Shown: positions 1 to 64,000 of the stretch, piece after piece
How positions within the stretch are numbered: the first letter of the stretch is position 1
Layout of the letters: every line of letters starts with the position of its first letter
Assembly (NCBI GenBank): GCA_030168595.1
Contig: CP115556.1
Span: 1,674,001 to 1,738,000, forward strand
From: Methanomassiliicoccales archaeon LGM-DZ1
GTDB taxonomy: Archaea > Thermoplasmatota > Thermoplasmata > Methanomassiliicoccales > Methanomethylophilaceae
Length of the DNA: 64,000 nucleotides
Direction of reading: 5' to 3'
The notes under the pieces: model-generated
What the model was told of the DNA's origin: nothing
The model's database searches: none
The model's input: only the letters and a program-made list of their open reading frames with translations
Position numbers and translations under genes: made by a program

Positions 1-1
1 C

Positions 2-574
2 AAGGGCACCCGCATGGGCCCGATGGGGATCGAGAAGCCCATGCAGCCCATCGGCGGCGCGCCGGTGGTGTGGAGGGCGGTGAGCGCCATGCTGTCGGCG
101 GACGGCATCTCCCGCGTGGTGGTGTCGGTGAGCCACAACACTCCCGAGACCGAACGCTACCTGAACGGCATGGGGATAGAGACCATCAGGACCTCCGGCG
201 AGGACTTCATGATGGACCTGCATGACGCCTTCAGCGTTCTTGACGGGGATTACGTCATGACCTGCCCTTCCGACATGCCCCTGATAACCGACATCGCCGT
301 CGAGGAGGCCCTGAGGGCCTTCCGCCCGGAGATGGAGTCCATGATCGTGATGGTGGATGCCGGCCTGGTCCGCAGGATGGGCATAACCCCGTCGTACACC
401 AGGGAGATAGACGGGAAGGAATGGGTGGTGTCCGGCCTCTCGGTGATGGACAGGAAGGGCACGCTCGAGGGCAGGTACCTCAGGGAGCACTGCCTCCTGA
501 CCGATTGGCGCGAGCTCGCGGTGAACGTCAACACGCCTGCCGAGCTCGAGCTCGCGAGAAGCATAATCGGATGA
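2..574 (+). CDS. cobY: CobY-type adenosylcobinamide-phosphate guanylyltransferase (5' truncated)
   Basis: The reading frame is open at the left edge of the window, so the first residues, including the start of the nucleotide-binding loop, are missing. The visible N-terminus (KGTRMG followed by EKPM) is the tail of the G-x-G-T-R-M loop of MobA-like nucleotidyltransferases. CPSDMPLIT near residue 90 is the usual metal-binding segment. The length and the ending VNVNTPAELELA fit archaeal CobY, which transfers GMP from GTP to adenosylcobinamide phosphate in nucleotide-loop assembly of corrinoids. Corrinoid supply matters here because methylamine methyltransferases depend on it. A general MobA-like NTP transferase is the alternative. 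Confidence 0.72.
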   Translation, partial: KGTRMGPMGIEKPMQPIGGAPVVWRAVSAMLSADGISRVVVSVSHNTPETERYLNGMGIETIRTSGEDFMMDLHDAFSVLDGDYVMTCPSDMPLITDIAVEEALRAFRPEMESMIVMVDAGLVRRMGITPSYTREIDGKEWVVSGLSVMDRKGTLEGRYLREHCLLTDWRELAVNVNTPAELELARSIIG

Positions 575-603
575 CCGGGGGCGGCCGACGGCCGCCGGGC
601 CGG

Positions 604-3054
604 TCACTCTTCGCCGGTGTCCTCGAGCGCGGGGCTCTCGGACTTCTTGGACCTGCGCGCCTGGGTCTTCTTGGCGGACGCGGAGCCCTTCGCCGAGGGG
701 GACTTCCGGACCCTCTTCTTCTTGTCCGGGAGGACGACGGTGATGACCTTCCCCACCTTGCCGTCCGCGGCCTCGCTCTCATCCTTGTCCTTGGACGAGG
801 CGCGCTTCTTCCTGCGGGTGGGGCAGTCCATGTTGATGCACTCTTTCACGTTCCCCATCTGGATGATGGGCGCTCCGCACTCGGGGCAGGCCTCGCCGGT
901 GGGGGTTATGGTCCCCCTGGGCCTCAGCGGGTAGGTCTGTGTGCAGTTCGGCCACTCGGAGCATCCCGCGAACCTCTTGCCGGCGCGGGAGTAGGTGATC
1001 CTTATGGTGCCCTTCTTGCAGGTGGGGCAGAGACCCAGGTTGTTCTTCTCCGTGTTGGAGGGGCATTTCGGGTCGATGCACTGGAGGGAGGGGGGCATGC
1101 CCCTCCTTATCACCTTGATCTGCGCCAGGCCGCACACCGGGCAGACCGAATCGGTCATCTGGATCATCGCGCCCTTGGGGAGCGGATAGGCCCTCTTGCA
1201 CTCGGGGTACCCGTTGCAGCCTATGAAGTTCCCGTTCTTCGACTTCTTGACGGTCATGCTGTTGCCGCAGGACGGGCAGATGCCGACGAACTGCTGCTTC
1301 TTCAGGGCGGCCTTTATCTCGTCCCCGATGGCCTCGGACTCGGACTCGATCTTCACCGCCACCCCGTGGAGCATGTTCTGGGACTCGGAGACGACGTCCC
1401 CGAGCTCCCTCTCGCCGCTGGCGATGGAGATCATGTCCCTCTCGAGCTTGGCGGTCATCTCGGGCTCGGTGATGCCTCCGCCGTGGCGCTCCAGCGCCTT
1501 GGTGAGGGCGATCCCGGAGGCGGTCGGCACCAGGTAGTTGCCCTGGACGTAGTTCCTGGAGAACAGCTTCCCGATGATGTCGTGGCGGGTGGACTTGGTG
1601 CCGAGCTGCAGGCGGTCCATCTCCTGGATGAGCGAACCCTGGTTGTACCTGTACGGGGGCTTGGTCTGGGACTCGTCGTTGGAGATCCCCCTGACGTCCA
1701 CGGTGTCGCCGACGGCGAGCTCCGGGACCCTGGACTCGGCGGACCTGAGGTACTTCCCGTAGTACTTCTTCCAGCCCTTCTCCTTCTGAACGTACCCCTC
1801 GGCCGCGAAGGGTTCCCCTCCGACGTCGAGCTTCACTTTCGTGACCTCAGCCTGCGCGTTGGGGGCCAGGGTCGCCAGGAAGCGCCTGACGATTAGTTCG
1901 TAGAGCTTCCACTTGTCTCCTTTCATCTTCTTGGAGGAAGCAGCAGCTGTCGGGTAGATAGGCGGATGGTCCGTCGTCCTCCTCTTGCCGCGGGACGGGG
2001 AGATCTTCTCCTGCGCGAGGATCTCAGATGCTTCCTCCTTGAAGTCGTCCGATTCCTTCAGCCTCTCGAGGACTCCCCTGAGGCCGAGGGTCCTGGGATA
2101 CTCGGTGTTCTCGGTACGGGGATAGGATATGTATCCGCCGGTGTAGAGGTCCTCGGCGAGCTTCATGGCCGCAGAGGGCGGGATGCCGATCTTGTTGGCC
2201 TCGACCTGCATCATGGTGGTGTCGAACGGAGGGGGCCTGTACTCGTCCTTGAGCCCTTTCTCGTAGCTCGAGACGGTCGCCTCCTTGGCCGCGCTCGCCT
2301 TGGCGAAGATGGCGTCGGCCTCGTCCTTGTCGAAGATCTTGCCCTTCTCATGCTGCCCCTTGAAGGCCAGCATGCCGAAGCGCCCGTTGATCTCCCAGTA
2401 GGGCTGGGGGACGAAGTTCTCGATCTCCTCGTTCCTGTCCACGAGGAGCTTGAGCGTCGGGCTCTGGACGCGGCCGACGGACATGAAGTTCTTCCCTACC
2501 TGCCCTGCGGAGAGGGATATGAGGCGGGTGAGGACCGCTCCCCAGGACAGGTCGACGATCTGCCTCGCCTCGGCCGCGTCGGCGAGCTTGGCGTCGGGGT
2601 CCACCAGGTTCGAGAACGCCTGCGTGATCTCCCCCTTGGTCAGGGCGCTGAACTTGGCGCGCCTGACCTTGCTCATGTCGACGCCGGCGGCCTTGACGGT
2701 CTCCATGCCGATGAGCTCTCCTTCGCGGTCGTAGTCGGTCGCGATGATTATCTCGTCCGCTCCGGCGGACAGTTCGACGATCTTGCTGAGGATGGATTTC
2801 ACGCGCACGGTCTTGACCTGCGGCGCGCTGACGAGGTCCACCGGGGAAGTGGCCCTCCAATCGGAGTACTGCTCAGGGTAGTCGAGCTCCATGATGTGCC
2901 CGCGGAGGGACACGACATTGTAGTCGTCGCCGCCGGCAGTGAAGGTCAGGGAAGTGACCCCTCCGGCCGAAGCGGATTTCTGGGTGCCGTCCGAGAGAAT
3001 CGAGGCTATCCTGCGTGCCGCGTCTGCCTTCTCGGTGATGATCAGCTTCTTCAT
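604..3054 (-). CDS. topA: DNA topoisomerase I (type IA, archaeal)
   Basis: Single-strand passing topoisomerase that relaxes negative supercoils. The 816-residue protein starts with a TOPRIM domain (TEKADAAR; acidic motif ATDYDREGE near residues 105-113). It carries the type IA active-site tyrosine in ISYPRTE, Tyr311 by my count. The C-terminal part has four C4 zinc ribbons (starting CPSCG, CPVCG, CPTCK and CPECG), followed by a long Lys/Arg/Ser-rich tail likely to contact DNA. The start ATG follows directly from an AT-rich divergent intergenic region. Length and order of domains fit archaeal TopA. Confidence 0.95.
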   Translation of the reverse strand: MKKLIITEKADAARRIASILSDGTQKSASAGGVTSLTFTAGGDDYNVVSLRGHIMELDYPEQYSDWRATSPVDLVSAPQVKTVRVKSILSKIVELSAGADEIIIATDYDREGELIGMETVKAAGVDMSKVRRAKFSALTKGEITQAFSNLVDPDAKLADAAEARQIVDLSWGAVLTRLISLSAGQVGKNFMSVGRVQSPTLKLLVDRNEEIENFVPQPYWEINGRFGMLAFKGQHEKGKIFDKDEADAIFAKASAAKEATVSSYEKGLKDEYRPPPFDTTMMQVEANKIGIPPSAAMKLAEDLYTGGYISYPRTENTEYPRTLGLRGVLERLKESDDFKEEASEILAQEKISPSRGKRRTTDHPPIYPTAAASSKKMKGDKWKLYELIVRRFLATLAPNAQAEVTKVKLDVGGEPFAAEGYVQKEKGWKKYYGKYLRSAESRVPELAVGDTVDVRGISNDESQTKPPYRYNQGSLIQEMDRLQLGTKSTRHDIIGKLFSRNYVQGNYLVPTASGIALTKALERHGGGITEPEMTAKLERDMISIASGERELGDVVSESQNMLHGVAVKIESESEAIGDEIKAALKKQQFVGICPSCGNSMTVKKSKNGNFIGCNGYPECKRAYPLPKGAMIQMTDSVCPVCGLAQIKVIRRGMPPSLQCIDPKCPSNTEKNNLGLCPTCKKGTIRITYSRAGKRFAGCSEWPNCTQTYPLRPRGTITPTGEACPECGAPIIQMGNVKECINMDCPTRRKKRASSKDKDESEAADGKVGKVITVVLPDKKKRVRKSPSAKGSASAKKTQARRSKKSESPALEDTGEE

Positions 3055-3209
3055 CGGACCCCCGACAGAAGGGTCCGTATTTATGATGTGCGATTATTAT
3101 TATAAATTTAAAATAAAACCAGCAATGGCGGAACAGAGCACCTCGGAAGCATATTTGCCGAATCCATCAACAGTTTGCTTTATAATCGGAATCATGGTTC
3201 CCATTATGG

Positions 3210-3226
3210 ATGGATGTAACATCCAT
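3210..3226. repeat. 17-bp perfect palindrome spanning a start codon
   Basis: ATGGATGT and ACATCCAT flank one central A. The first three bases of the palindrome are the ATG of the gene at 3210. A TATA-like TTTATAAT lies about 30 bp upstream, so the palindrome should sit at the transcription start of a leaderless message. Autoregulation or start-site occlusion is possible; this is inference. Confidence 0.5.
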
Positions 3227-3773
3227 ATTAGAACGGATCAGGCGCCTCCCGGGAGTAAGGGAAGCGTTCGTCATGACCATGGACCTGAGGCTGCGCATCG
3301 AGGCCGAGGAAGGCAGGATACGCGCGACAGGTGGCATGCTGTACGTCAACCGCGGGATGGAGGCCTGCCGCGATGCCGAGGTGCAGATTTGCGTGCTCTC
3401 GGACGGCTTCATAACCAACCCGGGGCCGTTCAGGATGGCGATGGAGGACGAGTACGGGAACGTATGCGGGCATGACGCCTGCAGGTCGAACCCGGTCTAC
3501 CTGCACGAGAACCCGATGTGGGTGGACGACGATTTCGTGATGTACCCCGATGTGATGCTGAAGAGCGAGCCGCGGATATCGATCATGCCTCAGAAGGTCG
3601 ATTTCCTGGAGGAGGACGGTTTCCGCTGCACCGCCTATCTGCCGGCGCTCACCGCGGACCATATCCTCAAGGAGGCCTCAGGCGGGGACCCCGATTCAGG
3701 TTTCGTGAGCACGGTCATCGGCCTGTTCCCGGTCACCGAAAAATACAGGCACTTCGCTATTCCCTCCTCATGA
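3210..3773 (+). CDS. Hypothetical protein, tandem paralogue A
   Basis: I do not recognise a family. The 187-residue soluble protein has no signal peptide or membrane segment. It shares a layout with the next gene: an N-terminal short helix (RRLPGVREAFV against RALPNMIKCLV), a central MEDEYGNVCG against MEDPDGNIVG, a WVDDDFVMYPDVM against WLSDDFWMSPTAM segment, and a similar C-terminal helix. The two therefore look like a tandem duplication that has diverged. The gene overlaps its partner by ATGA, which implies translational coupling. A TATA-like element about 30 bp upstream suggests a leaderless message. Confidence 0.75.
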   Translation: MDVTSILERIRRLPGVREAFVMTMDLRLRIEAEEGRIRATGGMLYVNRGMEACRDAEVQICVLSDGFITNPGPFRMAMEDEYGNVCGHDACRSNPVYLHENPMWVDDDFVMYPDVMLKSEPRISIMPQKVDFLEEDGFRCTAYLPALTADHILKEASGGDPDSGFVSTVIGLFPVTEKYRHFAIPSS

Positions 3774-4300
3774 ACGAGGAAACGGTCCTCGCAGAGCTCC
3801 GCGCCCTGCCCAACATGATCAAATGCCTTGTCCCGGACAGGGAGGACCTCGAGCGGGTCTTCGGCGAGGAGGCCGAGTCCAAGACGTCGTCCGGCATGCC
3901 CCTCGACAACCGCGCCCTGACCGAATGCATGGACAGGGGCAGCCACATCTTCGCCGTCTTCAGGGGCGAATTCGACCCCATCCCCTACGTATCAGTTCAG
4001 ATGGAGGATCCAGACGGGAACATCGTCGGTCAGCAGATACCCATCTCCGAGAGGCCGAGGTACGAAGGCAGGGAAGACCTGGTATGGCTGTCGGACGACT
4101 TCTGGATGTCCCCGACGGCGATGGGAGGCGAGATAAAAGTGGTCCTCGTCCCCCAGCACCTCACGGTCATCGGCGGAGGCGACGGCGCCTCCGACCCGGT
4201 GGCCATGTACCCATCTCCTCCGGCGGACCGCATTGTGAGGGAGGTCCTCGGCGTCGGGGACGACCCGTCGACGGCCACGGCGGTCATAGGGTACAATTGA
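3770..4300 (+). CDS. Hypothetical protein, tandem paralogue B
   Basis: A 176-residue soluble protein of unknown function. The start ATG overlaps the stop of the preceding gene (ATGA). Compared with paralogue A it has an extra segment after the first helix (DREDLERVFGEEAESK), and it keeps the MEDPDGNIVG and WLSDDFWMSPTAM segments. No catalytic motif is apparent. The pair may act as a heteromer because they are coupled and of similar size; that is inference only. Confidence 0.75.
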   Translation: MNEETVLAELRALPNMIKCLVPDREDLERVFGEEAESKTSSGMPLDNRALTECMDRGSHIFAVFRGEFDPIPYVSVQMEDPDGNIVGQQIPISERPRYEGREDLVWLSDDFWMSPTAMGGEIKVVLVPQHLTVIGGGDGASDPVAMYPSPPADRIVREVLGVGDDPSTATAVIGYN

Positions 4301-4351
4301 AAAATCCCGGACGGCCTCTCGGACCGGCCCGGCAGGGTATGCGCCGGCCGG

Positions 4352-4795
4352 TCAGTCTTTCCTGAGCCCAACGTAATGCATATGGCCGGTGGTCTTGGAG
4401 GCCATCGTGAGCTTGCACCTCTGCACGCCTTTGATGGACCCGATGTCATCGCTCAGGCGCTTGAGGTCACCGAGCTTTCCCTCGACGGCTATGATCTCCA
4501 TGCAGATTTCGGGGTTCAGGTGCATGTGTATGGTGGTGTAGATGTTCTGGTTCGCGCCGTGCTCCATTTCGGTGAGCTTCTCGGTGAGGCCGGTAACCTC
4601 GTGGTTGTACACCATGGTGATGACCCCGCAGACGAGCTCATTCTCGTTCTTCCAATCAGTTTCAGCGAGGGAATCCCTCACCAGGTCGCGGATGGCCTCG
4701 GACCTGCTGACATATCCTTTCTTCGCGATGATTTTGTCGAACTCCGCCAGGAGGTCCGGCTCCAGGGAAACGCCTATGCGCGTAACACCTTCCAT
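4352..4795 (-). CDS. nikR: NikR-type nickel-responsive regulator
   Basis: A 147-residue ribbon-helix-helix plus ACT-domain transcription factor that binds DNA when loaded with Ni(II). The N-terminal RHH is RIGVSLEPDLLAEFD followed by SRSEAIRDLVRDSL. The four square-planar nickel ligands of NikR are present: His79, His90, His92 and Cys98, in EMEHG and HMHLNPEIC. Nickel control makes sense for a methanogen that needs nickel for F430 and [NiFe] hydrogenase; HypA/HypD lie 3 kb away. It is divergent from the next gene across a 126-bp AT-rich region that contains the palindrome TGCATTTATGCA (4828-4839), a possible autoregulatory site. Confidence 0.93.
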   Translation of the reverse strand: MEGVTRIGVSLEPDLLAEFDKIIAKKGYVSRSEAIRDLVRDSLAETDWKNENELVCGVITMVYNHEVTGLTEKLTEMEHGANQNIYTTIHMHLNPEICMEIIAVEGKLGDLKRLSDDIGSIKGVQRCKLTMASKTTGHMHYVGLRKD

Positions 4796-4921
4796 GCTCC
4801 GTCATCTTCATGCGGCTTAATAAAAGTTGCATTTATGCATACTAACAGGATACGAATATGTTTATCGAGTATCACTAAGCGCATAACCAACTATAAAGGC
4901 GACAGGCCGATTACCTGGGCG

Positions 4922-5716
4922 ATGAGCGAATTATCCAAACGCACTGCGGAACTCCTGGACGCTTCGGCCGCCAGGCTCTTCAAAGGCCGCGATGTCGCCG
5001 TGGCCTTCTCCGGAGGCATAGACTCGGGCATCGTCGCCGCCCTGGCGGTCAGGCATGCCTCCTCCGTCCGCCTGTACACCGCCGGGACCGAGGGGTCGCA
5101 TGACATCGCGGCCGCCCGCGAGATCGCCCCGCAGATCGGCGCGGAGCTCTCGGAGATCGCCGTCCGCGAATCCGACATCCCGGACATCCTGAGGGAGGTC
5201 ATGCGCCTGACGGGCAGCGATTCCCCCATGATGCTCTCGTTCGAGCTCCCCCTGTTCTGCGTCCTCAGGTCATGCGGCGAGGGTTTCGTCGCCGGAGGGC
5301 AGGGGTCCGACGAGCAGTTCGGCGGATACAGCAAGTACGCCGGCAAAGGGGCCGCCGCCATGCGCGAGGAGATGGCCACGGACATGGGGAGGCTCTTCAG
5401 GGAGACCCGCCCCGCCGAGGCGAGGATGGCGCAGGGGTTCGGGAAGGAGATACTGTACCCGTACCTCGACAGGGACCTGGTGGCGTTCATGAGAAGCGCC
5501 CCGGACAGCGAGATACTGCCGACGGCCGAGGGGGAGAGAAAGATGCTCCTCTCCGCCGCCGCCCGCGACCTCGGCCTGCCGTTCCTGGCCGACCGCCCCA
5601 AGAAGGCCGCCCAGTACGGGTCCGGCACCATGGACGCCGTCAGGCGCATCTGCAAGAAGCGCGGCATAACGTTCAGCCAGCTGGTGTCGCAGCTGAGGAA
5701 AGACCTGGACGGATGA
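4922..5716 (+). CDS. Asparagine synthase-like PP-loop ATPase
   Basis: A 264-residue ATP-pyrophosphatase domain protein. The PP-loop SGGIDSG sits near residues 31-37, and a GGQGSDEQFGGY motif like that of asparagine synthetase C-terminal domains is seen near residue 125. The glutaminase (class II amidotransferase) domain of AsnB is missing, so any ammonia must come from elsewhere or the substrate differs. I chose MSELSKRT as the start because the sequence upstream in frame does not look protein-coding, and a TATA-like ACTATAAAGG lies about 30 bp upstream. The real substrate is unknown. Confidence 0.8.
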   Translation: MSELSKRTAELLDASAARLFKGRDVAVAFSGGIDSGIVAALAVRHASSVRLYTAGTEGSHDIAAAREIAPQIGAELSEIAVRESDIPDILREVMRLTGSDSPMMLSFELPLFCVLRSCGEGFVAGGQGSDEQFGGYSKYAGKGAAAMREEMATDMGRLFRETRPAEARMAQGFGKEILYPYLDRDLVAFMRSAPDSEILPTAEGERKMLLSAAARDLGLPFLADRPKKAAQYGSGTMDAVRRICKKRGITFSQLVSQLRKDLDG

Positions 5717-5725
5717 GGCGGCGCG

Positions 5726-7000
5726 ATGAGATTCATGACTCCGGAGGAGAGGAAGGAGCTCGACCTGAAGTGGCTGGCCGGGCTGCAGATGCACGGCATA
5801 AAGCTGGGCCTGGAGAACATAACGGAGCTGCTGAGGAAGCTCGGCAATCCGCAGAGGACCTATCCCTGCATCCACGTGGCCGGATCGGACGGCAAGGGCT
5901 CGACATGCGAGATCATCGCCTCGGTGCTGGAGAAGTCCGGGTTCCGCGTCGGCCTCTACACCTCCCCGGAGGTGCTGGATTTCCGGGAGAGGATCGCCGT
6001 GAACGGCGAGCCCATCTCTGAGGACGAGGAGGCGCGCCTGTGCGGCCGCCTGAAGCACGAATGCGACGACATGGCGGAGAGCGGCCGGCAGTGCACGTTC
6101 TTCGAGGTCACCACGGCCATGGCGATGATGCACTTCCGCGATGAGAAGGTCGATATCGCCGTGTTCGAGGTGGGCATGGGCGGAAGGTTCGACGCCACCA
6201 ACGTCGTGACTCCCCTGGTCTCGGTCATAAGCAACATCAGTCTGGAGCACACCGAGTACCTCGGGGACACCATAGAGAAGATAGCATTCGAGAAGGCCGG
6301 CATAATAAAGGAGGGCGTGCCCTGCGTCACCATCAATCCGGAGCCTGCCCTCGGCGTGATCAGGAAGAGGGCGGAGGAGATGCACGCTCCCCTGACGGCC
6401 GTCGATCCGGAGAAGATCCGCGTGACCAAGAGCACGGAGAAAGGGCCGGAGTTCTCCTATGAAGGGAAGGATTGCTTTGTCTCGATCCCGGGGAGGAACG
6501 AGGCCCGGAACGCCTGTCTGGCACTTGAGGCCCTGAAGCTCATGCCGGGATACCGGGAGAAGATAGAGCAGCATGTTCAGGAGGGCATGGCGTCCGCCCG
6601 CTGGCCCTGCCGCCTGGAGCGCAGGGGCAGGTACATCATCGACGTCACCCACACACGCGCCGGCGCCGACGGGCTTGCCAAGGATGTGTCGGAGATCTAC
6701 GGCAGGGTCGTCACCGTGTTCGGGATCCTGAAGGACAAAGACGCCCCGGACATCGCGGCCGACATAGCATCGTTCTCGTCGGCCATCGTGGTGACGCAGC
6801 CGGAGGGCCCCCGCGCAAGGCCTGCGGAGGACACCTGGCACATTGTCAAAAAGGTCTTCCCGGCGGCCGAGATGAGGCCCACTGTGGCGGAGGCAGTTGC
6901 GAGGGCGGAGGAGATCGCCGGGGAGGATGTCCCGATCCTCATCACCGGCTCGTTCCGGATGGCGGAGGCGTTCCTGAGATGCAGGAAAATGCAGTTGTGA
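5726..7000 (+). CDS. folC: FolC-type folylpolyglutamate/dihydrofolate synthase (Mur ligase family)
   Basis: A 424-residue Mur-ligase fold protein. HVAGSDGKGST (near residue 51) is the P-loop, next to the family's TSPEVLDFRERI block, and FEVGMGGRFDATNV follows, all typical of FolC. It would join glutamate to a folate or related pterin; in methanogens the substrate could instead be a tetrahydromethanopterin-type or other carboxylate. It starts 9 bp after the preceding gene and overlaps nth by 22 bp, so the three probably form one operon. The pterin substrate is not decided by the sequence. Confidence 0.85.
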   Translation: MRFMTPEERKELDLKWLAGLQMHGIKLGLENITELLRKLGNPQRTYPCIHVAGSDGKGSTCEIIASVLEKSGFRVGLYTSPEVLDFRERIAVNGEPISEDEEARLCGRLKHECDDMAESGRQCTFFEVTTAMAMMHFRDEKVDIAVFEVGMGGRFDATNVVTPLVSVISNISLEHTEYLGDTIEKIAFEKAGIIKEGVPCVTINPEPALGVIRKRAEEMHAPLTAVDPEKIRVTKSTEKGPEFSYEGKDCFVSIPGRNEARNACLALEALKLMPGYREKIEQHVQEGMASARWPCRLERRGRYIIDVTHTRAGADGLAKDVSEIYGRVVTVFGILKDKDAPDIAADIASFSSAIVVTQPEGPRARPAEDTWHIVKKVFPAAEMRPTVAEAVARAEEIAGEDVPILITGSFRMAEAFLRCRKMQL

Positions 7001-7659
7001 CCGCCCTCGACCGCATGGCCGAGGTCTACACCGGGGGCGCCTATCCCGGGAGGAACTCCGAAGGGCTCAACCCTGAATGGCCCCCGGACCCGTTCCACGT
7101 GCTCATCGCCACCATACTGTCCCAGAGGACCAAGGACGACAACACGAGGAAGGCCTCCGACGCCCTGTTCTCGAAGTACCCCACTCTCGATGATGTTGCT
7201 TCCGCCGACCCGGGCGACGTCGCGACGCTCATCCGCCCCGCAGGGTTCCCCAACCAGAAGTCGAAGGCGATCGTGGAGTGCTGCAGGGAGATCCGCAGCA
7301 GGTACGGCGGGAAGGTGCCGGAATCCACCGAGGAGCTGTGCTCCCTGCCGATGGTCGGGAGGAAGACGGCCGCCTGCGTCCAAAGCTACGCCATGGGCAT
7401 CCCGGCGGTGTGCGTGGACACCCATGTGCACAGGATTTCCAACCTGATGGGCCTGGTGCACACCAAGACGCCGGAGGAGACCGAGTACGCCCTCATGGAG
7501 ATCACCCCGAAGGAGAGGTGGGCGGATATCAACAGGTACTTCGTCCGCCACGGCCAGGTGGTCTGCCTGCCGAACCATCCGCACTGCGACAGGTGCATGG
7601 TCCGCGACCTGTGCGAGTTCGGCTCCGGACAGGGGAAACAGGGCGGCAGGCGGCCGTGA
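6979..7659 (+). CDS. nth: Endonuclease III (DNA glycosylase/AP lyase)
   Basis: A base-excision repair enzyme acting on oxidised pyrimidines. The 226-residue protein has the helix-hairpin-helix LPMVGRKTA with the catalytic lysine, the catalytic aspartate in VDTHVHR, and the [4Fe-4S] ligands in the spacing C-x6-C-x2-C-x5-C (CLPNHPHC then DRC and MVRDLC). The ATG overlaps the end of folC. A second in-frame start does not exist close by, so the overlap is likely real. Confidence 0.95.
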   Translation: MQENAVVTALDRMAEVYTGGAYPGRNSEGLNPEWPPDPFHVLIATILSQRTKDDNTRKASDALFSKYPTLDDVASADPGDVATLIRPAGFPNQKSKAIVECCREIRSRYGGKVPESTEELCSLPMVGRKTAACVQSYAMGIPAVCVDTHVHRISNLMGLVHTKTPEETEYALMEITPKERWADINRYFVRHGQVVCLPNHPHCDRCMVRDLCEFGSGQGKQGGRRP

Positions 7660-7718
7660 CGGGCCGGGAGCGCGGCCCCGGCCATGCATCGTCCTGGCTC
7701 CGCGGCGCTGACAGATGC

Positions 7719-7730
7719 GCACGCGCGTGC
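7719..7730. promoter_or_regulatory. 12-bp perfect palindrome upstream of the hypA TATA box
   Basis: GCACGCGCGTGC reads the same on both strands and ends a few bases before the TATA-like TTTTTAAT at about 7738-7745. The hypA ATG is about 26 bp downstream of that TATA, so the message is probably leaderless. The palindrome is where an upstream-binding regulator would sit; its identity is unknown. Confidence 0.4.
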
Positions 7731-7767
7731 GTTATCGTTTTTAATCCAATCCGCCATCCGCATAAGA

Positions 7768-8226
7768 ATGCACGAGGCCACAGTCATCGCGAACATCGTC
7801 GACGCCGTCCTGGAGGAGCTGGGGAAGCACAAGGTCAAGAAGGTCAACTCGGTGACCATGGTTGTGGGCGACCTCACCGAGCTGGGCTACGAGCAGATGG
7901 AGTTCGCTTGGGGGGTCCTCACCGAGAACAATATCCTGAAGGGCTCCAAGATAATCTTCGAGCCTGAGAAGATCGTCGTCAGGTGCAAGGACCCGGCCTG
8001 CGGGTTCGAGGGACCGTGCAAGGAGATCGACATGGGGGAGGACACCTACGAGCACAACATCCCCGTCCTGAGCTGCCCGGTCTGCGGCGGCGGGGTCGAG
8101 GTCGTGCAGGGCATGGCCTGCCGCATCAAGAGCCTCGATGTCGATCTGGAAGAGGAGGAAAACCGATGTTCAATTACAGGGACGCAGCGACGGCCAAGAA
8201 GATCGTCGAGAAGACGAAGGAGCTAG
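7768..8226 (+). CDS. hypA: HypA-type [NiFe] hydrogenase nickel-insertion protein
   Basis: A nickel metallochaperone for hydrogenase maturation. The N-terminus MHEATVIANIV carries the nickel-binding Met1-His2 motif of HypA, and the zinc site is built from CKDPAC and CPVC. The expected end of HypA is near LDVDLEEEE, but no stop follows there. The frame runs on for about 20 basic residues inside hypD and ends in TAG at 8224-8226, giving a 61-bp overlap. If UAG is sense in this organism the protein would add Pyl-Ala and end at TGA 8230-8232. The tail is unlikely to be conserved. ATG lies about 26 bp after a TATA-like element. Confidence 0.88.
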   Translation: MHEATVIANIVDAVLEELGKHKVKKVNSVTMVVGDLTELGYEQMEFAWGVLTENNILKGSKIIFEPEKIVVRCKDPACGFEGPCKEIDMGEDTYEHNIPVLSCPVCGGGVEVVQGMACRIKSLDVDLEEEENRCSITGTQRRPRRSSRRRRS

Positions 8227-9248
8227 GCGTGAAGGGCAGGTTCATGCACATCTGCGGGACCCACCAGGACACCATCGTCCGCTTCGGCCTCAAGTCCATG
8301 ATGGACGAGGCCGGGGTGGAGGTCCACCAGGGGCCGGGCTGCCCGGTGTGCGTGACCACCAGCCAGGAGATCGCCGACGCCATCACGCTGGCCAGGAACG
8401 GCATCACGGTCACCGCTTTCGGGGACATGATGAGGGTCCCGACCACCATCGGTTCCCTGTTCGACGCCCGCGCGGACGGCTGCGACGTGAGGATCGTCTA
8501 TTCCGTCGAGGACGCCGTCGCCATGGCGAGGAAGGAGCCTAAGAAGCCCTTCGTCTTCGTCGGCGTCGGGTTCGAGACCACCGCGCCGTCCACCGGCGTC
8601 CCCCTGCAGAAAGGGGACGTCCCGGAGAACTTCACGGTCTACAGCTGCCACCGCTACACCGCGCCCTGCGTCGAGACCATACTGAACATGGGCGAATCGA
8701 AGATCGACGGCCTGGTCATGCCCGGCCATGTCGCCGTGGTCACCGGGACCAAGGCGTTCGAGTACTTCTCCACCGAGTACGGCGTCCCCCAGGTGGTCTG
8801 CGGGTTCGAGCCCCTGGACATGCTGATGTCCTGCTACATGCTCTGCCGCCAGCTGAAGGAGGGGAGGGCGGAGATCGAGAACGAGTACACCCGGCTGGTG
8901 AAGCCCGAGGGCAACGTGAAGGCCCGCAAGATCATGGACGACACCTTCATGCCGGTCGACCGCAAGTGGCGCGGGTTCCCCATCATCCCCAAGTCCGGGA
9001 TGGCCCTGAAGCCCAAGTTCGCCAAATACGATGCCACCAAAGTCTGGGAGGACATCCTCGCCAAGACCCCCCAGGTGGAAGAGGAGCCCAAGGGCTGCAA
9101 CTGCGGCCAGGTCCTCCGCGGGCTGATCGACTCGGAGCAGTGCCCCATGTTCGGGAAGGCCTGCAAGCCGACCTCGCCGATGGGCCCCTGCATGGTGTCC
9201 GCCGAGGGCAACTGCAACATAGCCTACCGCTTCCGGGGGAAGGTCTGA
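8166..9248 (+). CDS. hypD: HypD [NiFe] hydrogenase maturation protein
   Basis: A 360-residue iron-sulfur protein that, with HypC, builds the Fe(CN)2CO unit of [NiFe] hydrogenases. Hallmarks include HICGTHQDT, GPGCPVC, FGDMMRVP, GFETTAPST and a Cys-rich C-terminus (NCGQVLRG, CPMFGKAC, GPCMVSAEG) that holds the [4Fe-4S] cluster. The start ATG has a good Shine-Dalgarno (GGAAGAGGAGG) 8-9 bases upstream, inside hypA. hypC, hypE and hypF are not in the window. Confidence 0.96.
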   Translation: MFNYRDAATAKKIVEKTKELGVKGRFMHICGTHQDTIVRFGLKSMMDEAGVEVHQGPGCPVCVTTSQEIADAITLARNGITVTAFGDMMRVPTTIGSLFDARADGCDVRIVYSVEDAVAMARKEPKKPFVFVGVGFETTAPSTGVPLQKGDVPENFTVYSCHRYTAPCVETILNMGESKIDGLVMPGHVAVVTGTKAFEYFSTEYGVPQVVCGFEPLDMLMSCYMLCRQLKEGRAEIENEYTRLVKPEGNVKARKIMDDTFMPVDRKWRGFPIIPKSGMALKPKFAKYDATKVWEDILAKTPQVEEEPKGCNCGQVLRGLIDSEQCPMFGKACKPTSPMGPCMVSAEGNCNIAYRFRGKV

Positions 9249-9812
9249 ATGAAGGAGAAGGCGTATCCGAAGGCTCCCACCCTTGTGCTCGTGATCACCA
9301 ACGATTCGACCGTGATGCTCAAGGACGGGATCTGCAGCGCTTTCGAGCTCTTCGGAGGCCGCGCCCAGGAGGTCAAGAACCTGGTCGCGAGGCTGGACCT
9401 CGCCAAAAAGCGCGACGGGAGCAAGCTCTGCGAGGTGTCCTTCGGGATCGTCACGAGCCATTTCGGATATGTGCCGGCCGATTACACGGTGATGAAGTAC
9501 CCCGTGTCCGAGGTCATGTCGAAGCCCGAGGATTACGAGAGGGTGCAGAAGGAGAAGGACTTCCTGGGCAAGATCGATTACACCTCCAAGCTCTTCGACC
9601 GCGTCATCGTCTGCGTGCCCAAGCACATGATGGAGATGATCATGGCGAGCAACTGCCTGCCCGAGGGCAGGGTCATCGCCGTCACCAGCCCCGATCTCAA
9701 GGAAGAGTGCCAGCAGCGCGATTGGATGTTCCTCCCCAGGAACGGGCCGCGCGTAGGCGCGGAGAACGCCGCGCTCATCATGCAGGAGATCGTGAGGATC
9801 TCCGATCCCTGA
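9249..9812 (+). CDS. Hypothetical protein coupled to hypD
   Basis: A 187-residue soluble protein that I cannot assign. Its ATG directly follows the hypD stop (TGAATG), so it is translated together with hypD. The sequence is an alpha/beta type with hydrophobic strands (LVLVITND, DRVIVCVP, GRVIAVTSP) and a conserved-looking SFGIVTSHFGY segment. No metal-binding cysteine set is seen. Its position suggests a link with hydrogenase maturation or may simply be historical. Confidence 0.7.
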   Translation: MKEKAYPKAPTLVLVITNDSTVMLKDGICSAFELFGGRAQEVKNLVARLDLAKKRDGSKLCEVSFGIVTSHFGYVPADYTVMKYPVSEVMSKPEDYERVQKEKDFLGKIDYTSKLFDRVIVCVPKHMMEMIMASNCLPEGRVIAVTSPDLKEECQQRDWMFLPRNGPRVGAENAALIMQEIVRISDP

Positions 9813-9849
9813 CCGGCCCTGCTGCGGAATCCCGGCAGGCCTTCAGCGT

Positions 9850-10563
9850 TCAGCGGGTATTTCTCGGAGTCTGCAGCTGCAGTGCTAGCGCCTCTCTCAG
9901 GCGGGTCTTGTCCTCAGTGGAGACGGCGTGCGACTCGCGGATCTTCCTGACGGCCAGCCTCAGCACCTCCAGGTCCGCGCATCCGGAGACCAGCGCCTTC
10001 TCGGTCATCTCCGGGTAAGCGATGTAGCAGAACGATAGGCACCAGCCGGCGCCCATGCTGCAGTAGTATCCGGGGCTGGAGATCCGGCGCATCTGCTCTA
10101 TGATCTGCGCGATGTGCTCATCATCGATGAAATGGAACAGCATCATGACCGCTCCGACGCGCATCATGAACTCTCTGCCCGTCTTCAGCATCCTCAGCGA
10201 CATGTCCCAGAGCATTTCCGCGGAAGATTCGGAATCGATCTTCCATGAGCCGCAGAGGGTATCGCAGGTCCCCCAGTCTGCAATCTCCCGGGAGAACTCC
10301 TCGGTCAGACGGACCCTCTCCCGCCCGCTCATCTCGGCTTCCGCGATGACCAGGGCCTTCAGGACCTTCTGCTCATAGTAATGCGGCTCGAGCTCCAGGA
10401 ACGAGCGCCAGTCGCCTTTCATGATCTTCCCGGCGAACTTCCGCAGCAGGGGCATGCGCACCCCCGCCATCCTGCCGGCATCGGGGATGATCCTGCTGTT
10501 GAACGTGCGGTAGGCTGGGTCGGCGTTCGCTTCGAGGAACGCATCGACCTCCTCCTGCTTCAC
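9850..10563 (-). CDS. AlkD-like DNA alkylation repair protein
   Basis: A 237-residue all-helical HEAT-repeat protein of the AlkC/AlkD type, which excises N3- and N7-alkylated purines without base flipping. Family features are NADPAYRTFNSRIIPD near the N-terminus, ADWGTCDTLCG in the middle and the VLRLAVRKIRES repeat near the end. The start is GTG at 10561-10563, overlapping the ogt stop as GTGA, so the two repair genes are co-translated. No in-frame ATG lies close to the N-terminus. Confidence 0.82.
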   Translation of the reverse strand: MKQEEVDAFLEANADPAYRTFNSRIIPDAGRMAGVRMPLLRKFAGKIMKGDWRSFLELEPHYYEQKVLKALVIAEAEMSGRERVRLTEEFSREIADWGTCDTLCGSWKIDSESSAEMLWDMSLRMLKTGREFMMRVGAVMMLFHFIDDEHIAQIIEQMRRISSPGYYCSMGAGWCLSFCYIAYPEMTEKALVSGCADLEVLRLAVRKIRESHAVSTEDKTRLREALALQLQTPRNTR

Positions 10564-11030
10564 GACTGCTCCTTCTCGATGGCCAGCAGGCGGGATTTCA
10601 GTTCGGACCCGCCGACGTAGCTGCCGACCCCGCCGGCCGAAGGCACGACGCGGTGGCACGGCACGATTATGGGTATCCTGTTCTCCGCGCACGCCGAACC
10701 TGCGGCGCGGACCGCCTTGGGGTGCCCGGCTGCCGCGGCCAGCTCCGTGTAGGTCACGGTCTTCCCGTAGGGTATCTCCGAGAGAGCGTGCCAGACATCG
10801 AGGCGGAAGGAGGTCCCTTCCTGCAGATAGGGGACTTCGAACTTCTTCCTGCCGCCGGCCAGGTATTCTCCTATCTCGGCGGCGGCCTCCTCGGTGACCT
10901 CCCAGGAGCCCTCCTGCATTGCGGGGAGGTTCTCGTTGGGAAGATAGACCGCCGTCACAGCATCCTCGGTACCGCATACGCTGAGCTTTCCGATTATCGT
11001 GACGAATGTCTTTATGCGCTCGTTCTCCAT
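10560..11030 (-). CDS. ogt: Methylated-DNA--protein-cysteine methyltransferase
   Basis: A suicide enzyme that removes the methyl group from O6-methylguanine. The 156-residue protein contains the acceptor-cysteine motif PCHRVV and the family's upstream IPYGKTVTYTELA and the following GGVGSYVGG. It sits with the AlkD-like gene in a two-gene alkylation-repair operon. The paired repair functions may be useful in a cell handling methylated corrinoids and amines, but that is speculation. Confidence 0.95.
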   Translation of the reverse strand: MENERIKTFVTIIGKLSVCGTEDAVTAVYLPNENLPAMQEGSWEVTEEAAAEIGEYLAGGRKKFEVPYLQEGTSFRLDVWHALSEIPYGKTVTYTELAAAAGHPKAVRAAGSACAENRIPIIVPCHRVVPSAGGVGSYVGGSELKSRLLAIEKEQS

Positions 11031-11084
11031 CGATTTCGGCTATGGGTTGAAAATTATTTATCGCATTCGGCGGATTTGTTCCCG

Positions 11085-12062
11085 ATGATAATAAGCGCCA
11101 GCAGGCGCACAGATATCTCTGCGTTCCACTCGGAGTGGATGATGAACAGGCTCCGCGCCGGGTACTGCCTCGTCCGCAATCCTGTGTACCGTCAGCTGGT
11201 GTACCGCGTGAGCCTCGCCCGCGCGGACGTGGACGCCCTGGTCTTCATCACCAAGGACCCGTCGCCGATGCTCCAATACCTGGACGAGATCGGGCGCATG
11301 GGCCACATGTGCCTCTTCCAGGTGACCGTCACCGGCTACGGCAGGGACCTGGAGCCCGGGGTCCCTCCGAAGGCGTCCGTGACCGAGGCCTTCCGTAGGA
11401 TATCGGAGAAGCTCGGCCCCGACCGCATAGCGTGGAGGTACGACCCGATAATAATCAATGAGCGCCATTCGCTCGCCTGGCACAGCAGGAAGTTCGAGAC
11501 CCTCTGCGGGGAGCTGGAGGGATACACGGACCGCTGCATATTCAGCTTCCTCGACATGTACGGCAAGCTGTCGGGGCACTCGGACCTCCTGCGCTCCCTC
11601 ACATCCGGCGAGATGGACGCCATGGCGGCGATGATGTCGAAGACGGCAGAGAAGCACGGGATCGGGCTGAGCTATTGCTGTCCCAGATATGATCTTTCTG
11701 CGTTCGGGATCGACAATCTCGGATGCATCGACAGGAGGACGATGACGCACCTGGGGATCCCGTTCGAGGACGAGGATTCCAAGCTGCGCGATGGATGCAG
11801 GTGCATCAAGAGCATTGACATCGGGGAGTACAACACCTGCGCGCACGGATGCCTGTACTGCTACGCGAACTCGTCCGATCCCTCCACGAGGGAGGGGAAG
11901 GTCTACGACCCGTCCGCCGAGATGCTCTCGGGGAGCCCCGGCCCGGAGGACGAGGTCGTGCCCCTGAAGGGGCGCGAGGTCCCCAGGATAACCGACTTCT
12001 TCGATTATACCCAGTACGGCAGGGTCAGGCGACGGCCCCGCCCGCTGCCTTCTCTTCGCTGA
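11085..12062 (+). CDS. DUF1848 family protein (Fe-S cluster candidate)
   Basis: A 325-residue DUF1848 protein. It opens with IISASRRTDI, typical of the family, and ends with a cysteine cluster C-x4-C-x2-C (NTCAHGCLYCYAN) plus CRCIKS upstream, likely ligands of an iron-sulfur cluster. The biochemical role of the family is unknown. The ATG is about 28 bp after a TATA-like ATTATTTA, so the message is probably leaderless; it is divergent from ogt. Its 3' end overlaps the convergent transporter gene by 38 bp. Confidence 0.85.
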   Translation: MIISASRRTDISAFHSEWMMNRLRAGYCLVRNPVYRQLVYRVSLARADVDALVFITKDPSPMLQYLDEIGRMGHMCLFQVTVTGYGRDLEPGVPPKASVTEAFRRISEKLGPDRIAWRYDPIIINERHSLAWHSRKFETLCGELEGYTDRCIFSFLDMYGKLSGHSDLLRSLTSGEMDAMAAMMSKTAEKHGIGLSYCCPRYDLSAFGIDNLGCIDRRTMTHLGIPFEDEDSKLRDGCRCIKSIDIGEYNTCAHGCLYCYANSSDPSTREGKVYDPSAEMLSGSPGPEDEVVPLKGREVPRITDFFDYTQYGRVRRRPRPLPSLR

Positions 12063-13014
12063 GCTCCTTCTCCATCCTCTTCTTGGAGAACAGGACGGAG
12101 TCCATGAAGGCCACCCAGATGACCTCGATGATGATCGAGCAGGCGACGGCCACCATGGCGTCGCCGATGGCCGGCCCCTCCATGACCGAGACGCACAGGG
12201 CAATGGCTATGCCCTTGTTCTTGTAGGAGATCATGAGGATGTCCGGGACGCGCTGGGCCCAGGGTATGCGGGCCTTCTTCTCCGCATAGGCGGTGAACGT
12301 CCCGAGCCCGAAATCGCGCAGGAAGGCGATGAGCATGAACACTATGAACACGTCCGCCGCCTTCGGGAAGTTGGTGGAGCTGACGGAGAGCCAGACCAGG
12401 AAGAATATGCAGCAGTTGAGGAAGACCGCCATGGAGGTCTTGCCGACCTTCACCCTCGTGAAGAGGCGGGAGACCACCAGCGGGATGCCGATGATCTCGA
12501 TGACGGTCTTCACCACGCTGTACATGTCGACGGTCTCGCCCAGGGTGACCCAGATGATGAAGGGGATCCACACCAGGTCGACGACGTAGACGATGATGGT
12601 GGAGCGCAGGGCATGCTCCAGGTCCCCCCTCAGTATGAGGGAGAGCGGGCCCACCGAGGCGGCGAACGGCGCGGCGGCGATGAACACCAGCCCCTCGGCG
12701 TAGCGGCCGTAGGCCTCGGTGCCGTCGAGGATGTAATAGGCGATCAGCGGGATGATGCTGGCGAGGACGATCCCCAGCAGAACGGCGCGGGCCACCGACC
12801 GGCGGTGCTCGATGGGATTGAGGTTCCTGTAGGGGATCCTGGATAGCGTGATCGTCATCATGATAGCCAGCACCAGTATGGTGATGTTGCTGCGGCGGTC
12901 GGACGTCAGGACATCCCCGGGGAAGAAACCGCCGTAATTGGTGATCAGCGAGACGACAAGGGCCAGCCCCATCATGAAGGCGGTGCTGCACAGGAGCTTC
13001 AGGATGACTTTCAT
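12025..13014 (-). CDS. SBF/BASS-like membrane transporter
   Basis: A 329-residue protein with about nine or ten hydrophobic helices. Short motifs such as AAPFAASVGPLSLIL and a second one around YKNKGIAIAL recall the two crossing regions of the bile acid:sodium symporter (BASS) fold, which also includes arsenite exporters. The C-terminus is short and charged. The substrate cannot be read from the sequence. The promoter region on the 5' side holds an 11-bp-arm inverted repeat (13045-13080). Confidence 0.65.
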   Translation of the reverse strand: MKVILKLLCSTAFMMGLALVVSLITNYGGFFPGDVLTSDRRSNITILVLAIMMTITLSRIPYRNLNPIEHRRSVARAVLLGIVLASIIPLIAYYILDGTEAYGRYAEGLVFIAAAPFAASVGPLSLILRGDLEHALRSTIIVYVVDLVWIPFIIWVTLGETVDMYSVVKTVIEIIGIPLVVSRLFTRVKVGKTSMAVFLNCCIFFLVWLSVSSTNFPKAADVFIVFMLIAFLRDFGLGTFTAYAEKKARIPWAQRVPDILMISYKNKGIAIALCVSVMEGPAIGDAMVAVACSIIIEVIWVAFMDSVLFSKKRMEKELSEEKAAGGAVA

Positions 13015-13044
13015 TGCAATAGGAAGTCGGAGCCACTATTAATA

Positions 13045-13080
13045 TATTGATTATCATTAAATTATTAACGATAATCAATA
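13045..13080. repeat. Inverted repeat with 11-bp arms
   Basis: TATTGATTATC at 13045-13055 is mirrored by GATAATCAATA at 13070-13080 with a 14-bp AT-rich spacer. It lies between the stop of the XRE regulator and the start of the SBF-like transporter, in the position of that transporter's promoter. The half-site TTATC is shared with the repeat at 13867-13883. Confidence 0.55.
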
Positions 13081-13088
13081 ATTAATGA

Positions 13089-13307
13089 TCACTCGGGCTT
13101 CTCATCCTCGATGTACTCGAGGATGTCGCCGGGCTGGCAGTCCAGGGCCCTGCAGATCCCGTTCAGCGTCGAGAACCTGATGGCGCAGATCTTCCCCGTC
13201 TTTATGTTGGAGAGGTTCACGTTGCTGATGCCGACCATCTTAGCCAGCTGGTTGAGAGAGATCTTCCTGTCGGCCATCACCCTGTCCAATCTGAGAACTA
13301 TCGTCAT
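13089..13307 (-). CDS. XRE/Cro-C1 type regulator (YozG-like)
   Basis: A 72-residue single-domain helix-turn-helix protein (SLNQLAKMVGISNVNLSNIKTG form the HTH, spanning roughly residues 16-37). It ends DCQPGDILEYIED, the pattern of short Xre regulators of the YozG kind. It lies 9 bp downstream of a DUF2975 membrane protein, a pairing seen repeatedly in bacteria and archaea where the membrane partner is thought to modulate the regulator. Both flanking intergenic regions carry TTATC-type inverted repeats that are candidate operators. Confidence 0.88.
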   Translation of the reverse strand: MTIVLRLDRVMADRKISLNQLAKMVGISNVNLSNIKTGKICAIRFSTLNGICRALDCQPGDILEYIEDEKPE

Positions 13308-13316
13308 GCCGTCGCC

Positions 13317-13835
13317 TCACAGGGTATGGTCCGATTCGTCCTGCAGGAGGGAACCGTAGCGGATGATCAGAGCGAACATGTAGAGGACGACGGCGATGAG
13401 CACGCATCCGAAGAACATGAAGGAGATGACGGCCAGGCCGTTGCCGCCGGCCGCTTCCAGCACCAGGAACGCCACGGCGCATACGAGGTAGCTTTTGGAG
13501 ACCATCTTGATCCTGGAGGTGTTGGTCTCGGTGAAGGGGCTGTGCTCCGTGTAGATGGAGACCATGACCTGATACGTCGTGAACACGGTGATGACCGCCA
13601 GCGCGAAGATCAGGAGCATTATCAGGTATGCTGACACTGCCTCGGCGTCCGTTCCGTCAGTGAAATCGGAGCCGATGAACCCTCCGAGGAATTCGCGCAT
13701 GCCGTCCGAGAACAGCGACCCGGCGCCCAGCACCATCAGCGCACCGATGATGGCCGACAGGACGGCAGTGCCGGCGAACATGACCTTGGATCCGTACAGG
13801 CACACCTTCTTCAGTGTGGAGAGGTCTCCCTTCAT
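13317..13835 (-). CDS. DUF2975-like membrane protein
   Basis: A 172-residue protein with four predicted membrane helices: VMFAGTAVLSAIIGALMVL at the N-terminus, YLIMLLIFALAVITVF, SYLVCAVAFLVLEA and VISFMFFGCVLIAVVL. Size, topology and its immediate partnership with a small XRE regulator fit the DUF2975 family. It is the first gene of the two-gene operon. The function is unknown but probably sensory or regulatory. Confidence 0.75.
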   Translation of the reverse strand: MKGDLSTLKKVCLYGSKVMFAGTAVLSAIIGALMVLGAGSLFSDGMREFLGGFIGSDFTDGTDAEAVSAYLIMLLIFALAVITVFTTYQVMVSIYTEHSPFTETNTSRIKMVSKSYLVCAVAFLVLEAAGGNGLAVISFMFFGCVLIAVVLYMFALIIRYGSLLQDESDHTL

Positions 13836-13866
13836 ATGCCAGTTATATCAGGCCCTGTTCTTTTAT

Positions 13867-13883
13867 TTATCGATAGTCGATAA
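13867..13883. promoter_or_regulatory. Inverted repeat TTATCGA-TAG-TCGATAA
   Basis: Seven-base perfect arms with a 3-bp spacer lie between the divergent DUF2975/XRE operon and the MenA-type gene. This is a likely operator for the XRE protein, acting on its own operon and perhaps on the prenyltransferase. Confidence 0.5.
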
Positions 13884-13921
13884 CGCAAGACTACTTTAAG
13901 CACCTCGGCAATCCCGTGCGC

Positions 13922-14827
13922 ATGGCAGATGTGAAGCCCGTTAAGGCCGGATGGTTCAACGTGTTCCGGTCCTGGACCCTCCACGGCGCGGTGGTGCCCG
14001 TGCTCATCGGCGGCGCCGTCGCCTACGCCGACGGGGAGTTCTGCTGGTGGATCTTCCTTCTGGTGCTCGCCGGGGGATGCCTGCTGCAGTCGGCGTCCAA
14101 CATCCTCAACACCTACGGCGATTTCGCCAAGGGGACGGACACCGTCGATAACGAGACCCGCTCCCCCGAGCTCGTCACGGGCGCTCTTTCCCCCAAGAAA
14201 GTGTTCTTGGCGGGGATGGCCTGCCTGGGAATCACCGCCGCCATCGGTCTGGTGCTGATCTGGCACATAGGATGGGGGATCCTCTGGTTCGGTATCGCCG
14301 GCATAGCCGGGGCCGGCCTGTACACCGTAGGAGTGGCCTACAAGTACCATGGGATGGGGCAGATCTGCTGCTTTATCCTCATGGGTCTGCTCATGCACAC
14401 CGGGACCTACTATGCCATGGCCGGCACGGTCACCTGGGAGGCATTCCTGCTGGGTCTTCCGAACGCGTTCCTGATCACGTCCGTCCTGAGCGGCAACGAG
14501 ATGCGCGACTACTGGGAGGACAGGAAGGCGGGCGTCGGCACCCTCTCCGGGCACATGACCTACGCCCACAGCATGATGCTCTACAGGGCGGAGGGATGCG
14601 CCGCCTATGTGATCCTGGCGGCGATAATCATAGCTGGCGCCGTGCCGTGGACCTGCGCGCTTGCGTTCGCGGCCCTGTGGGACCTGAAGAAGGTCTTGGA
14701 CAATTCAAAGCTGGCGCCGACCGAGGCGGGGCCCAGCAGGCTGCTGGTCCCGATGGCGTTCAGCCACAACTGGCATTTCGGTGTCCTCCTGACCGCAGGA
14801 TACCTGATAGGGTACTTCCTGCTGTGA
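13922..14827 (+). CDS. MenA-like UbiA-family prenyltransferase
   Basis: An integral membrane aromatic prenyltransferase of 301 residues with eight or nine helices. It shows both UbiA acidic motifs: NILNTYGDFAKGTD near residue 60 and NEMRDYWEDRKAG near residue 195, the latter close to MenA (1,4-dihydroxy-2-naphthoate polyprenyltransferase). I start at ATG 13922; a GTG lies two codons upstream. A UbiE-type methyltransferase follows after 37 bp. In this lineage the product might be a quinone-like or phenazine-like membrane carrier; this is unresolved. Confidence 0.82.
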   Translation: MADVKPVKAGWFNVFRSWTLHGAVVPVLIGGAVAYADGEFCWWIFLLVLAGGCLLQSASNILNTYGDFAKGTDTVDNETRSPELVTGALSPKKVFLAGMACLGITAAIGLVLIWHIGWGILWFGIAGIAGAGLYTVGVAYKYHGMGQICCFILMGLLMHTGTYYAMAGTVTWEAFLLGLPNAFLITSVLSGNEMRDYWEDRKAGVGTLSGHMTYAHSMMLYRAEGCAAYVILAAIIIAGAVPWTCALAFAALWDLKKVLDNSKLAPTEAGPSRLLVPMAFSHNWHFGVLLTAGYLIGYFLL

Positions 14828-14864
14828 TCGGGCTGCGGGGTACCGGAGGATGAGGTGAGAGACA

Positions 14865-15623
14865 ATGGCTGAGGAAGAAGTCAAACCCAACGGAACGCAG
14901 TTCGACGGCAAGGAGGTCTACGTGAAAGATGTGTTCACGGAGATCGCGTCGTACTATGATGAGATGAACGAGATAATGTCCCTGAGGATGATCCAGAGCT
15001 GGCACAGGTACATGATGAAGCTCGCCGGGGACATCTCGGGGAAGAACTGCATCGACATCGGCACCGGGACGGGCGAAATAGCGTTCCTGGTCGCCGAGCA
15101 CGCCGGCCCGGAGGGGCACGTGACCGGGCTGGACATCACCCCGGAGATGCTGAAGTACGCCGAGTCCAAAATGCCGGAGAGGCATCTCCCGAGGCCGGTG
15201 GAGTTCGTCGAAGGGGATGCCCTCAATCTGCAGTACCCCGATGAGACCTTCGACCTGGTCACCAGCGGGTACATGCTGAGGAACGTAAACGACGTCCAGA
15301 AGGCGATCTGCGAGATGAACCGCGTCCTCAGGAAAGGGGGCAAGGCGGTGGTGGCCGAGATGGCCACTCCGGACAACAGGGTCATCCGCTATTTCTTCAA
15401 TATATACATGAAGTACCGCGTCCAGAAGATCGGGAGGAAGTACGACAAGGGGGAGTCCATAGACGGGAAGATGCCTGCCTACGATTGGCTCGCCAACTCC
15501 ATCAAGGGCTTCCCTCACGGCGAGATCATGGAGGAGAAGTTCAGGAAGGCCGGGTTCACTGATGTGAAGGCCCACAAGAAGAACTTCGGCGCGGTTTACA
15601 TATACGAAGGAGTGAAGGAGTGA
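14865..15623 (+). CDS. UbiE/MenG-like SAM-dependent methyltransferase
   Basis: A 252-residue class I methyltransferase. The SAM-binding loop is IDIGTGTGEIAF, followed by TGLDITPEML and LVTSGYMLRNV, matching the UbiE/MenG family that C-methylates prenylated quinone rings. It has a strong Shine-Dalgarno (GAGGTGA) and follows the MenA-like gene, so the two are probably one operon and act in successive steps on the same lipid ring. A tandem of hairpins downstream (15631-15711) ends both converging units. Confidence 0.85.
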   Translation: MAEEEVKPNGTQFDGKEVYVKDVFTEIASYYDEMNEIMSLRMIQSWHRYMMKLAGDISGKNCIDIGTGTGEIAFLVAEHAGPEGHVTGLDITPEMLKYAESKMPERHLPRPVEFVEGDALNLQYPDETFDLVTSGYMLRNVNDVQKAICEMNRVLRKGGKAVVAEMATPDNRVIRYFFNIYMKYRVQKIGRKYDKGESIDGKMPAYDWLANSIKGFPHGEIMEEKFRKAGFTDVKAHKKNFGAVYIYEGVKE

Positions 15624-15630
15624 GAAACAA

Positions 15631-15648
15631 GCGGCGGGCTTCCGCCGC
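15631..15648. terminator. Hairpin after the UbiE-like gene
   Basis: GCGGCGG and CCGCCGC pair around a GCTT loop just past the stop codon, with C/T-rich sequence after it. Confidence 0.55.
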
Positions 15649-15692
15649 CTCTCTTCCTATTCTTTATCACTATTAAAAAGAAGAATTATGGA

Positions 15693-15711
15693 AAGGGGGC
15701 ACGGCCCCCTT
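15693..15711. terminator. Hairpin after the M18 aminopeptidase gene (minus strand)
   Basis: AAGGGGGC pairs with GCCCCCTT around a 3-base loop; it lies 20 bp past the stop of the minus-strand gene and is followed on that strand by an A/T-rich run. Confidence 0.5.
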
Positions 15712-15730
15712 CAGAAGTTTATCGGTCCCT

Positions 15731-17155
15731 TCAGACGGTCTTCGGCTTCTTGTAGTTGTAGTAAGCGTAGATCGCCTTGTAGAGGAGGTAGTCATCGGCT
15801 TTCGATGTGACCTCCAGGGGAGCGTGCATCGACAGGACGGGGACTCCCATGTCCACGGTGTCGAGGTTGTGGATCGATATGTCCACGGCGATGGTACCTC
15901 CGCCGCCGACATCGGTCTTGCCGAGCTCGCCGACCTGCCAGGGCACGTCGGCCTCCTTGAGGATGCCCCTGAGGTAGCCCATGACCTCCGCCGAGGCGTC
16001 GTTGGTCGAGTATTTCCCGCCGGCGCCGGTGTACTTGGACACGACAGGCCCCCTTCCGAGGAAGGAGCAGTTCTGAGGCTCGAAGGCCTCGGGCCATGCG
16101 GGGTCCACCGCGGCGTTGACATCGCAGGACAGGCACATGGATTTCCTCAGGACATGGCGGATGGGGAATCCCCATGCGGAAGCGACATCCTCCAGGAAAT
16201 CCTTCCAGAAGACGGACCTCATGCCGGTGGGGCCGTCGGAGCCGGTCTCCTCTTTGTCGGCGAAGACCATCATGGTGGTGAACTCAGGCTTCTTGGTGTC
16301 CATCTCGGCCTTGAACTGGGCGAAGGCGCAGACCTTGTCGTCCTGCCCGTAGGCCCCGACCATGGACCTGTCGAACCCGATGTCCATGGGCTCGTACGCA
16401 GGTATGGCGCAGAGCTCGGCGGACAGGAAGTCCTCCTCCTTGAACCCGTACTTCTCGTGCAGGATCTCCATGATGTTCAGCTTGACCTTCTGGGACACCT
16501 TGTCGTCCTTGAACGGCCAGGAGCCGATCAGGACGTTCAGCTGCTCGGCGTCGATGATCTTGTTGCCGGGCTTGGACACCTGGTCCCTCGCGAGGTGGGG
16601 CAGGAGGTCGGTGATGCAGAACCTCGGGTCGCCGGGCTCCTCTCCGACGCGCACTTTGATGGTCTTGCCGTCTGCCAGGGTGACGACGCCGTGCAGCGAC
16701 AGGGGGATGACGGTCCACTGGTACTTCTTGATCCCTCCGTAGTAGTGGGTCTTGAAGTATGCCATGTCGGTGGATTCGAAAAGGGGGTTGGGCTTGAAGT
16801 CGAGCCTGGGGCTGTCCACGTGGGCGACGCTGATCCTGACGCCCTCGGACACAGGCCTTTTCCCGAAGGTCATCAGGATGAGGTTCTTCCCGCGGTTGTT
16901 GAAGTAGACCTTGTCGCCGGCATCGTACTTGGTGCCGATCTTGAACTCCTTGTAGCCTGCCTTCTGGGCGAGCGGCAGCGTGTAGTCGAGTATCTCGCGC
17001 TCGGTCTTGTAATGCAGAAACTGCTTGTACTCCTCGGCGTAGTCCATAGCCTCGCGGAGGAGGCCGTTGTCGGCCTCTCCGACGATCTTGGGCTTCATGA
17101 GAAGCTCTTCTTCCAGTTTCTGGCCGGCGCTCTTCTCTTCTTTTTTGCTAGCCAT
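15731..17155 (-). CDS. M18 family aminopeptidase
   Basis: A cytosolic dinuclear-zinc aminopeptidase that removes N-terminal residues (M18 members often prefer acidic ones). The 474-residue length is usual. Metal-ligand regions are visible: VAHVDSPRLD near residue 93, DKEETGSDGPTG near 300 and the C-terminal PVLSMHAPLEV. GGGGTIAVDISIHN is also family-typical. Its start is divergent from the APC permease across a 318-bp region. Confidence 0.92.
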   Translation of the reverse strand: MASKKEEKSAGQKLEEELLMKPKIVGEADNGLLREAMDYAEEYKQFLHYKTEREILDYTLPLAQKAGYKEFKIGTKYDAGDKVYFNNRGKNLILMTFGKRPVSEGVRISVAHVDSPRLDFKPNPLFESTDMAYFKTHYYGGIKKYQWTVIPLSLHGVVTLADGKTIKVRVGEEPGDPRFCITDLLPHLARDQVSKPGNKIIDAEQLNVLIGSWPFKDDKVSQKVKLNIMEILHEKYGFKEEDFLSAELCAIPAYEPMDIGFDRSMVGAYGQDDKVCAFAQFKAEMDTKKPEFTTMMVFADKEETGSDGPTGMRSVFWKDFLEDVASAWGFPIRHVLRKSMCLSCDVNAAVDPAWPEAFEPQNCSFLGRGPVVSKYTGAGGKYSTNDASAEVMGYLRGILKEADVPWQVGELGKTDVGGGGTIAVDISIHNLDTVDMGVPVLSMHAPLEVTSKADDYLLYKAIYAYYNYKKPKTV

Positions 17156-17473
17156 GGATACTGGTGATGCCCAGCGGATATTTTACATAATCGTACCGAC
17201 GGGATATTTGTAGAAGGACAGACGGACCCGGTCCCCCTCAGGTGTTCCTGGCGTGAGACGCTTCTTTATCCATCATTATTAATGCTTTTCTTTTTATTTA
17301 TAATCGAAAATCCATCAAATATAAACATTACGGCTGATGGCATTAAAGTCTTAAATAGAGTGTAAAAAGGTTTTCTTACACGGCGGCGGCCCTCCCAGAA
17401 AGAAGGCCGCATAAACGGTCCGGCAGACCGTTCCGTTCCTCCGGGAACGGTGCGTCAAGTGTGTGTGGTAATA
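17156..17473. promoter_or_regulatory. 318-bp divergent region with APC permease leader
   Basis: No gene is seen. For the permease, TTAAATAG at 17351-17358 is a likely TATA box. An inverted repeat (GTGTAA/TTACAC, 17360-17381) overlaps the expected transcription start and could be an operator. Two adjacent perfect 7-bp hairpins follow in the leader (17414-17432 and 17433-17450). GTGGTA sits 3 bases before the ATG, a feature shared with mtbB, the EamA-type permease and mtmC. Confidence 0.5.
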
Positions 17474-18949
17474 ATGGCAGAAGAACAAGCCGAAGGCGGA
17501 TTGAAGCGTTCCGTGAGCTGGAAGCAGGGTCTGTTCATCGCGATGGGCGTTCCCATCCTGATCCTGCCTTCCCTGGCGGATGTCAGCAACATCGTATGGG
17601 GACTGTGCATCTTCGTTTGGACGATCTCGGTCCTGCAGGGCTTCCTGCAGAACATGGCGTACGGGGAGATGGTCACGGTGTTCCCGAAGGCCACCGGGCT
17701 TCCCGGGTGCGCGCAGACGGTTTTCAAGCCCAAAGACCCGAACAATCCCCATGACATGAGGAAGTTCATAGGCGCCTTCAGCGCCTGGTGCTACTGGTTC
17801 GCATGGTGCCCCGTGGTGGCGATATTCACCATGATGATCGGGGACTATCTCGTCCAGATGTTCGAGTGGGACATCGAGGGATGGACCTACCTCGGCCTTT
17901 ACATGGCCGTTGGGCTGATCATCGTCGCTGTGATGTATGTTCTCGGGGTAAGGGGCCTCGAGGGGGGAGCCAGGCTCGGGATGATCCTGGCTATCGTGTC
18001 TGTTATACCTATAATAATCATCGTTGCCGGTGCCTTCATCTCGGGGGAGTTCGAGTTCGCGAACATCACCGACAACATCACATCGCCCGACTGGAGCTGG
18101 GACTTCGAGGACATCGTCCTCCTGTTCGGATGCTTCGGGCTGGCCCAGTGGAGCGCCTGCGCATGGGAGACCGCGGCCATCTACGGCCCCGAATACGAGA
18201 ATCCCGGCAAGGACGTCCCCAAGGCGCTCTTCAGCTGCGGGATGATCTGCCTCTTCATGTACTTCTTCGTGTCTGTAGGCGTCTACGGATCGTTCGATCA
18301 GAGCGACCCGGACGATGCGGCGCTCATGACCAATGCCATCCTGGCGCCTCTCTCCGAGGCCGTCTTCGGGGACACCGGGAAGTACGTTGCCCTGTTCCTC
18401 CTGATCATCGCTATGGTGCTCGTCATCCAGACCGGGTTCCTCGGTTCCTCCAGGACGCTGTACTCGATGGCGGGCGAGGGGAACCTGCCCGAGTGGTTCG
18501 GGAAGGTCAACGGCAGGGGCATGCCGGCCAACGCCATGCTCTTCGTCTGTGTCTTCAACATGCTGCTGGTGTTCATCGTCGGATACAGCGGCTGCGTGGC
18601 CAAGTCCGGAGATACCAGTTCGACCATCCTATCGGCCTCGGCCATCGGGTACTGCCTCGCCAACGGCATCGCCCTCGCGGCGTTCGTCAAGTCCAGGCGG
18701 GACCCCGAGTTCAGGGACCTTCCGAGGCCGTACTCCGCGCCCAAGTGCTGGATCTATCCGATCGCCGCCATGGTGTTCGTGCAGTTCGTCCTGTGGTTCC
18801 CCTGCCTCGTGTACTGGAGCTACAACCTGGGGGACAGCATCACGCCCGCGATCATCGCAGGCATAATCCTCATCTGCTACCTGCCTCTATGGTGGATTGT
18901 TCAGACCAGAAGATTGGGCGGGACGGCCGAAGCCGAAGCATCCGACTGA
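17474..18949 (+). CDS. APC-family permease, candidate methylamine transporter
   Basis: A 491-residue integral membrane protein with about 12 helices of the amino acid/polyamine/organocation superfamily (GLFIAMGVPILILPS in the first helix, GSSRTLYSMAGEGNLPEWF in the family-conserved loop). It directly precedes the methylamine methyltransferase cluster, and its translation start (GTGGTAATAATGGC) is almost the same as those of the other permease and mtmC, which suggests shared control. Methanosarcina MtmP-type amine permeases are, to my knowledge, APC members. Amine uptake is therefore the best guess, but general amino-acid transport cannot be excluded. Confidence 0.75.
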   Translation: MAEEQAEGGLKRSVSWKQGLFIAMGVPILILPSLADVSNIVWGLCIFVWTISVLQGFLQNMAYGEMVTVFPKATGLPGCAQTVFKPKDPNNPHDMRKFIGAFSAWCYWFAWCPVVAIFTMMIGDYLVQMFEWDIEGWTYLGLYMAVGLIIVAVMYVLGVRGLEGGARLGMILAIVSVIPIIIIVAGAFISGEFEFANITDNITSPDWSWDFEDIVLLFGCFGLAQWSACAWETAAIYGPEYENPGKDVPKALFSCGMICLFMYFFVSVGVYGSFDQSDPDDAALMTNAILAPLSEAVFGDTGKYVALFLLIIAMVLVIQTGFLGSSRTLYSMAGEGNLPEWFGKVNGRGMPANAMLFVCVFNMLLVFIVGYSGCVAKSGDTSSTILSASAIGYCLANGIALAAFVKSRRDPEFRDLPRPYSAPKCWIYPIAAMVFVQFVLWFPCLVYWSYNLGDSITPAIIAGIILICYLPLWWIVQTRRLGGTAEAEASD

Positions 18950-18962
18950 CCGAAACATCTTC

Positions 18963-18980
18963 CGGCGCCTCCGGGCGCCG
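18963..18980 (+). terminator. Terminator of the APC permease gene
   Basis: CGGCGCC and GGCGCCG pair around TCCG, followed by ATTCCTTTTTCTTT. Confidence 0.7.
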
Positions 18981-19452
18981 ATTCCTTTTTCTTTGCCTAT
19001 TATATATTATAGGAGAGAGACTAAGAGAGGAACCGCTTCCGGGCGGTTCCTGTTCGATGGTTATATCATTCATCCAATAATGCGAGTTCCGTATGGATGC
19101 TTTTGGACGGCGGCCGAAAAGGATCGGAATCGGCCCCCTAAATTGATTTTATTTGTACACTGGAGCATGACTGCTTAAAATGCCCAACAAATGTACATTG
19201 TTTAGTAAAACCACAATACAAATATCTAAGATATTATTAATCAGCAATTAATCTGAAGGAGGCAATCTGCGGGGATAAACGGCATAACAAAAGAGGGAAA
19301 TTATACTGCATTTAATGAAGGTTATATAATCCATCCAACAGTATATATACATTACTAATTATCGAATGGGATTATCCGATAAAACTAATATAAAAACATT
19401 TATACGAATGCTCACTCAAGGTTAAATACATCCAAGTGAGTGCTTAGCCCAA

Positions 19453-19479
19453 CGGTTGAATCTCAACCGACTAGAGGAG
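19453..19479 (+). promoter_or_regulatory. Leader hairpin plus CTAGAGGAGA ribosome-binding site of mtbC
   Basis: CGGTTGA-ATC-TCAACCG forms a perfect hairpin immediately followed by ACTAGAGGAGA and the ATG. The mttC leader (23175-23209) has the same arrangement, a perfect hairpin and then CTAGAGGAGA, with a different stem sequence. A shared translational control element for corrinoid proteins is possible. Confidence 0.5.
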
Positions 19480-19484
19480 AGAAA

Positions 19485-20126
19485 ATGGCAGATTTTGAAA
19501 ACGAGAAAAAAGCCCTGCATGACGCAATGGTCGCATACAAGGTTCCCGGGATCCTTGACGCGGTCGAGAAGGCCCGCGCCGCCGGGATGAACGCCAACGA
19601 CATCATCAACGCCATGGGTGACGGGATGACCGACGTCGGAGTCCTCTTCGAGAGGGGGAAGCTCTTCCTCCCGCACGTCCTGTCCGCCGCGGCCGGAATG
19701 ACCAAGGCCATGGAGACCCTCAACAAGGACCTCGCCGCCCAGGGAGGCGCCGAGACCAAGAAGAAAGGCGTCGCCGTCATGGGGACCGTCGAGGGAGATG
19801 TCCACGACATCGGCAAGTCGATCTGCTCCACCATGCTCCAGTGCGCAGGGTTCGAGGTGCACGACCTCGGCCGCGACGTCCCGAAGCAGAAGTTCGTCGA
19901 CGAGGTCGCCGCCGGAGCCGGCTACTGCGGGATGTCCGCCCTCATGACCACCACCATGACCGTCATGAAGGACGTCATCGGCATGCTCAAGGACGCAGGC
20001 CTCCGCGACAAGACCGTCGTCATGGTCGGCGGAGCCCCCATCACCCAGTCCTACTGCGACAAGATCGGCGCGGACATCTACGGAGAGTCCGCCTCCGAGA
20101 CTGTCTCGAAGGTCAAGGACCTTTGA
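19485..20126 (+). CDS. mtbC: Dimethylamine corrinoid protein MtbC
   Basis: A 213-residue corrinoid-binding protein that accepts the methyl group from dimethylamine via MtbB. The N-terminal four-helix cap is followed by a Rossmann B12 domain with D-x-H-x-x-G (GDVHDIG; axial ligand His107), SALMTTT and VGGAPIT. I start at MADFENEKK because of the strong Shine-Dalgarno just upstream. The specificity is inferred from its place 56 bp before mtbB. Confidence 0.93.
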   Translation: MADFENEKKALHDAMVAYKVPGILDAVEKARAAGMNANDIINAMGDGMTDVGVLFERGKLFLPHVLSAAAGMTKAMETLNKDLAAQGGAETKKKGVAVMGTVEGDVHDIGKSICSTMLQCAGFEVHDLGRDVPKQKFVDEVAAGAGYCGMSALMTTTMTVMKDVIGMLKDAGLRDKTVVMVGGAPITQSYCDKIGADIYGESASETVSKVKDL

Positions 20127-20182
20127 AGGGACCGCAGGATCGAATCAAAACCTCTAATCATACTCTCAACCAAGTGGTACCT

Positions 20183-21592
20183 ATGGCAGCACAGGAATAT
20201 TACACCAGAATGGGAGACGGCAAGAGAGTCACCATGACCAAAGAGCAGATCATGGCCGACATCCAGGCCGGTACCGCGGACGCCGCGGACATGGGGTCCA
20301 TCCCCGCACTGACCGATGATGACATGGCGAGGATCGCCGACATCATCATGGACAAGAACAGGGTCGTATCCGTCGAGCCCGGGAACGAGGTCGTCCTGAC
20401 CTACGATATCGGACAGCTTGACTTCACCGGCGACAACGGGAACTCCGGAAACGGAGTCGACATGGGCAGGCTCGAGGCCGCTCTCCTCCACGAGAGGGCG
20501 CTCGGCGCCGACACCTTCGAGCTCGCGCACTCTGACTACTCGATCAAACCCGTGAAGCCTGTCATCGCTATGGAGATGCAGACCATGGAGGAGATCCAGC
20601 AGGAGATCGTCGCGCCTTACTTCTACGGCGCGATGCCCAACATGGGACTCTACTACGCCCCTGACGGACCCTACGGGAACCCCGCCGACCTGATGAGGGA
20701 GTTCAAGATCGACGAGTCCATGCAGCAGTCCGAGCTCGCTTCCGAGCACATGGCCCGCGACATCGAGTACGTCGGGAACAAGATCCTCTCCGCCGGTGCC
20801 GACGGTTTCGACTTCGACACCATGGCATCCGCGGGAGATGCAGACTTCGTCGGCGGCCTCAAGGGCGTCGAGGCCCTCAGGAAGGCCAACCCCCTGGCAT
20901 ACATCAACACCGGAATGGCCGGAGAGTCCGTCATGGGAATCCACGGCGGCATCGAGTTCCACGGGAAGACCGTGGCCGGAATGTTCCCCCACCAGCAGGT
21001 CAAGATGTGCGAGGAGGCCGGAGCCAACGTCTTCGGTGCCGTCTGCAACACCAACACCAGCAAATCGCTCGCCTGGAACATGGCCCGCGCCGTCACCTTC
21101 GTGAAGGAGTGCGTCAAGCAGGCCAACATACCTGTGCACTGCGACCTCGGAATGGGCGTCGGAGGAATACCCATGTTCGAGACCCCGCCGATCGACGCTG
21201 TCTCCAGGGCCAGCAAGGCCATGGTCGAGATCGCGCACTGCGACGGTGTCTAGATCGGAGTCGGGGACCCTGTCGGAATGGACATGGCCCACATGATCGC
21301 CTCCGGAATGGGCGGAATCCGCACCGCGGGAGACCTCGTCGCCCGCATGGAGTACGCGAAGAACATGAAGGTCGGCGCTGCCAAGGAGTACGTCGCCAAG
21401 AAGCTCGGTGTCTCGACCCTCGAGATCGCCGACGAGCACGTCATGAGGGAGCTCAGGGAGGACCTCGGAATCGGAGTCGTCACCGGAGTGCCCGGCGCGC
21501 CCAGGGGAATCGCGGCCAAGATGAACATCGAGAAGCTGCTCGGAATCAAGATCAACAGCTGCGAGAAGTTCAGGCAGAGCCTCAAGAACTAA
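20183..21592 (+). CDS. mtbB: Dimethylamine methyltransferase MtbB (pyrrolysine at 357)
   Basis: Transfers a methyl group from dimethylamine to MtbC. The 469-residue product is full length only if the in-frame TAG at 21251-21253 is read as pyrrolysine (Pyl357). Both sides match MtbB: RMGDGKR at the start, [24 protein letters not shown] before the amber, IGVGDP directly after it, and INSCEKFR at the end. The flanking context DGV-Pyl-IGVGDP is that of Methanosarcina MtbB (Pyl356). The gene ends in TAA. The start ATG has GTGGTA upstream. Confidence 0.97.
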
Positions 21593-21629
21593 ACCTAATC
21601 ATTAACGCTTAAGAAGGAGGAAGAAAACA

Positions 21630-23144
21630 ATGGGAGTTATTGTACCCGAGTACCCCGCTCAGACTCAGCTGAACGGAATCAAATTCGAGCTTTTCACCGA
21701 CGACGAGATCCGCAGGATCGACATGGCCACCAGGGATGTCCTGGAGACCTACGGCGTCCAGGTGTCCGACGAGGAAGGCCGCCAGATCTTCAAGAAGGCC
21801 GGCTGCCCCGTCGACGAGGCGACCCACATGGTCAAGATCCCCGGCCACGTCCTCGACATGGCCCTCGCCACCGTCCCCAAGAAGTTCTACTGCTACGGCA
21901 GGGACGAGAGCAGGACCTTCTCCCAGGAGTGGAAAGGCAAGGTGCACTACACCTGCTTCGGAACCGGTATCCAGGTCTGCGACTACAAGGGACACGGCAA
22001 ATACGAGACCAGGGACTCCAACGAGGAGGACCTCGCCAACATCGCGAGGCTCTGCGACTGGTGCGACGGCCTCTCCTACTTCTCCCTGCCTGTTTCCGCA
22101 AGGAACTGGGCCGGAAAGGGTGCCGAGGATGTCCACGAGCTCCTGACCTCCCTGAAGAACACCACCATGCACTTCCACCACATCGACCCCGTCGCCGGCA
22201 ACGTCGAGTTCTACCGCGACATGGTCCTCGCCTACTACCACGGCGACGAGGCCCAGGCCCGCGCGAAGCCCATCATGTCCATGCTGGTCTGCCCGACCTC
22301 CCCGCTGGAGCTGTCCTACAACGCGTCCCAGTGCATCATCAAGGGAGCCAGGTACGGCATCCCGGTGAACGTCCTGTCCATGGCCATGGCCGGAGGATCC
22401 TCCTCCGTCTTCCTGGCCGGAACCCTCGTCACCCACAACGCTGAGGTCCTGTCCGGTATCGTGCTCTCCCAGCTCGCCTGCCCCGGCGCGAAGGTCTGGT
22501 ACGGATCCTCGACCACCACCTTCGACCTCAAGAGGGGAACCGCTCCTGTCGGATCCCCCGAGCTCGGCCTGATCTCCGCGTCCGTCGCGAAGCTCGGCCA
22601 GTACTACGGAATGCCCGTCTTCACCGCCGGTATGTAGACCGACGCCAAGGTGCCCGACGGACAGGCCGGACACGAGAAGACCATCACCTCCCTCGCAGCC
22701 GCCCTCGCCGGTGTCAACATGATCTACGGCAGCGGAATGCTGGAGCTCGGAATGACCTTCTCCCTCGAGCAGATGGTCATCGACAACGATATCATCCGCA
22801 TGGAGAGGAGGTTCATGGAGGGTGTCCCCGTCACCGACGAGACCCTCGCCGTCGACGCCATCAAGGAGATCGGAGTCGGGAACGACTTCATCGCCCACCC
22901 CTCCACCATGGAGAACATCGAGCTCGCTTCCGACCCCCTGGTCTTCAACAGGCTCATGCTCGGAGACTGGAGGAACGCTGGTTACAAGGACGCCGCCGAT
23001 GCCGCCCACGACATCGTCGTCGATGTCCTGAAGAACCACGAGGTCAAGCCCATCGAGGCCGATGTGCTCGCCAAGATGGAGGAGATCGCGAAGAAGGCCG
23101 ACCAGGCATACCTGAAGAGGGCTGCCCAGGAGGAGAGCCAGTAA
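21630..23144 (+). CDS. mttB: Trimethylamine methyltransferase MttB (pyrrolysine at 336)
   Basis: Transfers a methyl group from trimethylamine to MttC. The 504-residue product reads through the in-frame TAG at 22635-22637 (Pyl336), close to position 334 of Methanosarcina MttB. Typical blocks are [15 protein letters not shown] before the amber and [14 protein letters not shown] after it, and [15 protein letters not shown] further on. A good Shine-Dalgarno (AAGGAGGAAG) precedes ATG 21630. It is 37 bp from mtbB and 73 bp from mttC. Stop is TAA. Confidence 0.97.
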
Positions 23145-23174
23145 ACAGTAAGGGGGGAACCCCGAAACCTTTTA

Positions 23175-23209
23175 CCTCCGGGCCCGCCCGGAGGGTTCAT
23201 CTAGAGGAG
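23175..23209 (+). promoter_or_regulatory. Leader hairpin plus CTAGAGGAGA of mttC
   Basis: CCTCCGGG and CCCGGAGG pair with a 4-base loop (23175-23194). CTAGAGGAGA follows, then ATG 23218. This is the same layout as before mtbC. The hairpin could also attenuate or process the transcript between mttB and mttC. Confidence 0.5.
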
Positions 23210-23217
23210 AAATAGAA

Positions 23218-23865
23218 ATGAGTCAGGAACTTAACGACAGGGCCATCAAAGCTGTGATGACCTACAACATCAACGAGTCCAAGAAAGTCGCCCAGGACGC
23301 CCTCGACCAGGGAGCGGACCTCGTCGACCTGATCCAGAACGGATACACCGTCGGCATCAACAAGGTCGGAGACCTCTACGAGCAGAAGAAGCTCTTCCTC
23401 CCCCACATCATGGCCGCCGCTAACGCCATGAACGCGGGAGTCGACCTGCTGACCCCCCACCTCGGCGACAAGTCGGACAAGACCGAGTCCCTCGGCAAGT
23501 TCGTCATCTGCACCATCGAGGGAGACATCCACTCGATCGGGAAGGACATCGTCGCCATCATGCTGAAGGTCGCCGGGTTCGATGTCATCAACCTCGGCAG
23601 GGACATCCCCCTGAAGCAGATCGCCCAGGCCGTCGCCGACAACAACGCCGTCGCCGTCGGGACCTCCGCCCTCATGACCTCCACCATGGTCAACCAGAAG
23701 GCCTTCGAGGAGATCATGAAGAAGCAGGGACTCAAGGGCAAGTGCCTCACCAACGTCGGCGGGGCCCCTGTCACCCAGGACTGGGCCGACGAGATCGGAG
23801 CGGATGTCTACTCCGAGAACGCCCAGGACTGCGTTGCCAAGATGGTCAAGGCCGTGAAGGGCTGA
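23218..23865 (+). CDS. mttC: Trimethylamine corrinoid protein MttC
   Basis: A 215-residue corrinoid protein, partner of MttB. It has an N-terminal helical cap, then EGDIHSIGKD (axial ligand His105), GTSALMTST and NVGGAPVT. Compared with MtbC and MtmC it has the slightly different C-T-I-E-G-D-I-H start of the B12 motif. The assignment to trimethylamine rests on its place directly after mttB. Confidence 0.94.
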   Translation: MSQELNDRAIKAVMTYNINESKKVAQDALDQGADLVDLIQNGYTVGINKVGDLYEQKKLFLPHIMAAANAMNAGVDLLTPHLGDKSDKTESLGKFVICTIEGDIHSIGKDIVAIMLKVAGFDVINLGRDIPLKQIAQAVADNNAVAVGTSALMTSTMVNQKAFEEIMKKQGLKGKCLTNVGGAPVTQDWADEIGADVYSENAQDCVAKMVKAVKG

Positions 23866-23953
23866 TCATTTCCCGCGCCCTCCGCTTCACGGCGGGGGGT
23901 GCCAAACCCCTTAGGCTCGCGGCGCCGGCTTGAAAGCCGCGGTGTGTGGTAAT

Positions 23954-25474
23954 ATGGCAGAGAACATCAAGCCTCAGGCTAATCCGGCCGATTACAGGCC
24001 GAACGAAACGCCTGTCGATATCGAGACCCTCGTGAAGGCGGATCACAAGAAGAAGATCCGTTTCGGTCTCATCATGGGAATCCTTTGCGCGCTGTACTGG
24101 GGAGTGTGGTATGTCCCCGGGTACGCCGTATACGACCTTCCCGACCTTCTCAACAGTCTTTCAGCTAATCTCACAGAGAACCATCCCAGCCTCAGCACGG
24201 ATGCGAACACGCTCATGGTATGCGTGTTCCTCACCGGCCTCAACGCCATCGCCTGCGCTCTGGTGCTGTTCATCTGGAACGGCGCCCTGGGAAAGCTCCC
24301 CGAGTTCCACAGGACCCTTGTGGAGTTTAAGGCGGCCAGCAAGTACTTCCTCCTCGCGGGGATCTGCGGCGCCTGTGCTGTCTCGGGAACTTATATCGCT
24401 GCAACTTTCCTCAGCCCCGGTTTCGCGGCCATCGCCGGCCTGCTGTATCCTATAATCGGGACCACTATGTCCGTCCTGTACCTGAAGCAGAAGGTCTCCA
24501 AGAGGGGATACCTGGCTATCATCGTGCTGCTGGCGGGCGGTATCACTCTCTACTCCGGAACCCTCATCGCCGGGAACACCGACAGCTCCAACCCCACGCT
24601 CGGAGCGATCGGAGGTATCATGGCGGCAGTCGGATGGGGATTCGAAGGTGTCGTCGCCGGAAAGGCGCTCGATATCTGCGAGCCCGATGTCGGGCTTCAC
24701 CTCAGGTTCTGCTTCGAGGCGCTCTTCTGGATCATCGTCATGCTCATCTTCACCGGATGCGGCTACAACCTGTTCTACTCCATCGGAGATGTCTTCGGCG
24801 ACCCCGCGGACTTCGTCGTCGTGCTCATGCTGGGTCTTTCCTTTGCATGGTGCTACGTCACGTGGTACAAGTCGTTCCCGTTCCTGGGAGTGGCCAGAGG
24901 GCAGGCCGTCGGAAGCCTGTACGCCGCCTGCGCGGTCATCTTCCTGATCATCTTCTTCGGACCCGAGGACGCACTCGGATACGATGACGATTCTATGGCG
25001 CTCATCGTCGGCTCGACCATCGCCGGGCTGATCATCTGCCTCATCGGGAGCTTCCTCATCGCCACCGAAGACAGCGAAGGGCTCGTCAGCCTCAGGGCCG
25101 AGAACGAGCCTGCCGATGAGAACGGGCACGCTGCGAACACCGTCGAGCCTATGGACGACCACGGCAAGATCATCAGGAAGGCGCCGATCAAGTTCCGCCT
25201 GATGCAGATCCTCGAGAACGGGGGCCCGCAGTGGAGCTACGAGGTCGTCGACAAGCTGTGCGAAGAGTACGGCATGAAGTCCGAGCACGACAAGCACATG
25301 GTGAACTACGACCTGATCGAGATGACCTCGGCCGGATTCCTCAGGGAAGAAGGCTACGAGATCGACACCGAGGGCAAGCTGAACAAGGACCACCTCCTCG
25401 TGAAGTACGCCATCACCGATCTCGGGATCACCACCATCGACGAGCTCAAGACGAAGGTGAGACACTATGAGTAA
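23954..25474 (+). CDS. EamA/DMT-type transporter with a C-terminal soluble domain, candidate amine permease
   Basis: A 506-residue protein. The first 390 or so residues hold about ten helices in the drug/metabolite transporter pattern (IMGILCALYWGVWYV; IAGLLYPIIGTTMSVLYL; GGIMAAVGWGFEGVVAGK). The last 90 or so residues form a charged soluble domain (KFRLMQILENGGPQWSYEVVDKL, then MVNYDLIEMTSAGFLREEGY) that looks like a winged helix. Position between mttC and mtmC and the GTGGTAATATGGC start shared with the APC permease point to amine uptake. The stop codon overlaps a small membrane-peptide gene by 8 bp. Confidence 0.75.
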   Translation: MAENIKPQANPADYRPNETPVDIETLVKADHKKKIRFGLIMGILCALYWGVWYVPGYAVYDLPDLLNSLSANLTENHPSLSTDANTLMVCVFLTGLNAIACALVLFIWNGALGKLPEFHRTLVEFKAASKYFLLAGICGACAVSGTYIAATFLSPGFAAIAGLLYPIIGTTMSVLYLKQKVSKRGYLAIIVLLAGGITLYSGTLIAGNTDSSNPTLGAIGGIMAAVGWGFEGVVAGKALDICEPDVGLHLRFCFEALFWIIVMLIFTGCGYNLFYSIGDVFGDPADFVVVLMLGLSFAWCYVTWYKSFPFLGVARGQAVGSLYAACAVIFLIIFFGPEDALGYDDDSMALIVGSTIAGLIICLIGSFLIATEDSEGLVSLRAENEPADENGHAANTVEPMDDHGKIIRKAPIKFRLMQILENGGPQWSYEVVDKLCEEYGMKSEHDKHMVNYDLIEMTSAGFLREEGYEIDTEGKLNKDHLLVKYAITDLGITTIDELKTKVRHYE

Positions 25475-25601
25475 CTGGGATGCATACGCGGGCCACTTCG
25501 CCGACGGCATACCTGCCGGCGAGATCATCAGCACCGTGTTCATCATTGCCCTCTGCGCATTCGGCGTCATCATCGCGCGCTGGATGTACAAGCAGCTCTG
25601 A
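25467..25601 (+). CDS. 44-residue single-span membrane peptide
   Basis: The ATG lies inside the end of the transporter gene (ATGAGTAA, 8-bp overlap), so translation is coupled. The peptide starts MSNWDAYAGHFADG and has one hydrophobic helix (EIISTVFIIALCAFGVIIA) ending in RWMYKQL, giving an outside-in or positive-inside topology with the C-terminus in the cytoplasm. A GGGGGCC/GGCCCCC terminator follows 13 bp after the stop. It may be a small subunit of the transporter. No family is known to me. Confidence 0.7.
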   Translation: MSNWDAYAGHFADGIPAGEIISTVFIIALCAFGVIIARWMYKQL

Positions 25602-26008
25602 AAGGGCATGAACAGGGGGCCTTCCGGCCCCCTCCAAACATCCTGAAACCTTTTGCTCCTTTTTTCTATTGTATATGTACATGCCTGCAGAGCATTGCCT
25701 CCGGGGCATTCTATCATGCGCTGCGGACGGCCGCCGGTGCCGCTTGTTCGTGCCGTCCGATGTCCGGTCAGGGGCCAGCGATATCCTTTCGGACGGGCTG
25801 GGCAGGTCTCCTTTTCTTTCTATATTTAAATGTTTGTTTAAAACTGGGGCTATGGGATGGATCCTGCCCGTTCCGGCATCCGGAACGGCACATTTTTCGT
25901 TTCCAATCGAATCCATAATTTCTATGCATTTTGATTGAAATTAGATATCAATCCACTATTTTCTGAATTAGTGAATAAATGACTAATTAATCCGAAAAAT
26001 CTTGACGA
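25602..26008. other. Intergenic half of the duplicated unit
   Basis: After the hairpin terminator at 25615-25632 no gene is supported. The sequence moves from GC-rich to strongly AT-rich (near 25820-26005). Short open frames here are not convincing: none has a Shine-Dalgarno or a credible promoter. Confidence 0.5.
25615..25632 (+). terminator. Terminator of the transporter/peptide operon (copy 1)
   Basis: GGGGGCC-TTCC-GGCCCCC hairpin followed by pyrimidine-rich sequence with a run of six T about 35 bp later. The same structure occurs in the second copy at 26434-26451. Confidence 0.7.
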
Positions 26009-26020
26009 AAGTTCCGCCTG

Positions 26021-26293
26021 ATGCAGATCCTCGAGAACGGGGGCCCGCAGTGGAGCTACGAGGTCGTCGACAAGCTGTGCGAAGAGTACGGCATGAAGTC
26101 CGAGCACGACAAGCACATGGTGAACTACGACCTGATCGAGATGACCTCGGCCGGATTCCTCAGGGAAGAAGGCTACGAGATCGACACCGAGGGCAAGCTG
26201 AACAAGGACCACCTCCTCGTGAAGTACGCCATCACCGATCTCGGGATCACCACCATCGACGAGCTCAAGACGAAGGTGAGACACTATGAGTAA
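26021..26293 (+). pseudogene. Duplicated C-terminal fragment of the EamA-type transporter
   Basis: Second copy of the last 90 codons of the transporter, from MQILENGG to the stop. There is an in-frame ATG at its start, so a free soluble domain could in principle be made, but no Shine-Dalgarno or TATA box in the right place is obvious, other than weak AT-rich sequence upstream (AATTAATCC). The membrane part is absent. Confidence 0.65.
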
Positions 26294-26420
26294 CTGGGAT
26301 GCATACGCGGGCCACTTCGCCGACGGCATACCTGCCGGCGAGATCATCAGCACCGTGTTCATCATTGCCCTCTGCGCATTCGGCGTCATCATCGCGCGCT
26401 GGATGTACAAGCAGCTCTGA
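26286..26420 (+). CDS. 44-residue single-span membrane peptide, second copy
   Basis: Exact copy of the peptide gene at 25467-25601, again overlapping the end of the upstream frame. Whether it is expressed depends on the truncated upstream frame or on read-through. If expressed it would double the dose of the peptide relative to the transporter. Confidence 0.5.
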   Translation: MSNWDAYAGHFADGIPAGEIISTVFIIALCAFGVIIARWMYKQL

Positions 26421-26988
26421 AAGGGCATGAACAGGGGGCCTTCCGGCCCCCTCCAAACATCCTGAAACCTTTTGCTCCTTTTTTCTATTGTATATGTACA
26501 TGCCTGCAGAGCATTGCCTCCGGGGCATTCTATCATGCGCTGCGGACGGCCGCCGGTGCCGCTTGTTCGTGCCGTCCGATGTCCGGTCAGGGGCCAGCGA
26601 TATCCTTTCGGACGGGCTGGGCAGGTCTCCTTTTCTTTCTATATTTAAATGTTTGTTTAAAACTGGGGCTATGGGATGGATCCTGCCCGTTCCGGCATCC
26701 GGAACGGCACATTTTTCGTTTCCAATCGAATCCATAATTTCTATGCATTTTGATTGAAATTAGATATCAATCCACTATTTTCTGAATTAGTGAATAAATG
26801 ACTAATTAATCCGAAAAATCTTGACGAATGAACTTTAAAATAGAAATGTTTAAATATAATAATCTAAAAAAATTTAATTCGCCAGAAAATACTTAAATAG
26901 ATAACTTCCATCTATTGAATCAGACAAAAGAAGACCTGAAGCATGCACGGAAGTCATGCGGCAGTCTTTCGGCGTCTGGAGTGGTAAT
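26421..26988. promoter_or_regulatory. AT-rich region upstream of mtmC
   Basis: The first 407 bp are the second copy of the duplicated unit (terminator at 26434-26451). The unique part from 26828 holds the mtmC promoter: TTAAATAG at about 26893-26900, the same TATA octamer as at the APC permease. The leader has a GCATG/CATGC hairpin (26941-26959) and GTGGTAAT before ATG 26989. No gene is seen. Confidence 0.5.
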
Positions 26989-27624
26989 ATGGCAAATGAA
27001 GAGATTCTGGCGGATCTTAAGAAGTCCGTCGAGACCTGGAACTTCGCGCTCTGCAAGGAAGCTACCCAGAAAGCTATCGACGCGAAGATGCCCGTTTCCG
27101 AGATCATGGACAAGGGCCTCGGAAAGGGAATGGAGACCATCGGACAGAGGTTCAACGACGCGGAGATCTTCCTGCCACAGGTCGTCGCTGCATCCAAGAC
27201 CATGGAAATGGCCATCAAGATGCTCGAGCCCCTTATGACCGGCGGAGCTACCGCGACGAAGGGAACCGTTGTCATGGGAACCGTCGAGGGAGACATCCAT
27301 GAGATCGGGAAGAACGTCTGCTGCGCGATGCTCCGCGGAGCAGGGTACAAGGTCATCGATGTCGGACCCGACGCCGACCCGCAGACCTTCCTCGACGCTG
27401 CCGAGGAGAACGACGCCAAGATCATCGGAGGCTCTGCCCTGATGACCACCACCCTCGAGTCCCAGAGGGATATCGTCAACGCCAACAACGAGGACGGCAA
27501 GAAGTACAAGTGCATCTTCGGAGGAGCTCCCTGCTCCAAGGAGTGGTGCGATGAGATCGGCGCCGACGGATACTCCGAGACCAGCTCCGAGATCGTCGAG
27601 CTCGTCAAGAAGCTCATGGAGTGA
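26989..27624 (+). CDS. mtmC: Monomethylamine corrinoid protein MtmC
   Basis: A 211-residue corrinoid protein that accepts the methyl group from monomethylamine via MtmB. It has the usual helical cap, then GDIHEIGKN (axial ligand His104), GGSALMTTT and FGGAPCSKEW. The start MANEEIL has GTGGTAAT immediately upstream. The gene is separated from mtmB by only 5 bp. Confidence 0.94.
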   Translation: MANEEILADLKKSVETWNFALCKEATQKAIDAKMPVSEIMDKGLGKGMETIGQRFNDAEIFLPQVVAASKTMEMAIKMLEPLMTGGATATKGTVVMGTVEGDIHEIGKNVCCAMLRGAGYKVIDVGPDADPQTFLDAAEENDAKIIGGSALMTTTLESQRDIVNANNEDGKKYKCIFGGAPCSKEWCDEIGADGYSETSSEIVELVKKLME

Positions 27625-27629
27625 TTAAA

Positions 27630-29015
27630 ATGGCAGCAACCAGAGCGCTTTCTGTCTGCGACACCTACGACAGGTTCAAGAAGGGTAAGAAGGTCGACGA
27701 GTCCGAGTGGGACTACAGCATCATCCCCACCAACGCGACCGAGCTGAAGAACAAGTACAAGCTCGACTTCGGCAACACCTTCATCCCCGAGGACAATGAG
27801 GTCAAGAACGCCCTCTTCCAGGCTGGACTTGAGATGCTCGTCAACACCGGGTTCTACCTCAAGGACATGGGAAAGGTCATGCATGTGACCGAGGAGGAGG
27901 TCTGGGAGGGGATCAAGAAGACCCCGACCAAGCTCATTCTCGGTGAGGGCAGGGACATCGCCCGCTTCTACCCGAGGCACGGCAACAGCCCCGTGAAGCC
28001 CATCATCCAGGGAGGACCTACCGGATCCCCCATCTCCGAGGACGTGTTCGTGCAGGTCATGCAGTCCTACGCCCAGGAAGGCGTCGTCGACGACCTCGTC
28101 GACGGTGTCATGACGACCCTCGAGGGGCACCCCGCCAAGTCCGGAACTCCCTACGAGATCCGCGCCACCATGGCGGAGCTCCGCGCCACCAGGGAAGCGA
28201 GGGAGAGGGCCGGCCGTCCCGGACTGGGTGTCTAGGGACCCGAGACTCCGCTGACCGAGGCCGCCAGGCTCGCAGCGGACATGGTCCACGCAGGACACCG
28301 CGTCACCGACGCGCACGAGTGCTCCCAGCTGAACGAGCTCAAGATGGACATGACCGGCCTGAACATGCTGGCCGGATGGACCGTCAACGGCGACACCATC
28401 ATGATCGAGCAGATGCCGATCTTCGGCGGATACTGCGGCGGCCTCGAGGAGACCGCGATCTGCGACGTCGCCACCACCCTCGCGTCCTTCGCCCTGTTCA
28501 ACGGCAACTTCCACCTCGACGGACCTATCCACATCAGGTGGGGAACCACCACCAACAGGCAGTCCCTGCAGGTCGCTGCGCACGCCGCCGCGGCCATCGA
28601 CAACAACACCGACCTGCTGCTGGCCAACCAGTACTACCCGATGGCGGGCCCCTGCACCGAGATGTGCCTCATCGAGACCGCCGTCCAGGCGATCAACGAT
28701 ACCGGCTCCGGAAGGGAGCTCCTCTCCGGATCCGCCGCCGCCAAGGGTGTCGTCCAGGACAAGACCACCGGAATGGAGGCCCGCGCCATGGGCGAGGCCG
28801 CCCTGACCGCCGCCGGAATGAAGGTGTCCGACCTCAACGAGATCATGAACACCCTCGTCTCCGAGTACGAGCAGCACTACAACGATGCTCCCGCCGGAAA
28901 GAGGTTCCAGGAGTGCTACGACGTCAAGACCGTCAAGCCCACCGAGGAGTACCTCCAGGTCTACGACCAGGCGATGCAGCACCTCCGCGACGCCGGACTC
29001 CCCATCAAGCACTGA
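27630..29015 (+). CDS. mtmB: Monomethylamine methyltransferase MtmB (pyrrolysine at 202)
   Basis: Transfers the methyl group of monomethylamine to MtmC. The in-frame TAG at 28233-28235 encodes Pyl202, exactly the position in Methanosarcina MtmB. The context GRPGLGV-Pyl-GPETPL is diagnostic, as are QGGPTGSPISEDVF before it and MPIFGGYCGGLEET, HLDGPIHIRWG and GPCTEMCLIE after it. Product 461 residues, stop TGA. A hairpin (29034-29053) follows. A decayed copy lies downstream. Confidence 0.98.
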
Positions 29016-29033
29016 TCGGGAAGCTGCTAAACA

Positions 29034-29053
29034 CAGGGGGCTCCGGCCTCCTG
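29034..29053 (+). terminator. Hairpin after mtmB
   Basis: CAGGGGG pairs with CCTCCTG (one G-U) around CTCCGG, followed by CTATTTATTTCTC. Confidence 0.6.
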
Positions 29054-29148
29054 CTATTTATTTCTCCCGCGGGCCGCGCCAGCGGCCCGTACCTTACCAT
29101 GCCTTATCCGTAGGCATCCTTTTCCAACAGAACAGAGTTGCATATACA

Positions 29149-29575
29149 ATGGCTGCATCGAGACCTCTCGACGTGTTCGAGGCCTTCACCCGCTTCTCAG
29201 AGGGGAAGAAGACCAGGGAGGACCAGTGGACTACGTCACCGTTCCTACGAATGCGCTCCGCATGAAAGAGAAGTCCCATGTTCGGAGGGTACTGCGGCGG
29301 GATAGAGGAGACCGCCATCTGCGATGTCGCCTCGACCCTCGCGTCGTTCACCATCCTGGGCACGGACATCCATCTCGACGGCCCCGTCCATATCAGATGG
29401 CGTCGCCGCGTCGAAAGGCGTGGTCAAGGACCGCGGGACGGGCATGGAGGCCCCTGATGGGCGAGTCGGCCATCGCCTCGGCAGGCATGGACATAGAGCG
29501 CGCCAACAGGGTGATCGACAACATTGTCTCCCTCTACGAGAACAGCTACGCGCATTCGCCGTCCGGGAAGCCCTG
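29149..29575 (+). pseudogene. Decayed second mtmB
   Basis: Three blocks of MtmB remain. From ATG 29149 the first 46 or so codons match mtmB (MAASRPLDVFEAFTRF against MAATRALSVCDTYDRF), with a one-base deletion near 29229. A jump of about 216 codons removes the amber region; FGGYCGGIEETAICDVA then follows to HIRW. A second gap of about 63 codons leads to ASKGVVKDRGTGMEA, and another frameshift to MGESAIASAGMD up to SPSGK. Differences from the intact gene are many, so this is an old paralogue, not a recent copy. Confidence 0.85.
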
Positions 29576-29576
29576 T

Positions 29577-29604
29577 GGGGGACGCGGGCTCGAACAGCGG
29601 GTCT
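29577..29604 (+). pseudogene. Partial pylT-like sequence
   Basis: GGGGGACG and CAGCGGGTCT occur here with exactly the spacing they have in pylT, 120 bp upstream of it. These correspond to the acceptor 5' strand and to the end of the D arm plus the 5' half of the anticodon arm. The D stem cannot form and the 3' half is not recognisable. It could be a remnant tRNA-Pyl. The overlapping frame also resembles the MtmB C-terminus weakly (RVYDPAL), so chance cannot be fully excluded. Confidence 0.5.
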
Positions 29605-29661
29605 ATGATCCCGCCCTGCCGGGACGCATGCCCGCATACCGATGGATGCCATCTGGGAAAT

Positions 29662-29669
29662 CTTTATAC
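29662..29669 (+). promoter_or_regulatory. TATA box of pylT/pylS
   Basis: CTTTATAC is centred about 31 bp upstream of the first base of pylT. No other promoter is seen before pylS, so the tRNA and the pyl genes are probably one transcript. Confidence 0.6.
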
Positions 29670-29696
29670 TCGTTGGATTGGATTACACTCCTGCGT

Positions 29697-29767
29697 GGGG
29701 GACGATCCGGCGATCAGCGGGTCTCTAAAACCTAGCCAGCGGGGATCGACACCCCGGTCTCTCGCCA
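29697..29767 (+). tRNA. pylT: tRNA-Pyl (anticodon CUA)
   Basis: The amber suppressor tRNA for pyrrolysine. Acceptor GGGGGAC/GTCTCTC has two G-U pairs, and CCA is encoded. There is no base between acceptor and D stem. The D arm is GATC-CGGC-GATC with a 4-base loop. The anticodon loop is CTCTAAA. The anticodon stem pairs GC and GGGT with ACCT and GC, leaving one bulged A, the broken stem known from Methanomassiliicoccales. The variable loop is three bases, and the T arm is CGGGG-ATCGACA-CCCCG. All this fits the compact tRNA-Pyl used by PylSn-less PylS. Confidence 0.97.
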
Positions 29768-29797
29768 CTTTCATTTGATATTTCGGGGTAATTCCAG

Positions 29798-30625
29798 ATG
29801 GCGGAACATTTTACCGATGCGCAGATCCAGCGGCTGAGGGAGTACGGGAACGGCACTTACAAGGACATGGAGTTCGCGGACGTTTCCGCCAGGGAGAAAG
29901 CGTTCACCAAGCTCATGTCCGACGCCTCCAGGGACAACGAGTCCGCGCTGAAGGGCATGATCGCCCATCCCGCCAGGCAGGGCCTGAGCCAGCTCATGAA
30001 CGACATCGCCGACGCCCTCGTCGCCGACGGGTTCATCGAGGTCCGCACCCCTATCATCATCTCCAAGGACGCGCTCGCCAAGATGACGATCACCCCTGAC
30101 AAGCCCCTGTTCAAGCAGGTTTTCTGGATAGATGACAAGAGGGCCCTCAGGCCCATGCTCGCTCCCAGCCTGTACACCGTCATGAGGTCCCTCCGCGACC
30201 ATACGGACGGGCCTGTCAAGATCTTCGAGATGGGATCTTGCTTCAGGAAGGAGTCCCACAGCGGCATGCACCTGGAGGAGTTCACGATGCTGAACCTCGT
30301 CGACATGGGCCCGGCAGGCGACGCGACGGAGTCCCTCAAGAAGTACATAGCGATCGTCATGAAGGCCGCCGGCCTTCCCGACTACCAGCTCGTCCACGAG
30401 GAGTCCGACGTCTACAAGGAGACCATCGATGTCGAGATCGGCGGCCAGGAGGTCTGCTCGGCCGCCGTCGGGCCGCATTACCTCGATGCCGCCCACGATG
30501 TCCATGAGCCGTGGGCGGGTGCCGGCTTCGGCCTCGAGCGCCTGCTCACCATAAGGCAGGGGTACAGCACCGTCATGAAGGGCGGGGCCAGCACGACCTA
30601 CCTGAACGGCGCCAAGATGGACTGA
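29798..30625 (+). CDS. pylS: Pyrrolysyl-tRNA synthetase (no N-terminal domain)
   Basis: Class II synthetase that attaches pyrrolysine to tRNA-Pyl. The 275-residue protein has only the catalytic domain, as in Methanomassiliicoccales; no separate pylSn is seen. Motif 2 is FEMGSCFRKES; motif 3 is GAGFGLERLLTI. Amino-acid pocket residues of the class are present in APSLYTVM (Tyr126) and TMLNLVDM (Asn166), and the Trp in HEPWAGAGFG. It starts 30 bp after pylT. Confidence 0.98.
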   Translation: MAEHFTDAQIQRLREYGNGTYKDMEFADVSAREKAFTKLMSDASRDNESALKGMIAHPARQGLSQLMNDIADALVADGFIEVRTPIIISKDALAKMTITPDKPLFKQVFWIDDKRALRPMLAPSLYTVMRSLRDHTDGPVKIFEMGSCFRKESHSGMHLEEFTMLNLVDMGPAGDATESLKKYIAIVMKAAGLPDYQLVHEESDVYKETIDVEIGGQEVCSAAVGPHYLDAAHDVHEPWAGAGFGLERLLTIRQGYSTVMKGGASTTYLNGAKMD

Positions 30626-30711
30626 CCGAACATGTGCGCAATCCCGTTCATCTGAGATGCGGTTCATACGGGTGCCGAGGCACAAGGCCATGGATTCCAG
30701 GGGGCAGTAGA

Positions 30712-31872
30712 CTGAAACTAGGTATTATCGGAGGCGCGCTTCAGGGCATCGAGGCGGCCTATCTCGCGCAGAAGGCCGGATATGAGACTTTGGTCCTGGA
30801 CAGGCGGGAGGATGCTCCCGCCCGTTCCATCGCGGACGGCTCGGTCACGGTAGATGTGGCCAAGGACCCGGAGAAGGCCGCGAAGGCGCTCGGGGACTGC
30901 GATGCCGTCATACCGGCGCTCGAGGAGATGGACGCCCTCGAGAGCCTTGAGAAGATAAAGAAAGGATTCTCGGGCCCGTACCTTTTCGATATGGACGCCT
31001 ACCGGATCTCGTCCTCCAAGCTGAGGTCCAATGAGATCATGGGGAAGTTCGGGGTCCCCATGCCCAAACCGTGGCCGGAATGCGGCTACCCCGTGATCGT
31101 CAAGCCGTCGTCCCAGAGCGGGTCCGTCGGCGTCTCCGAGGTCGAGAACGACGAGCAGATGAAGGCGGCGCTGGAGAAGGTGTCCGCGCTGCACGACGAG
31201 CCGGTCATCCAGGAGTTCGTCCACGGGAAGAGCCTGTCCGTCGAGGCCATAGGGGACGGGGAGAAGGCCAGGGCCTACATCACCACCCAGGTGGTCCTCG
31301 ACAGCGGCTACGACTGCAAGCAGGTCATCTGCGAGCCGGGGATCCTCGGCCCGGAGGCCGACAAACGGTTCGGGGAATGCATCAGGATGACCGCCGAGGA
31401 CATGCATCTCTGCGGCCTGATGGACATGGAGGCCATCGGCGGCGATGCGGGGTTCAAGGTGCTCGAGATCGATGCGAGGATACCCAGCCAGACCCCGGCA
31501 TGCATACTGGCCGGGACCGGCATCAACCTCCTGAAGGAGCTCTACCTGGCCCTTTCCGGCAAGGGCTCCGACCCGGTGAGGAGACCCGGAGCATCCTCGT
31601 ACGAGCATTTCTACATCGACGGGGCGCGCATGTACACCACCGGGGAGAAGGCGTTCTCCCACGTGGACCATCCGCGCATCGAGAAGGGGCTGTTCGGCTC
31701 CGACGAGATGATCACCGATTACGCCCCCGGGAAGTCCCGCTGGCACGCAACCATGATCACGTCCGGGAAGGACAGGGAGGACGTCTTCTGGAAGAGGAAG
31801 GATGCCATCGCCCGCATCATGGACGAGTGCGGCATCGAGGAGTTCATCGACGGCTCCCCGGAGGTGGTCTGA
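30712..31872 (+). CDS. pylC: PylC, 3-methylornithine:lysine ligase
   Basis: ATP-grasp ligase that joins 3-methylornithine to lysine. Family features: KLGIIGGALQGIEAAYLA at the start, YPVIVKPSSQSGSVGV, MDMEAIGGD and VLEIDARIPSQTP. The family N-terminus begins right at KLGIIGG, yet the codon before it is CTG (30712-30714), not ATG. The only in-frame alternative is GTG 30634, which would add 26 unlike residues. CTG overlaps a TGA (CTGA) in another frame, as if coupled to a lost gene. pylB is missing upstream. It overlaps pylD by one base (TGATG). Confidence 0.93.
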   Translation: MKLGIIGGALQGIEAAYLAQKAGYETLVLDRREDAPARSIADGSVTVDVAKDPEKAAKALGDCDAVIPALEEMDALESLEKIKKGFSGPYLFDMDAYRISSSKLRSNEIMGKFGVPMPKPWPECGYPVIVKPSSQSGSVGVSEVENDEQMKAALEKVSALHDEPVIQEFVHGKSLSVEAIGDGEKARAYITTQVVLDSGYDCKQVICEPGILGPEADKRFGECIRMTAEDMHLCGLMDMEAIGGDAGFKVLEIDARIPSQTPACILAGTGINLLKELYLALSGKGSDPVRRPGASSYEHFYIDGARMYTTGEKAFSHVDHPRIEKGLFGSDEMITDYAPGKSRWHATMITSGKDREDVFWKRKDAIARIMDECGIEEFIDGSPEVV

Positions 31873-32702
31873 TGACCAGGCTGACCCCGAAGATGATCTC
31901 CGGCCTGTCCGGAGAGCTGAGCGACATCGACAAGATGCTGATCCGCGACACCGGGATGGACCTCAGGACGCTGGGGTTCAGGGCGGTCGGCGTGGACCCC
32001 TCGAAGGTCGACGTCTCCGAATACCGGGCGGCGGCGGTGCCCATCACCTCCGGGCTCGGCATCATCAGCAAGTTCTCCCGGAGCGTCGCCGACATCGTCT
32101 CCGCCATGGGCATCGAGTGCACCGTCACGGAGCACACCGACGTCTGGGGCTTCGGCGATGCCCTCGACCTCGGCGCGGACATCATCCTGATGGCCGATGA
32201 CGAGCAATACATGGCATACAGCGTCGCCGCCGGGAAGTACGCCAACAACTCGTACTGCACGGCGGCCGGGTACGTGGAGGCACTCTGCGGCGCCGCGGGA
32301 GGCCTGAAAGGAAAAGATGTGCTGGTCCGCGGGGCCGGAAGGGTCGGAGGCAACATGGTGGCCATGCTCAGGAAGCTGGGCGCCAGGGTCACCGTGGCCG
32401 ACATCCTCCCCGACCGGGCGTCCGCGGTGGCGTACGCCAATCCGGGCACCATAGTGGCCACGGACATCGACGCATCGACGAGGAAGGCCGACCTCATACT
32501 CAATGCGTCCCCCACGCCCATACCGGGGGACCAGATCAAGGAGGGTGCCATAGTCTCGACGCCGGGCATCCCCCACGTTTACGACGAGGAGACGCTCGCC
32601 AAAGCGGAGTTCATCCACGACCCGCTGGCGATCGGCACCGCGCCGATGGTGGCCCAGGCCATCTCTTTCTCGCTGGGCAAGGACTGTTTCCTGCAGGAGT
32701 GA
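31872..32702 (+). CDS. pylD: PylD, pyrrolysine-forming dehydrogenase
   Basis: NAD-dependent enzyme that oxidises the PylC product so that it cyclises to pyrrolysine. The 276-residue protein ends in a Rossmann domain (VLVRGAGRVGGNMVAMLRKLG). The N-terminal part holds DTGMDLRTLG and PITSGLGIISKFS, both typical of PylD. Its ATG overlaps the pylC stop. ramA follows after 6 bp. Confidence 0.96.
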   Translation: MTRLTPKMISGLSGELSDIDKMLIRDTGMDLRTLGFRAVGVDPSKVDVSEYRAAAVPITSGLGIISKFSRSVADIVSAMGIECTVTEHTDVWGFGDALDLGADIILMADDEQYMAYSVAAGKYANNSYCTAAGYVEALCGAAGGLKGKDVLVRGAGRVGGNMVAMLRKLGARVTVADILPDRASAVAYANPGTIVATDIDASTRKADLILNASPTPIPGDQIKEGAIVSTPGIPHVYDEETLAKAEFIHDPLAIGTAPMVAQAISFSLGKDCFLQE

Positions 32703-32708
32703 ATCGAT

Positions 32709-34340
32709 TTGACAGAATACGGAATCGCATTGGATATAGGAACGAGCGGCCTGCGCGCGCAGGCCATCGACCTCGGGACCGGGGAGACCGTGGGGACCGC
32801 CATCACGCAGAGGCACCCCATCCCCGGGATGAACGTCATCGACCACGTCAACTTCGCCATCAAATCGGGCGAGGATGTGGCCAACCGCCTGCTGGTGGAC
32901 TGCGCGAACCAGCTCTTCGCGTCCCTGGGCATCGACCTGTCCAAGGTGAAGAGGATAGGCGTCTGCGGGAACACCTTCCAGATGTCCCTGTTCCAGAACA
33001 TCGAGATCAGGGACCTGGCCTACGCCGGGCAGAACATGCTCAAGGACCTCGGCGTCGTGCCCCCGAAGAGGGACGGCGCGGTCATCAATGCCAGGAGCAT
33101 GGGCATCAAGGGCGTCGCCGAGGACACCGTCGTCATCATACCGCCGGCGGTCAGGCACGAGATCGGGGCGGATGCCATCGCCATGCTGCTGATCACCGGC
33201 GTCGCCGACGCCAAGGAGCCCACCCTGGTCGTGGACTACGGGACCAACGCCGAGATGGCGCTCATCTGCGGCGACGGCAGGATCATCACCGGGTCCGCGG
33301 CCGCCGGCCCCGCCATGGAGGGCCAGGAGATCGAGCGCGGGATGCTCGCCGCCCCCGGCGCCATCTCCGACGTGGACATCGTTGAGGACGGGTGGAAGTG
33401 CACCGTCCTCGACAGCTCCATGATCGACAGGGAAGGGGACACCGTAGACCCGATGGACGGGCGCACCGTGAGGAAGGGCGAGGAGGAGGCCATCGGCATC
33501 ACCGGGACCGGCACCGTCGCCGCCCTCTACGACGGCATCAAATCCGGGATCATCCCCACATGCCCCAACATCAACACCCCCGACGGGAAGCTCCACCTGA
33601 TGAACGGCATCAACATCACATCGCACGATGTCGATGAGGCCGGGAAGGCCATCGGCGCCATGCGCGCAGGGTTCCTGACCCTCCTGCACGAGGCCGGCAT
33701 GTGGACCGGCGACGTCAAGACCGCGTACATGTCGGGCGCCTCCGGCCTCTATGTCGATGCGGTCAAGGCCCTCGGGCTCGGCATGGTCGTCCCGGGCGCG
33801 ACCCATCTGATCCAGTTCGGCAACACCTCCATCGAGATGGCCCGCAGGATCGCCATGGGGACCATCGACATGGAGTTCCTGAAGCAGTTCGCCCAGAAGC
33901 TCAAGGCCACCCACTGCATGTTCGCGACCTCGGAGACCTTCAAGCAGATCTACTCCATCGAGTACTCCGTCTGGTGCACCGGCATGCCGATGTCCATGTA
34001 CGACGAGATGCTCGGGATTTACAACCTGCCTCCCCTGGGCAAGCCCTCCGAGAACGTATCGGTCGAGAGGAAATGCATGACCGATCTCCCGGACACCGAC
34101 AAGTGCCCGGTGAAGGTCATCGAGTCCGGTACCTTCCTGACCGCCCGCATCGACGGCTGCATCTACTGCAGGAAGTGCATGAAGGAATGCCCCGAGAAGG
34201 CCCTCACCATCGTGAAGGGCCCCTCCGGGTGCAGCTTCCGCGTGGACTCCGCCCGCTGCGGAGGCACGGCGTGCCGCCGCTGCGAGCGCGCCTGCCCTCA
34301 GAAGGTCCTGCACCTCGACGGCGGCAAGCCGACGGCCTGA
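32709..34340 (+). CDS. ramA: RamA, corrinoid protein reductive activase
   Basis: ATP-dependent activase that reduces inactive Co(II) corrinoid of the methylamine proteins to Co(I). The 543-residue protein has an ASKHA-like ATPase body (LDIGTSGLRAQ; VVDYGTNAEMAL; ITGTGTVAALYDG) and a C-terminal ferredoxin-like domain with two [4Fe-4S] motifs (CIYCRKCMKECP and CGGTACRRCERACP). The start is TTG 32709 with CAGGAG upstream; no ATG is near. It ends the pylTSCD-ramA transcript; a hairpin at 34356-34375 follows. Confidence 0.96.
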   Translation: MTEYGIALDIGTSGLRAQAIDLGTGETVGTAITQRHPIPGMNVIDHVNFAIKSGEDVANRLLVDCANQLFASLGIDLSKVKRIGVCGNTFQMSLFQNIEIRDLAYAGQNMLKDLGVVPPKRDGAVINARSMGIKGVAEDTVVIIPPAVRHEIGADAIAMLLITGVADAKEPTLVVDYGTNAEMALICGDGRIITGSAAAGPAMEGQEIERGMLAAPGAISDVDIVEDGWKCTVLDSSMIDREGDTVDPMDGRTVRKGEEEAIGITGTGTVAALYDGIKSGIIPTCPNINTPDGKLHLMNGINITSHDVDEAGKAIGAMRAGFLTLLHEAGMWTGDVKTAYMSGASGLYVDAVKALGLGMVVPGATHLIQFGNTSIEMARRIAMGTIDMEFLKQFAQKLKATHCMFATSETFKQIYSIEYSVWCTGMPMSMYDEMLGIYNLPPLGKPSENVSVERKCMTDLPDTDKCPVKVIESGTFLTARIDGCIYCRKCMKECPEKALTIVKGPSGCSFRVDSARCGGTACRRCERACPQKVLHLDGGKPTA

Positions 34341-34355
34341 ACTGCATGGTCCGCA

Positions 34356-34375
34356 GGGACGGCCTATGCCGTCCC
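34356..34375 (+). terminator. Hairpin after ramA
   Basis: GGGACGGC-CTAT-GCCGTCCC, a perfect 8-bp stem, lies 15 bp after the ramA stop. Confidence 0.6.
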
Positions 34376-34428
34376 CCGACAAAGAATATAAATGGGTTTT
34401 CGATAAACCTAAACAGGAACTAACTTAG

Positions 34429-34444
34429 CCCGGGGCTTCCCGGG
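34429..34444 (+). promoter_or_regulatory. Hairpin and T-run in the leader of the DEAD-box gene
   Basis: CCCGGG-GCTT-CCCGGG is followed directly by TTTCTTTATTTTC. It lies after a TATA-like AATATAAAT (34385-34393) and before ATG 34482, so it may sit in the helicase leader as an attenuator. Alternatively it is a second ramA terminator with the helicase promoter in the T-rich run. Confidence 0.45.
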
Positions 34445-34481
34445 TTTCTTTATTTTCTATCTTCCAGCGAAAGTGAATGAA

Positions 34482-36245
<1,764 letters not shown>

Positions 36246-36253
36246 AAGGAGAA

Positions 36254-36275
36254 GGCCGGGGCGGAAGCCCCGGCC
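36254..36275. terminator. Bidirectional terminator hairpin
   Basis: GGCCGGGGC and GCCCCGGCC (9-bp perfect arms, 4-base loop) separate the convergent helicase and ChlD-like genes. Confidence 0.7.
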
Positions 36276-36332
36276 GATCTAAACTGTTTTCCGAGTGTTG
36301 TGTTTCTGTGGATTCAGAGCGGGGCTTCCCGC

Positions 36333-38285
36333 TCACTCCTCTTCCTCGAAGCGCCCGGTCAGGTCGTCTATGTAGATGTACCGGCCCTTCAGCATGTCCG
36401 CGAGCTTCTGGGCGTAGTTTATCCTGCGGTGCCTCGGGCCGTTGTCTATGATGACCCACTCGGTGTTCGGGACCTTGATGGTCGCGACTATCTTCTTCAG
36501 CTCGGCCCACGGCTCTCCCTTGAGGGCAGGTATGTCGGGGGACCCGTCGGTGATCATTATGACGTAGCATTTCTGCTCCGGGTTCTTGCGCGTGTAATTG
36601 CGCATGTACTTGTCGAGGGTCATCATCGCCTGTCCCAGAGGCGTCGATCCTCCGGTGACGGTCTTGGAGAGGGCGTCGAAGATGGCCTCCACGTTGCGGG
36701 TGAACGGCACCGCGAGGTTGACGAGGTGCTGCCCGAAGGTGAGCAGGGCGACCCGGTCGCGGCGGACGTATCCGTCCTCCAGCATGGCGCGGACGGCTTT
36801 CATCGCCTCCTCGAGCATCCCGGTGTTGTCCAGGGAGCCGCTGACATCCACGGCGAACATGAACGAGCAGACGCTCTGCCTTATGCGGATGTTCTCGCGG
36901 ATATCGCGGTTCTCTATGACCACGCTGAGGCCGTTGGGCTTCCTGGTCTTCTGATGGGGCGCCGCGGCGCGGATGGTCGGCACGATGGCCGGGTCCGAGG
37001 TCTTCCCCTCGGGGATGCGGAACCCGTGGGCGCGGCCGTTGCGGTCCCCGCTCTCGGCGCCCCTCGGTATCTGCCCGACGACGTTCCTGAGGCTGATGGT
37101 CTCGATGCGGTCGATCTCCGCGAGGTTGTTCTGCACATCGTCGAGGAGCAGGGTCATGACGTCCACATCGGGGATCGGGCCGTCATCGTCCTCTTCCTCA
37201 TCCGATGATTCCTTCTCCGGTTTCGAGCCGTCCCCGTCGGCCTTGATCGCCTCTTCCTCGGCCTCCTTCAGGATCTCCTCGCTGTCGGTGTCGAGCTCTC
37301 CCGACTTCTCCATCCTGGCGACCTCGGCGATCTCCTCCGCGGAGATCTCCTGCTCGTCATCGTCGGCATCGGGGGCGGCGTCATCGCTGTCATCTCCGCC
37401 GAGGCCCAGTTCCCTCTTCCCGACGGCCGGGAGCTTGGGGTTCCTTCTGTGGAGGAGGCACATGACCGAGGCGTCGCGGATGTCGTCGGCGGTTATCCTG
37501 TCCCTGCCGTCGAGGGCGGCGAGGTCCCTCGCGACCCTGGCGCAGGCTATGTCGCCGCGGTGCCCGACGGCGTTCATCTTCTTGCAGACGGTGACGATGT
37601 CGTATATGTCGCGGCGGGTGATCTTTATGCCGGGGATCAGTTCCCTGGCCCTCGCAATCCTCTCGGCCGTTCTCCTGTCATCTTCGGAGAAGCGGGAAGC
37701 GAAGCCCTCCGGGTCCTTGCGGAAGGCGAGGTCGCTCTCGATGATGTCCGCCCTCGTCTGCGCATCGCTGTCCGCGAGGGTCGAGATGCAGATCTCGAAG
37801 CGGTCGGCGACCGAATCGGGGAGGTCCTTCTCCGCAGGGTTCATGGTCGCCACTACTGAGGTCCTCAGGGGATACTCGGCGGAGACGCCTTCCCTCTCTA
37901 CCTCGACGCGCCCGGATTCGACGGCGCCCATCACGGCGTCCGCCGTGCGGGTGTCAAGGAGGTTTATGTTGTCGATGCAGAGGATGTTCCCGTCGGCGCG
38001 GCCGAGGATGCCCTCCTTGAGGTCGGTCCTGCCGTCCCCTATGGCCTTCTCGAGGTCCATCCCGCCGAATATGTCCTCATCGCCGGCGCCCGCCGGGAGA
38101 TTGACGATGTCCCGGCCGGATATGCCGGAGAGGGAACGCACGAGCACGCTCTTGGCGGTGCCGGAAGGCCCTTTGATGAGGACCCCGCACAGGCTGTCGT
38201 CCGCCAGGAGGCACATCAGGGCGCGTTTGGCGGCGGTTTCGCCGCTGACGGCCGAGAACGGGTACTTCAGAGGTCCTGGAGACAT
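36333..38285 (-). CDS. ChlD/BchD-like AAA plus VWA protein
   Basis: A 650-residue protein of the magnesium/cobalt chelatase D-subunit kind. The N-terminal AAA+ module has a P-loop (GPSGTAKSV), but the Walker B segment reads CIDNINLL with Asn where ATPases have Glu, as in inactive D subunits. An acidic linker (residues about 300-370, runs of Asp/Glu) joins it to a C-terminal VWA domain with the MIDAS motif DVSGS and the later TDGSPD. It overlaps the ChlI-like gene by 19 bp. The catalytic H/CobN subunit is not in the window. Confidence 0.85.
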
Positions 38286-39307
38286 TTGTGCACGTCGCTG
38301 ATGTCGTAGTCGGGGGTTCTGTCGAACGGCTTCTTCTTCAGCCTGTGGCTCAGGACCAGGGGGGCGACCGCCTCGAGGTCGTCCTTGGTGACCTCGGTCC
38401 TGCCCTCGAAGGCCGCATTGGCCCTGGCGGAGCGGATCATGGTGATGTCAGCCCTGTGCCCTTCCATCTTGAAGTAGATGGAGAGGTAGGCCGCGGCCTC
38501 GATGAGCTTCCTGTCCGTCTTCACGCTTCCGAGCAGCTTCCTGGCGTTCGCGATGCTCTCGGCTATGCGCTTGGTCTCGTCGGCGTACCTGGCGGTGAAC
38601 CCGGCAGGATCGCTGTCGAACTCCAGCCTTCTGGAGACGACGTCGGCGCGCTCGCCCATGTCCTTCTCGCCGACGACATCGACCGACATGCCGAACCTGT
38701 CCAGCAGCTGGGGCCTCAGGTCCCCTTCCTCGGGGTTCATGGACCCAACCAGGACGAACCTGGCGGGGTGGGTGAAGGACACGCCCTCCCTCTCCACATA
38801 GTTCACGCCCATGGCCGCGGAGTCCAGGAGCATGTCTACGATGTAGTCTTCGAGCAGGTTGATCTCGTCGACGTAGAGTATGTTGCCGTTGGCGCTCGCG
38901 AGGATACCGGGCTCGAACTTCTTCTTCCCGGTCTGCAGGACAGACTCGAGGTCCAGCGTGCCTGCGATCCTGTCCTCCGTCGCCGACAGGGGGAGCTCCT
39001 GCACGGTCATGGGGACCTGAACGGTCTCGGGGGCCTCCTTCCCCGGGCCGTACTTCTCGGCGCAGTAGGGGCAGTACCTCTCGGGGCGGGCGGGGTCGCA
39101 TCCGAACGGGCATCCCTTTATGACCGTCCGCGGCGGGAGGACCTGCTCGAGAGCGCGGACCGTGGTGGATTTGGCGGTCCCTTTCTCCCCCTTGATGAGG
39201 ACCCCGCCGATGCCGGGGTCGATTACGTTCAGGAGGAGGGCCCTTTTCATCTGGTCCTGTCCGACGATGGCCGCGAACGGGAACATGCTGGAATGCCTGG
39301 TTGCCAT
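38267..39307 (-). CDS. ChlI/BchI-like AAA+ ATPase
   Basis: A 346-residue chelatase motor subunit. P-loop GEKGTAKST, Walker [10 protein letters not shown], sensor [17 protein letters not shown]. It also contains a four-cysteine insert ([17 protein letters not shown]) seen in archaeal ChlI-like proteins. I start at [11 protein letters not shown] because it aligns with the family N-terminus. With the D-like protein it would drive metal insertion into a tetrapyrrole; cobalt is the plausible metal in this corrinoid-dependent organism. A MoxR-like chaperone role is the alternative. Confidence 0.87.
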
Positions 39308-39406
39308 TGTATCGGGATGCGGACAGGGAAGCACTGATAAAAGGCATTCGGCACAATCCCCGTTAATTGGTTTTGATTAAGATGTTTAGGGCGTCCCGGG
39401 AAGCGC

Positions 39407-40096
39407 TCAGTCGCTCGGTTCGTACTTGGGGACCTTGGAGAGCGATGACTTCACGACGGCAGCCATGACGATCATCCAGAAGACCCCGAAGCCGATGAGG
39501 ACGGCCCCGCCTATCTCCCCGACGAAGATGCCGAGCGCGATGCAGATGAGGCCCCACAGCAGGCCGAAGCCTCCGATGGAGTAGATCATGATCTTGTTGT
39601 CGTCTTGGACGTTGTCCGCGACCTCTTTGAGGACGGCAATGTAGTCCTCCTCGGTGAAGTACTCGCCTTTGCCCTTCTTCCTGGCCGCCGCCAGGTCGGT
39701 CTTGACGGTGCGGGTGATCTTCTTGGTCTTCAGCAGGGTGACGGCGGCATCGAGGAACATGGCGTCCGCCATGTCCGGGACCCTCTCCTTGGCCTTGGCG
39801 GCGTAGCCGTCGAGCCTGGGGTCGTACACGATATGGTCGCCCTCGTGGTCGAAGAGCATCTTCCTGGCGCTCTTGATGGCCTCGACGCCTTCCCACGCCT
39901 GCTTGTCGGCATCGTTCTTCTTGGTGATGTCGAAGGTGTGGCCGCAGTACTGGCAGGTGGCCTTGGTGTGCGCCGCGTTCAGAACGCAGGTGCCGCCGCA
40001 GTATGGGCACCTGGTCTCCTCGATCCTGCGCTCATCACCCTCGGGCCCTTCCTTCTGCGGAGCGGTTCCCTCGGTCTTCGGTGTATCGCTGGTCAT
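39407..40096 (-). CDS. Zinc-ribbon membrane protein, unknown function
   Basis: A 229-residue protein. A polar N-terminus is followed by a zinc ribbon (CPYCGG and CQYCGH, residues about 30-55), a helical soluble region, and two C-terminal membrane helices (IGGFGLLWGLICIALGIF and AVLIGFGVFWMIVMAAVV). I do not recognise a family. It is monocistronic, with a poorly defined promoter toward 40130. Confidence 0.7.
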   Translation of the reverse strand: MTSDTPKTEGTAPQKEGPEGDERRIEETRCPYCGGTCVLNAAHTKATCQYCGHTFDITKKNDADKQAWEGVEAIKSARKMLFDHEGDHIVYDPRLDGYAAKAKERVPDMADAMFLDAAVTLLKTKKITRTVKTDLAAARKKGKGEYFTEEDYIAVLKEVADNVQDDNKIMIYSIGGFGLLWGLICIALGIFVGEIGGAVLIGFGVFWMIVMAAVVKSSLSKVPKYEPSD

Positions 40097-40321
40097 GATA
40101 CTGCCTTCCTGGGTGCCCGATGTTAAATTGGATAAATAACCGTATTGCCGTGCTGGAATAATCGGGAATCGAAATCATACCGGTGCTTTTGTTAGATGCC
40201 CATTGCAGTCGTTCATCTTCAGTCTGTCTGAGAATCGCTGGAAAGCATTTCTCTGAACTGACAGAAACAGTTCGGTTCTGTACACCTTCCTTCGGACAGG
40301 ATCACGAACAGGCCTGTGCTT

Positions 40322-41554
40322 TTACACTGACTTTTCCTTCTCACCATTGATCCTGCCTCCATTGCGGCTTCTGTCTATGACTGGGACTGCCCCGAATCTT
40401 CCAGCCAGATAATTGGCTGTGAACCGAAGGTCGGACCTGACATTGAAATCAAGGAGGGAGTATAGCGAAGTGGCTCCGATGTTCGGGTCCCTGGCAGTGA
40501 GCCAAATCTGATCGCGCCTCATGTTGGTTCTGTCGGGTATCGCTGCATCATGGGTCGTGAATATCAATTGGGCGCCGTTCGCGTTATCAGCTGGGTTTGT
40601 GAACAGGCTGATGAGATAATCCACAATGGCCGGGTGGAGATGCTTCTCTATCTCATCAATGATGACGGCTTTGCCTTTTTTCAGTGCATCCAACCAATAT
40701 GGGATGAGGCTTAACAAACGTATAGTTCCGTCTGATTCCTCATCTTCGCTGAGTTCATGGGTCCTTTCTCCCTCGGAACCGCGGATTATGTGTGTTATGC
40801 CCAGCATTTTCACAGTTACGATGTCTGTGCCAGCGCTCCTGATGCGTAATCCTTTCTCAATCTCCCGGATATCGGATATTCCGATATCCGCTGCGGACAG
40901 CATCTTCACAACTTCTTCTTTCAGTTCCAAGATCTTTTCATTCGATGCATGAGTCTGGCTATTAACAATCACGAGGCTGTCTGCAATCCAATCAAATGGA
41001 ATTTTCGTTACAGGGATCTGGAACTGGGAGCATTTGGACAGGAACAGCGAATTGGGGTTCACCAGGTCTTTTATCATCTCCATCCTGGCTCTGTCTGTTT
41101 TCGATGTGTTCGGGAAATCTATTTTCTGGCCGCTGCGCCGGAAAACGATCTTGCTCTTGCATCTCAGGGTCTCCTCCTCTATATGATCCTCGAGGACAGA
41201 GAAAGAGTACGCATATTCCATGCCGTTCGATATGAACCTGATTTTGAATTCGGAGGATCTGGGTTTCGCATTGTCGCAGAAGGCGAATCCAGGGCAGGAG
41301 ATCGGTTTCTTTTCCGAGTAGTTTCCTGAATCCAGTACCATTTTTCTCAAGAAATCGATCGCCTCAATGACGGCACTCTTCCCGGATGCGTTTGCTCCGA
41401 ATATGCCTACAGTCGGAAGGCAGACTTCTTTCCCGTTCTTTATCAGAGATTCTTTGTTCCTGCGGTCTTTGGTATATGCTTCCATTGAGAGCGTGCATTC
41501 GTCTCTGATCGAACGGTAGTTAGAGACAGTGAAATCCAAGAGCAATTCAATCAC
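40322..41554 (-). CDS. AAA15-type ATPase, possible defence protein (AT-rich)
   Basis: A 410-residue ABC/SMC-like ATPase of the OLD/RloA kind: TVSNYRSI at the N-terminus, P-loop GANASGKS, signature region EDEESDGTIRLLSL, Walker B AVIIDEIEKHLHP and the H-loop FTTHD. Such proteins are often toxins or motors of abortive-infection systems with a partner (RloB-like or nuclease); no partner is adjacent. Codon use is clearly more AT-rich than the neighbours, ends in TAA, and the gene sits next to tRNA-Gly, so it was probably acquired. The start is uncertain: GTG 41554, TTG 41557 or TTG 41545; GGTGAT overlaps the first two. Confidence 0.78.
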   Translation of the reverse strand: MIELLLDFTVSNYRSIRDECTLSMEAYTKDRRNKESLIKNGKEVCLPTVGIFGANASGKSAVIEAIDFLRKMVLDSGNYSEKKPISCPGFAFCDNAKPRSSEFKIRFISNGMEYAYSFSVLEDHIEEETLRCKSKIVFRRSGQKIDFPNTSKTDRARMEMIKDLVNPNSLFLSKCSQFQIPVTKIPFDWIADSLVIVNSQTHASNEKILELKEEVVKMLSAADIGISDIREIEKGLRIRSAGTDIVTVKMLGITHIIRGSEGERTHELSEDEESDGTIRLLSLIPYWLDALKKGKAVIIDEIEKHLHPAIVDYLISLFTNPADNANGAQLIFTTHDAAIPDRTNMRRDQIWLTARDPNIGATSLYSLLDFNVRSDLRFTANYLAGRFGAVPVIDRSRNGGRINGEKEKSV

Positions 41555-41827
41555 CAAAACGATTCAAACGCTTAATCAGGAAGATAAATGGCATATCTCA
41601 AACAAAATGGTTGTTTTAAAACGCAATCTTCGTTTGATAAGCATTTTTGGATTCGCATGCTGTCACTCTAAAGACATTTCGATTCAAAAAGCGACCCGCC
41701 GATCCACAATCGCAACAACGAGATGCAAGGAGAAGCTTGAGGACAGCGATTAGGATGCAACTGCACAAAAAGACCGCCGTATCTGCGCGGTTTATGCAGA
41801 TTCAGGGAGATTGAAGTAAAGGATGAG

Positions 41828-41900
41828 TGCGGAAGCCGGGATTCGAACCCGAGTTCTAACCTTGGCAAGGTTAAGTGATAACCAACTACACTACTTCCAC
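41828..41900 (-). tRNA. tRNA-Gly (anticodon GCC)
   Basis: Acceptor GTGGAAG/CTTCCGC, anticodon arm TAACC-TTGCCAA-GGTTA, T loop TTCGAAT with stem TCGGG/CCCGG. The discriminator base is A and CCA is not encoded, in contrast to pylT. Confidence 0.95.
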
Positions 41901-41983
41901 AGCTGGCTTCCACATCTGCTTAATGGATTTAAAGCTTTTGAAGGCCAGCCGGGGCGGGCCCAGGTGTGCCAGATGCCCCGATG

Positions 41984-43465
41984 TCAGTTCTGGTACAGGA
42001 GGCGGTCCCTGAGCACCGGCTCGCTGGTGACGTTTATGCCGAGCTTCCTGAGGACCGATACGTCCTGCGGATAGAGTATGACCGAACCGTGCAGGTCGCA
42101 GCCCCTGAGCCTGCCCAGCTTGGAGAACGCCCTGGCGGACTCCTCGGATCCCTCGGAGCATATGGAGAGCGCCACCAGCATCTCGTCCGCGCGGAGCTTC
42201 GGGTCCGTCCTGAGGACGTTCTTCTTCAGCCCTTCCACCCGTTTCAGGACCTCCGGGGGGATGGGGTTGAAGCTCCCGTCCACCCCCGCGAAGACCTTCA
42301 CGGAGTTCAGGAGCACGGCGGACACCGATGACAGGTCCCCGGTCGCCATCCCGGTGACCACCGTCCCGTCCGGGAGCTCGATGCCGGCTATCGATGCCCC
42401 GGTCTCGGACGCCCTCCTCCTGACCTCGCGGTAGAGGAGGAAGCTTTCCGGCGAGGTCTCCGCCTTCTTCATCAGGAGGTCGATCCTGGAGACCGTGGCC
42501 GCGGTCGCCTTCCCGTTGAGATGGTCGGCTGCCGCATGGAAGTAGCGCCTGACGATCTCCCTCCTGGACGCTTCTGATACGGCCTTGTCGTCGACGATGC
42601 AGAACCCGACGGTGTTGATGCCCATGTCCGTGGGGGACCTGTAGGGGGATTCGCCCATCACTCCGTCAAGAATGGTCTTGAGGACAGGGAACGCCTCGAT
42701 GTCGCGGTTGTAGTTGATCGCGCTCTTCCCGTACGCCTCCATGTGGAACGGGTCGATCATGTTGACGTCGCCCAGATCGGCCGTGGCCGCCTCGTAGGCG
42801 AGGTTGATCGGATGGTTCAGCGGGAGGTTCCAGACCGGGAAGGTCTCGAACTTCGCGTATCCGGACTTGATGCCCCGCTTGCCGTCCTGGTATATCTGGG
42901 ACAGGCACACTGCCATCTTCCCGCTGCCCGGCCCGGGGCCGGTCACGAGCACGATGGGCATCTCCGTCTGCACGTAGTCGTTCTTCCCGTACCCTTCGTC
43001 GCTCACTATGAGCGGGGTGTTCGTCGGGTAACCGGGGATGGGGTGGTGGAAGCTGACGTTCATGCCCCTGTCCTTCAGCAGCCCGGCGAACTTGTCGGCC
43101 GCCGGCTGTCCGGTGTACATGGTGAGGACGAAGGTGTCCGCTTTGATCCCGTATCCGCGGTAGAGGTCGGCCATGCGGAGGGCCTCGAGGTCATAGGTGA
43201 TGCCGATGTCCCCGCGGACCTTGCTCTTCTCGATGTCGTTGCAGTTCACGCAGATGACCGCTTCGAGCTCGTCCTTCATGGTGGACAGCATGCGGATCTT
43301 GCTGTCGGGCTCGAATCCGGGCAGTATGCGCGCCGCATGGTAGTCGTCGAAGATCTTGCCCCCGATCTCCATGTAGAGCTTCCCGCCGAACCTGCCCAGT
43401 CTGTCCCTGATCTCCTGGGACTGCAGCCTGGCGTATTTCTCGCCGTCGAAACCGATTCTGCTCAT
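41984..43465 (-). CDS. DUF1846 family protein
   Basis: A 493-residue protein of the DUF1846 family, mainly known from bacteria. Typical segments are GFDGEKYARLQSQEIRDR at the N-terminus, ELYMEI-like KLYMEIGGKIFDDYHAARILPGF (residues about 29-52), GPGPGSGKMAVCLSQ (a P-loop-like turn) and FPVWNLPLNHPINLAYEAATADLGD. The catalytic role is not known to me. It appears monocistronic and divergent from ybaK. Confidence 0.88.
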   Translation of the reverse strand: MSRIGFDGEKYARLQSQEIRDRLGRFGGKLYMEIGGKIFDDYHAARILPGFEPDSKIRMLSTMKDELEAVICVNCNDIEKSKVRGDIGITYDLEALRMADLYRGYGIKADTFVLTMYTGQPAADKFAGLLKDRGMNVSFHHPIPGYPTNTPLIVSDEGYGKNDYVQTEMPIVLVTGPGPGSGKMAVCLSQIYQDGKRGIKSGYAKFETFPVWNLPLNHPINLAYEAATADLGDVNMIDPFHMEAYGKSAINYNRDIEAFPVLKTILDGVMGESPYRSPTDMGINTVGFCIVDDKAVSEASRREIVRRYFHAAADHLNGKATAATVSRIDLLMKKAETSPESFLLYREVRRRASETGASIAGIELPDGTVVTGMATGDLSSVSAVLLNSVKVFAGVDGSFNPIPPEVLKRVEGLKKNVLRTDPKLRADEMLVALSICSEGSEESARAFSKLGRLRGCDLHGSVILYPQDVSVLRKLGINVTSEPVLRDRLLYQN

Positions 43466-43522
43466 GTGAAACGACCTGGGATGGCTGAACGGCGATAAAT
43501 CCCCATCGGGGCCTTCCGGGGA

Positions 43523-44029
43523 ATGTCAATAAAGAAATGGGCGGAGATGCTTGCCCCCCGCATGGACAAGACCAATCCCATGCGCATCCTCGACCGCGCG
43601 GGCGTGGCATACGAGGTCAGGGATTACACAGCGACGGGCGCGGTGTCCGGCCCCGATGTAGCCGCCGCCCTGGGCGAGGACCCTTCCGAGGCCTTCAAGA
43701 CGCTCGTGACCCGCGGCAAGTCCGACAGGATGTACGTGTTCGTCCTGCCTGTCGCGAAGGAGCTCGACCTGAAGAAGGCCGCCGTCTCGGTGGGCGAGAA
43801 ATCTGTCGAGATGCTGAAATCGAAGGAACTGCTGCCATCCACCGGGTACGTCCATGGGGGATGCTCTCCCCTGGGAATGAGGAGGCCGCTGAGGACCGTC
43901 GTGGATTCCTCGATATCCTCATTGAACAGGATGTACTTCAGCGCGGGGCGCATCGGGCTGCAGATCTGCATGGACCCGAAGGACCTGCCGAAGGTCCTGG
44001 AATTCGCCGTGGCGGACCTCTGCCGCTGA
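43523..44029 (+). CDS. YbaK/EbsC-type aminoacyl-tRNA deacylase
   Basis: A 168-residue protein of the YbaK family, which hydrolyses mischarged Cys-tRNA(Pro) and similar species. Family signatures: KTNPMRILDRAGV near the N-terminus, FKTLVTRG, the catalytic-lysine segment VLPVAKELDLKK and GGCSPLGMRRP. The start could also be ATG 43562 (MDKTNPMR), which would be closer to the family length; the first 13 residues are not conserved in kind. Confidence 0.88.
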   Translation: MSIKKWAEMLAPRMDKTNPMRILDRAGVAYEVRDYTATGAVSGPDVAAALGEDPSEAFKTLVTRGKSDRMYVFVLPVAKELDLKKAAVSVGEKSVEMLKSKELLPSTGYVHGGCSPLGMRRPLRTVVDSSISSLNRMYFSAGRIGLQICMDPKDLPKVLEFAVADLCR

Positions 44030-44045
44030 ATGGGAGGCGGGGGCC

Positions 44046-45479
44046 TCAGTCATCCCTTTCGATGACCCAGACCTTCACCCTGCGGCTCTTGAACTCGGTC
44101 TTGGGAACATCCTTGAGCATGCGGTTCCCGAAATCGCGGTGGACCTCGACCACCGAGGAGTCCCTGCCGATCTCGATCTTCCCGATGGCGGCGTCGATGA
44201 TGTGCCCCGATCTCATGATGAAATCGGCGAGCGCAACCTTCCCGGCCCCGTCGGCCTTCCCGATGTCTATGCCGAACTTCACCATGCCGAACGGGTCGGA
44301 GAGCTGGTCGTAATCGACGACCTTCCGGATGGTGTCCTTCGAACCTTCCTCGGCCTCAGGGACCTCCCTCTTCTCGATCTTCAGGCCGTCGACGCGGCGT
44401 TCGAACTCGCGGATGAGGTGCTCCTCCTCCGAGGTGACGAACGACACGGCGGTGCCTTCCCTGCCGGCCCTCCCGGTCCTGCCGATCCTGTGGATGTAGG
44501 TGTGCAGCTCCTCGGGCATGTCGTAGTTGATCACGTAGTTTATGTCGTCGATGTCCAGGCCCCTGGCGGCGACGTCGGTCGCTATCAGGAGGTCGGTCTT
44601 GCCCTCCCTGAAGTCGTCCACGGCGCGCTCCCTGTGCCCCTGGCCCATGGACCCGTGGAGGGCGACGACCTTGTAGCCGTGCTCCTGCAGCCTCTCCTCC
44701 AGGGTGTCCACCATCTTGATGGTCTGGCAGAAGATCAGCGCCTTGGGCTTGTCGATGTCGATGATCCTGGTGAGGGCCCAGGACTTGTTCCTCCTCCCGA
44801 CGGAGATGTAGTACTGCCTGATGTTGTCGAGGACTATCTCGTCCTTGGAGACGTCGATCTCCTTGGGCTTCTTCATGTAGTCGGAGGCGAGGTTCTTGAT
44901 GTCCTCCGGCATGGTGGCGGAGAACATCATCATCTGCCTGTCCTTCGGGCAGGCGTTGAAGATATACTCGATGTCATCGATGAACCCCATGTCGAGCATC
45001 CTGTCGGATTCGTCCATGACGATGACCTTTATGCCGGAGAGGTCGAGGTACTCCCTGTCGATGAGGTCCCTCACCCTCCCGGGGGTGCCGGCTATGACAT
45101 CGGCGCCCTGCTCGAGCTCGTCCACCTGCTTCTCGATCTTAGCGCGGCCGTCGGAGCCTCCGTAGATGGGGACGCAGACGTGGCCGCTGTACTTCGCCAT
45201 CGCCGTCAGGTCGTCGGCCACCTGGATGGCGAGCTCCCTGGTGGGCTCGAGGACGATTGCTCCGGGCTTGGAACCTCCCGGCTCGGTGACCGAGAGGATG
45301 ACGGTCCCGAAGGCTCCCGTCTTGCCGGTGCCGGTCTGGGCCTGCGCTATGATGTCGCGGCCCTCCATGCCGGCGGGTATGGCCTCCTCCTGGATCGGCG
45401 TAGGGGCGTCCCATTTCATATCGGCTAGGGCTTTGGCGACATCCTCGGACACTCCGAGGTCGAGAAACTTGGAATCCAT
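44046..45479 (-). CDS. DEAD-box RNA helicase
   Basis: A 477-residue RNA helicase. The motifs are PTPIQ (Q), AQTGTGKT (I), PTRELA (Ia), a DEAD-box variant reading VMDESDRMLD (DESD in place of DEAD), SAT, ARGLDID and HRIGRTGRAG. The C-terminal extension (EFKSRRVKVWVIERDD region) may be a degenerate RNA-binding domain. The start MDSKFLDLGVS fits the Q-motif region of the family. It is convergent with ybaK. Confidence 0.93.
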   Translation of the reverse strand: MDSKFLDLGVSEDVAKALADMKWDAPTPIQEEAIPAGMEGRDIIAQAQTGTGKTGAFGTVILSVTEPGGSKPGAIVLEPTRELAIQVADDLTAMAKYSGHVCVPIYGGSDGRAKIEKQVDELEQGADVIAGTPGRVRDLIDREYLDLSGIKVIVMDESDRMLDMGFIDDIEYIFNACPKDRQMMMFSATMPEDIKNLASDYMKKPKEIDVSKDEIVLDNIRQYYISVGRRNKSWALTRIIDIDKPKALIFCQTIKMVDTLEERLQEHGYKVVALHGSMGQGHRERAVDDFREGKTDLLIATDVAARGLDIDDINYVINYDMPEELHTYIHRIGRTGRAGREGTAVSFVTSEEEHLIREFERRVDGLKIEKREVPEAEEGSKDTIRKVVDYDQLSDPFGMVKFGIDIGKADGAGKVALADFIMRSGHIIDAAIGKIEIGRDSSVVEVHRDFGNRMLKDVPKTEFKSRRVKVWVIERDD

Positions 45480-45731
45480 ATGTTCAGCTCCGGTAATCAG
45501 CCTGCGACGGCCGCAGACAAGCTCTGTTATCGGTTCGGGATAGTTTCGGGGCTCATAAAAACGTATCCCAGCAGGCCGATGGTTAAGTGACATGGAGATT
45601 ATTATATATGACGGGACGGACGCGGCGGTATCTGGCACATGCGGATCGTTTGGCTCGGTCAGTTCAGGAGTCCGGGACGGCCGCAATATCCTGGAGGAAC
45701 AAGGCCTGCCTTCCGGGATTCAAAATCAATA

Positions 45732-45750
45732 TAACGGTCCCGTACCGTTA
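45732..45750. promoter_or_regulatory. Inverted repeat downstream of the rubredoxin TATA box
   Basis: TAACGGT and ACCGTTA are separated by CCCGT. The repeat begins at the end of a TATA-like CAATATAA and ends nine bases before the rubredoxin ATG, so it covers the expected transcription start. A redox-responsive repressor could bind here. Confidence 0.5.
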
Positions 45751-45758
45751 AGGGGCCT

Positions 45759-45923
45759 ATGGCGAAGTACGAGTGCACTCTGTGCGGATACATTTACGAC
45801 GAGGAAGCGGGGATCCCCGCCGACGGGATACCGGCAGGGACCAGATTCGAGGACCTCCCGGACGACTGGGTCTGTCCCGATTGCGGCGCCGGCAAGGACA
45901 TGTTCAAGAAGATCGAAGAGTGA
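45759..45923 (+). CDS. Rubredoxin 1
   Basis: A 54-residue rubredoxin, an electron carrier with one Fe(Cys)4 centre. Ligands: [15 protein letters not shown] and [12 protein letters not shown], the classical C-x2-C plus C-x2-C with PDDWVCP between. Its ATG is about 28 bp from the TATA-like element. The second rubredoxin starts 2 bp after its stop. With rubrerythrin and a flavoprotein it fits peroxide or oxygen reduction in anaerobes. Confidence 0.95.
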
Positions 45924-45925
45924 AC

Positions 45926-46174
45926 ATGTCGAAATACGTCTGCACTATGTGCGGTTTCGCATACCGCGAGGAAAGGGGGTTCGCCCCTTCCGGGTTCCCT
46001 CCAGGCATGCCCTGGTCCGATGTCCCGGACGATTGGAAATGCCCCATGTGCGGGTCGCCGAAGAACATCTTCCGCCTGTACTCGGACGAGCGTTTCGAGC
46101 GATCCCGGAACATAGTATCCGCCGGTATCCTTACGCCTATCATCCAGCAATGGACTGCTTCAAATACCGCGTAA
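45926..46174 (+). CDS. Rubredoxin 2 with C-terminal extension
   Basis: An 82-residue rubredoxin: KYVCTMCGFAYRE and DDWKCPMCGSPKN supply the four cysteines. The last 30 or so residues (YSDERFERSRNIVSAGIL) are a helical extension absent from classical rubredoxins. It is only 2 bp from rubredoxin 1, with which it shares under half of its residues, so they are not a recent duplication. Stop is TAA. Confidence 0.9.
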   Translation: MSKYVCTMCGFAYREERGFAPSGFPPGMPWSDVPDDWKCPMCGSPKNIFRLYSDERFERSRNIVSAGILTPIIQQWTASNTA

Positions 46175-46190
46175 CCGATTACCGGACACT

Positions 46191-46736
46191 ATGTCTGTCA
46201 TAGCTATCGTTTCCAGCCCCCAGATCGGTGCGAACACCGACATGATGGTCCAGGCGGCCGCCGAGGGAGTCAAATCCGTCGGGAAGGACGTCAAGATCTA
46301 CTACATCAACAAGATGAAGAACGCCCGCCCCTGCCAGGCCTGCGATTTCTGCAAGGCCAAAGGCCAGGGATGCGCTGTCAAGGACGACATCAAGGAGGTC
46401 CTCGATGCTATCATCGACTCCGACGGCGTTATCCTCTCCGTTCCTGTGTACTTCGGACAGCCCTGCGCTCAGTACAGGATGTTCGAGGACAGGCTCTACA
46501 GCTACCTCAAGGGAGACTTCAGCTCCATCTGCGCCCCCAAGAAGTTCGCCGTCTTCACCGCCGCAGGCACTGCCGGCGCCGACACCCTCGCCGACGAGAT
46601 CGAGAAGAGGATGACCGGATTCTTCAAGTTCGAGTGCATCGGAAAGGTCTCGGCCATCACCAAGAACGACAAGAAGGCCGTCGAGAACAACGCCGACATC
46701 AAGGCCCAGTGCAAGGCCATCGGCGCCAAGTTCTGA
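46191..46736 (+). CDS. Flavodoxin-fold NAD(P)H/FMN reductase (iron-sulfur flavoprotein-like)
   Basis: A 181-residue flavodoxin-like protein. The FMN phosphate loop is SSPQIGANT near residue 8, and a cysteine motif (CQACDFCKAKGQGC) follows the second strand as in iron-sulfur flavoproteins or the related FMN reductases. SVPVYFGQPCAQYRMFEDR is the third flavin-contact block. It is 16 bp from the rubredoxins, which may pass electrons to it or take them from it. Confidence 0.85.
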   Translation: MSVIAIVSSPQIGANTDMMVQAAAEGVKSVGKDVKIYYINKMKNARPCQACDFCKAKGQGCAVKDDIKEVLDAIIDSDGVILSVPVYFGQPCAQYRMFEDRLYSYLKGDFSSICAPKKFAVFTAAGTAGADTLADEIEKRMTGFFKFECIGKVSAITKNDKKAVENNADIKAQCKAIGAKF

Positions 46737-46928
46737 TCGGATAAACGCTTTCACGGGAGGGGTTTCCCCTCCCCGGTTTATTTTACATTGATGCTGTGTC
46801 CGGATGGTCCGGTCCGGCAGATCTCCGATACGATTTCGGAAGAAGACCCAGATGCCCGCCGAAGGCAGGCATCGCATGGTAAAAGGACAGATGCCGGAAG
46901 GCCGGGTCTCTCCCCGGCCCAGGGCATC

Positions 46929-49568
46929 TCACTGCTCGATGACGAGCAGCGCGTCCCCGCACTGGACGGTGGAGACCTCCCTTCCGTCCAGCGAGAGGGA
47001 TTTCCTGACCTCGAAGAACTCGGGGCCGATATCCACCTTCTCCCCTCCGACGTCCAGGGAGACGTTCCCGGCGGCGATCTGGGAGGCAAGGGATTCGGGG
47101 TCGGCGGCAGTTATGGCCGCGGCGATCGCCTTCGCTTTGTCCTTGAACGCCGGGCCGAGCTTGGCGTAGACCGGCTTCACGGAGGCGACCTTCTCGACCA
47201 GGTCGGCCTTCTCGGCGACGGTCAGCCTGGCGGCCCTCGCTCCCTGCCTGATATCCTCCTCGGACATCCTGTAGAGGGCGGAATCTCCGCCGACGATCTC
47301 GAGGCCGGAGATCTCGGCCCCGACAGCGATCTTCCTCTCGGCCTTCCAGGCGCGCACGGCGGCGACGAACTCGGCGGCGGCATCGCCGGCCCTGACCGCG
47401 GTCTCGTCTGCCTCTCCGGGGACAGGCCAGGAGGTGACGTGGATGGAGACAGCGCCGTCGAACTTCTGATAGATGTTCTGGTAGACGTCCTCGGTGACGT
47501 GCGGCATGAACGGCGCCAGCATCTTGATCGAGTCGAGGAAGACCTTGTACAGGGTGTAGACGACGGCATCGTCCTCCCTGCCCTTGACCATCTCGACATA
47601 GTCGTCGGCGAACACGTGCCAGATGAACTCCTCGACGCGCTTCATCGCCTTGTCGAACTGGTACTCCTCGAAGAACGAGGTGACGTCGGCGAGGGTCTTG
47701 GAGAGCCTTCCGAGGATCCAGAGGTCGGCCGTCCTCAGCGACGCCGGCCTGGCCGGAGCGAAGGTCAGCTTCTCGAAGTACCTGGAGACGAACTGTCCCA
47801 GGTTGTAGACCTTGATGCAGATCTTCTTCCCGCGGATGACGTCCTTCTCCCTGAAGGCATGGTCGATGCCGAGGGAGCAGTTGGCCGCGTAGTAGCGGAG
47901 GGCGTCGGCGCCGTACTTCTCCAGGATAGGGACGGGGTCGATGACGTTCCCGGCGGAGGTGTGCATCGGGGTCCCGTCGGGGGCCATGATGAACCCGTGG
48001 ATCATGATGTTCTTCCAGGGGATGGCATGCTCGATCTGCTCCGTCCTGAGGATGGAGTAGAACGCCCAGGTCCTGATGATGTCGTGGCTCTGGGGCCTGA
48101 GGGTCATGGGGAAGAGCTTCTTGTGGAGCTCGGGGTCCCTCTCCCAGTAGGTGTTGTAGAGGCAGGACCCGGATGAGTCCATCCAGGTGTCGAAGACATC
48201 GGTGCAGCCGACGAACTCGGTGCAGCCGCACTTGGGGCACTTGTCGACCGGGGCCTTGTCGATCGTCGGGTCGACGTACTTCCTGGCCTGCTCCTCGGTG
48301 GCGCAGACGGGGCAGCCGCACTTGGCGCATTCCCAGATGGGGACGGGGGTGGCGAAGATCCTCTGCCTGGAGAGGACCCAGTCCCATTCCAGGGACTTGG
48401 TCCAGTCTTCGAGCCTGACCTTCATGAAGTCCGGGAACCAGTTGATCTCCGACGCCCTCTTGAGGATGGCATCCTTGAACGCGGTGGTCTTCAGGAACCA
48501 CTGGGGAACCTGCAGGAACTCGATGGGGGTCTTGCACCTCCAGCAGACGGAGACCTGCTGGGGGTTGTCCTCCTGCTTCACGAGGACGCCCATGGCCTTC
48601 AGGTCCTCGATGGCCGCGGCCCTGGCCTCGGCGACCGGCATGCCCGCGTACTTCCCGGCGAGCTGGGTCATCTTCCCTTCCTCGTCGATGCCCTTCTCGA
48701 GCTCGAGGTGGTACTTCATGATCCACTCGAGGTCGGCCTTGTCGCCGATGGTGCAGATCATCACGTTCCCGGTGCCGTACTTCATGTCGACCTTGGGGTC
48801 GGAGATGACCTTGACGTGCCTGCCGTAGATGGGGGTGATAAGCTCTTTGCCGACGTACTTCGAGTTGACCGGGTCGGCGGGGTTGACGGCGACCACCTTG
48901 CAGGTGCACAGCAGCTCCGGGCGGGTGGTGGCGATCATCATGTGCTCGCCGCTGGGCTTCCCGTCGGGGCCGGCGATGTCGAACTTCAGGTAGTTCAGCT
49001 TGTTGACGTTGTCCTTGTAGTCGACCTCGGCATCGGCCAGGGCGGTGCCGCAGCGGGGGCACCAGTTGACCGGGAAGTTGGCCTTGTAGACCAGCCCCAT
49101 GTTGTAGAGCTTGACGAAGGACAGCTGGGTGATGCTGCGGTAGTAGGGGGCGTCGGTCTGGTAGTAGATCGACGGGTCCATGCTCTCGCCGAGCATCTCG
49201 AAGTCGTGGGTCATCTTGGCGATGTACCCGTTGGCCCAGTCGGAGCAGAGCTTGCGGTACTCCTGGCGGGGGAGGGACTTCTTGGTGATGCCGTACTTCT
49301 TCTCGACGCGGACCTCGATGGGGGTCCCGTTGACGTCGAAGCAGAGGGGGAAGAAGACGTTGTCCCCCTTCATGCGGTGATAGCGCGCCGCGAAGTCGAT
49401 CAGGGAGTATCCGGTAGCATGACCCAGATGCAGGTCTCCGGAGGTGTACCTGGGGGGGTTGTCGATGCTGAAGACCGGCCTGTCGGACTTCGGGTCGAAG
49501 CGGTAGACGGCCTTCTCCTTCCACATCTCCTCCCATTTTTTCTCGATAACGGAGGAATCGTATGCCAT
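46929..49568 (-). CDS. valS: Valyl-tRNA synthetase with a degenerate KMSKS motif
   Basis: Class I synthetase, 879 residues. The HIGH motif is HLGHATGYS. Editing domain (CP1) motifs ATTRPELL and the zinc-binding CxxC pairs (CAKCGCPVC; CPKCGC) are present, and FDTWMDSSGS precedes the second catalytic half. The KMSKS position reads PMHTSAGNVIDP, so both lysines are replaced. The flanking GNVIDP and GADALRYYAA are normal, so the alignment is safe. The rest of the protein is intact and it is the only ValRS seen here. The start is about 29 bp after a TATA box (CTATTTATA). Confidence 0.93.
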   Translation of the reverse strand: MAYDSSVIEKKWEEMWKEKAVYRFDPKSDRPVFSIDNPPRYTSGDLHLGHATGYSLIDFAARYHRMKGDNVFFPLCFDVNGTPIEVRVEKKYGITKKSLPRQEYRKLCSDWANGYIAKMTHDFEMLGESMDPSIYYQTDAPYYRSITQLSFVKLYNMGLVYKANFPVNWCPRCGTALADAEVDYKDNVNKLNYLKFDIAGPDGKPSGEHMMIATTRPELLCTCKVVAVNPADPVNSKYVGKELITPIYGRHVKVISDPKVDMKYGTGNVMICTIGDKADLEWIMKYHLELEKGIDEEGKMTQLAGKYAGMPVAEARAAAIEDLKAMGVLVKQEDNPQQVSVCWRCKTPIEFLQVPQWFLKTTAFKDAILKRASEINWFPDFMKVRLEDWTKSLEWDWVLSRQRIFATPVPIWECAKCGCPVCATEEQARKYVDPTIDKAPVDKCPKCGCTEFVGCTDVFDTWMDSSGSCLYNTYWERDPELHKKLFPMTLRPQSHDIIRTWAFYSILRTEQIEHAIPWKNIMIHGFIMAPDGTPMHTSAGNVIDPVPILEKYGADALRYYAANCSLGIDHAFREKDVIRGKKICIKVYNLGQFVSRYFEKLTFAPARPASLRTADLWILGRLSKTLADVTSFFEEYQFDKAMKRVEEFIWHVFADDYVEMVKGREDDAVVYTLYKVFLDSIKMLAPFMPHVTEDVYQNIYQKFDGAVSIHVTSWPVPGEADETAVRAGDAAAEFVAAVRAWKAERKIAVGAEISGLEIVGGDSALYRMSEEDIRQGARAARLTVAEKADLVEKVASVKPVYAKLGPAFKDKAKAIAAAITAADPESLASQIAAGNVSLDVGGEKVDIGPEFFEVRKSLSLDGREVSTVQCGDALLVIEQ

Positions 49569-49709
49569 GGTAACGTTGGCGTGTAGATACCCAGAGTATA
49601 AATAGGAAACTAAAACGGCGGCGGAAAGGGTTTGACAGGGGCGCCGGGCGGGTAAAGATGCCCAGCGCCCGCCGAGCCTCCGGCGGTTGCCGGAGAATCG
49701 GTCCTGCGT

Positions 49710-50891
49710 TCAGGACTTCGTCTTCTTGCGGCGGGAGACGTGGCTGTCCTTCTCGTCCTTGACCTGGGACCCGAGGGCCTGCACGAGGTCCTTGTTGGTC
49801 TGGATGAGGTCCCAGCCGACCGCCTTGGAGTTGTAGGTCCTGCCGGAGATGAAGAGCTTGCCGATGAGGCTGTACTTCTTCTTGTCCCCGCTCTCGTTGT
49901 AGCGGGTGACGTGGATGGTCAGCGACTCGGGCTTGTGGATCTTGCTGACCTTGGACATCTCGTTCCCGATGTCCTCGTACATGGCCTCGGCGTAGATCTT
50001 GTCCTCTTCCTCCAGGCCGCTGATCTGCACGTAGAGCTGGTCCCTCTCGCGGCAGGCCGAGATCATCTCGATGATGTCGTACTCGGTCAGTATGCCCACC
50101 ATCTCGTCCTTGTCGAGCACCGGCAGGGTGGAGATGTGCTTCTCGGCCATGAGGTCCGCGGCCACATGCATGTCATCCTCCCAGTCGACGGTCACCACAG
50201 CGGTGACAGCGACGGACTGCACGGGGATCTGGGTCTTCGCGTCGTTGGTCCCGACGCCCCTCTCCCCGGCCTTCCAGCCGTTCTCGATGATCTCGTTCAT
50301 GCCGACGACGCCGACCAGCCTGCCGGCGGAGTTGACGACCGGCATGGTCCTGATGTCGAGGCGTCTCATGGTGTCGACGGCGTCCGAGAGCATGGCGGTG
50401 TCCTTGACGTACTCGACGGGAGTGGTCATGATCTCCCATACCTTCACGTCCTGCAGGGACTTGGTCTTCGCGGCTATCCCTATGAGCGCCGTCCTGGTGA
50501 CTACGCCGATGACCTTCTTGCCGGTGACGACGGCCAGCTGCCTGCAGTTGTTGGTGACCATCGTCTCTGCGATCTTCGTGATCTCGTCTTCGTTATCCAT
50601 GGCCGGAAGGCTCGACACCAGGGACCTGAGCTTGGTATCCGGGCTCGCGCTCTTCTTCCTGAGGATGACCGAGTAGCGGATCATCCCGCCGTAGATGCCC
50701 CCGTCGATGATGGGTATTTCCTGGTAACCAGTCTTGCGCATCAGAGTGAGCGCATCGGACACGGTGTTGTCGGGACTCAGCGTCGGGAAGTCCGCAGTCA
50801 TGATGTCGGTGACGGGCACGGCATCGATCTGAGACTTCAGCATCGAGAGCTTCTTGAGATCTTCGAGATCCTTGATTCCCACTTTTCTCAC
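49710..50891 (-). CDS. Four-CBS-domain protein with a C-terminal HPF/S30EA-like domain
   Basis: A 393-residue soluble protein. Four CBS motifs occupy residues about 20-290 (MTADFPTLSPDNTVSDAL; GVVTRTALIGIA; MRRLDIRTMPVVNSAG; MAEKHISTLPVLDKDE). CBS pairs bind adenine nucleotides. The last 100 residues (LTIHVTRYN; LIGKLFISGRTYNSKAVGWD) follow the beta-alpha-beta pattern of ribosome hibernation factors. An adenylate-sensing ribosome-associated factor is a reasonable inference. The start is GTG. Confidence 0.78.
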   Translation of the reverse strand: MRKVGIKDLEDLKKLSMLKSQIDAVPVTDIMTADFPTLSPDNTVSDALTLMRKTGYQEIPIIDGGIYGGMIRYSVILRKKSASPDTKLRSLVSSLPAMDNEDEITKIAETMVTNNCRQLAVVTGKKVIGVVTRTALIGIAAKTKSLQDVKVWEIMTTPVEYVKDTAMLSDAVDTMRRLDIRTMPVVNSAGRLVGVVGMNEIIENGWKAGERGVGTNDAKTQIPVQSVAVTAVVTVDWEDDMHVAADLMAEKHISTLPVLDKDEMVGILTEYDIIEMISACRERDQLYVQISGLEEEDKIYAEAMYEDIGNEMSKVSKIHKPESLTIHVTRYNESGDKKKYSLIGKLFISGRTYNSKAVGWDLIQTNKDLVQALGSQVKDEKDSHVSRRKKTKS

Positions 50892-50930
50892 CGATGTGGA
50901 TATCGGAATGCACTGCTATAAAAGTAACAC

Positions 50931-50985
50931 ATCCATCCAGCGCCGGCCGGCGTCCGGAAGGCGCCGGCCCCTCGCCTGGATGGAT
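50931..50985. repeat. Nested hairpin between glyS and the CBS-HPF gene
   Basis: An outer 10-bp stem (ATCCATCCAG at 50931-50940 with CTGGATGGAT at 50976-50985) encloses an inner 7-bp stem (50946-50952 with 50962-50968). It lies downstream of glyS and upstream of the CBS gene on the same strand, so it may end glyS transcripts or fold in the CBS leader. Confidence 0.55.
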
Positions 50986-51029
50986 CCGCGGGCGCCGGAG
51001 CGGGTGTCCGCAAAAAATGATTTATACCG

Positions 51030-52733
51030 TCAGATGTCGGCGAAAGGGGTTCCGGCCAGGAGGCGGGCCACGACGGACGGGGCGTCCTCCGCCCTGATCC
51101 TCTTCTGCTCAGTGGTGTCCCTGTCCCTGATGGTCACGGTGCCCGCGTCGGGGCCGCTGAGGGTGGAGTAGTCGACGGTGATGCACCACGGGGTGCCGGC
51201 CTCGTCCATCCTCGCGTACCTCTTGCCGATGGTCCCGGAGCCGTCGTAGTACGCTTCGACGCGGTGCGTGTGGATGCTTTCGCACAGCTTCCTGGCATAG
51301 TCGTCGAGGCCGTCCTTCTCCATGAGCGGGAAGACCCCGACCTTCACAGGGGCCACCTCGGGCTTCAGGCGCAGGACCGTGTAGTCCTTGGCGTCGTCGT
51401 GGGTGTAGGCGTGCTCGAGGACGGTGTAGAATATCCTGTCGAGCCCGCAGGAGGGCTCGATGACGTGGGGGATGATCCTCTCGCCGGCGACCTTCTCCTT
51501 CACGGTGGCCTTATCGAACATCTCGGGACCGAGCTCGATCGTCTCCCCGCCGACCGTGACGGTGAGCTTCCCGTCCTTCACGTCCCCGGGGACCGCCGCG
51601 TCGATGGCGTCGGCGACCTCTTTCGCCTTGCCCTTGAAGGCGGGCCCGATGTTCCTGCGGTTGGGCCTGAGCTTCTCGATCTCTATCTCCTTCGGCTCGC
51701 TGAACCTCTTGAAGTGAGTGAGGTCCGCTCCGGAGAACTGAGCGTGGCGGGAGAGGTCCCAGTTGCCCCTGTCCGCGATGCCGGTGATCTCCGTCCATCC
51801 GATGGAGAGCAGGGCCTCCGCGTCCCAGCAGTCGTTCGCATAGTGGGCCATCTCATCCTTGAGGTGCTCCCTGAACCTGAGCCTCGCGGGGTCGACGCCG
51901 GCCCTCACGAGGAGCTGCTTTATGGTGCCGACGAAGTAAGCGAGGATCTGGCTCTTTATGATCCCCTTGTCCACGGCCTCCCCCACCGTCATGGTGTAGG
52001 TCTCGGTGCCGGTGTTGGGCAGGAGGGTGAGGACCTCGTCCTTCATCTCCGCGAAGCGGGGCCAGAAGGGCTCCTGGGGGTCGAAGAACAGCTCGACCTC
52101 CATCTGGTTGAACTCCCTCATCCTGATCATCCCCTGCCTGGGGGCGATCTCGTTCCTGTAGCTCCTGCCGGTCTGCATCACGCCGAACGGGAGCTTCTCC
52201 CTGTTGTACCTGTAGAGGTTGAGGTAGTTCAGGAATATCCCCTGGGCGGTCTCGGGCCTGAGGAACCCGATCCTGGATGAGCCGGGGCCGATGTTGGTCC
52301 TGAACATGAGGTTGAAGTCCTCCACCGGCCCGAGCTTCCCGCCGCAGTCGGGGCAGACCACGCCGTGGTCGGCGAACGCCTGTTCGATCTCCTTCTCGGT
52401 CATGACGTCCGCGTTGTCGCAGAAATCCTTGATGAGGTGGTCGGCCCTGAAGGGGGCGCCGCATTTGGTGCAGTAGGTTATCTTGTCGGCGAACTTGTCG
52501 AGGTGGCCGGAGGCCTTGAAGACCTCCCTGGGGTTCACGGTCTCGGTGTCGATCTCCGAGAAGCCCTCGCGGCCTTTGAAGAGGTCCCTCCAGATCTCCA
52601 CGATGTTGTTCCTGAGGCTGAACCCCAGGGGGCCGTAGTCGTACATGCCGGCCACGGAGCCGTAGATCTCGTAGGAGGGCCAGATGAAGCCCCTGCGTTT
52701 GCACAGGGACATCAGGTCGTCCGCGCCGCTCAT
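51030..52733 (-). CDS. glyS: Glycyl-tRNA synthetase (archaeal/eukaryotic type)
   Basis: Class II alpha2 GlyRS of 567 residues. The start MSGADDLMSLCKRRGFIWPSYEIYGSVAG is followed by a zinc-ribbon-like region (CTKCGAPF and CPDCGG), then motif 2 (FRNEIAPRQGMIRMREFNQME) and C-terminal anticodon-binding domain. Its start overlaps the stop of CBS2 by 4 bp (ATGA), so both belong to one operon with the universal stress proteins. Confidence 0.96.
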   Translation of the reverse strand: MSGADDLMSLCKRRGFIWPSYEIYGSVAGMYDYGPLGFSLRNNIVEIWRDLFKGREGFSEIDTETVNPREVFKASGHLDKFADKITYCTKCGAPFRADHLIKDFCDNADVMTEKEIEQAFADHGVVCPDCGGKLGPVEDFNLMFRTNIGPGSSRIGFLRPETAQGIFLNYLNLYRYNREKLPFGVMQTGRSYRNEIAPRQGMIRMREFNQMEVELFFDPQEPFWPRFAEMKDEVLTLLPNTGTETYTMTVGEAVDKGIIKSQILAYFVGTIKQLLVRAGVDPARLRFREHLKDEMAHYANDCWDAEALLSIGWTEITGIADRGNWDLSRHAQFSGADLTHFKRFSEPKEIEIEKLRPNRRNIGPAFKGKAKEVADAIDAAVPGDVKDGKLTVTVGGETIELGPEMFDKATVKEKVAGERIIPHVIEPSCGLDRIFYTVLEHAYTHDDAKDYTVLRLKPEVAPVKVGVFPLMEKDGLDDYARKLCESIHTHRVEAYYDGSGTIGKRYARMDEAGTPWCITVDYSTLSGPDAGTVTIRDRDTTEQKRIRAEDAPSVVARLLAGTPFADI

Positions 52734-53569
52734 TCGCTCGCCCCGGTGATGGCCCTCAGGACGTCGACGTCGTAGATCATGCCGACGATCTCGTCCTTCG
52801 TGCCGTGCACGGGAACCTGTCCGAAGTCGTTTACGACCATCAGGCGGGCGACCTCGCTGAGGGAGGTCTTCCTGAACACCGTGATGGGCTTCTTGACCAT
52901 GTAGTCCCTGACCGCCCTGTCGTTGGTCTTGTACATCTCCGTGGAGGTGTAGAACAGCGGCATGACGTTCCTGAGGCCGATGAGCTTGGCATCCTCGACG
53001 CCCAGCTTCTTGGCGTCCTCCTCGGTGAACTGGTCGCTGAAGAGGTCCCTGTCGGTGATGATCCCGCAGAGGCCGCCCTGGCTGTCGAGGACGGGGGCGG
53101 CGACGGTGTCGCTGATCCTGAACGCGTTGACCAGATAGCTCATGGGATCGCCCTCCCAGACGGTGACGCAGGTGGTGCAGATGACGTCCTCCGCGGTCAT
53201 GTCGGTCTTCATGCCCCTGATCTCGCGGAGGATATCGGTAGGCGTGATGATCCCGATGAGGCGGCCGTCGTCGACGACCGGGAGCCTGTGTATCCTCTTG
53301 CCGGAGAGGATCTTGGCGGCCTCGGCGACGCTCGCGTCGGGACCGATGGTGATGCAGTCCTTCTTCATGATGAGAGAGAGCTGCTCCTCGTCGAATTTCC
53401 TGAATATGTCCCTGCGGGACACGATGCCCATGAGCTTCCCGTCGGAAGCGCGGATCACCGGCACTCCGGTGAGGTTGTTCCTGACCATCACGTTGATGGC
53501 CTCGTTGCGGCTGCCGGGCACCTCCACCACTATGGGCGCGGGCGTCATTATGTCTGCTACGGTCTTCAT
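52730..53569 (-). CDS. Four-CBS-domain protein
   Basis: A 279-residue protein made only of CBS repeats: VADIMTPAPIVVEVPGS; MGIVSRRDIFRKFDEE; ISGKRIHRLPVVDDGR-like with GIITPTDIL; and MVVNDFGQVPVHGTKDE. It probably binds adenosine nucleotides or SAM. The start may be ATG 53569 or GTG 53578, the latter overlapping the stop of Usp1 (GTGA). It sits between a stress protein and glyS, so it may sense energy state. Confidence 0.85.
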   Translation of the reverse strand: MKTVADIMTPAPIVVEVPGSRNEAINVMVRNNLTGVPVIRASDGKLMGIVSRRDIFRKFDEEQLSLIMKKDCITIGPDASVAEAAKILSGKRIHRLPVVDDGRLIGIITPTDILREIRGMKTDMTAEDVICTTCVTVWEGDPMSYLVNAFRISDTVAAPVLDSQGGLCGIITDRDLFSDQFTEEDAKKLGVEDAKLIGLRNVMPLFYTSTEMYKTNDRAVRDYMVKKPITVFRKTSLSEVARLMVVNDFGQVPVHGTKDEIVGMIYDVDVLRAITGASE

Positions 53570-53574
53570 CGCGT

Positions 53575-53958
53575 TCACTCCGAGTTCCTGACCACGATCA
53601 CCGGGCAGGTCGCCAGCTTGACGACCTTCTCGGCGACGCTTCCGACCAGGAGCTTCTTCATCCCTGTCCTTCCCAGGGTCCCCATGACGATGACGTCATG
53701 GTCCGCGGATTTCTTCGCGATGACCTCGGCGGGGACGCCGGAGAGAACGGTCTTCTCGAAGGGGATCCCGGCGGCCTTGCACTGTTCCTCGACGTATCCG
53801 ACCGCGGCATCCGCGGCGGCGTCCGTGGCGTACTTGTCCTTGACGAAGAGCGCGGTGATGTGCCCTTTCGCGGTCTTAGCAAGCTCTACTGCCTCGGCGA
53901 CCGCGGTCTTGACCGCCTCGCTGCCGTCGGTGGGCACGAGAATGTTCTGGAAACTCAT
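53575..53958 (-). CDS. Universal stress protein UspA family 1
   Basis: A 127-residue Usp domain with the ATP-binding motif G-x2-G-x9-G-S (GTLGRTGMKKLLVGS). N-terminus MSFQNILVPTDGS. It is directly followed by CBS2 and preceded by a second Usp; the three genes are likely co-transcribed. The two Usps are about 40% alike and so not a recent duplicate. Confidence 0.93.
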   Translation of the reverse strand: MSFQNILVPTDGSEAVKTAVAEAVELAKTAKGHITALFVKDKYATDAAADAAVGYVEEQCKAAGIPFEKTVLSGVPAEVIAKKSADHDVIVMGTLGRTGMKKLLVGSVAEKVVKLATCPVIVVRNSE

Positions 53959-53984
53959 TTCAATCCCTCTGATGCGTCCGCGCT

Positions 53985-54428
53985 TCAGTTCTTCCTGGAA
54001 GCGTCGGACCTCACGACCATGACAGGGCACTTGGCGCCCTCGATTACCTTCTCAGCGACGCTTCCCATGAGGGCCTTGCTCATGCCGGTCCTTCCCAGGG
54101 TTCCCATGACGATCATGTCGAAATCCTTGGACGCCTCGTTGATGGCCGATGCCGGGAGCCCCTCGACGATCTTCTCCTCGAAGGGGACGCCGGCGTCCTC
54201 GGCCTTCTTCTTCACATAGGCGACGGCCTCGCGGCCCTCCTTCTCGAGGGTCTCGTAGACGTTGACGATGGCCGCGTCCATAGGCATGTTGGAGTAGACG
54301 GACTGGTCTAGGACGTAGAATGCGGTGACCGTAGCTCCGGAGAGTTTGGCCAGTTCAAGCCCCTTGTCGATGGCGGGGTTCGTGTAAACGCTGCCGTCGG
54401 TCGGCAGCAGGATCTTCCCGATACTCAT
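53985..54428 (-). CDS. Universal stress protein UspA family 2
   Basis: A 147-residue Usp domain (MSIGKILLPTDGS; GTLGRTGMSKALMGSVAEKV) that keeps the ATP-binding G-x2-G-x9-G-S motif. It is longer than Usp1, with an insert around DQSVYSNMPMDAAIV. It begins 5 bp after the amidohydrolase stop, so the amidohydrolase is probably the first gene of this operon. Confidence 0.93.
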   Translation of the reverse strand: MSIGKILLPTDGSVYTNPAIDKGLELAKLSGATVTAFYVLDQSVYSNMPMDAAIVNVYETLEKEGREAVAYVKKKAEDAGVPFEEKIVEGLPASAINEASKDFDMIVMGTLGRTGMSKALMGSVAEKVIEGAKCPVMVVRSDASRKN

Positions 54429-54433
54429 TCGAA

Positions 54434-55462
54434 TCACCTTGGTGTAAATGCCGGGGAGCGGCAGTCCAGCGCGCTCCCCGCGTCCTTGCCCGGGCACGGG
54501 AGCACGCATACGCGCCTCCCCTCTATTGTTCCGTCCAATGCACGCGCGCGATTTAATAACTTCGAACCTGCAGAGGCCATCATGCCCCAGGCCGCTCCCG
54601 GGTCCCCTCCCTGGGACCTGAGGATGTCTGCGGCGAGGGAGGCCTCCGGGCGGAGGTCCGGGGAGCAGAGCATCGCATTGTCGGTGCCGAGCGCCACCGT
54701 GCATCCGGCGGACAGCATCGATGCGAGCGGCGGAACCTTCCCGAAGAAGCGGTTGGAGCGCGGGCACGAGACTATCGGCACATCGGCGTCCGCGAACATC
54801 CTGAGGTCCCCTTCCGCCGCCTCGCACATGTGGACCGCGAACGCGGGTTCCAGGGAGAGCGCTTCTTCGGCATCCTCGCGGATCCTCTCGCTGAGGTGCA
54901 GCGCGAAGGGCTTTCCGGCCCTGCGGCAGGCGTCGGCTATCTTCTCGGCGTACCTGTTCCCGATGTCCGTGAGCGAGGATATGGCTATGCCGTCCGCCGA
55001 CCCGAGGATGGCATCTATCTCGGATTGGTCGAACTCCCCGGAGACGGGCCTCCCGAGCACGACGGCGTGCGGGCAGGCGCTCTTGGCCATGAGAACTCCT
55101 TCCAGGCCCCCCTCGCGGAAGTCGATGAATCTCCCGATCCCGTTGGCGGCGGCCTCCGAATCGAAGCGCCCCATGCTGCCGAGCAGTTCGCTGCGCGGGG
55201 CCTCCCTCAAGTACCTGTGCTTGAGGCCGTCCGGAGGAGCGACGAGCTCTTCCAGGGTCATGCCCGGGCGGACCAGGGGCGCGGCCCCGGCATCGGCGCA
55301 GTGCGTATGGCCGTCGGTCATCAGCGGGACGATGATCCCGGACGCGTCCGGCTCTGCGGGGGGCTTCCCTTCGCCGGCCTCCGCGGCGATCCCGTCCTCG
55401 GCGAGGACATAGCCTTCGCGCAGGGTCCCGCCGTCGAGGAACTATCCTGACAGGCAAAGCAT
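54434..55462 (-). CDS. Amidohydrolase with in-frame amber codon at position 7 (pyrrolysine candidate)
   Basis: A metal-dependent amidohydrolase of the deaminase-like group. Catalytic features: DGHTHCAD (HxH), LHLSER, VHMCEAAE, CPRSNRFFG and GTDNAMLCSPD. Gene-like sequence continues upstream of the first internal ATG (55321): 40 in-frame codons FLDGGTLREGYVLAEDG to IIVPL are the usual N-terminal sandwich of the family, with no ATG, GTG or TTG. Directly before them is TAG (55442-55444), then in frame ATG 55460-55462 encoding MLCLSG. A TATA box (55484-55491) is centred 26 bp from this ATG, exactly as at the neighbouring reductase. The 342-residue product thus needs UAG to be read, as pyrrolysine. 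A CTG start six codons after TAG is the alternative. Confidence 0.82.
55442..55444 (-). other. In-frame amber codon of the amidohydrolase
   Basis: TAG as codon 7 between MLCLSG and FLDGGT. It lies in the beta-sandwich segment of the protein, away from the metal site, so a bulky residue here need not affect catalysis. Confidence 0.75.
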
Positions 55463-55483
55463 GCCCCTCCCACGGTCCCGCGG

Positions 55484-55491
55484 ATATAAAA
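55484..55491 (-). promoter_or_regulatory. TATA box of the amidohydrolase gene
   Basis: TTTTATAT on the minus strand, centred about 26 bp from ATG 55462. The spacing predicts transcription starting at the ATG itself (leaderless). Confidence 0.65.
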
Positions 55492-55523
55492 GCGGTGGGA
55501 ACAGCGCGGACAGGGGGGAGGCA

Positions 55524-56459
55524 TCAGGCCCAATAGGGCTTCTTGACGAACTTGTAGGCCATCAGGCAGGCGGTGGCGGCCTCGCCGCAGCCCGTGATGA
55601 TCTGCTTGTATTTCCCCGGGTAATCCACCACATCCCCGCAGGCGAATATGCCGTTGCGGTTGGTGCTCATGTCGACGCCGACCTTGATGAGGCCGTTCTC
55701 GGTGAGGTCGAGGCCCCATCTCTTGAGGATACCCAGATCGGCGGTGATCCCGATGTTGATGACGGCGAGGTCGGCGGGGATGGTCATCTCCTTCCCGTCC
55801 TGCTCGAGCGTGATGCTCTCGAGCCGGTCCTTGCCGTTGAATGATTTGACGGTGGCGTTCATGATCCTGCGGACGTTGCTCTCGTTCAGGTTCTTCACGT
55901 TCATCTCGTCCGCCCTGAACTCGGGCCGGCGGTGCACGATCGTGGTGTCGGTGACAGAATCGGCGATCAACGCCATTTCAATGGCGCTGTTGCCGCCGCC
56001 GAACATCACTACTCTCTTGCCGACCAGGTCCTCCTTCTGCGGGAGGATGTAGTCGATGCCTTTCCCGGTGAGCTCGTCCTCTCCGGGGGAACCCATCTTC
56101 CTCGGGATGAAATCCCCCATCCCGATGGCTATGATGACGCTCATCGTCTCGTACTCGCCTTTGGCGGTCTTGACGATGATCTTCTGGTCGCCGTCGATGA
56201 TGTCCTCGACCTTCTCGTTCTCCCTGATGTCGCATTCCATGCTCTCCGCCTGGGCGTAGAGCTTGTCCGAGAGCTTCCTGGCCTGAACCGTCTCGAATCC
56301 GGGGTAATTGTGTATTCCCTTCTCGGGATAGAGGGCGACGAGCTGTCCGCCTACTTTCCCGGATTCCAGAATGAGCGTGCTCATCATTTTGGATCTGGCG
56401 TAGATCCCTGCTGTGAGGCCAGCGGGGCCCGCGCCGACGATTACGACATCATAGACCAT
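55524..56459 (-). CDS. TrxB-like flavoprotein lacking the redox CxxC
   Basis: An FAD-dependent pyridine nucleotide reductase of 311 residues. FAD site VVIVGAGPAGLTAGIYAR, NAD(P) site VVMFGGGNSAIEMALIA, C-terminal FAD motif GIFACGDVVD. Thioredoxin reductases have a CxxC just before the second domain; none is seen, which places it with TrxR-like ferredoxin/flavodoxin:NADP reductases. The MVYDVVIVG start is supported by a TATA box (56481-56488) about 26 bp upstream. It is preferred over ATG 56471. Confidence 0.9.
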   Translation of the reverse strand: MVYDVVIVGAGPAGLTAGIYARSKMMSTLILESGKVGGQLVALYPEKGIHNYPGFETVQARKLSDKLYAQAESMECDIRENEKVEDIIDGDQKIIVKTAKGEYETMSVIIAIGMGDFIPRKMGSPGEDELTGKGIDYILPQKEDLVGKRVVMFGGGNSAIEMALIADSVTDTTIVHRRPEFRADEMNVKNLNESNVRRIMNATVKSFNGKDRLESITLEQDGKEMTIPADLAVINIGITADLGILKRWGLDLTENGLIKVGVDMSTNRNGIFACGDVVDYPGKYKQIITGCGEAATACLMAYKFVKKPYWA

Positions 56460-56480
56460 TGACGGCTCCATCGAGTCAGG

Positions 56481-56488
56481 ATATAAAA
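56481..56488 (-). promoter_or_regulatory. TATA box of the TrxB-like gene
   Basis: TTTTATAT on the minus strand, centred about 26 bp from ATG 56459; the same octamer and spacing as at the amidohydrolase. Confidence 0.65.
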
Positions 56489-56648
56489 GAATGTTGATAA
56501 ACAGTTTAAAAAACGTGGAAAATGAAGCGGTTTCAAGAGTTTACAGGAACTAATCTACGAAATTCGTAGAAGTCTGTCTGAACCCGCCAAAACCGGCGCC
56601 CATTCGCAGTTCATAATGGATAAATATGTTGAACCAGATTCGTCGCGC

Positions 56649-56753
56649 ATGATTGAAATCGATTACGGCAGCTTCGCCGTTGCGATCGTCGCCTGTGTCA
56701 TCTACGCCGTTGCGATGTTCATCTTCGATCACAAGAAGAAAACGAAGGACTGA
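56649..56753 (+). CDS. 34-residue single-span membrane peptide
   Basis: MIEIDYGSFAVAIVACVIY starts a single hydrophobic helix, then DHKKKTKD forms a positive cytoplasmic tail. A TATA-like ATAAATAT lies about 26 bp upstream of the ATG, so a leaderless message is likely. Codon choice matches highly expressed neighbours (GCC, ATC, AAG). A hydrophobic helix with a KKK tail is unlikely by chance. No family is known to me. Confidence 0.65.
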   Translation: MIEIDYGSFAVAIVACVIYAVAMFIFDHKKKTKD

Positions 56754-56966
56754 CCGCCCTTCCCTGCCGGGAAAGACGGCAGGAAAAACAGATTCTCTTC
56801 CCCTTTTTTGATACTTATAGTGCCGGCGCTCTCCGGCACCGTGCAGGATCCCTGCGTATTTCTCCGCTGTCCGGCCCGGAAACGCCGTTCGTCCGGCTGA
56901 TGCCGCCGCCTATCTACCCGGTTTAGCGTAGCATCCGAGATCCATAGTCGAAAACGACTTATATTC

Positions 56967-56985
56967 AACTATCATTTTGATAGTT
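56967..56985. promoter_or_regulatory. Operator-like inverted repeat before the PNPOx-like gene
   Basis: AACTATCA and TGATAGTT flank TTT. The repeat overlaps the end of a TATA-like CTTATATT and ends two bases before the Shine-Dalgarno GGTGA. A repressor bound here would block both the start of transcription and initiation complexes. Confidence 0.55.
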
Positions 56986-56996
56986 AGGTGAAACAG

Positions 56997-57395
56997 ATGG
57001 TTTCCATTCCCAAAGAGGTTCTCGACCTTCTGGCCGAGGGTGATGCAGTAAAATCGATCGCTACCGTTGACAAGTCCGGTCAGCCCCACGCCATTACCGC
57101 GGGCAGCATCGGGGCCCTCGACGACAAGACCATGATGATCAGCCAGGTCCTCGCCCACAGGACGTACGAGAACGCTGAGGAGAACAAGAAGGTCGCTTTC
57201 CTGGTGACCAAAGGCCTCAAGTCCTACTCGATCGACGCGGTCCTCAGGGAGACCGTCAGCTCCGGGCCCCTTCTGGACGGCGTCAACCAGAAGCTCGCTG
57301 CCATGCACCTTGTCGCTCAGAAAGTGCTCCTCTTCGATGTCATCGCGGTCTACCAGCAGGGCGCCAACCACGACGCCGGCAAGAAAATCGCCTGA
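56997..57395 (+). CDS. PNPOx-like split-barrel flavin-binding protein
   Basis: A 132-residue pyridoxamine-phosphate-oxidase-like protein: MVSIPKEVLDLLAEG, then SIATVDKSGQPHAITAG, the N-terminal pattern of FMN-binding split barrels. Comparable proteins reduce flavins, F420 or haem breakdown products. ATG 56997 has GGTGA seven bases upstream; GTG 56988 is less likely. It stands alone under an operator-like repeat. Confidence 0.82.
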   Translation: MVSIPKEVLDLLAEGDAVKSIATVDKSGQPHAITAGSIGALDDKTMMISQVLAHRTYENAEENKKVAFLVTKGLKSYSIDAVLRETVSSGPLLDGVNQKLAAMHLVAQKVLLFDVIAVYQQGANHDAGKKIA

Positions 57396-57631
57396 TCGTC
57401 GAGCAAACAAGCGGGCTCCGGCCCGCACCTTTTTCTTCTCTCTTTTATTGCGATTGCGTTGCTGGCACAGACTGCCGGTGTTCCGCTCATCTGGTTTTTC
57501 CGGTTCATCCGTTCGCAGCATGCTGCGGACCGCATACAGGCTCATGCGCAGACTGCTGGGTCTTTGAAAAATATGGCAAAATAAGGAAGAAGTTTGGATG
57601 CGGCAGGGCCTCGGCCCTGCCAAGGATGTTC

Positions 57632-57835
57632 TCAGAACCTCCTGTGGTTCTCGGGCTTGTGCTTCTGGAAGCACTCCCTGCAGTAAACGGGGCGTCCCTC
57701 GGTGGGCTTGAAAGGAACCTCGCACTCCTTTCCGCAGTCGGAGCAGACCGCCTTGAAGAACTCCCTGGGCTGGTCCCTGTCCCTGTATCCGCCGTTCCTG
57801 TTTCCCCTGTATCCGCCGTTGTCTCCGTAGGCCAT
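57632..57835 (-). CDS. Small CxxC-x17-CxxC zinc-ribbon protein
   Basis: A 67-residue protein with a Gly/Arg/Asn-rich start (MAYGDNGGYRGNRNGGYRD) and one zinc ribbon CSDC-x17-CREC, the pattern of a small zinc-domain family seen in bacteria and archaea. The RGG-like N-terminus suggests RNA or DNA binding. Monocistronic. Confidence 0.85.
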   Translation of the reverse strand: MAYGDNGGYRGNRNGGYRDRDQPREFFKAVCSDCGKECEVPFKPTEGRPVYCRECFQKHKPENHRRF

Positions 57836-58025
57836 GATATATTCCTCTTTTCTTTTTCCGGGTATTCTTTTACTCCTAACCTACTCAGCGGGTCCCGGGT
57901 ATCCGAATGCCTATCCGAGTCTAACTGAAGGACCTTAAAATAAGTTGGCATGGAAATTAGGACGCGGTTGCGAACCCGTTCTCCGGGCGATTTATTTTAA
58001 TCATGTCCCGCCATGAGCGTCCGAG

Positions 58026-59141
58026 ATGTATGCCATACCGCCGGAGGACGACGTGGAGGGCGAGATAAATGAGCCCGGGAACGAGCGGACGCTCGACTCG
58101 GCCATCATCAGGATCTTCCCGGCGTTCGTCGTTCTCTTCGGGCTGATCGGCATCGCCGCGTTCATCGTTGCCTGGGACAGCCATTCCCTGGGTCAGTTCA
58201 TCTATGCCCTCGGGCTGTCCTACGCGCTCGGCTTCGCCATCCTGGGTCTTCCCGCCGCCGTACTTTCCGGACCGAGGATCGTTCCCCCCTTCATCTCCGT
58301 CCCCGTGTCCTTCGCCGCGGCCGCGCTGATGGGCACGGTGCTGTGGTTCGTCTTCGGCGACGGGGAGGAGTCGGTCAACGACTTCATCATGATCTTCGCC
58401 GAGGCCGTCGGGATGGACGGGGATATCTCCTGGGAAGGGGTGGTTGTCGGCATCTGCGTCCTCCTGGCGGCCGTCATCCTCGCCACCTACGGGGTGCTGG
58501 CAGTGGTCTGCGCATACTTCAGGAGGAACTACCACAGGATCCTCCTGTCGATGATGAAACCGGGGGAGTCCAAGCTCAAGAGGCGCTCCCTGTCCCTTTT
58601 CGCCGTCCCTGACATAATCGACGTCACCGACGTCGAACTGGAGCCGGAGGAGTCCGGCGGCTTCAGCAGGGATGTTTTCCTGAGGGTGTTCAAGTACACC
58701 GTGGGGACGGGGCTGATCATCGCCTCCTACCTCTTCCTCAACCCGGTCTTCCTGGACACCATCAACTTCACGGACATGATGGCGACCATGGTCCTGATCT
58801 CCCTTTTCATCACCGTCCTGGTGATCCCAGTCAGCATCCTGCGCTCCCTGGGCGCCGAGGCAGTCTCGGCGGCTCCGCGCCCCTATGTCCTCTGGAAGGG
58901 CATGAAGGCCAAGATGTTCAGGTGGTGGCTCTTCGTCTTCCTGATGCTCACCCTTCTCTGGATATGCCTCTACACCGGGGCGGACACCGCCAGGATATTC
59001 TTCTCGTATCTGGGGTACATCGTCTTCGTGCTGTGCATGTCCGCGGTGAGCTCCTTCATCTACGCGAACACGTTCTACCGCGGCCTGAGGGACGGGATCG
59101 CGGACAGGTTCGCCGTCCTGCACCGGCGCAGGAAGGGATGA
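58026..59141 (+). CDS. Multi-spanning membrane protein, unknown
   Basis: A 371-residue protein with about eight hydrophobic helices in two groups (residues about 25-190 and 230-350) with a soluble loop between (RNYHRILLSMMKPGES to VTDVELEPEESGG). No catalytic or transporter signature is apparent. Its ATG is close to 30 bp after a TTTATTTTAA element, which suggests a leaderless message. A TPR protein follows. Confidence 0.75.
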   Translation: MYAIPPEDDVEGEINEPGNERTLDSAIIRIFPAFVVLFGLIGIAAFIVAWDSHSLGQFIYALGLSYALGFAILGLPAAVLSGPRIVPPFISVPVSFAAAALMGTVLWFVFGDGEESVNDFIMIFAEAVGMDGDISWEGVVVGICVLLAAVILATYGVLAVVCAYFRRNYHRILLSMMKPGESKLKRRSLSLFAVPDIIDVTDVELEPEESGGFSRDVFLRVFKYTVGTGLIIASYLFLNPVFLDTINFTDMMATMVLISLFITVLVIPVSILRSLGAEAVSAAPRPYVLWKGMKAKMFRWWLFVFLMLTLLWICLYTGADTARIFFSYLGYIVFVLCMSAVSSFIYANTFYRGLRDGIADRFAVLHRRRKG

Positions 59142-59192
59142 CGGCCCTGCCGGGTCGCACTGGTTAAAAACAGGTATGCATTCCGCCATGCC

Positions 59193-59843
59193 ATGGCAGA
59201 CCCGGCATATGCTGCGATCACGAAGGCCAAGAACCAGGAGAGCAACGGCAACTTCGCCGGCGCGGCGGAGACGCTCGAGAACTACCTCGCCACCGACCCC
59301 CACTGCACCTCCCCGAGGCTGGAGCTCGCGCGCGTCTACCAGTACGGGCTGAAGGATACGAAGACGGCCGTCATGCAGATAGACGTCGTCCTGGACCTCG
59401 AGCCCGACAACATCGATGCGCTCAAGATCGCCACCAGCATCAAGACCAGCGACAAGACCAAGATCGACGAATGCGAGGAGGAGTTCGAGCATCTGGGACA
59501 TCTGCTTGCGGGCCGCAACGACCCCGTTGAGTTCGCCCAGGTCGCAGGCCTTTACGCGGTGTTCCTGCGCAAGCAGAAGATGGATTTCGAGAAATCGGCG
59601 GAATGGTACAGGAAGGCCATCGCTGCCGATCCCGACAACTACGCCTACCATCAGAACTACGCCGTCCTCCTCCTGAACGACCTGAAGGACTACCAGGCCG
59701 CCAAGGAGGAGCTGGAGACGGTCATGAGGCTCCGCCCCGGGTCGGAGGAGGCCAAGAAGAACTACGACCTCCTGATGCGCCGGAAGTTCGATAAGAACGG
59801 GAACCTGAAGAAAGGGCTGATGGACAGGATCAGGCGCCGCTGA
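59193..59843 (+). CDS. TPR-repeat protein
   Basis: A 216-residue helical protein built of tetratricopeptide repeats (GNFAGAAETLENYLATDP, DTKTAVMQIDVVLDLEPDN, FEKSAEWYRKAIAADPDN, YQAAKEELETVMRLRPGS), so a protein-protein scaffold. TTAAAAAC about 30 bp upstream may be its promoter. No enzyme domain is present. Confidence 0.9.
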   Translation: MADPAYAAITKAKNQESNGNFAGAAETLENYLATDPHCTSPRLELARVYQYGLKDTKTAVMQIDVVLDLEPDNIDALKIATSIKTSDKTKIDECEEEFEHLGHLLAGRNDPVEFAQVAGLYAVFLRKQKMDFEKSAEWYRKAIAADPDNYAYHQNYAVLLLNDLKDYQAAKEELETVMRLRPGSEEAKKNYDLLMRRKFDKNGNLKKGLMDRIRRR

Positions 59844-59852
59844 GGTCTCGGC

Positions 59853-60662
59853 TCATCTCCAGCCGAAACGTTCCAGCATCGCCGACACGGAACGGACGGA
59901 TTCCATGCACAGGGGGCATCTCTCGGCGAAGAAGTCGGAGAGGCCCCCGGTCTCCGGGAACTCCATCAGGCGGTTCCTGACCGCATTCGTGTCCAGGAGC
60001 TCCTTCAGCTTCCTGGCGTCCCTGCAGGCGGGCTCTGTTGTTTTCACTGCCTGGAACACGGGCGGGACCTCCCTGAGGTCGTGGTTGGTGAAAGGATCGA
60101 ACGCTTCCCCCATCCCGGGGCGCGCCGAGTCCGCTCTCTTCAGCGCGGCGGCCGCTTTCCTGCACCTGATCCCGGAAAGGTCGGTGAGCCCGCTGAACAG
60201 GCCGATACCAGCCGGCCTGATGCCGATCTCCGATCCGTAGGCGTCCCTGGCGCGTCCGGAGCAGCAGGCGAGGGAGGCCCAGAGGGCCATCGCCGCGCCC
60301 GTGCCGCTGCCGGCGAAGGCCGCCCTCTTCAGGTCGAGGCGGTAATCGTCCGCCCTGGACTCCGCCCATCCGATGAAATCCCTCAGGCCGTCTAGCATCC
60401 CGCAGGCCCCGTTCTGCGCGGAGCGGCCGTAAAGGTCGACGGAGAACACGGCGCATCCGCGCTGGGCGATAGACGCGCACAGCTGGGGGGACGGGCCCTT
60501 CTGGAACCTGTCGAACGTGTAGTTGGGGAAGTAGATGACGGTCGGCCTCTCCCCCATGGTCTCGTCCGAGTAGAACAGGTCCGCCGCTCCGCCGCCGTAG
60601 TCCAGGCCGGCATGCGAGGTGATGGACGGGAAGAGCGTTCCCAGTCCCGAAGAGGCTTCCAT
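59853..60662 (-). CDS. Alpha/beta-hydrolase-like protein with altered nucleophile elbow
   Basis: A 269-residue protein. [16 protein letters not shown] and [10 protein letters not shown] fit the first strands of an alpha/beta hydrolase; the elbow that should read G-x-S-x-G is GSGTG inside FAGSGTGAA, so the usual nucleophile context is changed. A C-rich C-terminus ([15 protein letters not shown]) may bind metal. It could be a non-catalytic relative. It is convergent with the TPR gene. Confidence 0.6.
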
Positions 60663-60812
60663 GTTCCCGCCATCGGCAGGTATGTAGAAAAACCTGCGTC
60701 CGCGGAGCGCAGTGCAGGGGATTTTCCCAGTGTATTACATAAAATAAGGGTCTGGCTGGAAATCTCTTTAAAGATAAACCGAAATAGGAAAGACCAACGG
60801 AGGATTATCAGA

Positions 60813-61352
60813 ATGGAACTGAAAGGATCCAAGACCGAAGCGAACCTTCGCGCGGCATTCGCCGGAGAATCGCAGGCAAGCATCAAATACACCTACTTCG
60901 CGTCCAAAGCGAGGAAAGAAGGCTATGAGCAGATAGCCGACATCTTCATGGAGACCTCCGGGAACGAGAGGGAGCACGCGAAGATCTGGTTCAAGCAGCT
61001 CAACGGCGGGGACATCAAAGACACGATCTCCAACCTCAAAGAGGCCGCCGACGGCGAGAACTACGAGACCAACGTCATGTACAAGGACTTCGCCGAGACC
61101 GCGAAGGCCGAGGGATTCGACCAGATCGCCAACCTCTTCAAGATGGTCGGCGACATCGAGGCCCACCACGAGGAGAGGTACAAAGCGCTCCTCGCCAACA
61201 TCCAGAACGGCGCCGTCTTCGCCAAGGACAAGGTCTACATCTGGAAGTGCAGGAACTGCGGGCACATCCACGTGGGCAAGGAAGCCCCCAAGATCTGCCC
61301 TGTGTGCAAGCACCCCCAGTCCTTCTTCGAGATCCAGGCTCAGAACTGGTGA
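60813..61352 (+). CDS. Rubrerythrin
   Basis: A 179-residue peroxidase with an N-terminal diiron four-helix bundle ([50 protein letters not shown]) and a C-terminal rubredoxin-like domain (CRNCGHIH and CPVCKHP). It uses electrons passed from rubredoxins to remove hydrogen peroxide. A Shine-Dalgarno GGAGG precedes ATG 60813. A terminator hairpin (61361-61379) follows. Confidence 0.96.
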
Positions 61353-61360
61353 ATGCGGAA

Positions 61361-61379
61361 CGGGGGCGCAATGCCCCCG
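61361..61379 (+). terminator. Terminator of the rubrerythrin gene
   Basis: CGGGGGC-GCAAT-GCCCCCG, then a pyrimidine-rich stretch with CTTTTCC. Confidence 0.7.
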
Positions 61380-61556
61380 TCTCCGAACGGCTGAAACTTT
61401 TCCTATCTATGCGCCGCGGTCTTCGCGGTGCAGAGTTCTTTCCTTTACTGTTTTGCAAAAAAAACGGATGGCGGCAGCCCGGGACTTCGTTTACCCAGAC
61501 ATAACCGCCGGAGCCTCCCCTCCCGGGCAGGGAGGGTTCGGCCCGCGCCGTTAGGT

Positions 61557-62105
61557 TCAGGACCCGAACGACTCTTTGCAGTTGCTTATCCTGTAGGTGA
61601 CGTAGATCCCGCAGATCAGCGTTATGATGCCGAAACAGGCGAAGATGGTGGACAGGAGGCAGCACCAGAGCGACAGCTTGTATTTCTGCGCGCGGAAGGT
61701 GAAATGCCCCGATACGAGCGCCAGGGCCCCGGAGATGATCTCCGCCATGCTGCTGACGAGGATGATGTTCACGAAGTCGTTCCTGTCGAGCCCCATGTAC
61801 TCCCCGTTCTCCCACAGCCCGGCATCCTCCAGGGCATCGATCATGGTATCGGCGCTCGACTCGCTCAGCACGGCCGAGTAGATGCCGTCGATCAGGGCGA
61901 TGACCCCCCAGAGCAGGAGGAGATAGGCGGTGACGCGCCTGTAATCATTGAGCCAGCGGGCGTTCTCCGGGGCCTGCTGATATCCGGCCCCGGGGGACCA
62001 GTTCCCGGAAGAGGTGGCGTCGGGCTCGGCGGACGCTCCGCAGTAGGGGCAGAACTTGTCCCCGTCGGCTATCTCGCGCCCGCATTCGGTGCAGTATCTT
62101 GTCAT
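61557..62105 (-). CDS. Zinc-ribbon membrane protein
   Basis: A 182-residue protein: an N-terminal zinc ribbon (YCTECGREI and FCPYCGAS, residues 4-23), a Gly/Pro linker, then four membrane helices (AYLLLLWGVIALIDGIYSAV; VNIILVSSMAEIISGALALV; WCCLLSTIFACFGII; followed by a short tail). Such zinc-ribbon membrane proteins are common in methanogens; the function is unknown. Confidence 0.78.
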   Translation of the reverse strand: MTRYCTECGREIADGDKFCPYCGASAEPDATSSGNWSPGAGYQQAPENARWLNDYRRVTAYLLLLWGVIALIDGIYSAVLSESSADTMIDALEDAGLWENGEYMGLDRNDFVNIILVSSMAEIISGALALVSGHFTFRAQKYKLSLWCCLLSTIFACFGIITLICGIYVTYRISNCKESFGS

Positions 62106-62168
62106 TGTAGTGTTCCTCCGTCTCCGGCAGTCCGCGGGGAGGGCAGCAGCCCTCCGCCGCAGAGAGGT

Positions 62169-62399
62169 TCACTCCAGGTCTTTGCGGGAGTTCAGGGCCT
62201 TCTTGAGGATGGCGGCCTCATCGGGGGAGAGGGTGATCCCCTTGCCCATCTTGGTGCCGTCGGGGGACCATTCCCTGATGTCGTACTTGGGGTCCTTCTC
62301 GTTCCAGCTCACGAGGTTGAACTCCTTGGTCCATCCTTTGGAGGATTCGGAGAGCACAGCGATCTTCTCCACAATCTCGTATTTGAACTCGGTGGGCAT
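62169..62399 (-). CDS. PC4/YdbC-type single-strand DNA-binding protein
   Basis: A 76-residue PC4-like protein (FKYEIVEKIAVLSES, KGWTKEFNLVSWNEKDPKYDI with only short runs shown, then REWSPDGTKMGKGITLS). It is the YdbC form of the eukaryotic transcription coactivator p15/PC4, a dimer that binds single-stranded DNA. It is convergent with no gene and appears monocistronic. Confidence 0.9.
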   Translation of the reverse strand: MPTEFKYEIVEKIAVLSESSKGWTKEFNLVSWNEKDPKYDIREWSPDGTKMGKGITLSPDEAAILKKALNSRKDLE

Positions 62400-62559
62400 T
62401 TCGATTACCTTGCCATCGGTATCCCTCTAATATTTTAAAATTAGTGGCATCCTGCGCAGGGCCCGGCCTGCACGGCGCATCCGGTGCAATCATTATAAGG
62501 CAGATGCCCGTTAGAAAGCGCATAGGGACGTTCAGGCGTCCCGGACGTGAAGCAGGCAC

Positions 62560-63933
62560 ATGGATTCTCTAACCCTCGCGATCCTGGTGGCAGTGATCGT
62601 ATTACTTCTGGCATTCTCGGCGTTCTTCTCCGGGACCGAGACAGCGTACACCTCTGCGAGCACCGCGCGCCTGAAGAAGATGGCCGAGGACGGGGACAAG
62701 AGGGCCCGGAGGGCGCTTGCCAACATGGACAACTTCGACCGGCTCCTCACGACGGTGCTCGTCGGGAACAACGTCGTCAACATCGCGTCATCCACCCTCA
62801 CCACCTTCGTCCTCACCGAGATATACGATGCCGGGACCGCTACCATCATCTCCACCGTGCTGATGATCACCGTCCTGCTGCTGGTCGGGGAGATCACCCC
62901 CAAGACGCTGGCCAAGCACCATCCGGAGAAGATGGCCATGCGCAACGCCGGCCTGATGCACGGCATCATAGTCGCCCTGTCCCCGCTGACCTGGATCTTC
63001 CTCAAGGTGACCAACGCCCTCACCGCGGCGATCGGCGACGACGGCAAGAAGCAGCCCACCATGACCGAGGCGGAGCTCGGCGTCATGATCGACGAGATCC
63101 AGGAGGAGGGGCAGCTCGAGAAGAGCGAGAGCGAGCTGATCAAGTCGGCCATGGAGCTCGACGACAAGCCGGTGGAGGCCATCTGCGTCCCGAGGGTGGA
63201 CATCACGGCGGCCAGCGTGAGCGTCAACGCGGAGGTACTGAAGAACATCTTCGTCGATTCCGGGTTCTCGCGCATCCCCGTCTACGAAGGGAGCATCGAC
63301 CGCATTGTGGGAGCGGTGTTCATCAAGGACTTCTTCGCGAAGTACACCTCCGGGAAGAAGTTCCGCGTGACGGACATCATCCGCCCGGTGAAGTTCGTCC
63401 CGAGGGACGCGAGCGTGGCGAAGGTCATGAGCGACCTCCAGAAGGCCAAGCTCAACATGGCGGTCGTCCTCGACGATTACGGGGGCACCGTCGGCATCGT
63501 GACGATGGAGGACCTGCTCGAGGAGCTCGTGGGGGAGATCTGGGACGAGAACGACACGGTCGATTATCCCATAAGGCAGGAGCCTGACGGCTCGTACGTG
63601 GTCGACGGGGCGGCCAACATATACGATGTCTTCGAGAAGATCGGCAGGTCGTTCGAGGACTCCGGATATGATTCCTCTACCGTAGGGGGTTATTTCGGGT
63701 ACCGTCTGCAGAGGATACCCAGAGTGGGGGATTCGGTGCTGTTCGGGGACGTCCGCATGACCGTGACCGCCACCGGCGGGCGGAGGATAAAGGAGGTCAG
63801 GTTCGAGATCGTTCCGCCTGCTCCGGAGCTCCCTCCCGGGGAGCCTGAGAAGGAGCGAAGGAACCGAGGTAGTTCCTCATATTGGCGACCGCGATCTCCT
63901 TCTTCGCCGGGTTGGACGCGACCTTGCCGGTGA
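62560..63933 (+). CDS. CNNM/CorC-type membrane protein (hemolysin C family)
   Basis: A 457-residue protein. An N-terminal CNNM (DUF21) transmembrane domain starts LTLAILVAVIVLLLAFSAFFSG; a CBS pair spans about residues 200-330 (CVPRVDITAASVSVN; DDYGGTVGIVTMEDLLEE), and a C-terminal CorC_HlyC domain ends at RRIKEVRFEIVPPA. The family exports divalent metal or organic ions such as magnesium. The last 45 or so codons run antisense through the neighbouring gene and are unlikely to be conserved. Confidence 0.88.
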   Translation: MDSLTLAILVAVIVLLLAFSAFFSGTETAYTSASTARLKKMAEDGDKRARRALANMDNFDRLLTTVLVGNNVVNIASSTLTTFVLTEIYDAGTATIISTVLMITVLLLVGEITPKTLAKHHPEKMAMRNAGLMHGIIVALSPLTWIFLKVTNALTAAIGDDGKKQPTMTEAELGVMIDEIQEEGQLEKSESELIKSAMELDDKPVEAICVPRVDITAASVSVNAEVLKNIFVDSGFSRIPVYEGSIDRIVGAVFIKDFFAKYTSGKKFRVTDIIRPVKFVPRDASVAKVMSDLQKAKLNMAVVLDDYGGTVGIVTMEDLLEELVGEIWDENDTVDYPIRQEPDGSYVVDGAANIYDVFEKIGRSFEDSGYDSSTVGGYFGYRLQRIPRVGDSVLFGDVRMTVTATGGRRIKEVRFEIVPPAPELPPGEPEKERRNRGSSSYWRPRSPSSPGWTRPCR

Positions 63934-64000
63934 TGGATATGACATCGCCGTGATGGGCGATCGCCCATTCGCCCTGCACCGCCTTCTGCTTGTCGAGGCG
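63797..64000 (-). CDS. Unknown protein, 3' end (truncated by the window)
   Basis: The last 67 codons of a minus-strand gene that enters from the right. The reading frame is open through 64000 (RLDKQKAVQGEWAIAHHGDVI; then SITGKVASNPAKKEIAV). The short basic-to-hydrophobic strands resemble an OB fold. It overlaps the CNNM/CorC gene's 3' end by 137 bp. No function is assigned. Confidence 0.55.
   Translation of the reverse strand, partial: RLDKQKAVQGEWAIAHHGDVISITGKVASNPAKKEIAVANMRNYLGSFAPSQAPREGAPEQAERSRT

Follow-up and report, generated by a model that had tools for sequence, protein, structure and literature searches.

The Methanomassiliicoccales archaeon LGM-DZ1 has, with a probability of about 94%, a complete but split pyrrolysine system, composed of a pylT-S-C-D-ramA cluster and a lone intact pylB whose copy in the cluster is gone. 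The cluster lies in the stretch of 64,000 nucleotides analysed here (the window), to which coordinates refer unless a contig or locus is named. The genome (G000) is assembled as one contig of 1,768,094 bases and is 99.68% complete.

All genes of the cluster are read from the + strand. pylS (29798..30625; TIGR02367, 268.1 bits, cut-off 178.15) encodes a PylRS without the N-terminal domain and stops with the TGA at 30623-30625. pylC (30712..31872; TIGR03909, 331.3 bits, cut-off 248.3) starts with a CTG at 30712-30714, as assigned by alignment with relatives. The initial annotation had reported that pylB is absent between the two genes, and the coordinates confirm that only an 86 bp spacer (30626..30711, +) is present at the site occupied by pylB in most relatives. 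The spacer contains a Shine-Dalgarno-like GGGGG (30700..30704, +) seven bases 5′ of the CTG, and the same position reads GGAGG in G034, G037 and G038. The start of pylD (31872..32702; TIGR03911, 188.3 bits, cut-off 150.05) overlaps the pylC stop, and ramA, coding for the methylamine methyltransferase corrinoid activase, follows at 32709..34340 (TIGR04270, 667.1 bits, cut-off 500). Upstream of pylS, a candidate pylT (tRNA-Pyl, anticodon CTA) was recognized by eye at 29697..29767 (+) from its position, CTA loop and acceptor pairing; neither ARAGORN (29000-30000) nor Rfam at the gathering cut-off (25000-36000) called it. The same junction, pylS directly followed by pylC, occurs in all six genomes of the subclade comprising G000, G034, G035, G037, G038 and G043. 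The two genes are separated by 86 bp in G000 and G035, 71 bp in G034, 65 bp in G037 and 73 bp in G038. In G043 (L068 ~3292-3343), CGA replaces the pylS stop and the pylS frame continues for about 20 codons, overlapping the pylC start. The start codon of pylC is apparently the unusual CTG in four of these genomes (G000, G034, G035 and G038) and ATG in G037.

The initial annotation had concluded that pylB must lie elsewhere, unless the precursor or pyrrolysine is imported, and had proposed a genome-wide search for a radical-SAM PylB. This family search found a single PylB (methylornithine synthase) over the cut-off (663176-664183 of the contig; TIGR03910, 420.8 bits against 348.2), encoded by an ORF on the − strand (G000:C1:663137-664192; L063 9138-10193; 421 bits). 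It lies about 0.72 Mb from the pyl cluster if the contig is circular and 1.04 Mb the other way. The protein is full length, covering positions 6-346 of the 347 of the model, and has no internal stop. The next-best NCBIfam family, HydE, reached 129.9 bits and thus stayed below its cut-off of 254.6. Proteins of the radical-SAM type carry the cluster motif CxxxCxxC, with which the CHNNCTFC of the remote PylB agrees, and the Pfam Radical_SAM model matched with 76 bits (cut-off 29.5). Among solved structures the best match was PylB 3T7V (294.8 bits, query residues 6-337). A second match of the PylB model at 474427-474927 was rejected as another PylB; it scored 70 bits, adjoins what we take to be a thiG-like frame and looks like what is presumably a ThiH.

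The layout as such is already known. In Ca. Methanomethylophilus alvus, of which the window genome is a close relative, the pylTSCD cluster and pylB are about 0.7 Mb apart (PMC3941956), and pylTSCD with pylB apart is also described in the available part of PMC9499178. G000 fits this type, with pylS followed directly by pylC and pylD and one intact pylB elsewhere. Strain Mx1201 of Ca. M. alvus is nevertheless a different genome, and the likeness concerns the published layout of a pylTSCD cluster with a single distant pylB. In contrast, the usual archaeal order pylTSBCD, found for instance in Methanosarcina and in ISO4-H5 (PMC3941956; PMC5011839 as far as available), comprises the same genes in the same order apart from pylB, which G000 lacks between pylS and pylC. 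Split but complete pyl gene sets are also known from Methanohalobium evestigatum and Sifarchaeia, where, according to the available part of PMC9499178, pylTS stands apart from pylBCD, whereas in G000 pylB alone stands apart. The statement in the accessible text of PMC5011839 that the organisation of the pyl operon is conserved across the order is at odds with the M. alvus layout in PMC3941956.

What we add to this published layout is a common new site of pylB, which G000 shares with G034, G035 and G043, and, except for the SMR genes, with G037, and at which eight genus mates lack the gene, their pylB being in the cluster. In the first four genomes, pylB is embedded between an ORF of about 97 amino acids and a pair of SMR transporter genes, after which come an MtaA-like, an isocitrate-dehydrogenase-like and a deoxyhypusine-synthase-like gene; the compared stretch of G035 stops inside the isocitrate-dehydrogenase-like gene. 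G037 has pylB with the same neighbours but without the SMR genes. The small ORF had no Pfam match, and the MtaA-like protein remained under the cut-offs of the NCBIfam families that it matched. The corresponding empty site was found in six of these eight genus mates (G036, G039, G042, G044, G045 and G046), in which the ORF and the first SMR gene adjoin, 23-37 bases apart when measured between match edges, without pylB. In the other two, G040 and G041, the SMR genes and pylB are both missing from this location. Since most of the order has pylB in the cluster, it is the subclade that gained the remote site. The subclade is held together by the PylB tree (five rows, 100/99) as well as by the PylS-PylC tree (six rows, 100). 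In its sixth member, G038, no pylB was found, and the two genes marking the site also gave no match in the assembly. The available parts of the pyl literature gave us no mention of the orf-SMR site or of pylB next to argS, neither term having been searched for.

Across the order, 147 genomes were searched, 95 of which have a PylC over the cut-off. pylB is adjacent to pylC in 78 of these 95, not adjacent in 12 (G000, G034, G035, G037, G043, G051, G074, G095, G096, G099, G138 and G141) and was not found in five (G038, G048, G050, G098 and G102). The group of 12 is mixed. In G138, G141 and G051 the gene standing apart is pylC rather than pylB, and the pylB of G051 is present as partial pieces only. 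G138 and G141 have a pylS-pylB-pylD-ramA cluster (L097, L096; L098), with pylC about 9 kb off in G141 and, in G138, on a different contig next to a second pylD. In G095 and G099, pylB is located directly before argS, and in G096 two ORFs lie between them; in a check of three genomes of g9, another genus, that have pylB in the cluster (G073, G075 and G077), no pylB was found by argS. Among the genomes in which pylB was not found, G098 and G102 are probably not true losses. The argS match of G098 stops 316 bases short of a contig end and G102 gave no argS match. An assembly gap would be the simpler explanation for both. The absences in G038 and G098 may likewise be assembly gaps. A second search of G048 and G050 with another PylB gave weak matches only, and pylC is near a contig start in both. 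A pylB fragment adjoining pylC in G055 was considered as a remnant and rejected: because both of its pieces finish at contig ends, they represent one cut pylB.

Was the cluster pylB simply moved, or was it replaced? The remote pylB might stem from a second PylB lineage, whose takeover preceded the loss of the cluster copy, as could also have happened in part of g9; we consider this conceivable, at somewhat less than even odds. A first FastTree run comprised 51 PylB, 53 PylS, 53 PylC and 25 PylD rows. It was followed by a careful PylB tree of 91 rows, one row of 86 amino acids having been dropped from 92, and by a quick PylS-PylC tree, in which 86 genomes were retained from 94 PylC and 90 PylS rows and pylD was excluded because its translations in the larger set were truncated. 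In the PylB tree, the PylB of the subclade joins the off-cluster PylB of G095, G096 and G099 and an extra copy of G097 (93/84), and this group adjoins the in-cluster PylB of g9 (80/90). The in-cluster PylB of the subclade's own genus sits apart, grouped with g6 (100/98). The quick PylS-PylC tree instead places the subclade with the in-cluster genomes of g1, g6 and g8 (SH-aLRT 98), and G095, G096, G099 and G097 inside g9 (100). G097 holds an in-cluster pylB plus another elsewhere (L146 5930-7000 and L147 1905-2909), both full length and from different parts of the PylB tree, which fits a copy first and a loss later, although the assembly is fragmentary, 88% complete and with 3% contamination.

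Native descent of the remote pylB was, however, not rejected by the AU test, neither when the subclade was joined with its genus mates and g6 (p 0.20) nor with g8 added (p 0.22), and the same is true for all PylB of g9 together (p 0.41). The free PylB tree leans towards replacement, native descent was rejected in none of the three AU tests, and some branches of the tree are long. G074, the fourth g9 genome in which pylB and pylC are separated, has an ordinary g9 PylB, showing that simple moving also happens. Moreover, the sites differ. The ORF of about 97 amino acids, the SMR, MtaA-like and deoxyhypusine synthase genes gave no match in the five g9 loci compared, and the position of pylB next to argS in G095 and G099 is unlike that in the subclade. 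If a second lineage was involved, its landing sites outside the cluster were the SMR/MtaA-like locus in one genus and the vicinity of argS in part of the other. The wider proposal, that a second PylB lineage entered at least two Methanomassiliicoccales genera outside the cluster and ousted the pylB of the cluster, G097 being a case that still carries both copies, is put forward still more tentatively.

The 86 bp spacer raises the separate question of a pylB remnant. The initial annotation had pointed to a frame running from the TGA at 30653-30655 to the TGA at 30713-30715, whose 19 codons (DAVHTGAEAQGHGFQGAVD) end in a stop that overlaps the pylC start as CTGA. The frame exists as described, but a random run of 19 codons stays free of stops about 40% of the time ((61/64)^19), so that its length is no more than expected by chance. 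Between G000 and G035, which belong to the same species, 76 of the 86 gap bases agree and 10 differ, and five of the six differing codons of the frame alter the amino acid (counted by hand), a pattern not expected of a retained coding sequence. The gap was further compared with eight in-cluster and four relocated pylB genes of the genus, each extended by 60 bases of downstream sequence, by scoring the best local alignment against 200 shuffles. The G000 gap aligned no better than its shuffles (p 0.82 with the in-cluster and p 0.30 with the relocated genes), so the proposal that the gap is the end of a deleted pylB found no support here. For the G035 gap, too, the best local alignments to pylB were at shuffle level. 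G035 combines the same 86 bp gap with a distant intact pylB, a combination that the initial annotation had itself named as a refutation of its reading. Altogether, 12 comparisons were made (six gaps with two sets of pylB), the G043 stretch among them being no true spacer since the pylS frame continues through it. One gave p 0.01 and the remainder p 0.095 to 0.94. The exception, the G034 gap with in-cluster pylB, maps to pylB positions 343-363 and thus inside the gene rather than at its end.

There is nevertheless some resemblance at the very end of the gap. The alignment with pylB ends of relatives, which the initial annotation had suggested, confined it to the last 12-16 bases, where G046 reads GGAGGCAGTGTATTGA and the gap GGGGGCAGTAGACTGA. 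In intact genus mates the pylB end contains the pylC Shine-Dalgarno sequence and a stop/start overlap (G046, CCGGAGGCAGTGTATTGA; also G041 and G042), and the gap ends similarly in G037 (GGAGGCAGTAGGATGA). A spacer beginning with CAGT is uncommon: among 69 GGRGG-N7-NTG sites from 14 loci, with the pylC sites themselves counted in, it occurs three times. Frames stopping on the pylC start also occur in G034 (EGVD*), G037 (EAVG*) and G038 (EGVD*). On these grounds the 19 codons could be a degenerate C-terminal remnant of a deleted pylB, retained as carrier of the pylC ribosome-binding site with its stop/start overlap. We regard this as unlikely, as the similarity to pylB is limited to those 12-16 bases, the frames of the relatives are mutually unlike upstream of the last six or so codons and the remote pylB is of full length and thus lacks no tail. 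Conservation among relatives in and around the gap is confined to the ribosome-binding site and the start of pylC. Because the resembling bases are just these, the last bases of the gap may be either a stub of a few codons or just a ribosome-binding site, the two being indistinguishable.

Two further alternatives have a negligible probability: an assembly error, which the initial annotation had named as another source of the gap and for which no evidence was found, does not account for pylS directly before pylC in all six genomes of the subclade and for pylB at a common other site in five of them, and import of 3-methylornithine or pyrrolysine into a cell truly without PylB, in favour of which only the absence of pylB from the cluster can be cited, is not needed with an intact PylB gene over the cut-off on the same contig.

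The organism very likely uses pyrrolysine, since two methyltransferase-like genes of the window retain an in-frame TAG. The first, mttB-like (21630..23144, +; TAG at 22635-22637), resembles by eye a TAG-bearing protein of G038 that matches TIGR02369. The second, which we take to be mtmB-like, spans 27630..29015 (+; TAG at 28233-28235). Both are likely users of pyrrolysine. Between the mtmB-like gene and pylT, at 29100-29640, broken and frame-shifted mtmB-like pieces were seen by eye, as if left by a decayed duplicate. A tandem repeat with an offset of 819 bases and identical ORF translations covers about 25200-25938 and 26020-26757 and includes the end of a transporter-like gene (23930-25474). 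The pylC of G035 (L065 2995-4152) has an in-frame TAG where the window pylC has a glutamate; this may reflect a sequencing error or translation of the codon as pyrrolysine, here in a pyrrolysine-making enzyme of a Pyl-using archaeon. An MttB-like protein of G098 (L200; G098:C6:92529-93956), which exceeds the Pyl-MttB cut-off, lacks an in-frame TAG and has MGTASDSK where G038 has AGM-TAG-TDAK.

For the split system that we favour, the following course of events is probable. In an ancestor of the subclade, pylB would have been placed at the remote site between the ORF of about 97 amino acids and the SMR transporter gene, beside the gene of an MtaA-like methyltransferase. This remote copy probably arose before the copy between pylS and pylC was lost, leaving the 86 bp as a spacer with the pylC ribosome-binding site. 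The remote PylB is presumably expressed and active. From lysine it would make the 3-methylornithine that PylC and PylD would convert to pyrrolysine.

In summary, the intact remote pylB closes what had seemed to be a gap in the biosynthesis of pyrrolysine. As pylB is not adjacent to pylC in 12 of 95 PylC-bearing genomes, a cluster without pylB should not be equated with absence of the pathway. If a second PylB lineage did displace the cluster copy, this would represent the swapping of a single gene inside a genetic-code-expansion cassette.

Follow-up and report, generated by a model that had tools for sequence, protein, structure and literature searches.

We find that a conserved amidohydrolase gene of Methanomassiliicoccales archaeon LGM-DZ1, a rumen-type methane-producing archaeon, carries an in-frame TAG as its seventh codon. 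Very probably, a nearly neutral change from TGG to TAG gave an intact gene this codon in one strain, and the codon is decoded as pyrrolysine (Pyl) to give a full-length enzyme. The gene lies in the window, the 64,000-nucleotide stretch of contig CP115556.1 that was analysed (Table 1). Read on the minus strand, it begins ATG CTT TGC CTG TCA GGA TAG TTC CTC GAC and runs to a stop codon at 54436-54434; translation with TAG as O gives MLCLSG-O-FLDGGTLREGYVLAEDG.... A first-pass annotation, made from the sequence, had proposed that the TAG is read as pyrrolysine. That proposal is now supported by homologues, by the pyl genes, which form a complete set, by TAG behaviour across the genome, and by Candidatus Methanomethylophilus sp. 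1R26, a sister strain with TGG at this codon.

Table 1 Features of the window that bear on decoding of the amidohydrolase TAG
Feature	Position	Strand	Basis
mtbB (dimethylamine methyltransferase) in-frame TAG, control	21251..21253	plus	TAG in both strains
mttB (trimethylamine methyltransferase) in-frame TAG, control	22635..22637	plus	TAG in both strains
mtmB (monomethylamine methyltransferase) in-frame TAG, control	28233..28235	plus	TAG in both strains
pylT, tRNA-Pyl, anticodon CTA	29697..29767	plus	Read directly from the sequence
pylS, pyrrolysyl-tRNA synthetase, 275 aa, without N-terminal domain	29798..30625	plus	TIGR02367, E 5.8e-80, over cut-off
pylC, 3-methylornithine--L-lysine ligase	30712..31872	plus	TIGR03909, E 6e-99, over cut-off
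pylD	31872..32702	plus	TIGR03911, E 1.4e-55, over cut-off
Amidohydrolase ORF, cytosine-deaminase/chlorohydrolase-like, 342 residues with TAG as a residue	54434..55462	minus	PRK07213-related, AF2, Foldseek
In-frame TAG, codon 7	55444-55442	minus	Sequence and homologue alignment; TGG (Trp) in 1R26
ATG start codon	55462-55460	minus	Same position in homologues of the genus
TATA-box-like element TTTTATATCC	55491-55482	minus	19 nt 5' of the amidohydrolase ATG
Thioredoxin-reductase-like pyridine nucleotide-disulphide oxidoreductase, adjacent	55524..56459	minus	Sequence and profile matches; same order in G080

Both fold and metal-site residues place the protein in the amidohydrolase superfamily, with TM0936 and other amidohydrolases as structural matches. 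The NCBIfam profile PRK07213 aligns from residue 2 and continues across the TAG (protein 2-273 to profile 3-303, E 1.7e-49), and its score of 168.7 bits against a curated cut-off of 294 for this equivalog (NF005552) indicates a related protein below membership; Amidohydro_1 falls slightly under its gathering score (22.9 versus 25 bits). The AF2 model has a pLDDT of 92.5, and its best Foldseek match among solved structures is the TM0936 amidohydrolase of Thermotoga maritima (1p1m; E 9.4e-19). The metal-site residues H52, H54, H189, H211 and D261, which supply the HxH motif and the later H and D, are invariant among 29 homologues. The gene has one copy in the source genome, and among the order's 74 high-quality genomes 73 contain it. 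Its conservation as a single-copy gene, the PRK07213 alignment on both sides of the TAG and the genome-wide TAG excess described below together indicate that an ORF running across this codon is more than chance. Sixty-one bases separate the stop codon of the adjacent reductase from the amidohydrolase ATG, and the amidohydrolase has a TATA-like box of its own. G080, a relative from another genus, keeps this order: the reductase and amidohydrolase genes come first, then those for a universal stress protein and a CBS protein, both of which were named by eye.

On sequence grounds, translation starts at the upstream ATG, as the first-pass annotation had argued: an ATG at this position also opens the homologues of the genus, several of which show the pattern M-x-x-L-x-G, PRK07213 aligns almost from this residue, and the TATA-like box fits. 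Elements of this kind often lie 20-30 nt 5' of the homologues' ATG. The decamer in front of the amidohydrolase recurs identically at 56488-56479, 19 nt before the reductase ATG at 56459, which bears out an earlier claim of a common box at equal spacing, given that we take the second ATG (56459, MVYDVVIVGAG) as the reductase start; the mechanical ORF starts at 56471. Also correct were the placement of the TAG below an in-frame ATG and the count of codons between it and the next possible start, the ATG at codon 48: there are exactly 40 sense codons, with zero ATG, GTG or TTG among them. In the AF2 model, residue 7 falls inside strand 2-10, with which the N-terminal beta-sandwich begins. A protein started at Met48 would lack the entire sandwich, since the model has its first four strands before that residue; homologues encode this region, which had been described as conserved and lying above the internal ATG.

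The sister strain provides the closest comparison at the site. Strain 1R26 and the window strain are the same species, aligning over 559 kb at 97.3% identity, and the 1R26 gene has TGG (Trp) at codon 7, reading MLCLSG-Trp-FLDGG (protein MLCLSGWFLDGGTLREG...); the six residues before this codon are identical in the two strains, as are nearly all of those after it. Among more distant homologues, position 7 is occupied by K, L, R, F, S, T, Y, M or I; it is variable even though it directly follows a conserved glycine. The first-pass annotation had suggested an alignment to see whether a sense codon occupies the site and whether MLCLSG is conserved; homologues do have sense codons there, and the six residues are kept in 1R26 and matched in pattern by several homologues of the genus. 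Since homologues tolerate many residues at position 7, a change to TAG would be nearly neutral, and its direction, with two strains of the species compared, is a matter of parsimony only. The strains differ in this gene at 8 synonymous and 3 non-synonymous sites, including TAG/TGG, where ~75% non-synonymous changes would be expected (p = 0.001), so the gene has been under constraint.

We see TAG at codon 7 in the window strain only, rather than conserved across species or strains. The same gene in G080 has a different in-frame TAG, near residue 98 (minus strand, about 1565 in G080 stretch L059), which shows that such codons arise independently in this gene. Within the 559-kb alignment there are three further TAG/sense differences in coding context and zero involving TGA or TAA. 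The TAG at genome position about 78191 is, like that of the amidohydrolase, TGG in 1R26. We considered the fact that all four polymorphic nonsense codons are TAG as a signal of its own and dropped it, as codon-usage opportunity alone favours TAG at ~64% (p about 0.17). The TAGs of the three methyltransferase genes are fixed in both strains, whereas that of the amidohydrolase is polymorphic, as expected for functional versus neutral residues.

The claim that the genome encodes pyrrolysine holds, both from its gene content and from TAG behaviour genome-wide. Besides the genes in the window, pylB, which scores over its curated cut-off, lies outside it at about 663 kb, compared with about 1704 kb for pylS; pylB is likewise separated in Ca. 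Methanomethylophilus alvus (PMC3941956). The full set for Pyl decoding, pylT with pylS and pylBCD, is thus present. The tRNA-Pyl gene in the window, pylT, was recognized only by reading the sequence directly; it is too unusual for ARAGORN and Rfam, and both missed it. Between mtmB and the tRNA-Pyl, at 29100-29640, mtmB-like fragments with frame breaks are visible by eye and are probably a decayed methyltransferase copy. The homology of pylC begins at a CTG codon (30712) in both strains, and the most upstream common in-frame start, a GTG at 30511, falls within pylS, pointing to a start that is non-standard. Moreover, the draft assembly of 1R26 has an in-frame TAG in pylC where the window strain has GAG (31033-31035; about 11315 in 1R26 stretch L060). 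If real, this codon would place in PylC the very amino acid whose synthesis PylC serves. It is the more striking by-product of our analysis, raising a directly testable question of self-dependence, in which pyrrolysine would be needed for pyrrolysine.

A hexamer-based gene model, run with a crude caller that handles the three stops alike over 1.2 Mb of the genome taken in stretches, gave 1079 genes, terminated by TGA (959), TAA (95) or TAG (25). Coding-like sequence continues in frame directly after 12 of the 25 TAGs, as opposed to 34 of 959 TGAs and 1 of 95 TAAs (35/1054 for both; Fisher p = 4e-11). Coding signal that starts right after the stop, defined by the lack of a start codon for at least 15 codons, follows 8 of 153 TAGs and 9 of 898 TAA and TGA codons (p = 0.001). 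Clear examples of in-frame TAGs occur in genes for PHP-domain-like, nucleotide-sugar epimerase-like and glycosyltransferase-like proteins (named by eye). Long ORFs in which coding sequence flanks an in-frame TAG lie at genome positions of about 437254, 561286, 1047770, 156717, 453528 and 78191. In minus-strand genes at about 48779, 251591 and 487013, a TAG marks the beginning of the coding signal and an in-frame codon that could serve as start lies just 1 to 7 codons before it, so amber codons near the N terminus may be a recurrent feature of this genome. The amidohydrolase is one of perhaps 20-30 genes with coding sequence across a TAG. The TAG upstream of the minus-strand ORF at 62429 probably lies outside the gene, as a good ATG follows 10 codons further on.

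Could the codon simply terminate translation? The TAG would then be true nonsense, and the gene either a very young pseudogene in the window strain or one expressed at a low level through inefficient read-through. We regard this as improbable. One strain-specific substitution separates the strains at the site, a very recent loss of function by single mutation would have left no further decay yet, and competition by release factor at UAG is part of the accepted model of Pyl insertion (PMC9499178), so some termination is expected. Nevertheless, the pyl system is complete, TAG is nearly absent as a terminator, this widely conserved gene is otherwise intact and constrained, and further strain-specific TAGs occur in intact ORFs.

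The TAG might instead reflect an error of sequencing or assembly where the genome really has TGG, as the TGG of 1R26 could suggest, but this is very unlikely: the difference is a substitution and not an indel, and the source genome has many more in-frame TAGs. G-to-A differences are also not raised at GGATGG (1.35%, compared with 1.18% for all G), making a motif-tied artefact unlikely. Equally, the mechanical ORF 54434-55321 would allow translation from Met48 (55321), with the region above untranslated and the catalytic HxH retained. We reject this reading, which has scarcely any probability, on the PRK07213 alignment, the starts of the homologues and the AF2 sandwich; the N-terminal part is encoded from the upstream ATG in both the homologues and 1R26, four AF2 strands precede residue 48, and the promoter-like box suits the upstream ATG.

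Pyrrolysine is most likely, as predicted from the sequence, the residue at position 7. We propose that a working, conserved amidohydrolase gene acquired the TAG there, with a transition from TGG to TAG within the species as the simplest route. Ribosomes would insert pyrrolysine at codon 7 because the tRNA-Pyl is charged by PylS and TAG is hardly used as a terminator, with UAG being decoded in ordinary competition with release factor and without a special RNA signal. We found no PYLIS-like structure in the 123 nt from the ATG, which fold like shuffled sequences (z = -0.04), and rejected an RNA recoding element at this TAG on that basis; such a structure after UAG has been reported as dispensable for Pyl insertion (PMC9499178). 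The product would be a full-length enzyme with pyrrolysine at a tolerant, variable and non-catalytic site. Its synthesis would, as a matter of logic, depend on charged tRNA-Pyl, yet there is no sign that the amber codon serves in regulation. For example, it is most doubtful that an amber so near the start gates synthesis by pyrrolysine (methylamine) status in the window strain, with no such gate in its sister.

More broadly, a Trp/Pyl polymorphism within a species, in a core enzyme, is a natural experiment on the way in which a stop codon close to full reassignment enters the proteome by drift. Automatic annotation would truncate or miss genes with in-frame TAGs. The implication in the first-pass annotation that Pyl proteins unlinked to methylamine use are rare does not stand, as relatives have many (PMC4153887, PMC5011839) and they are common in the source genome. 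In M. alvus, 16 proteins other than methyltransferases are predicted to contain Pyl and TAG makes up 1.6% of terminators, and the authors of that study reason that a mutation to an in-frame amber would be stable in this archaeon (Borrel et al. 2014, PMC4153887); low use of TAG as a stop is common to M. alvus and the source genome. In ISO4-H5, 46 genes have an in-frame amber, including those for adenylate kinase and phosphoglucose/phosphomannose isomerase (PMC5011839). These proteins come from the same archaeal family and, as here, include core enzymes encoded by intact ORFs with an in-frame TAG and homologues with a sense codon. The M. alvus table of Pyl proteins (PMC4153887) includes no amidohydrolase, and the gene described here differs from the M. 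alvus and ISO4-H5 cases in that its TAG is the seventh codon and varies between strains of one species. Pyl proteins other than methyltransferases are thus already known; the Trp/Pyl polymorphism between strains and the position near the N terminus are what this case adds.

Comparison with individual proteins sharpens this picture. TM0936, like the other amidohydrolases of the cytosine deaminase/chlorohydrolase type, shares the fold of the enzyme described here (TM-score 0.79 by query length), but the two are 19% identical and the TM0936 group has no Pyl. Heinemann et al. (2009, cited in PMC11467909) reportedly tested by experiment a pyrrolysine in the tRNA-His guanylyltransferase of Methanosarcina acetivorans and saw it as neutral evolution. 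That protein is likewise unrelated to methylamines, and its neutral reading is the one we propose for the amidohydrolase; by contrast, it is a different enzyme from a different order, known from experiment rather than from sequence alone. Finally, in the cell that has the amidohydrolase, TAG is also read as pyrrolysine in MtmB, MtbB and MttB, all three encoded in the window. In the methyltransferases, however, pyrrolysine is catalytic and the TAG conserved, whereas the amidohydrolase TAG occupies a variable, non-catalytic position.
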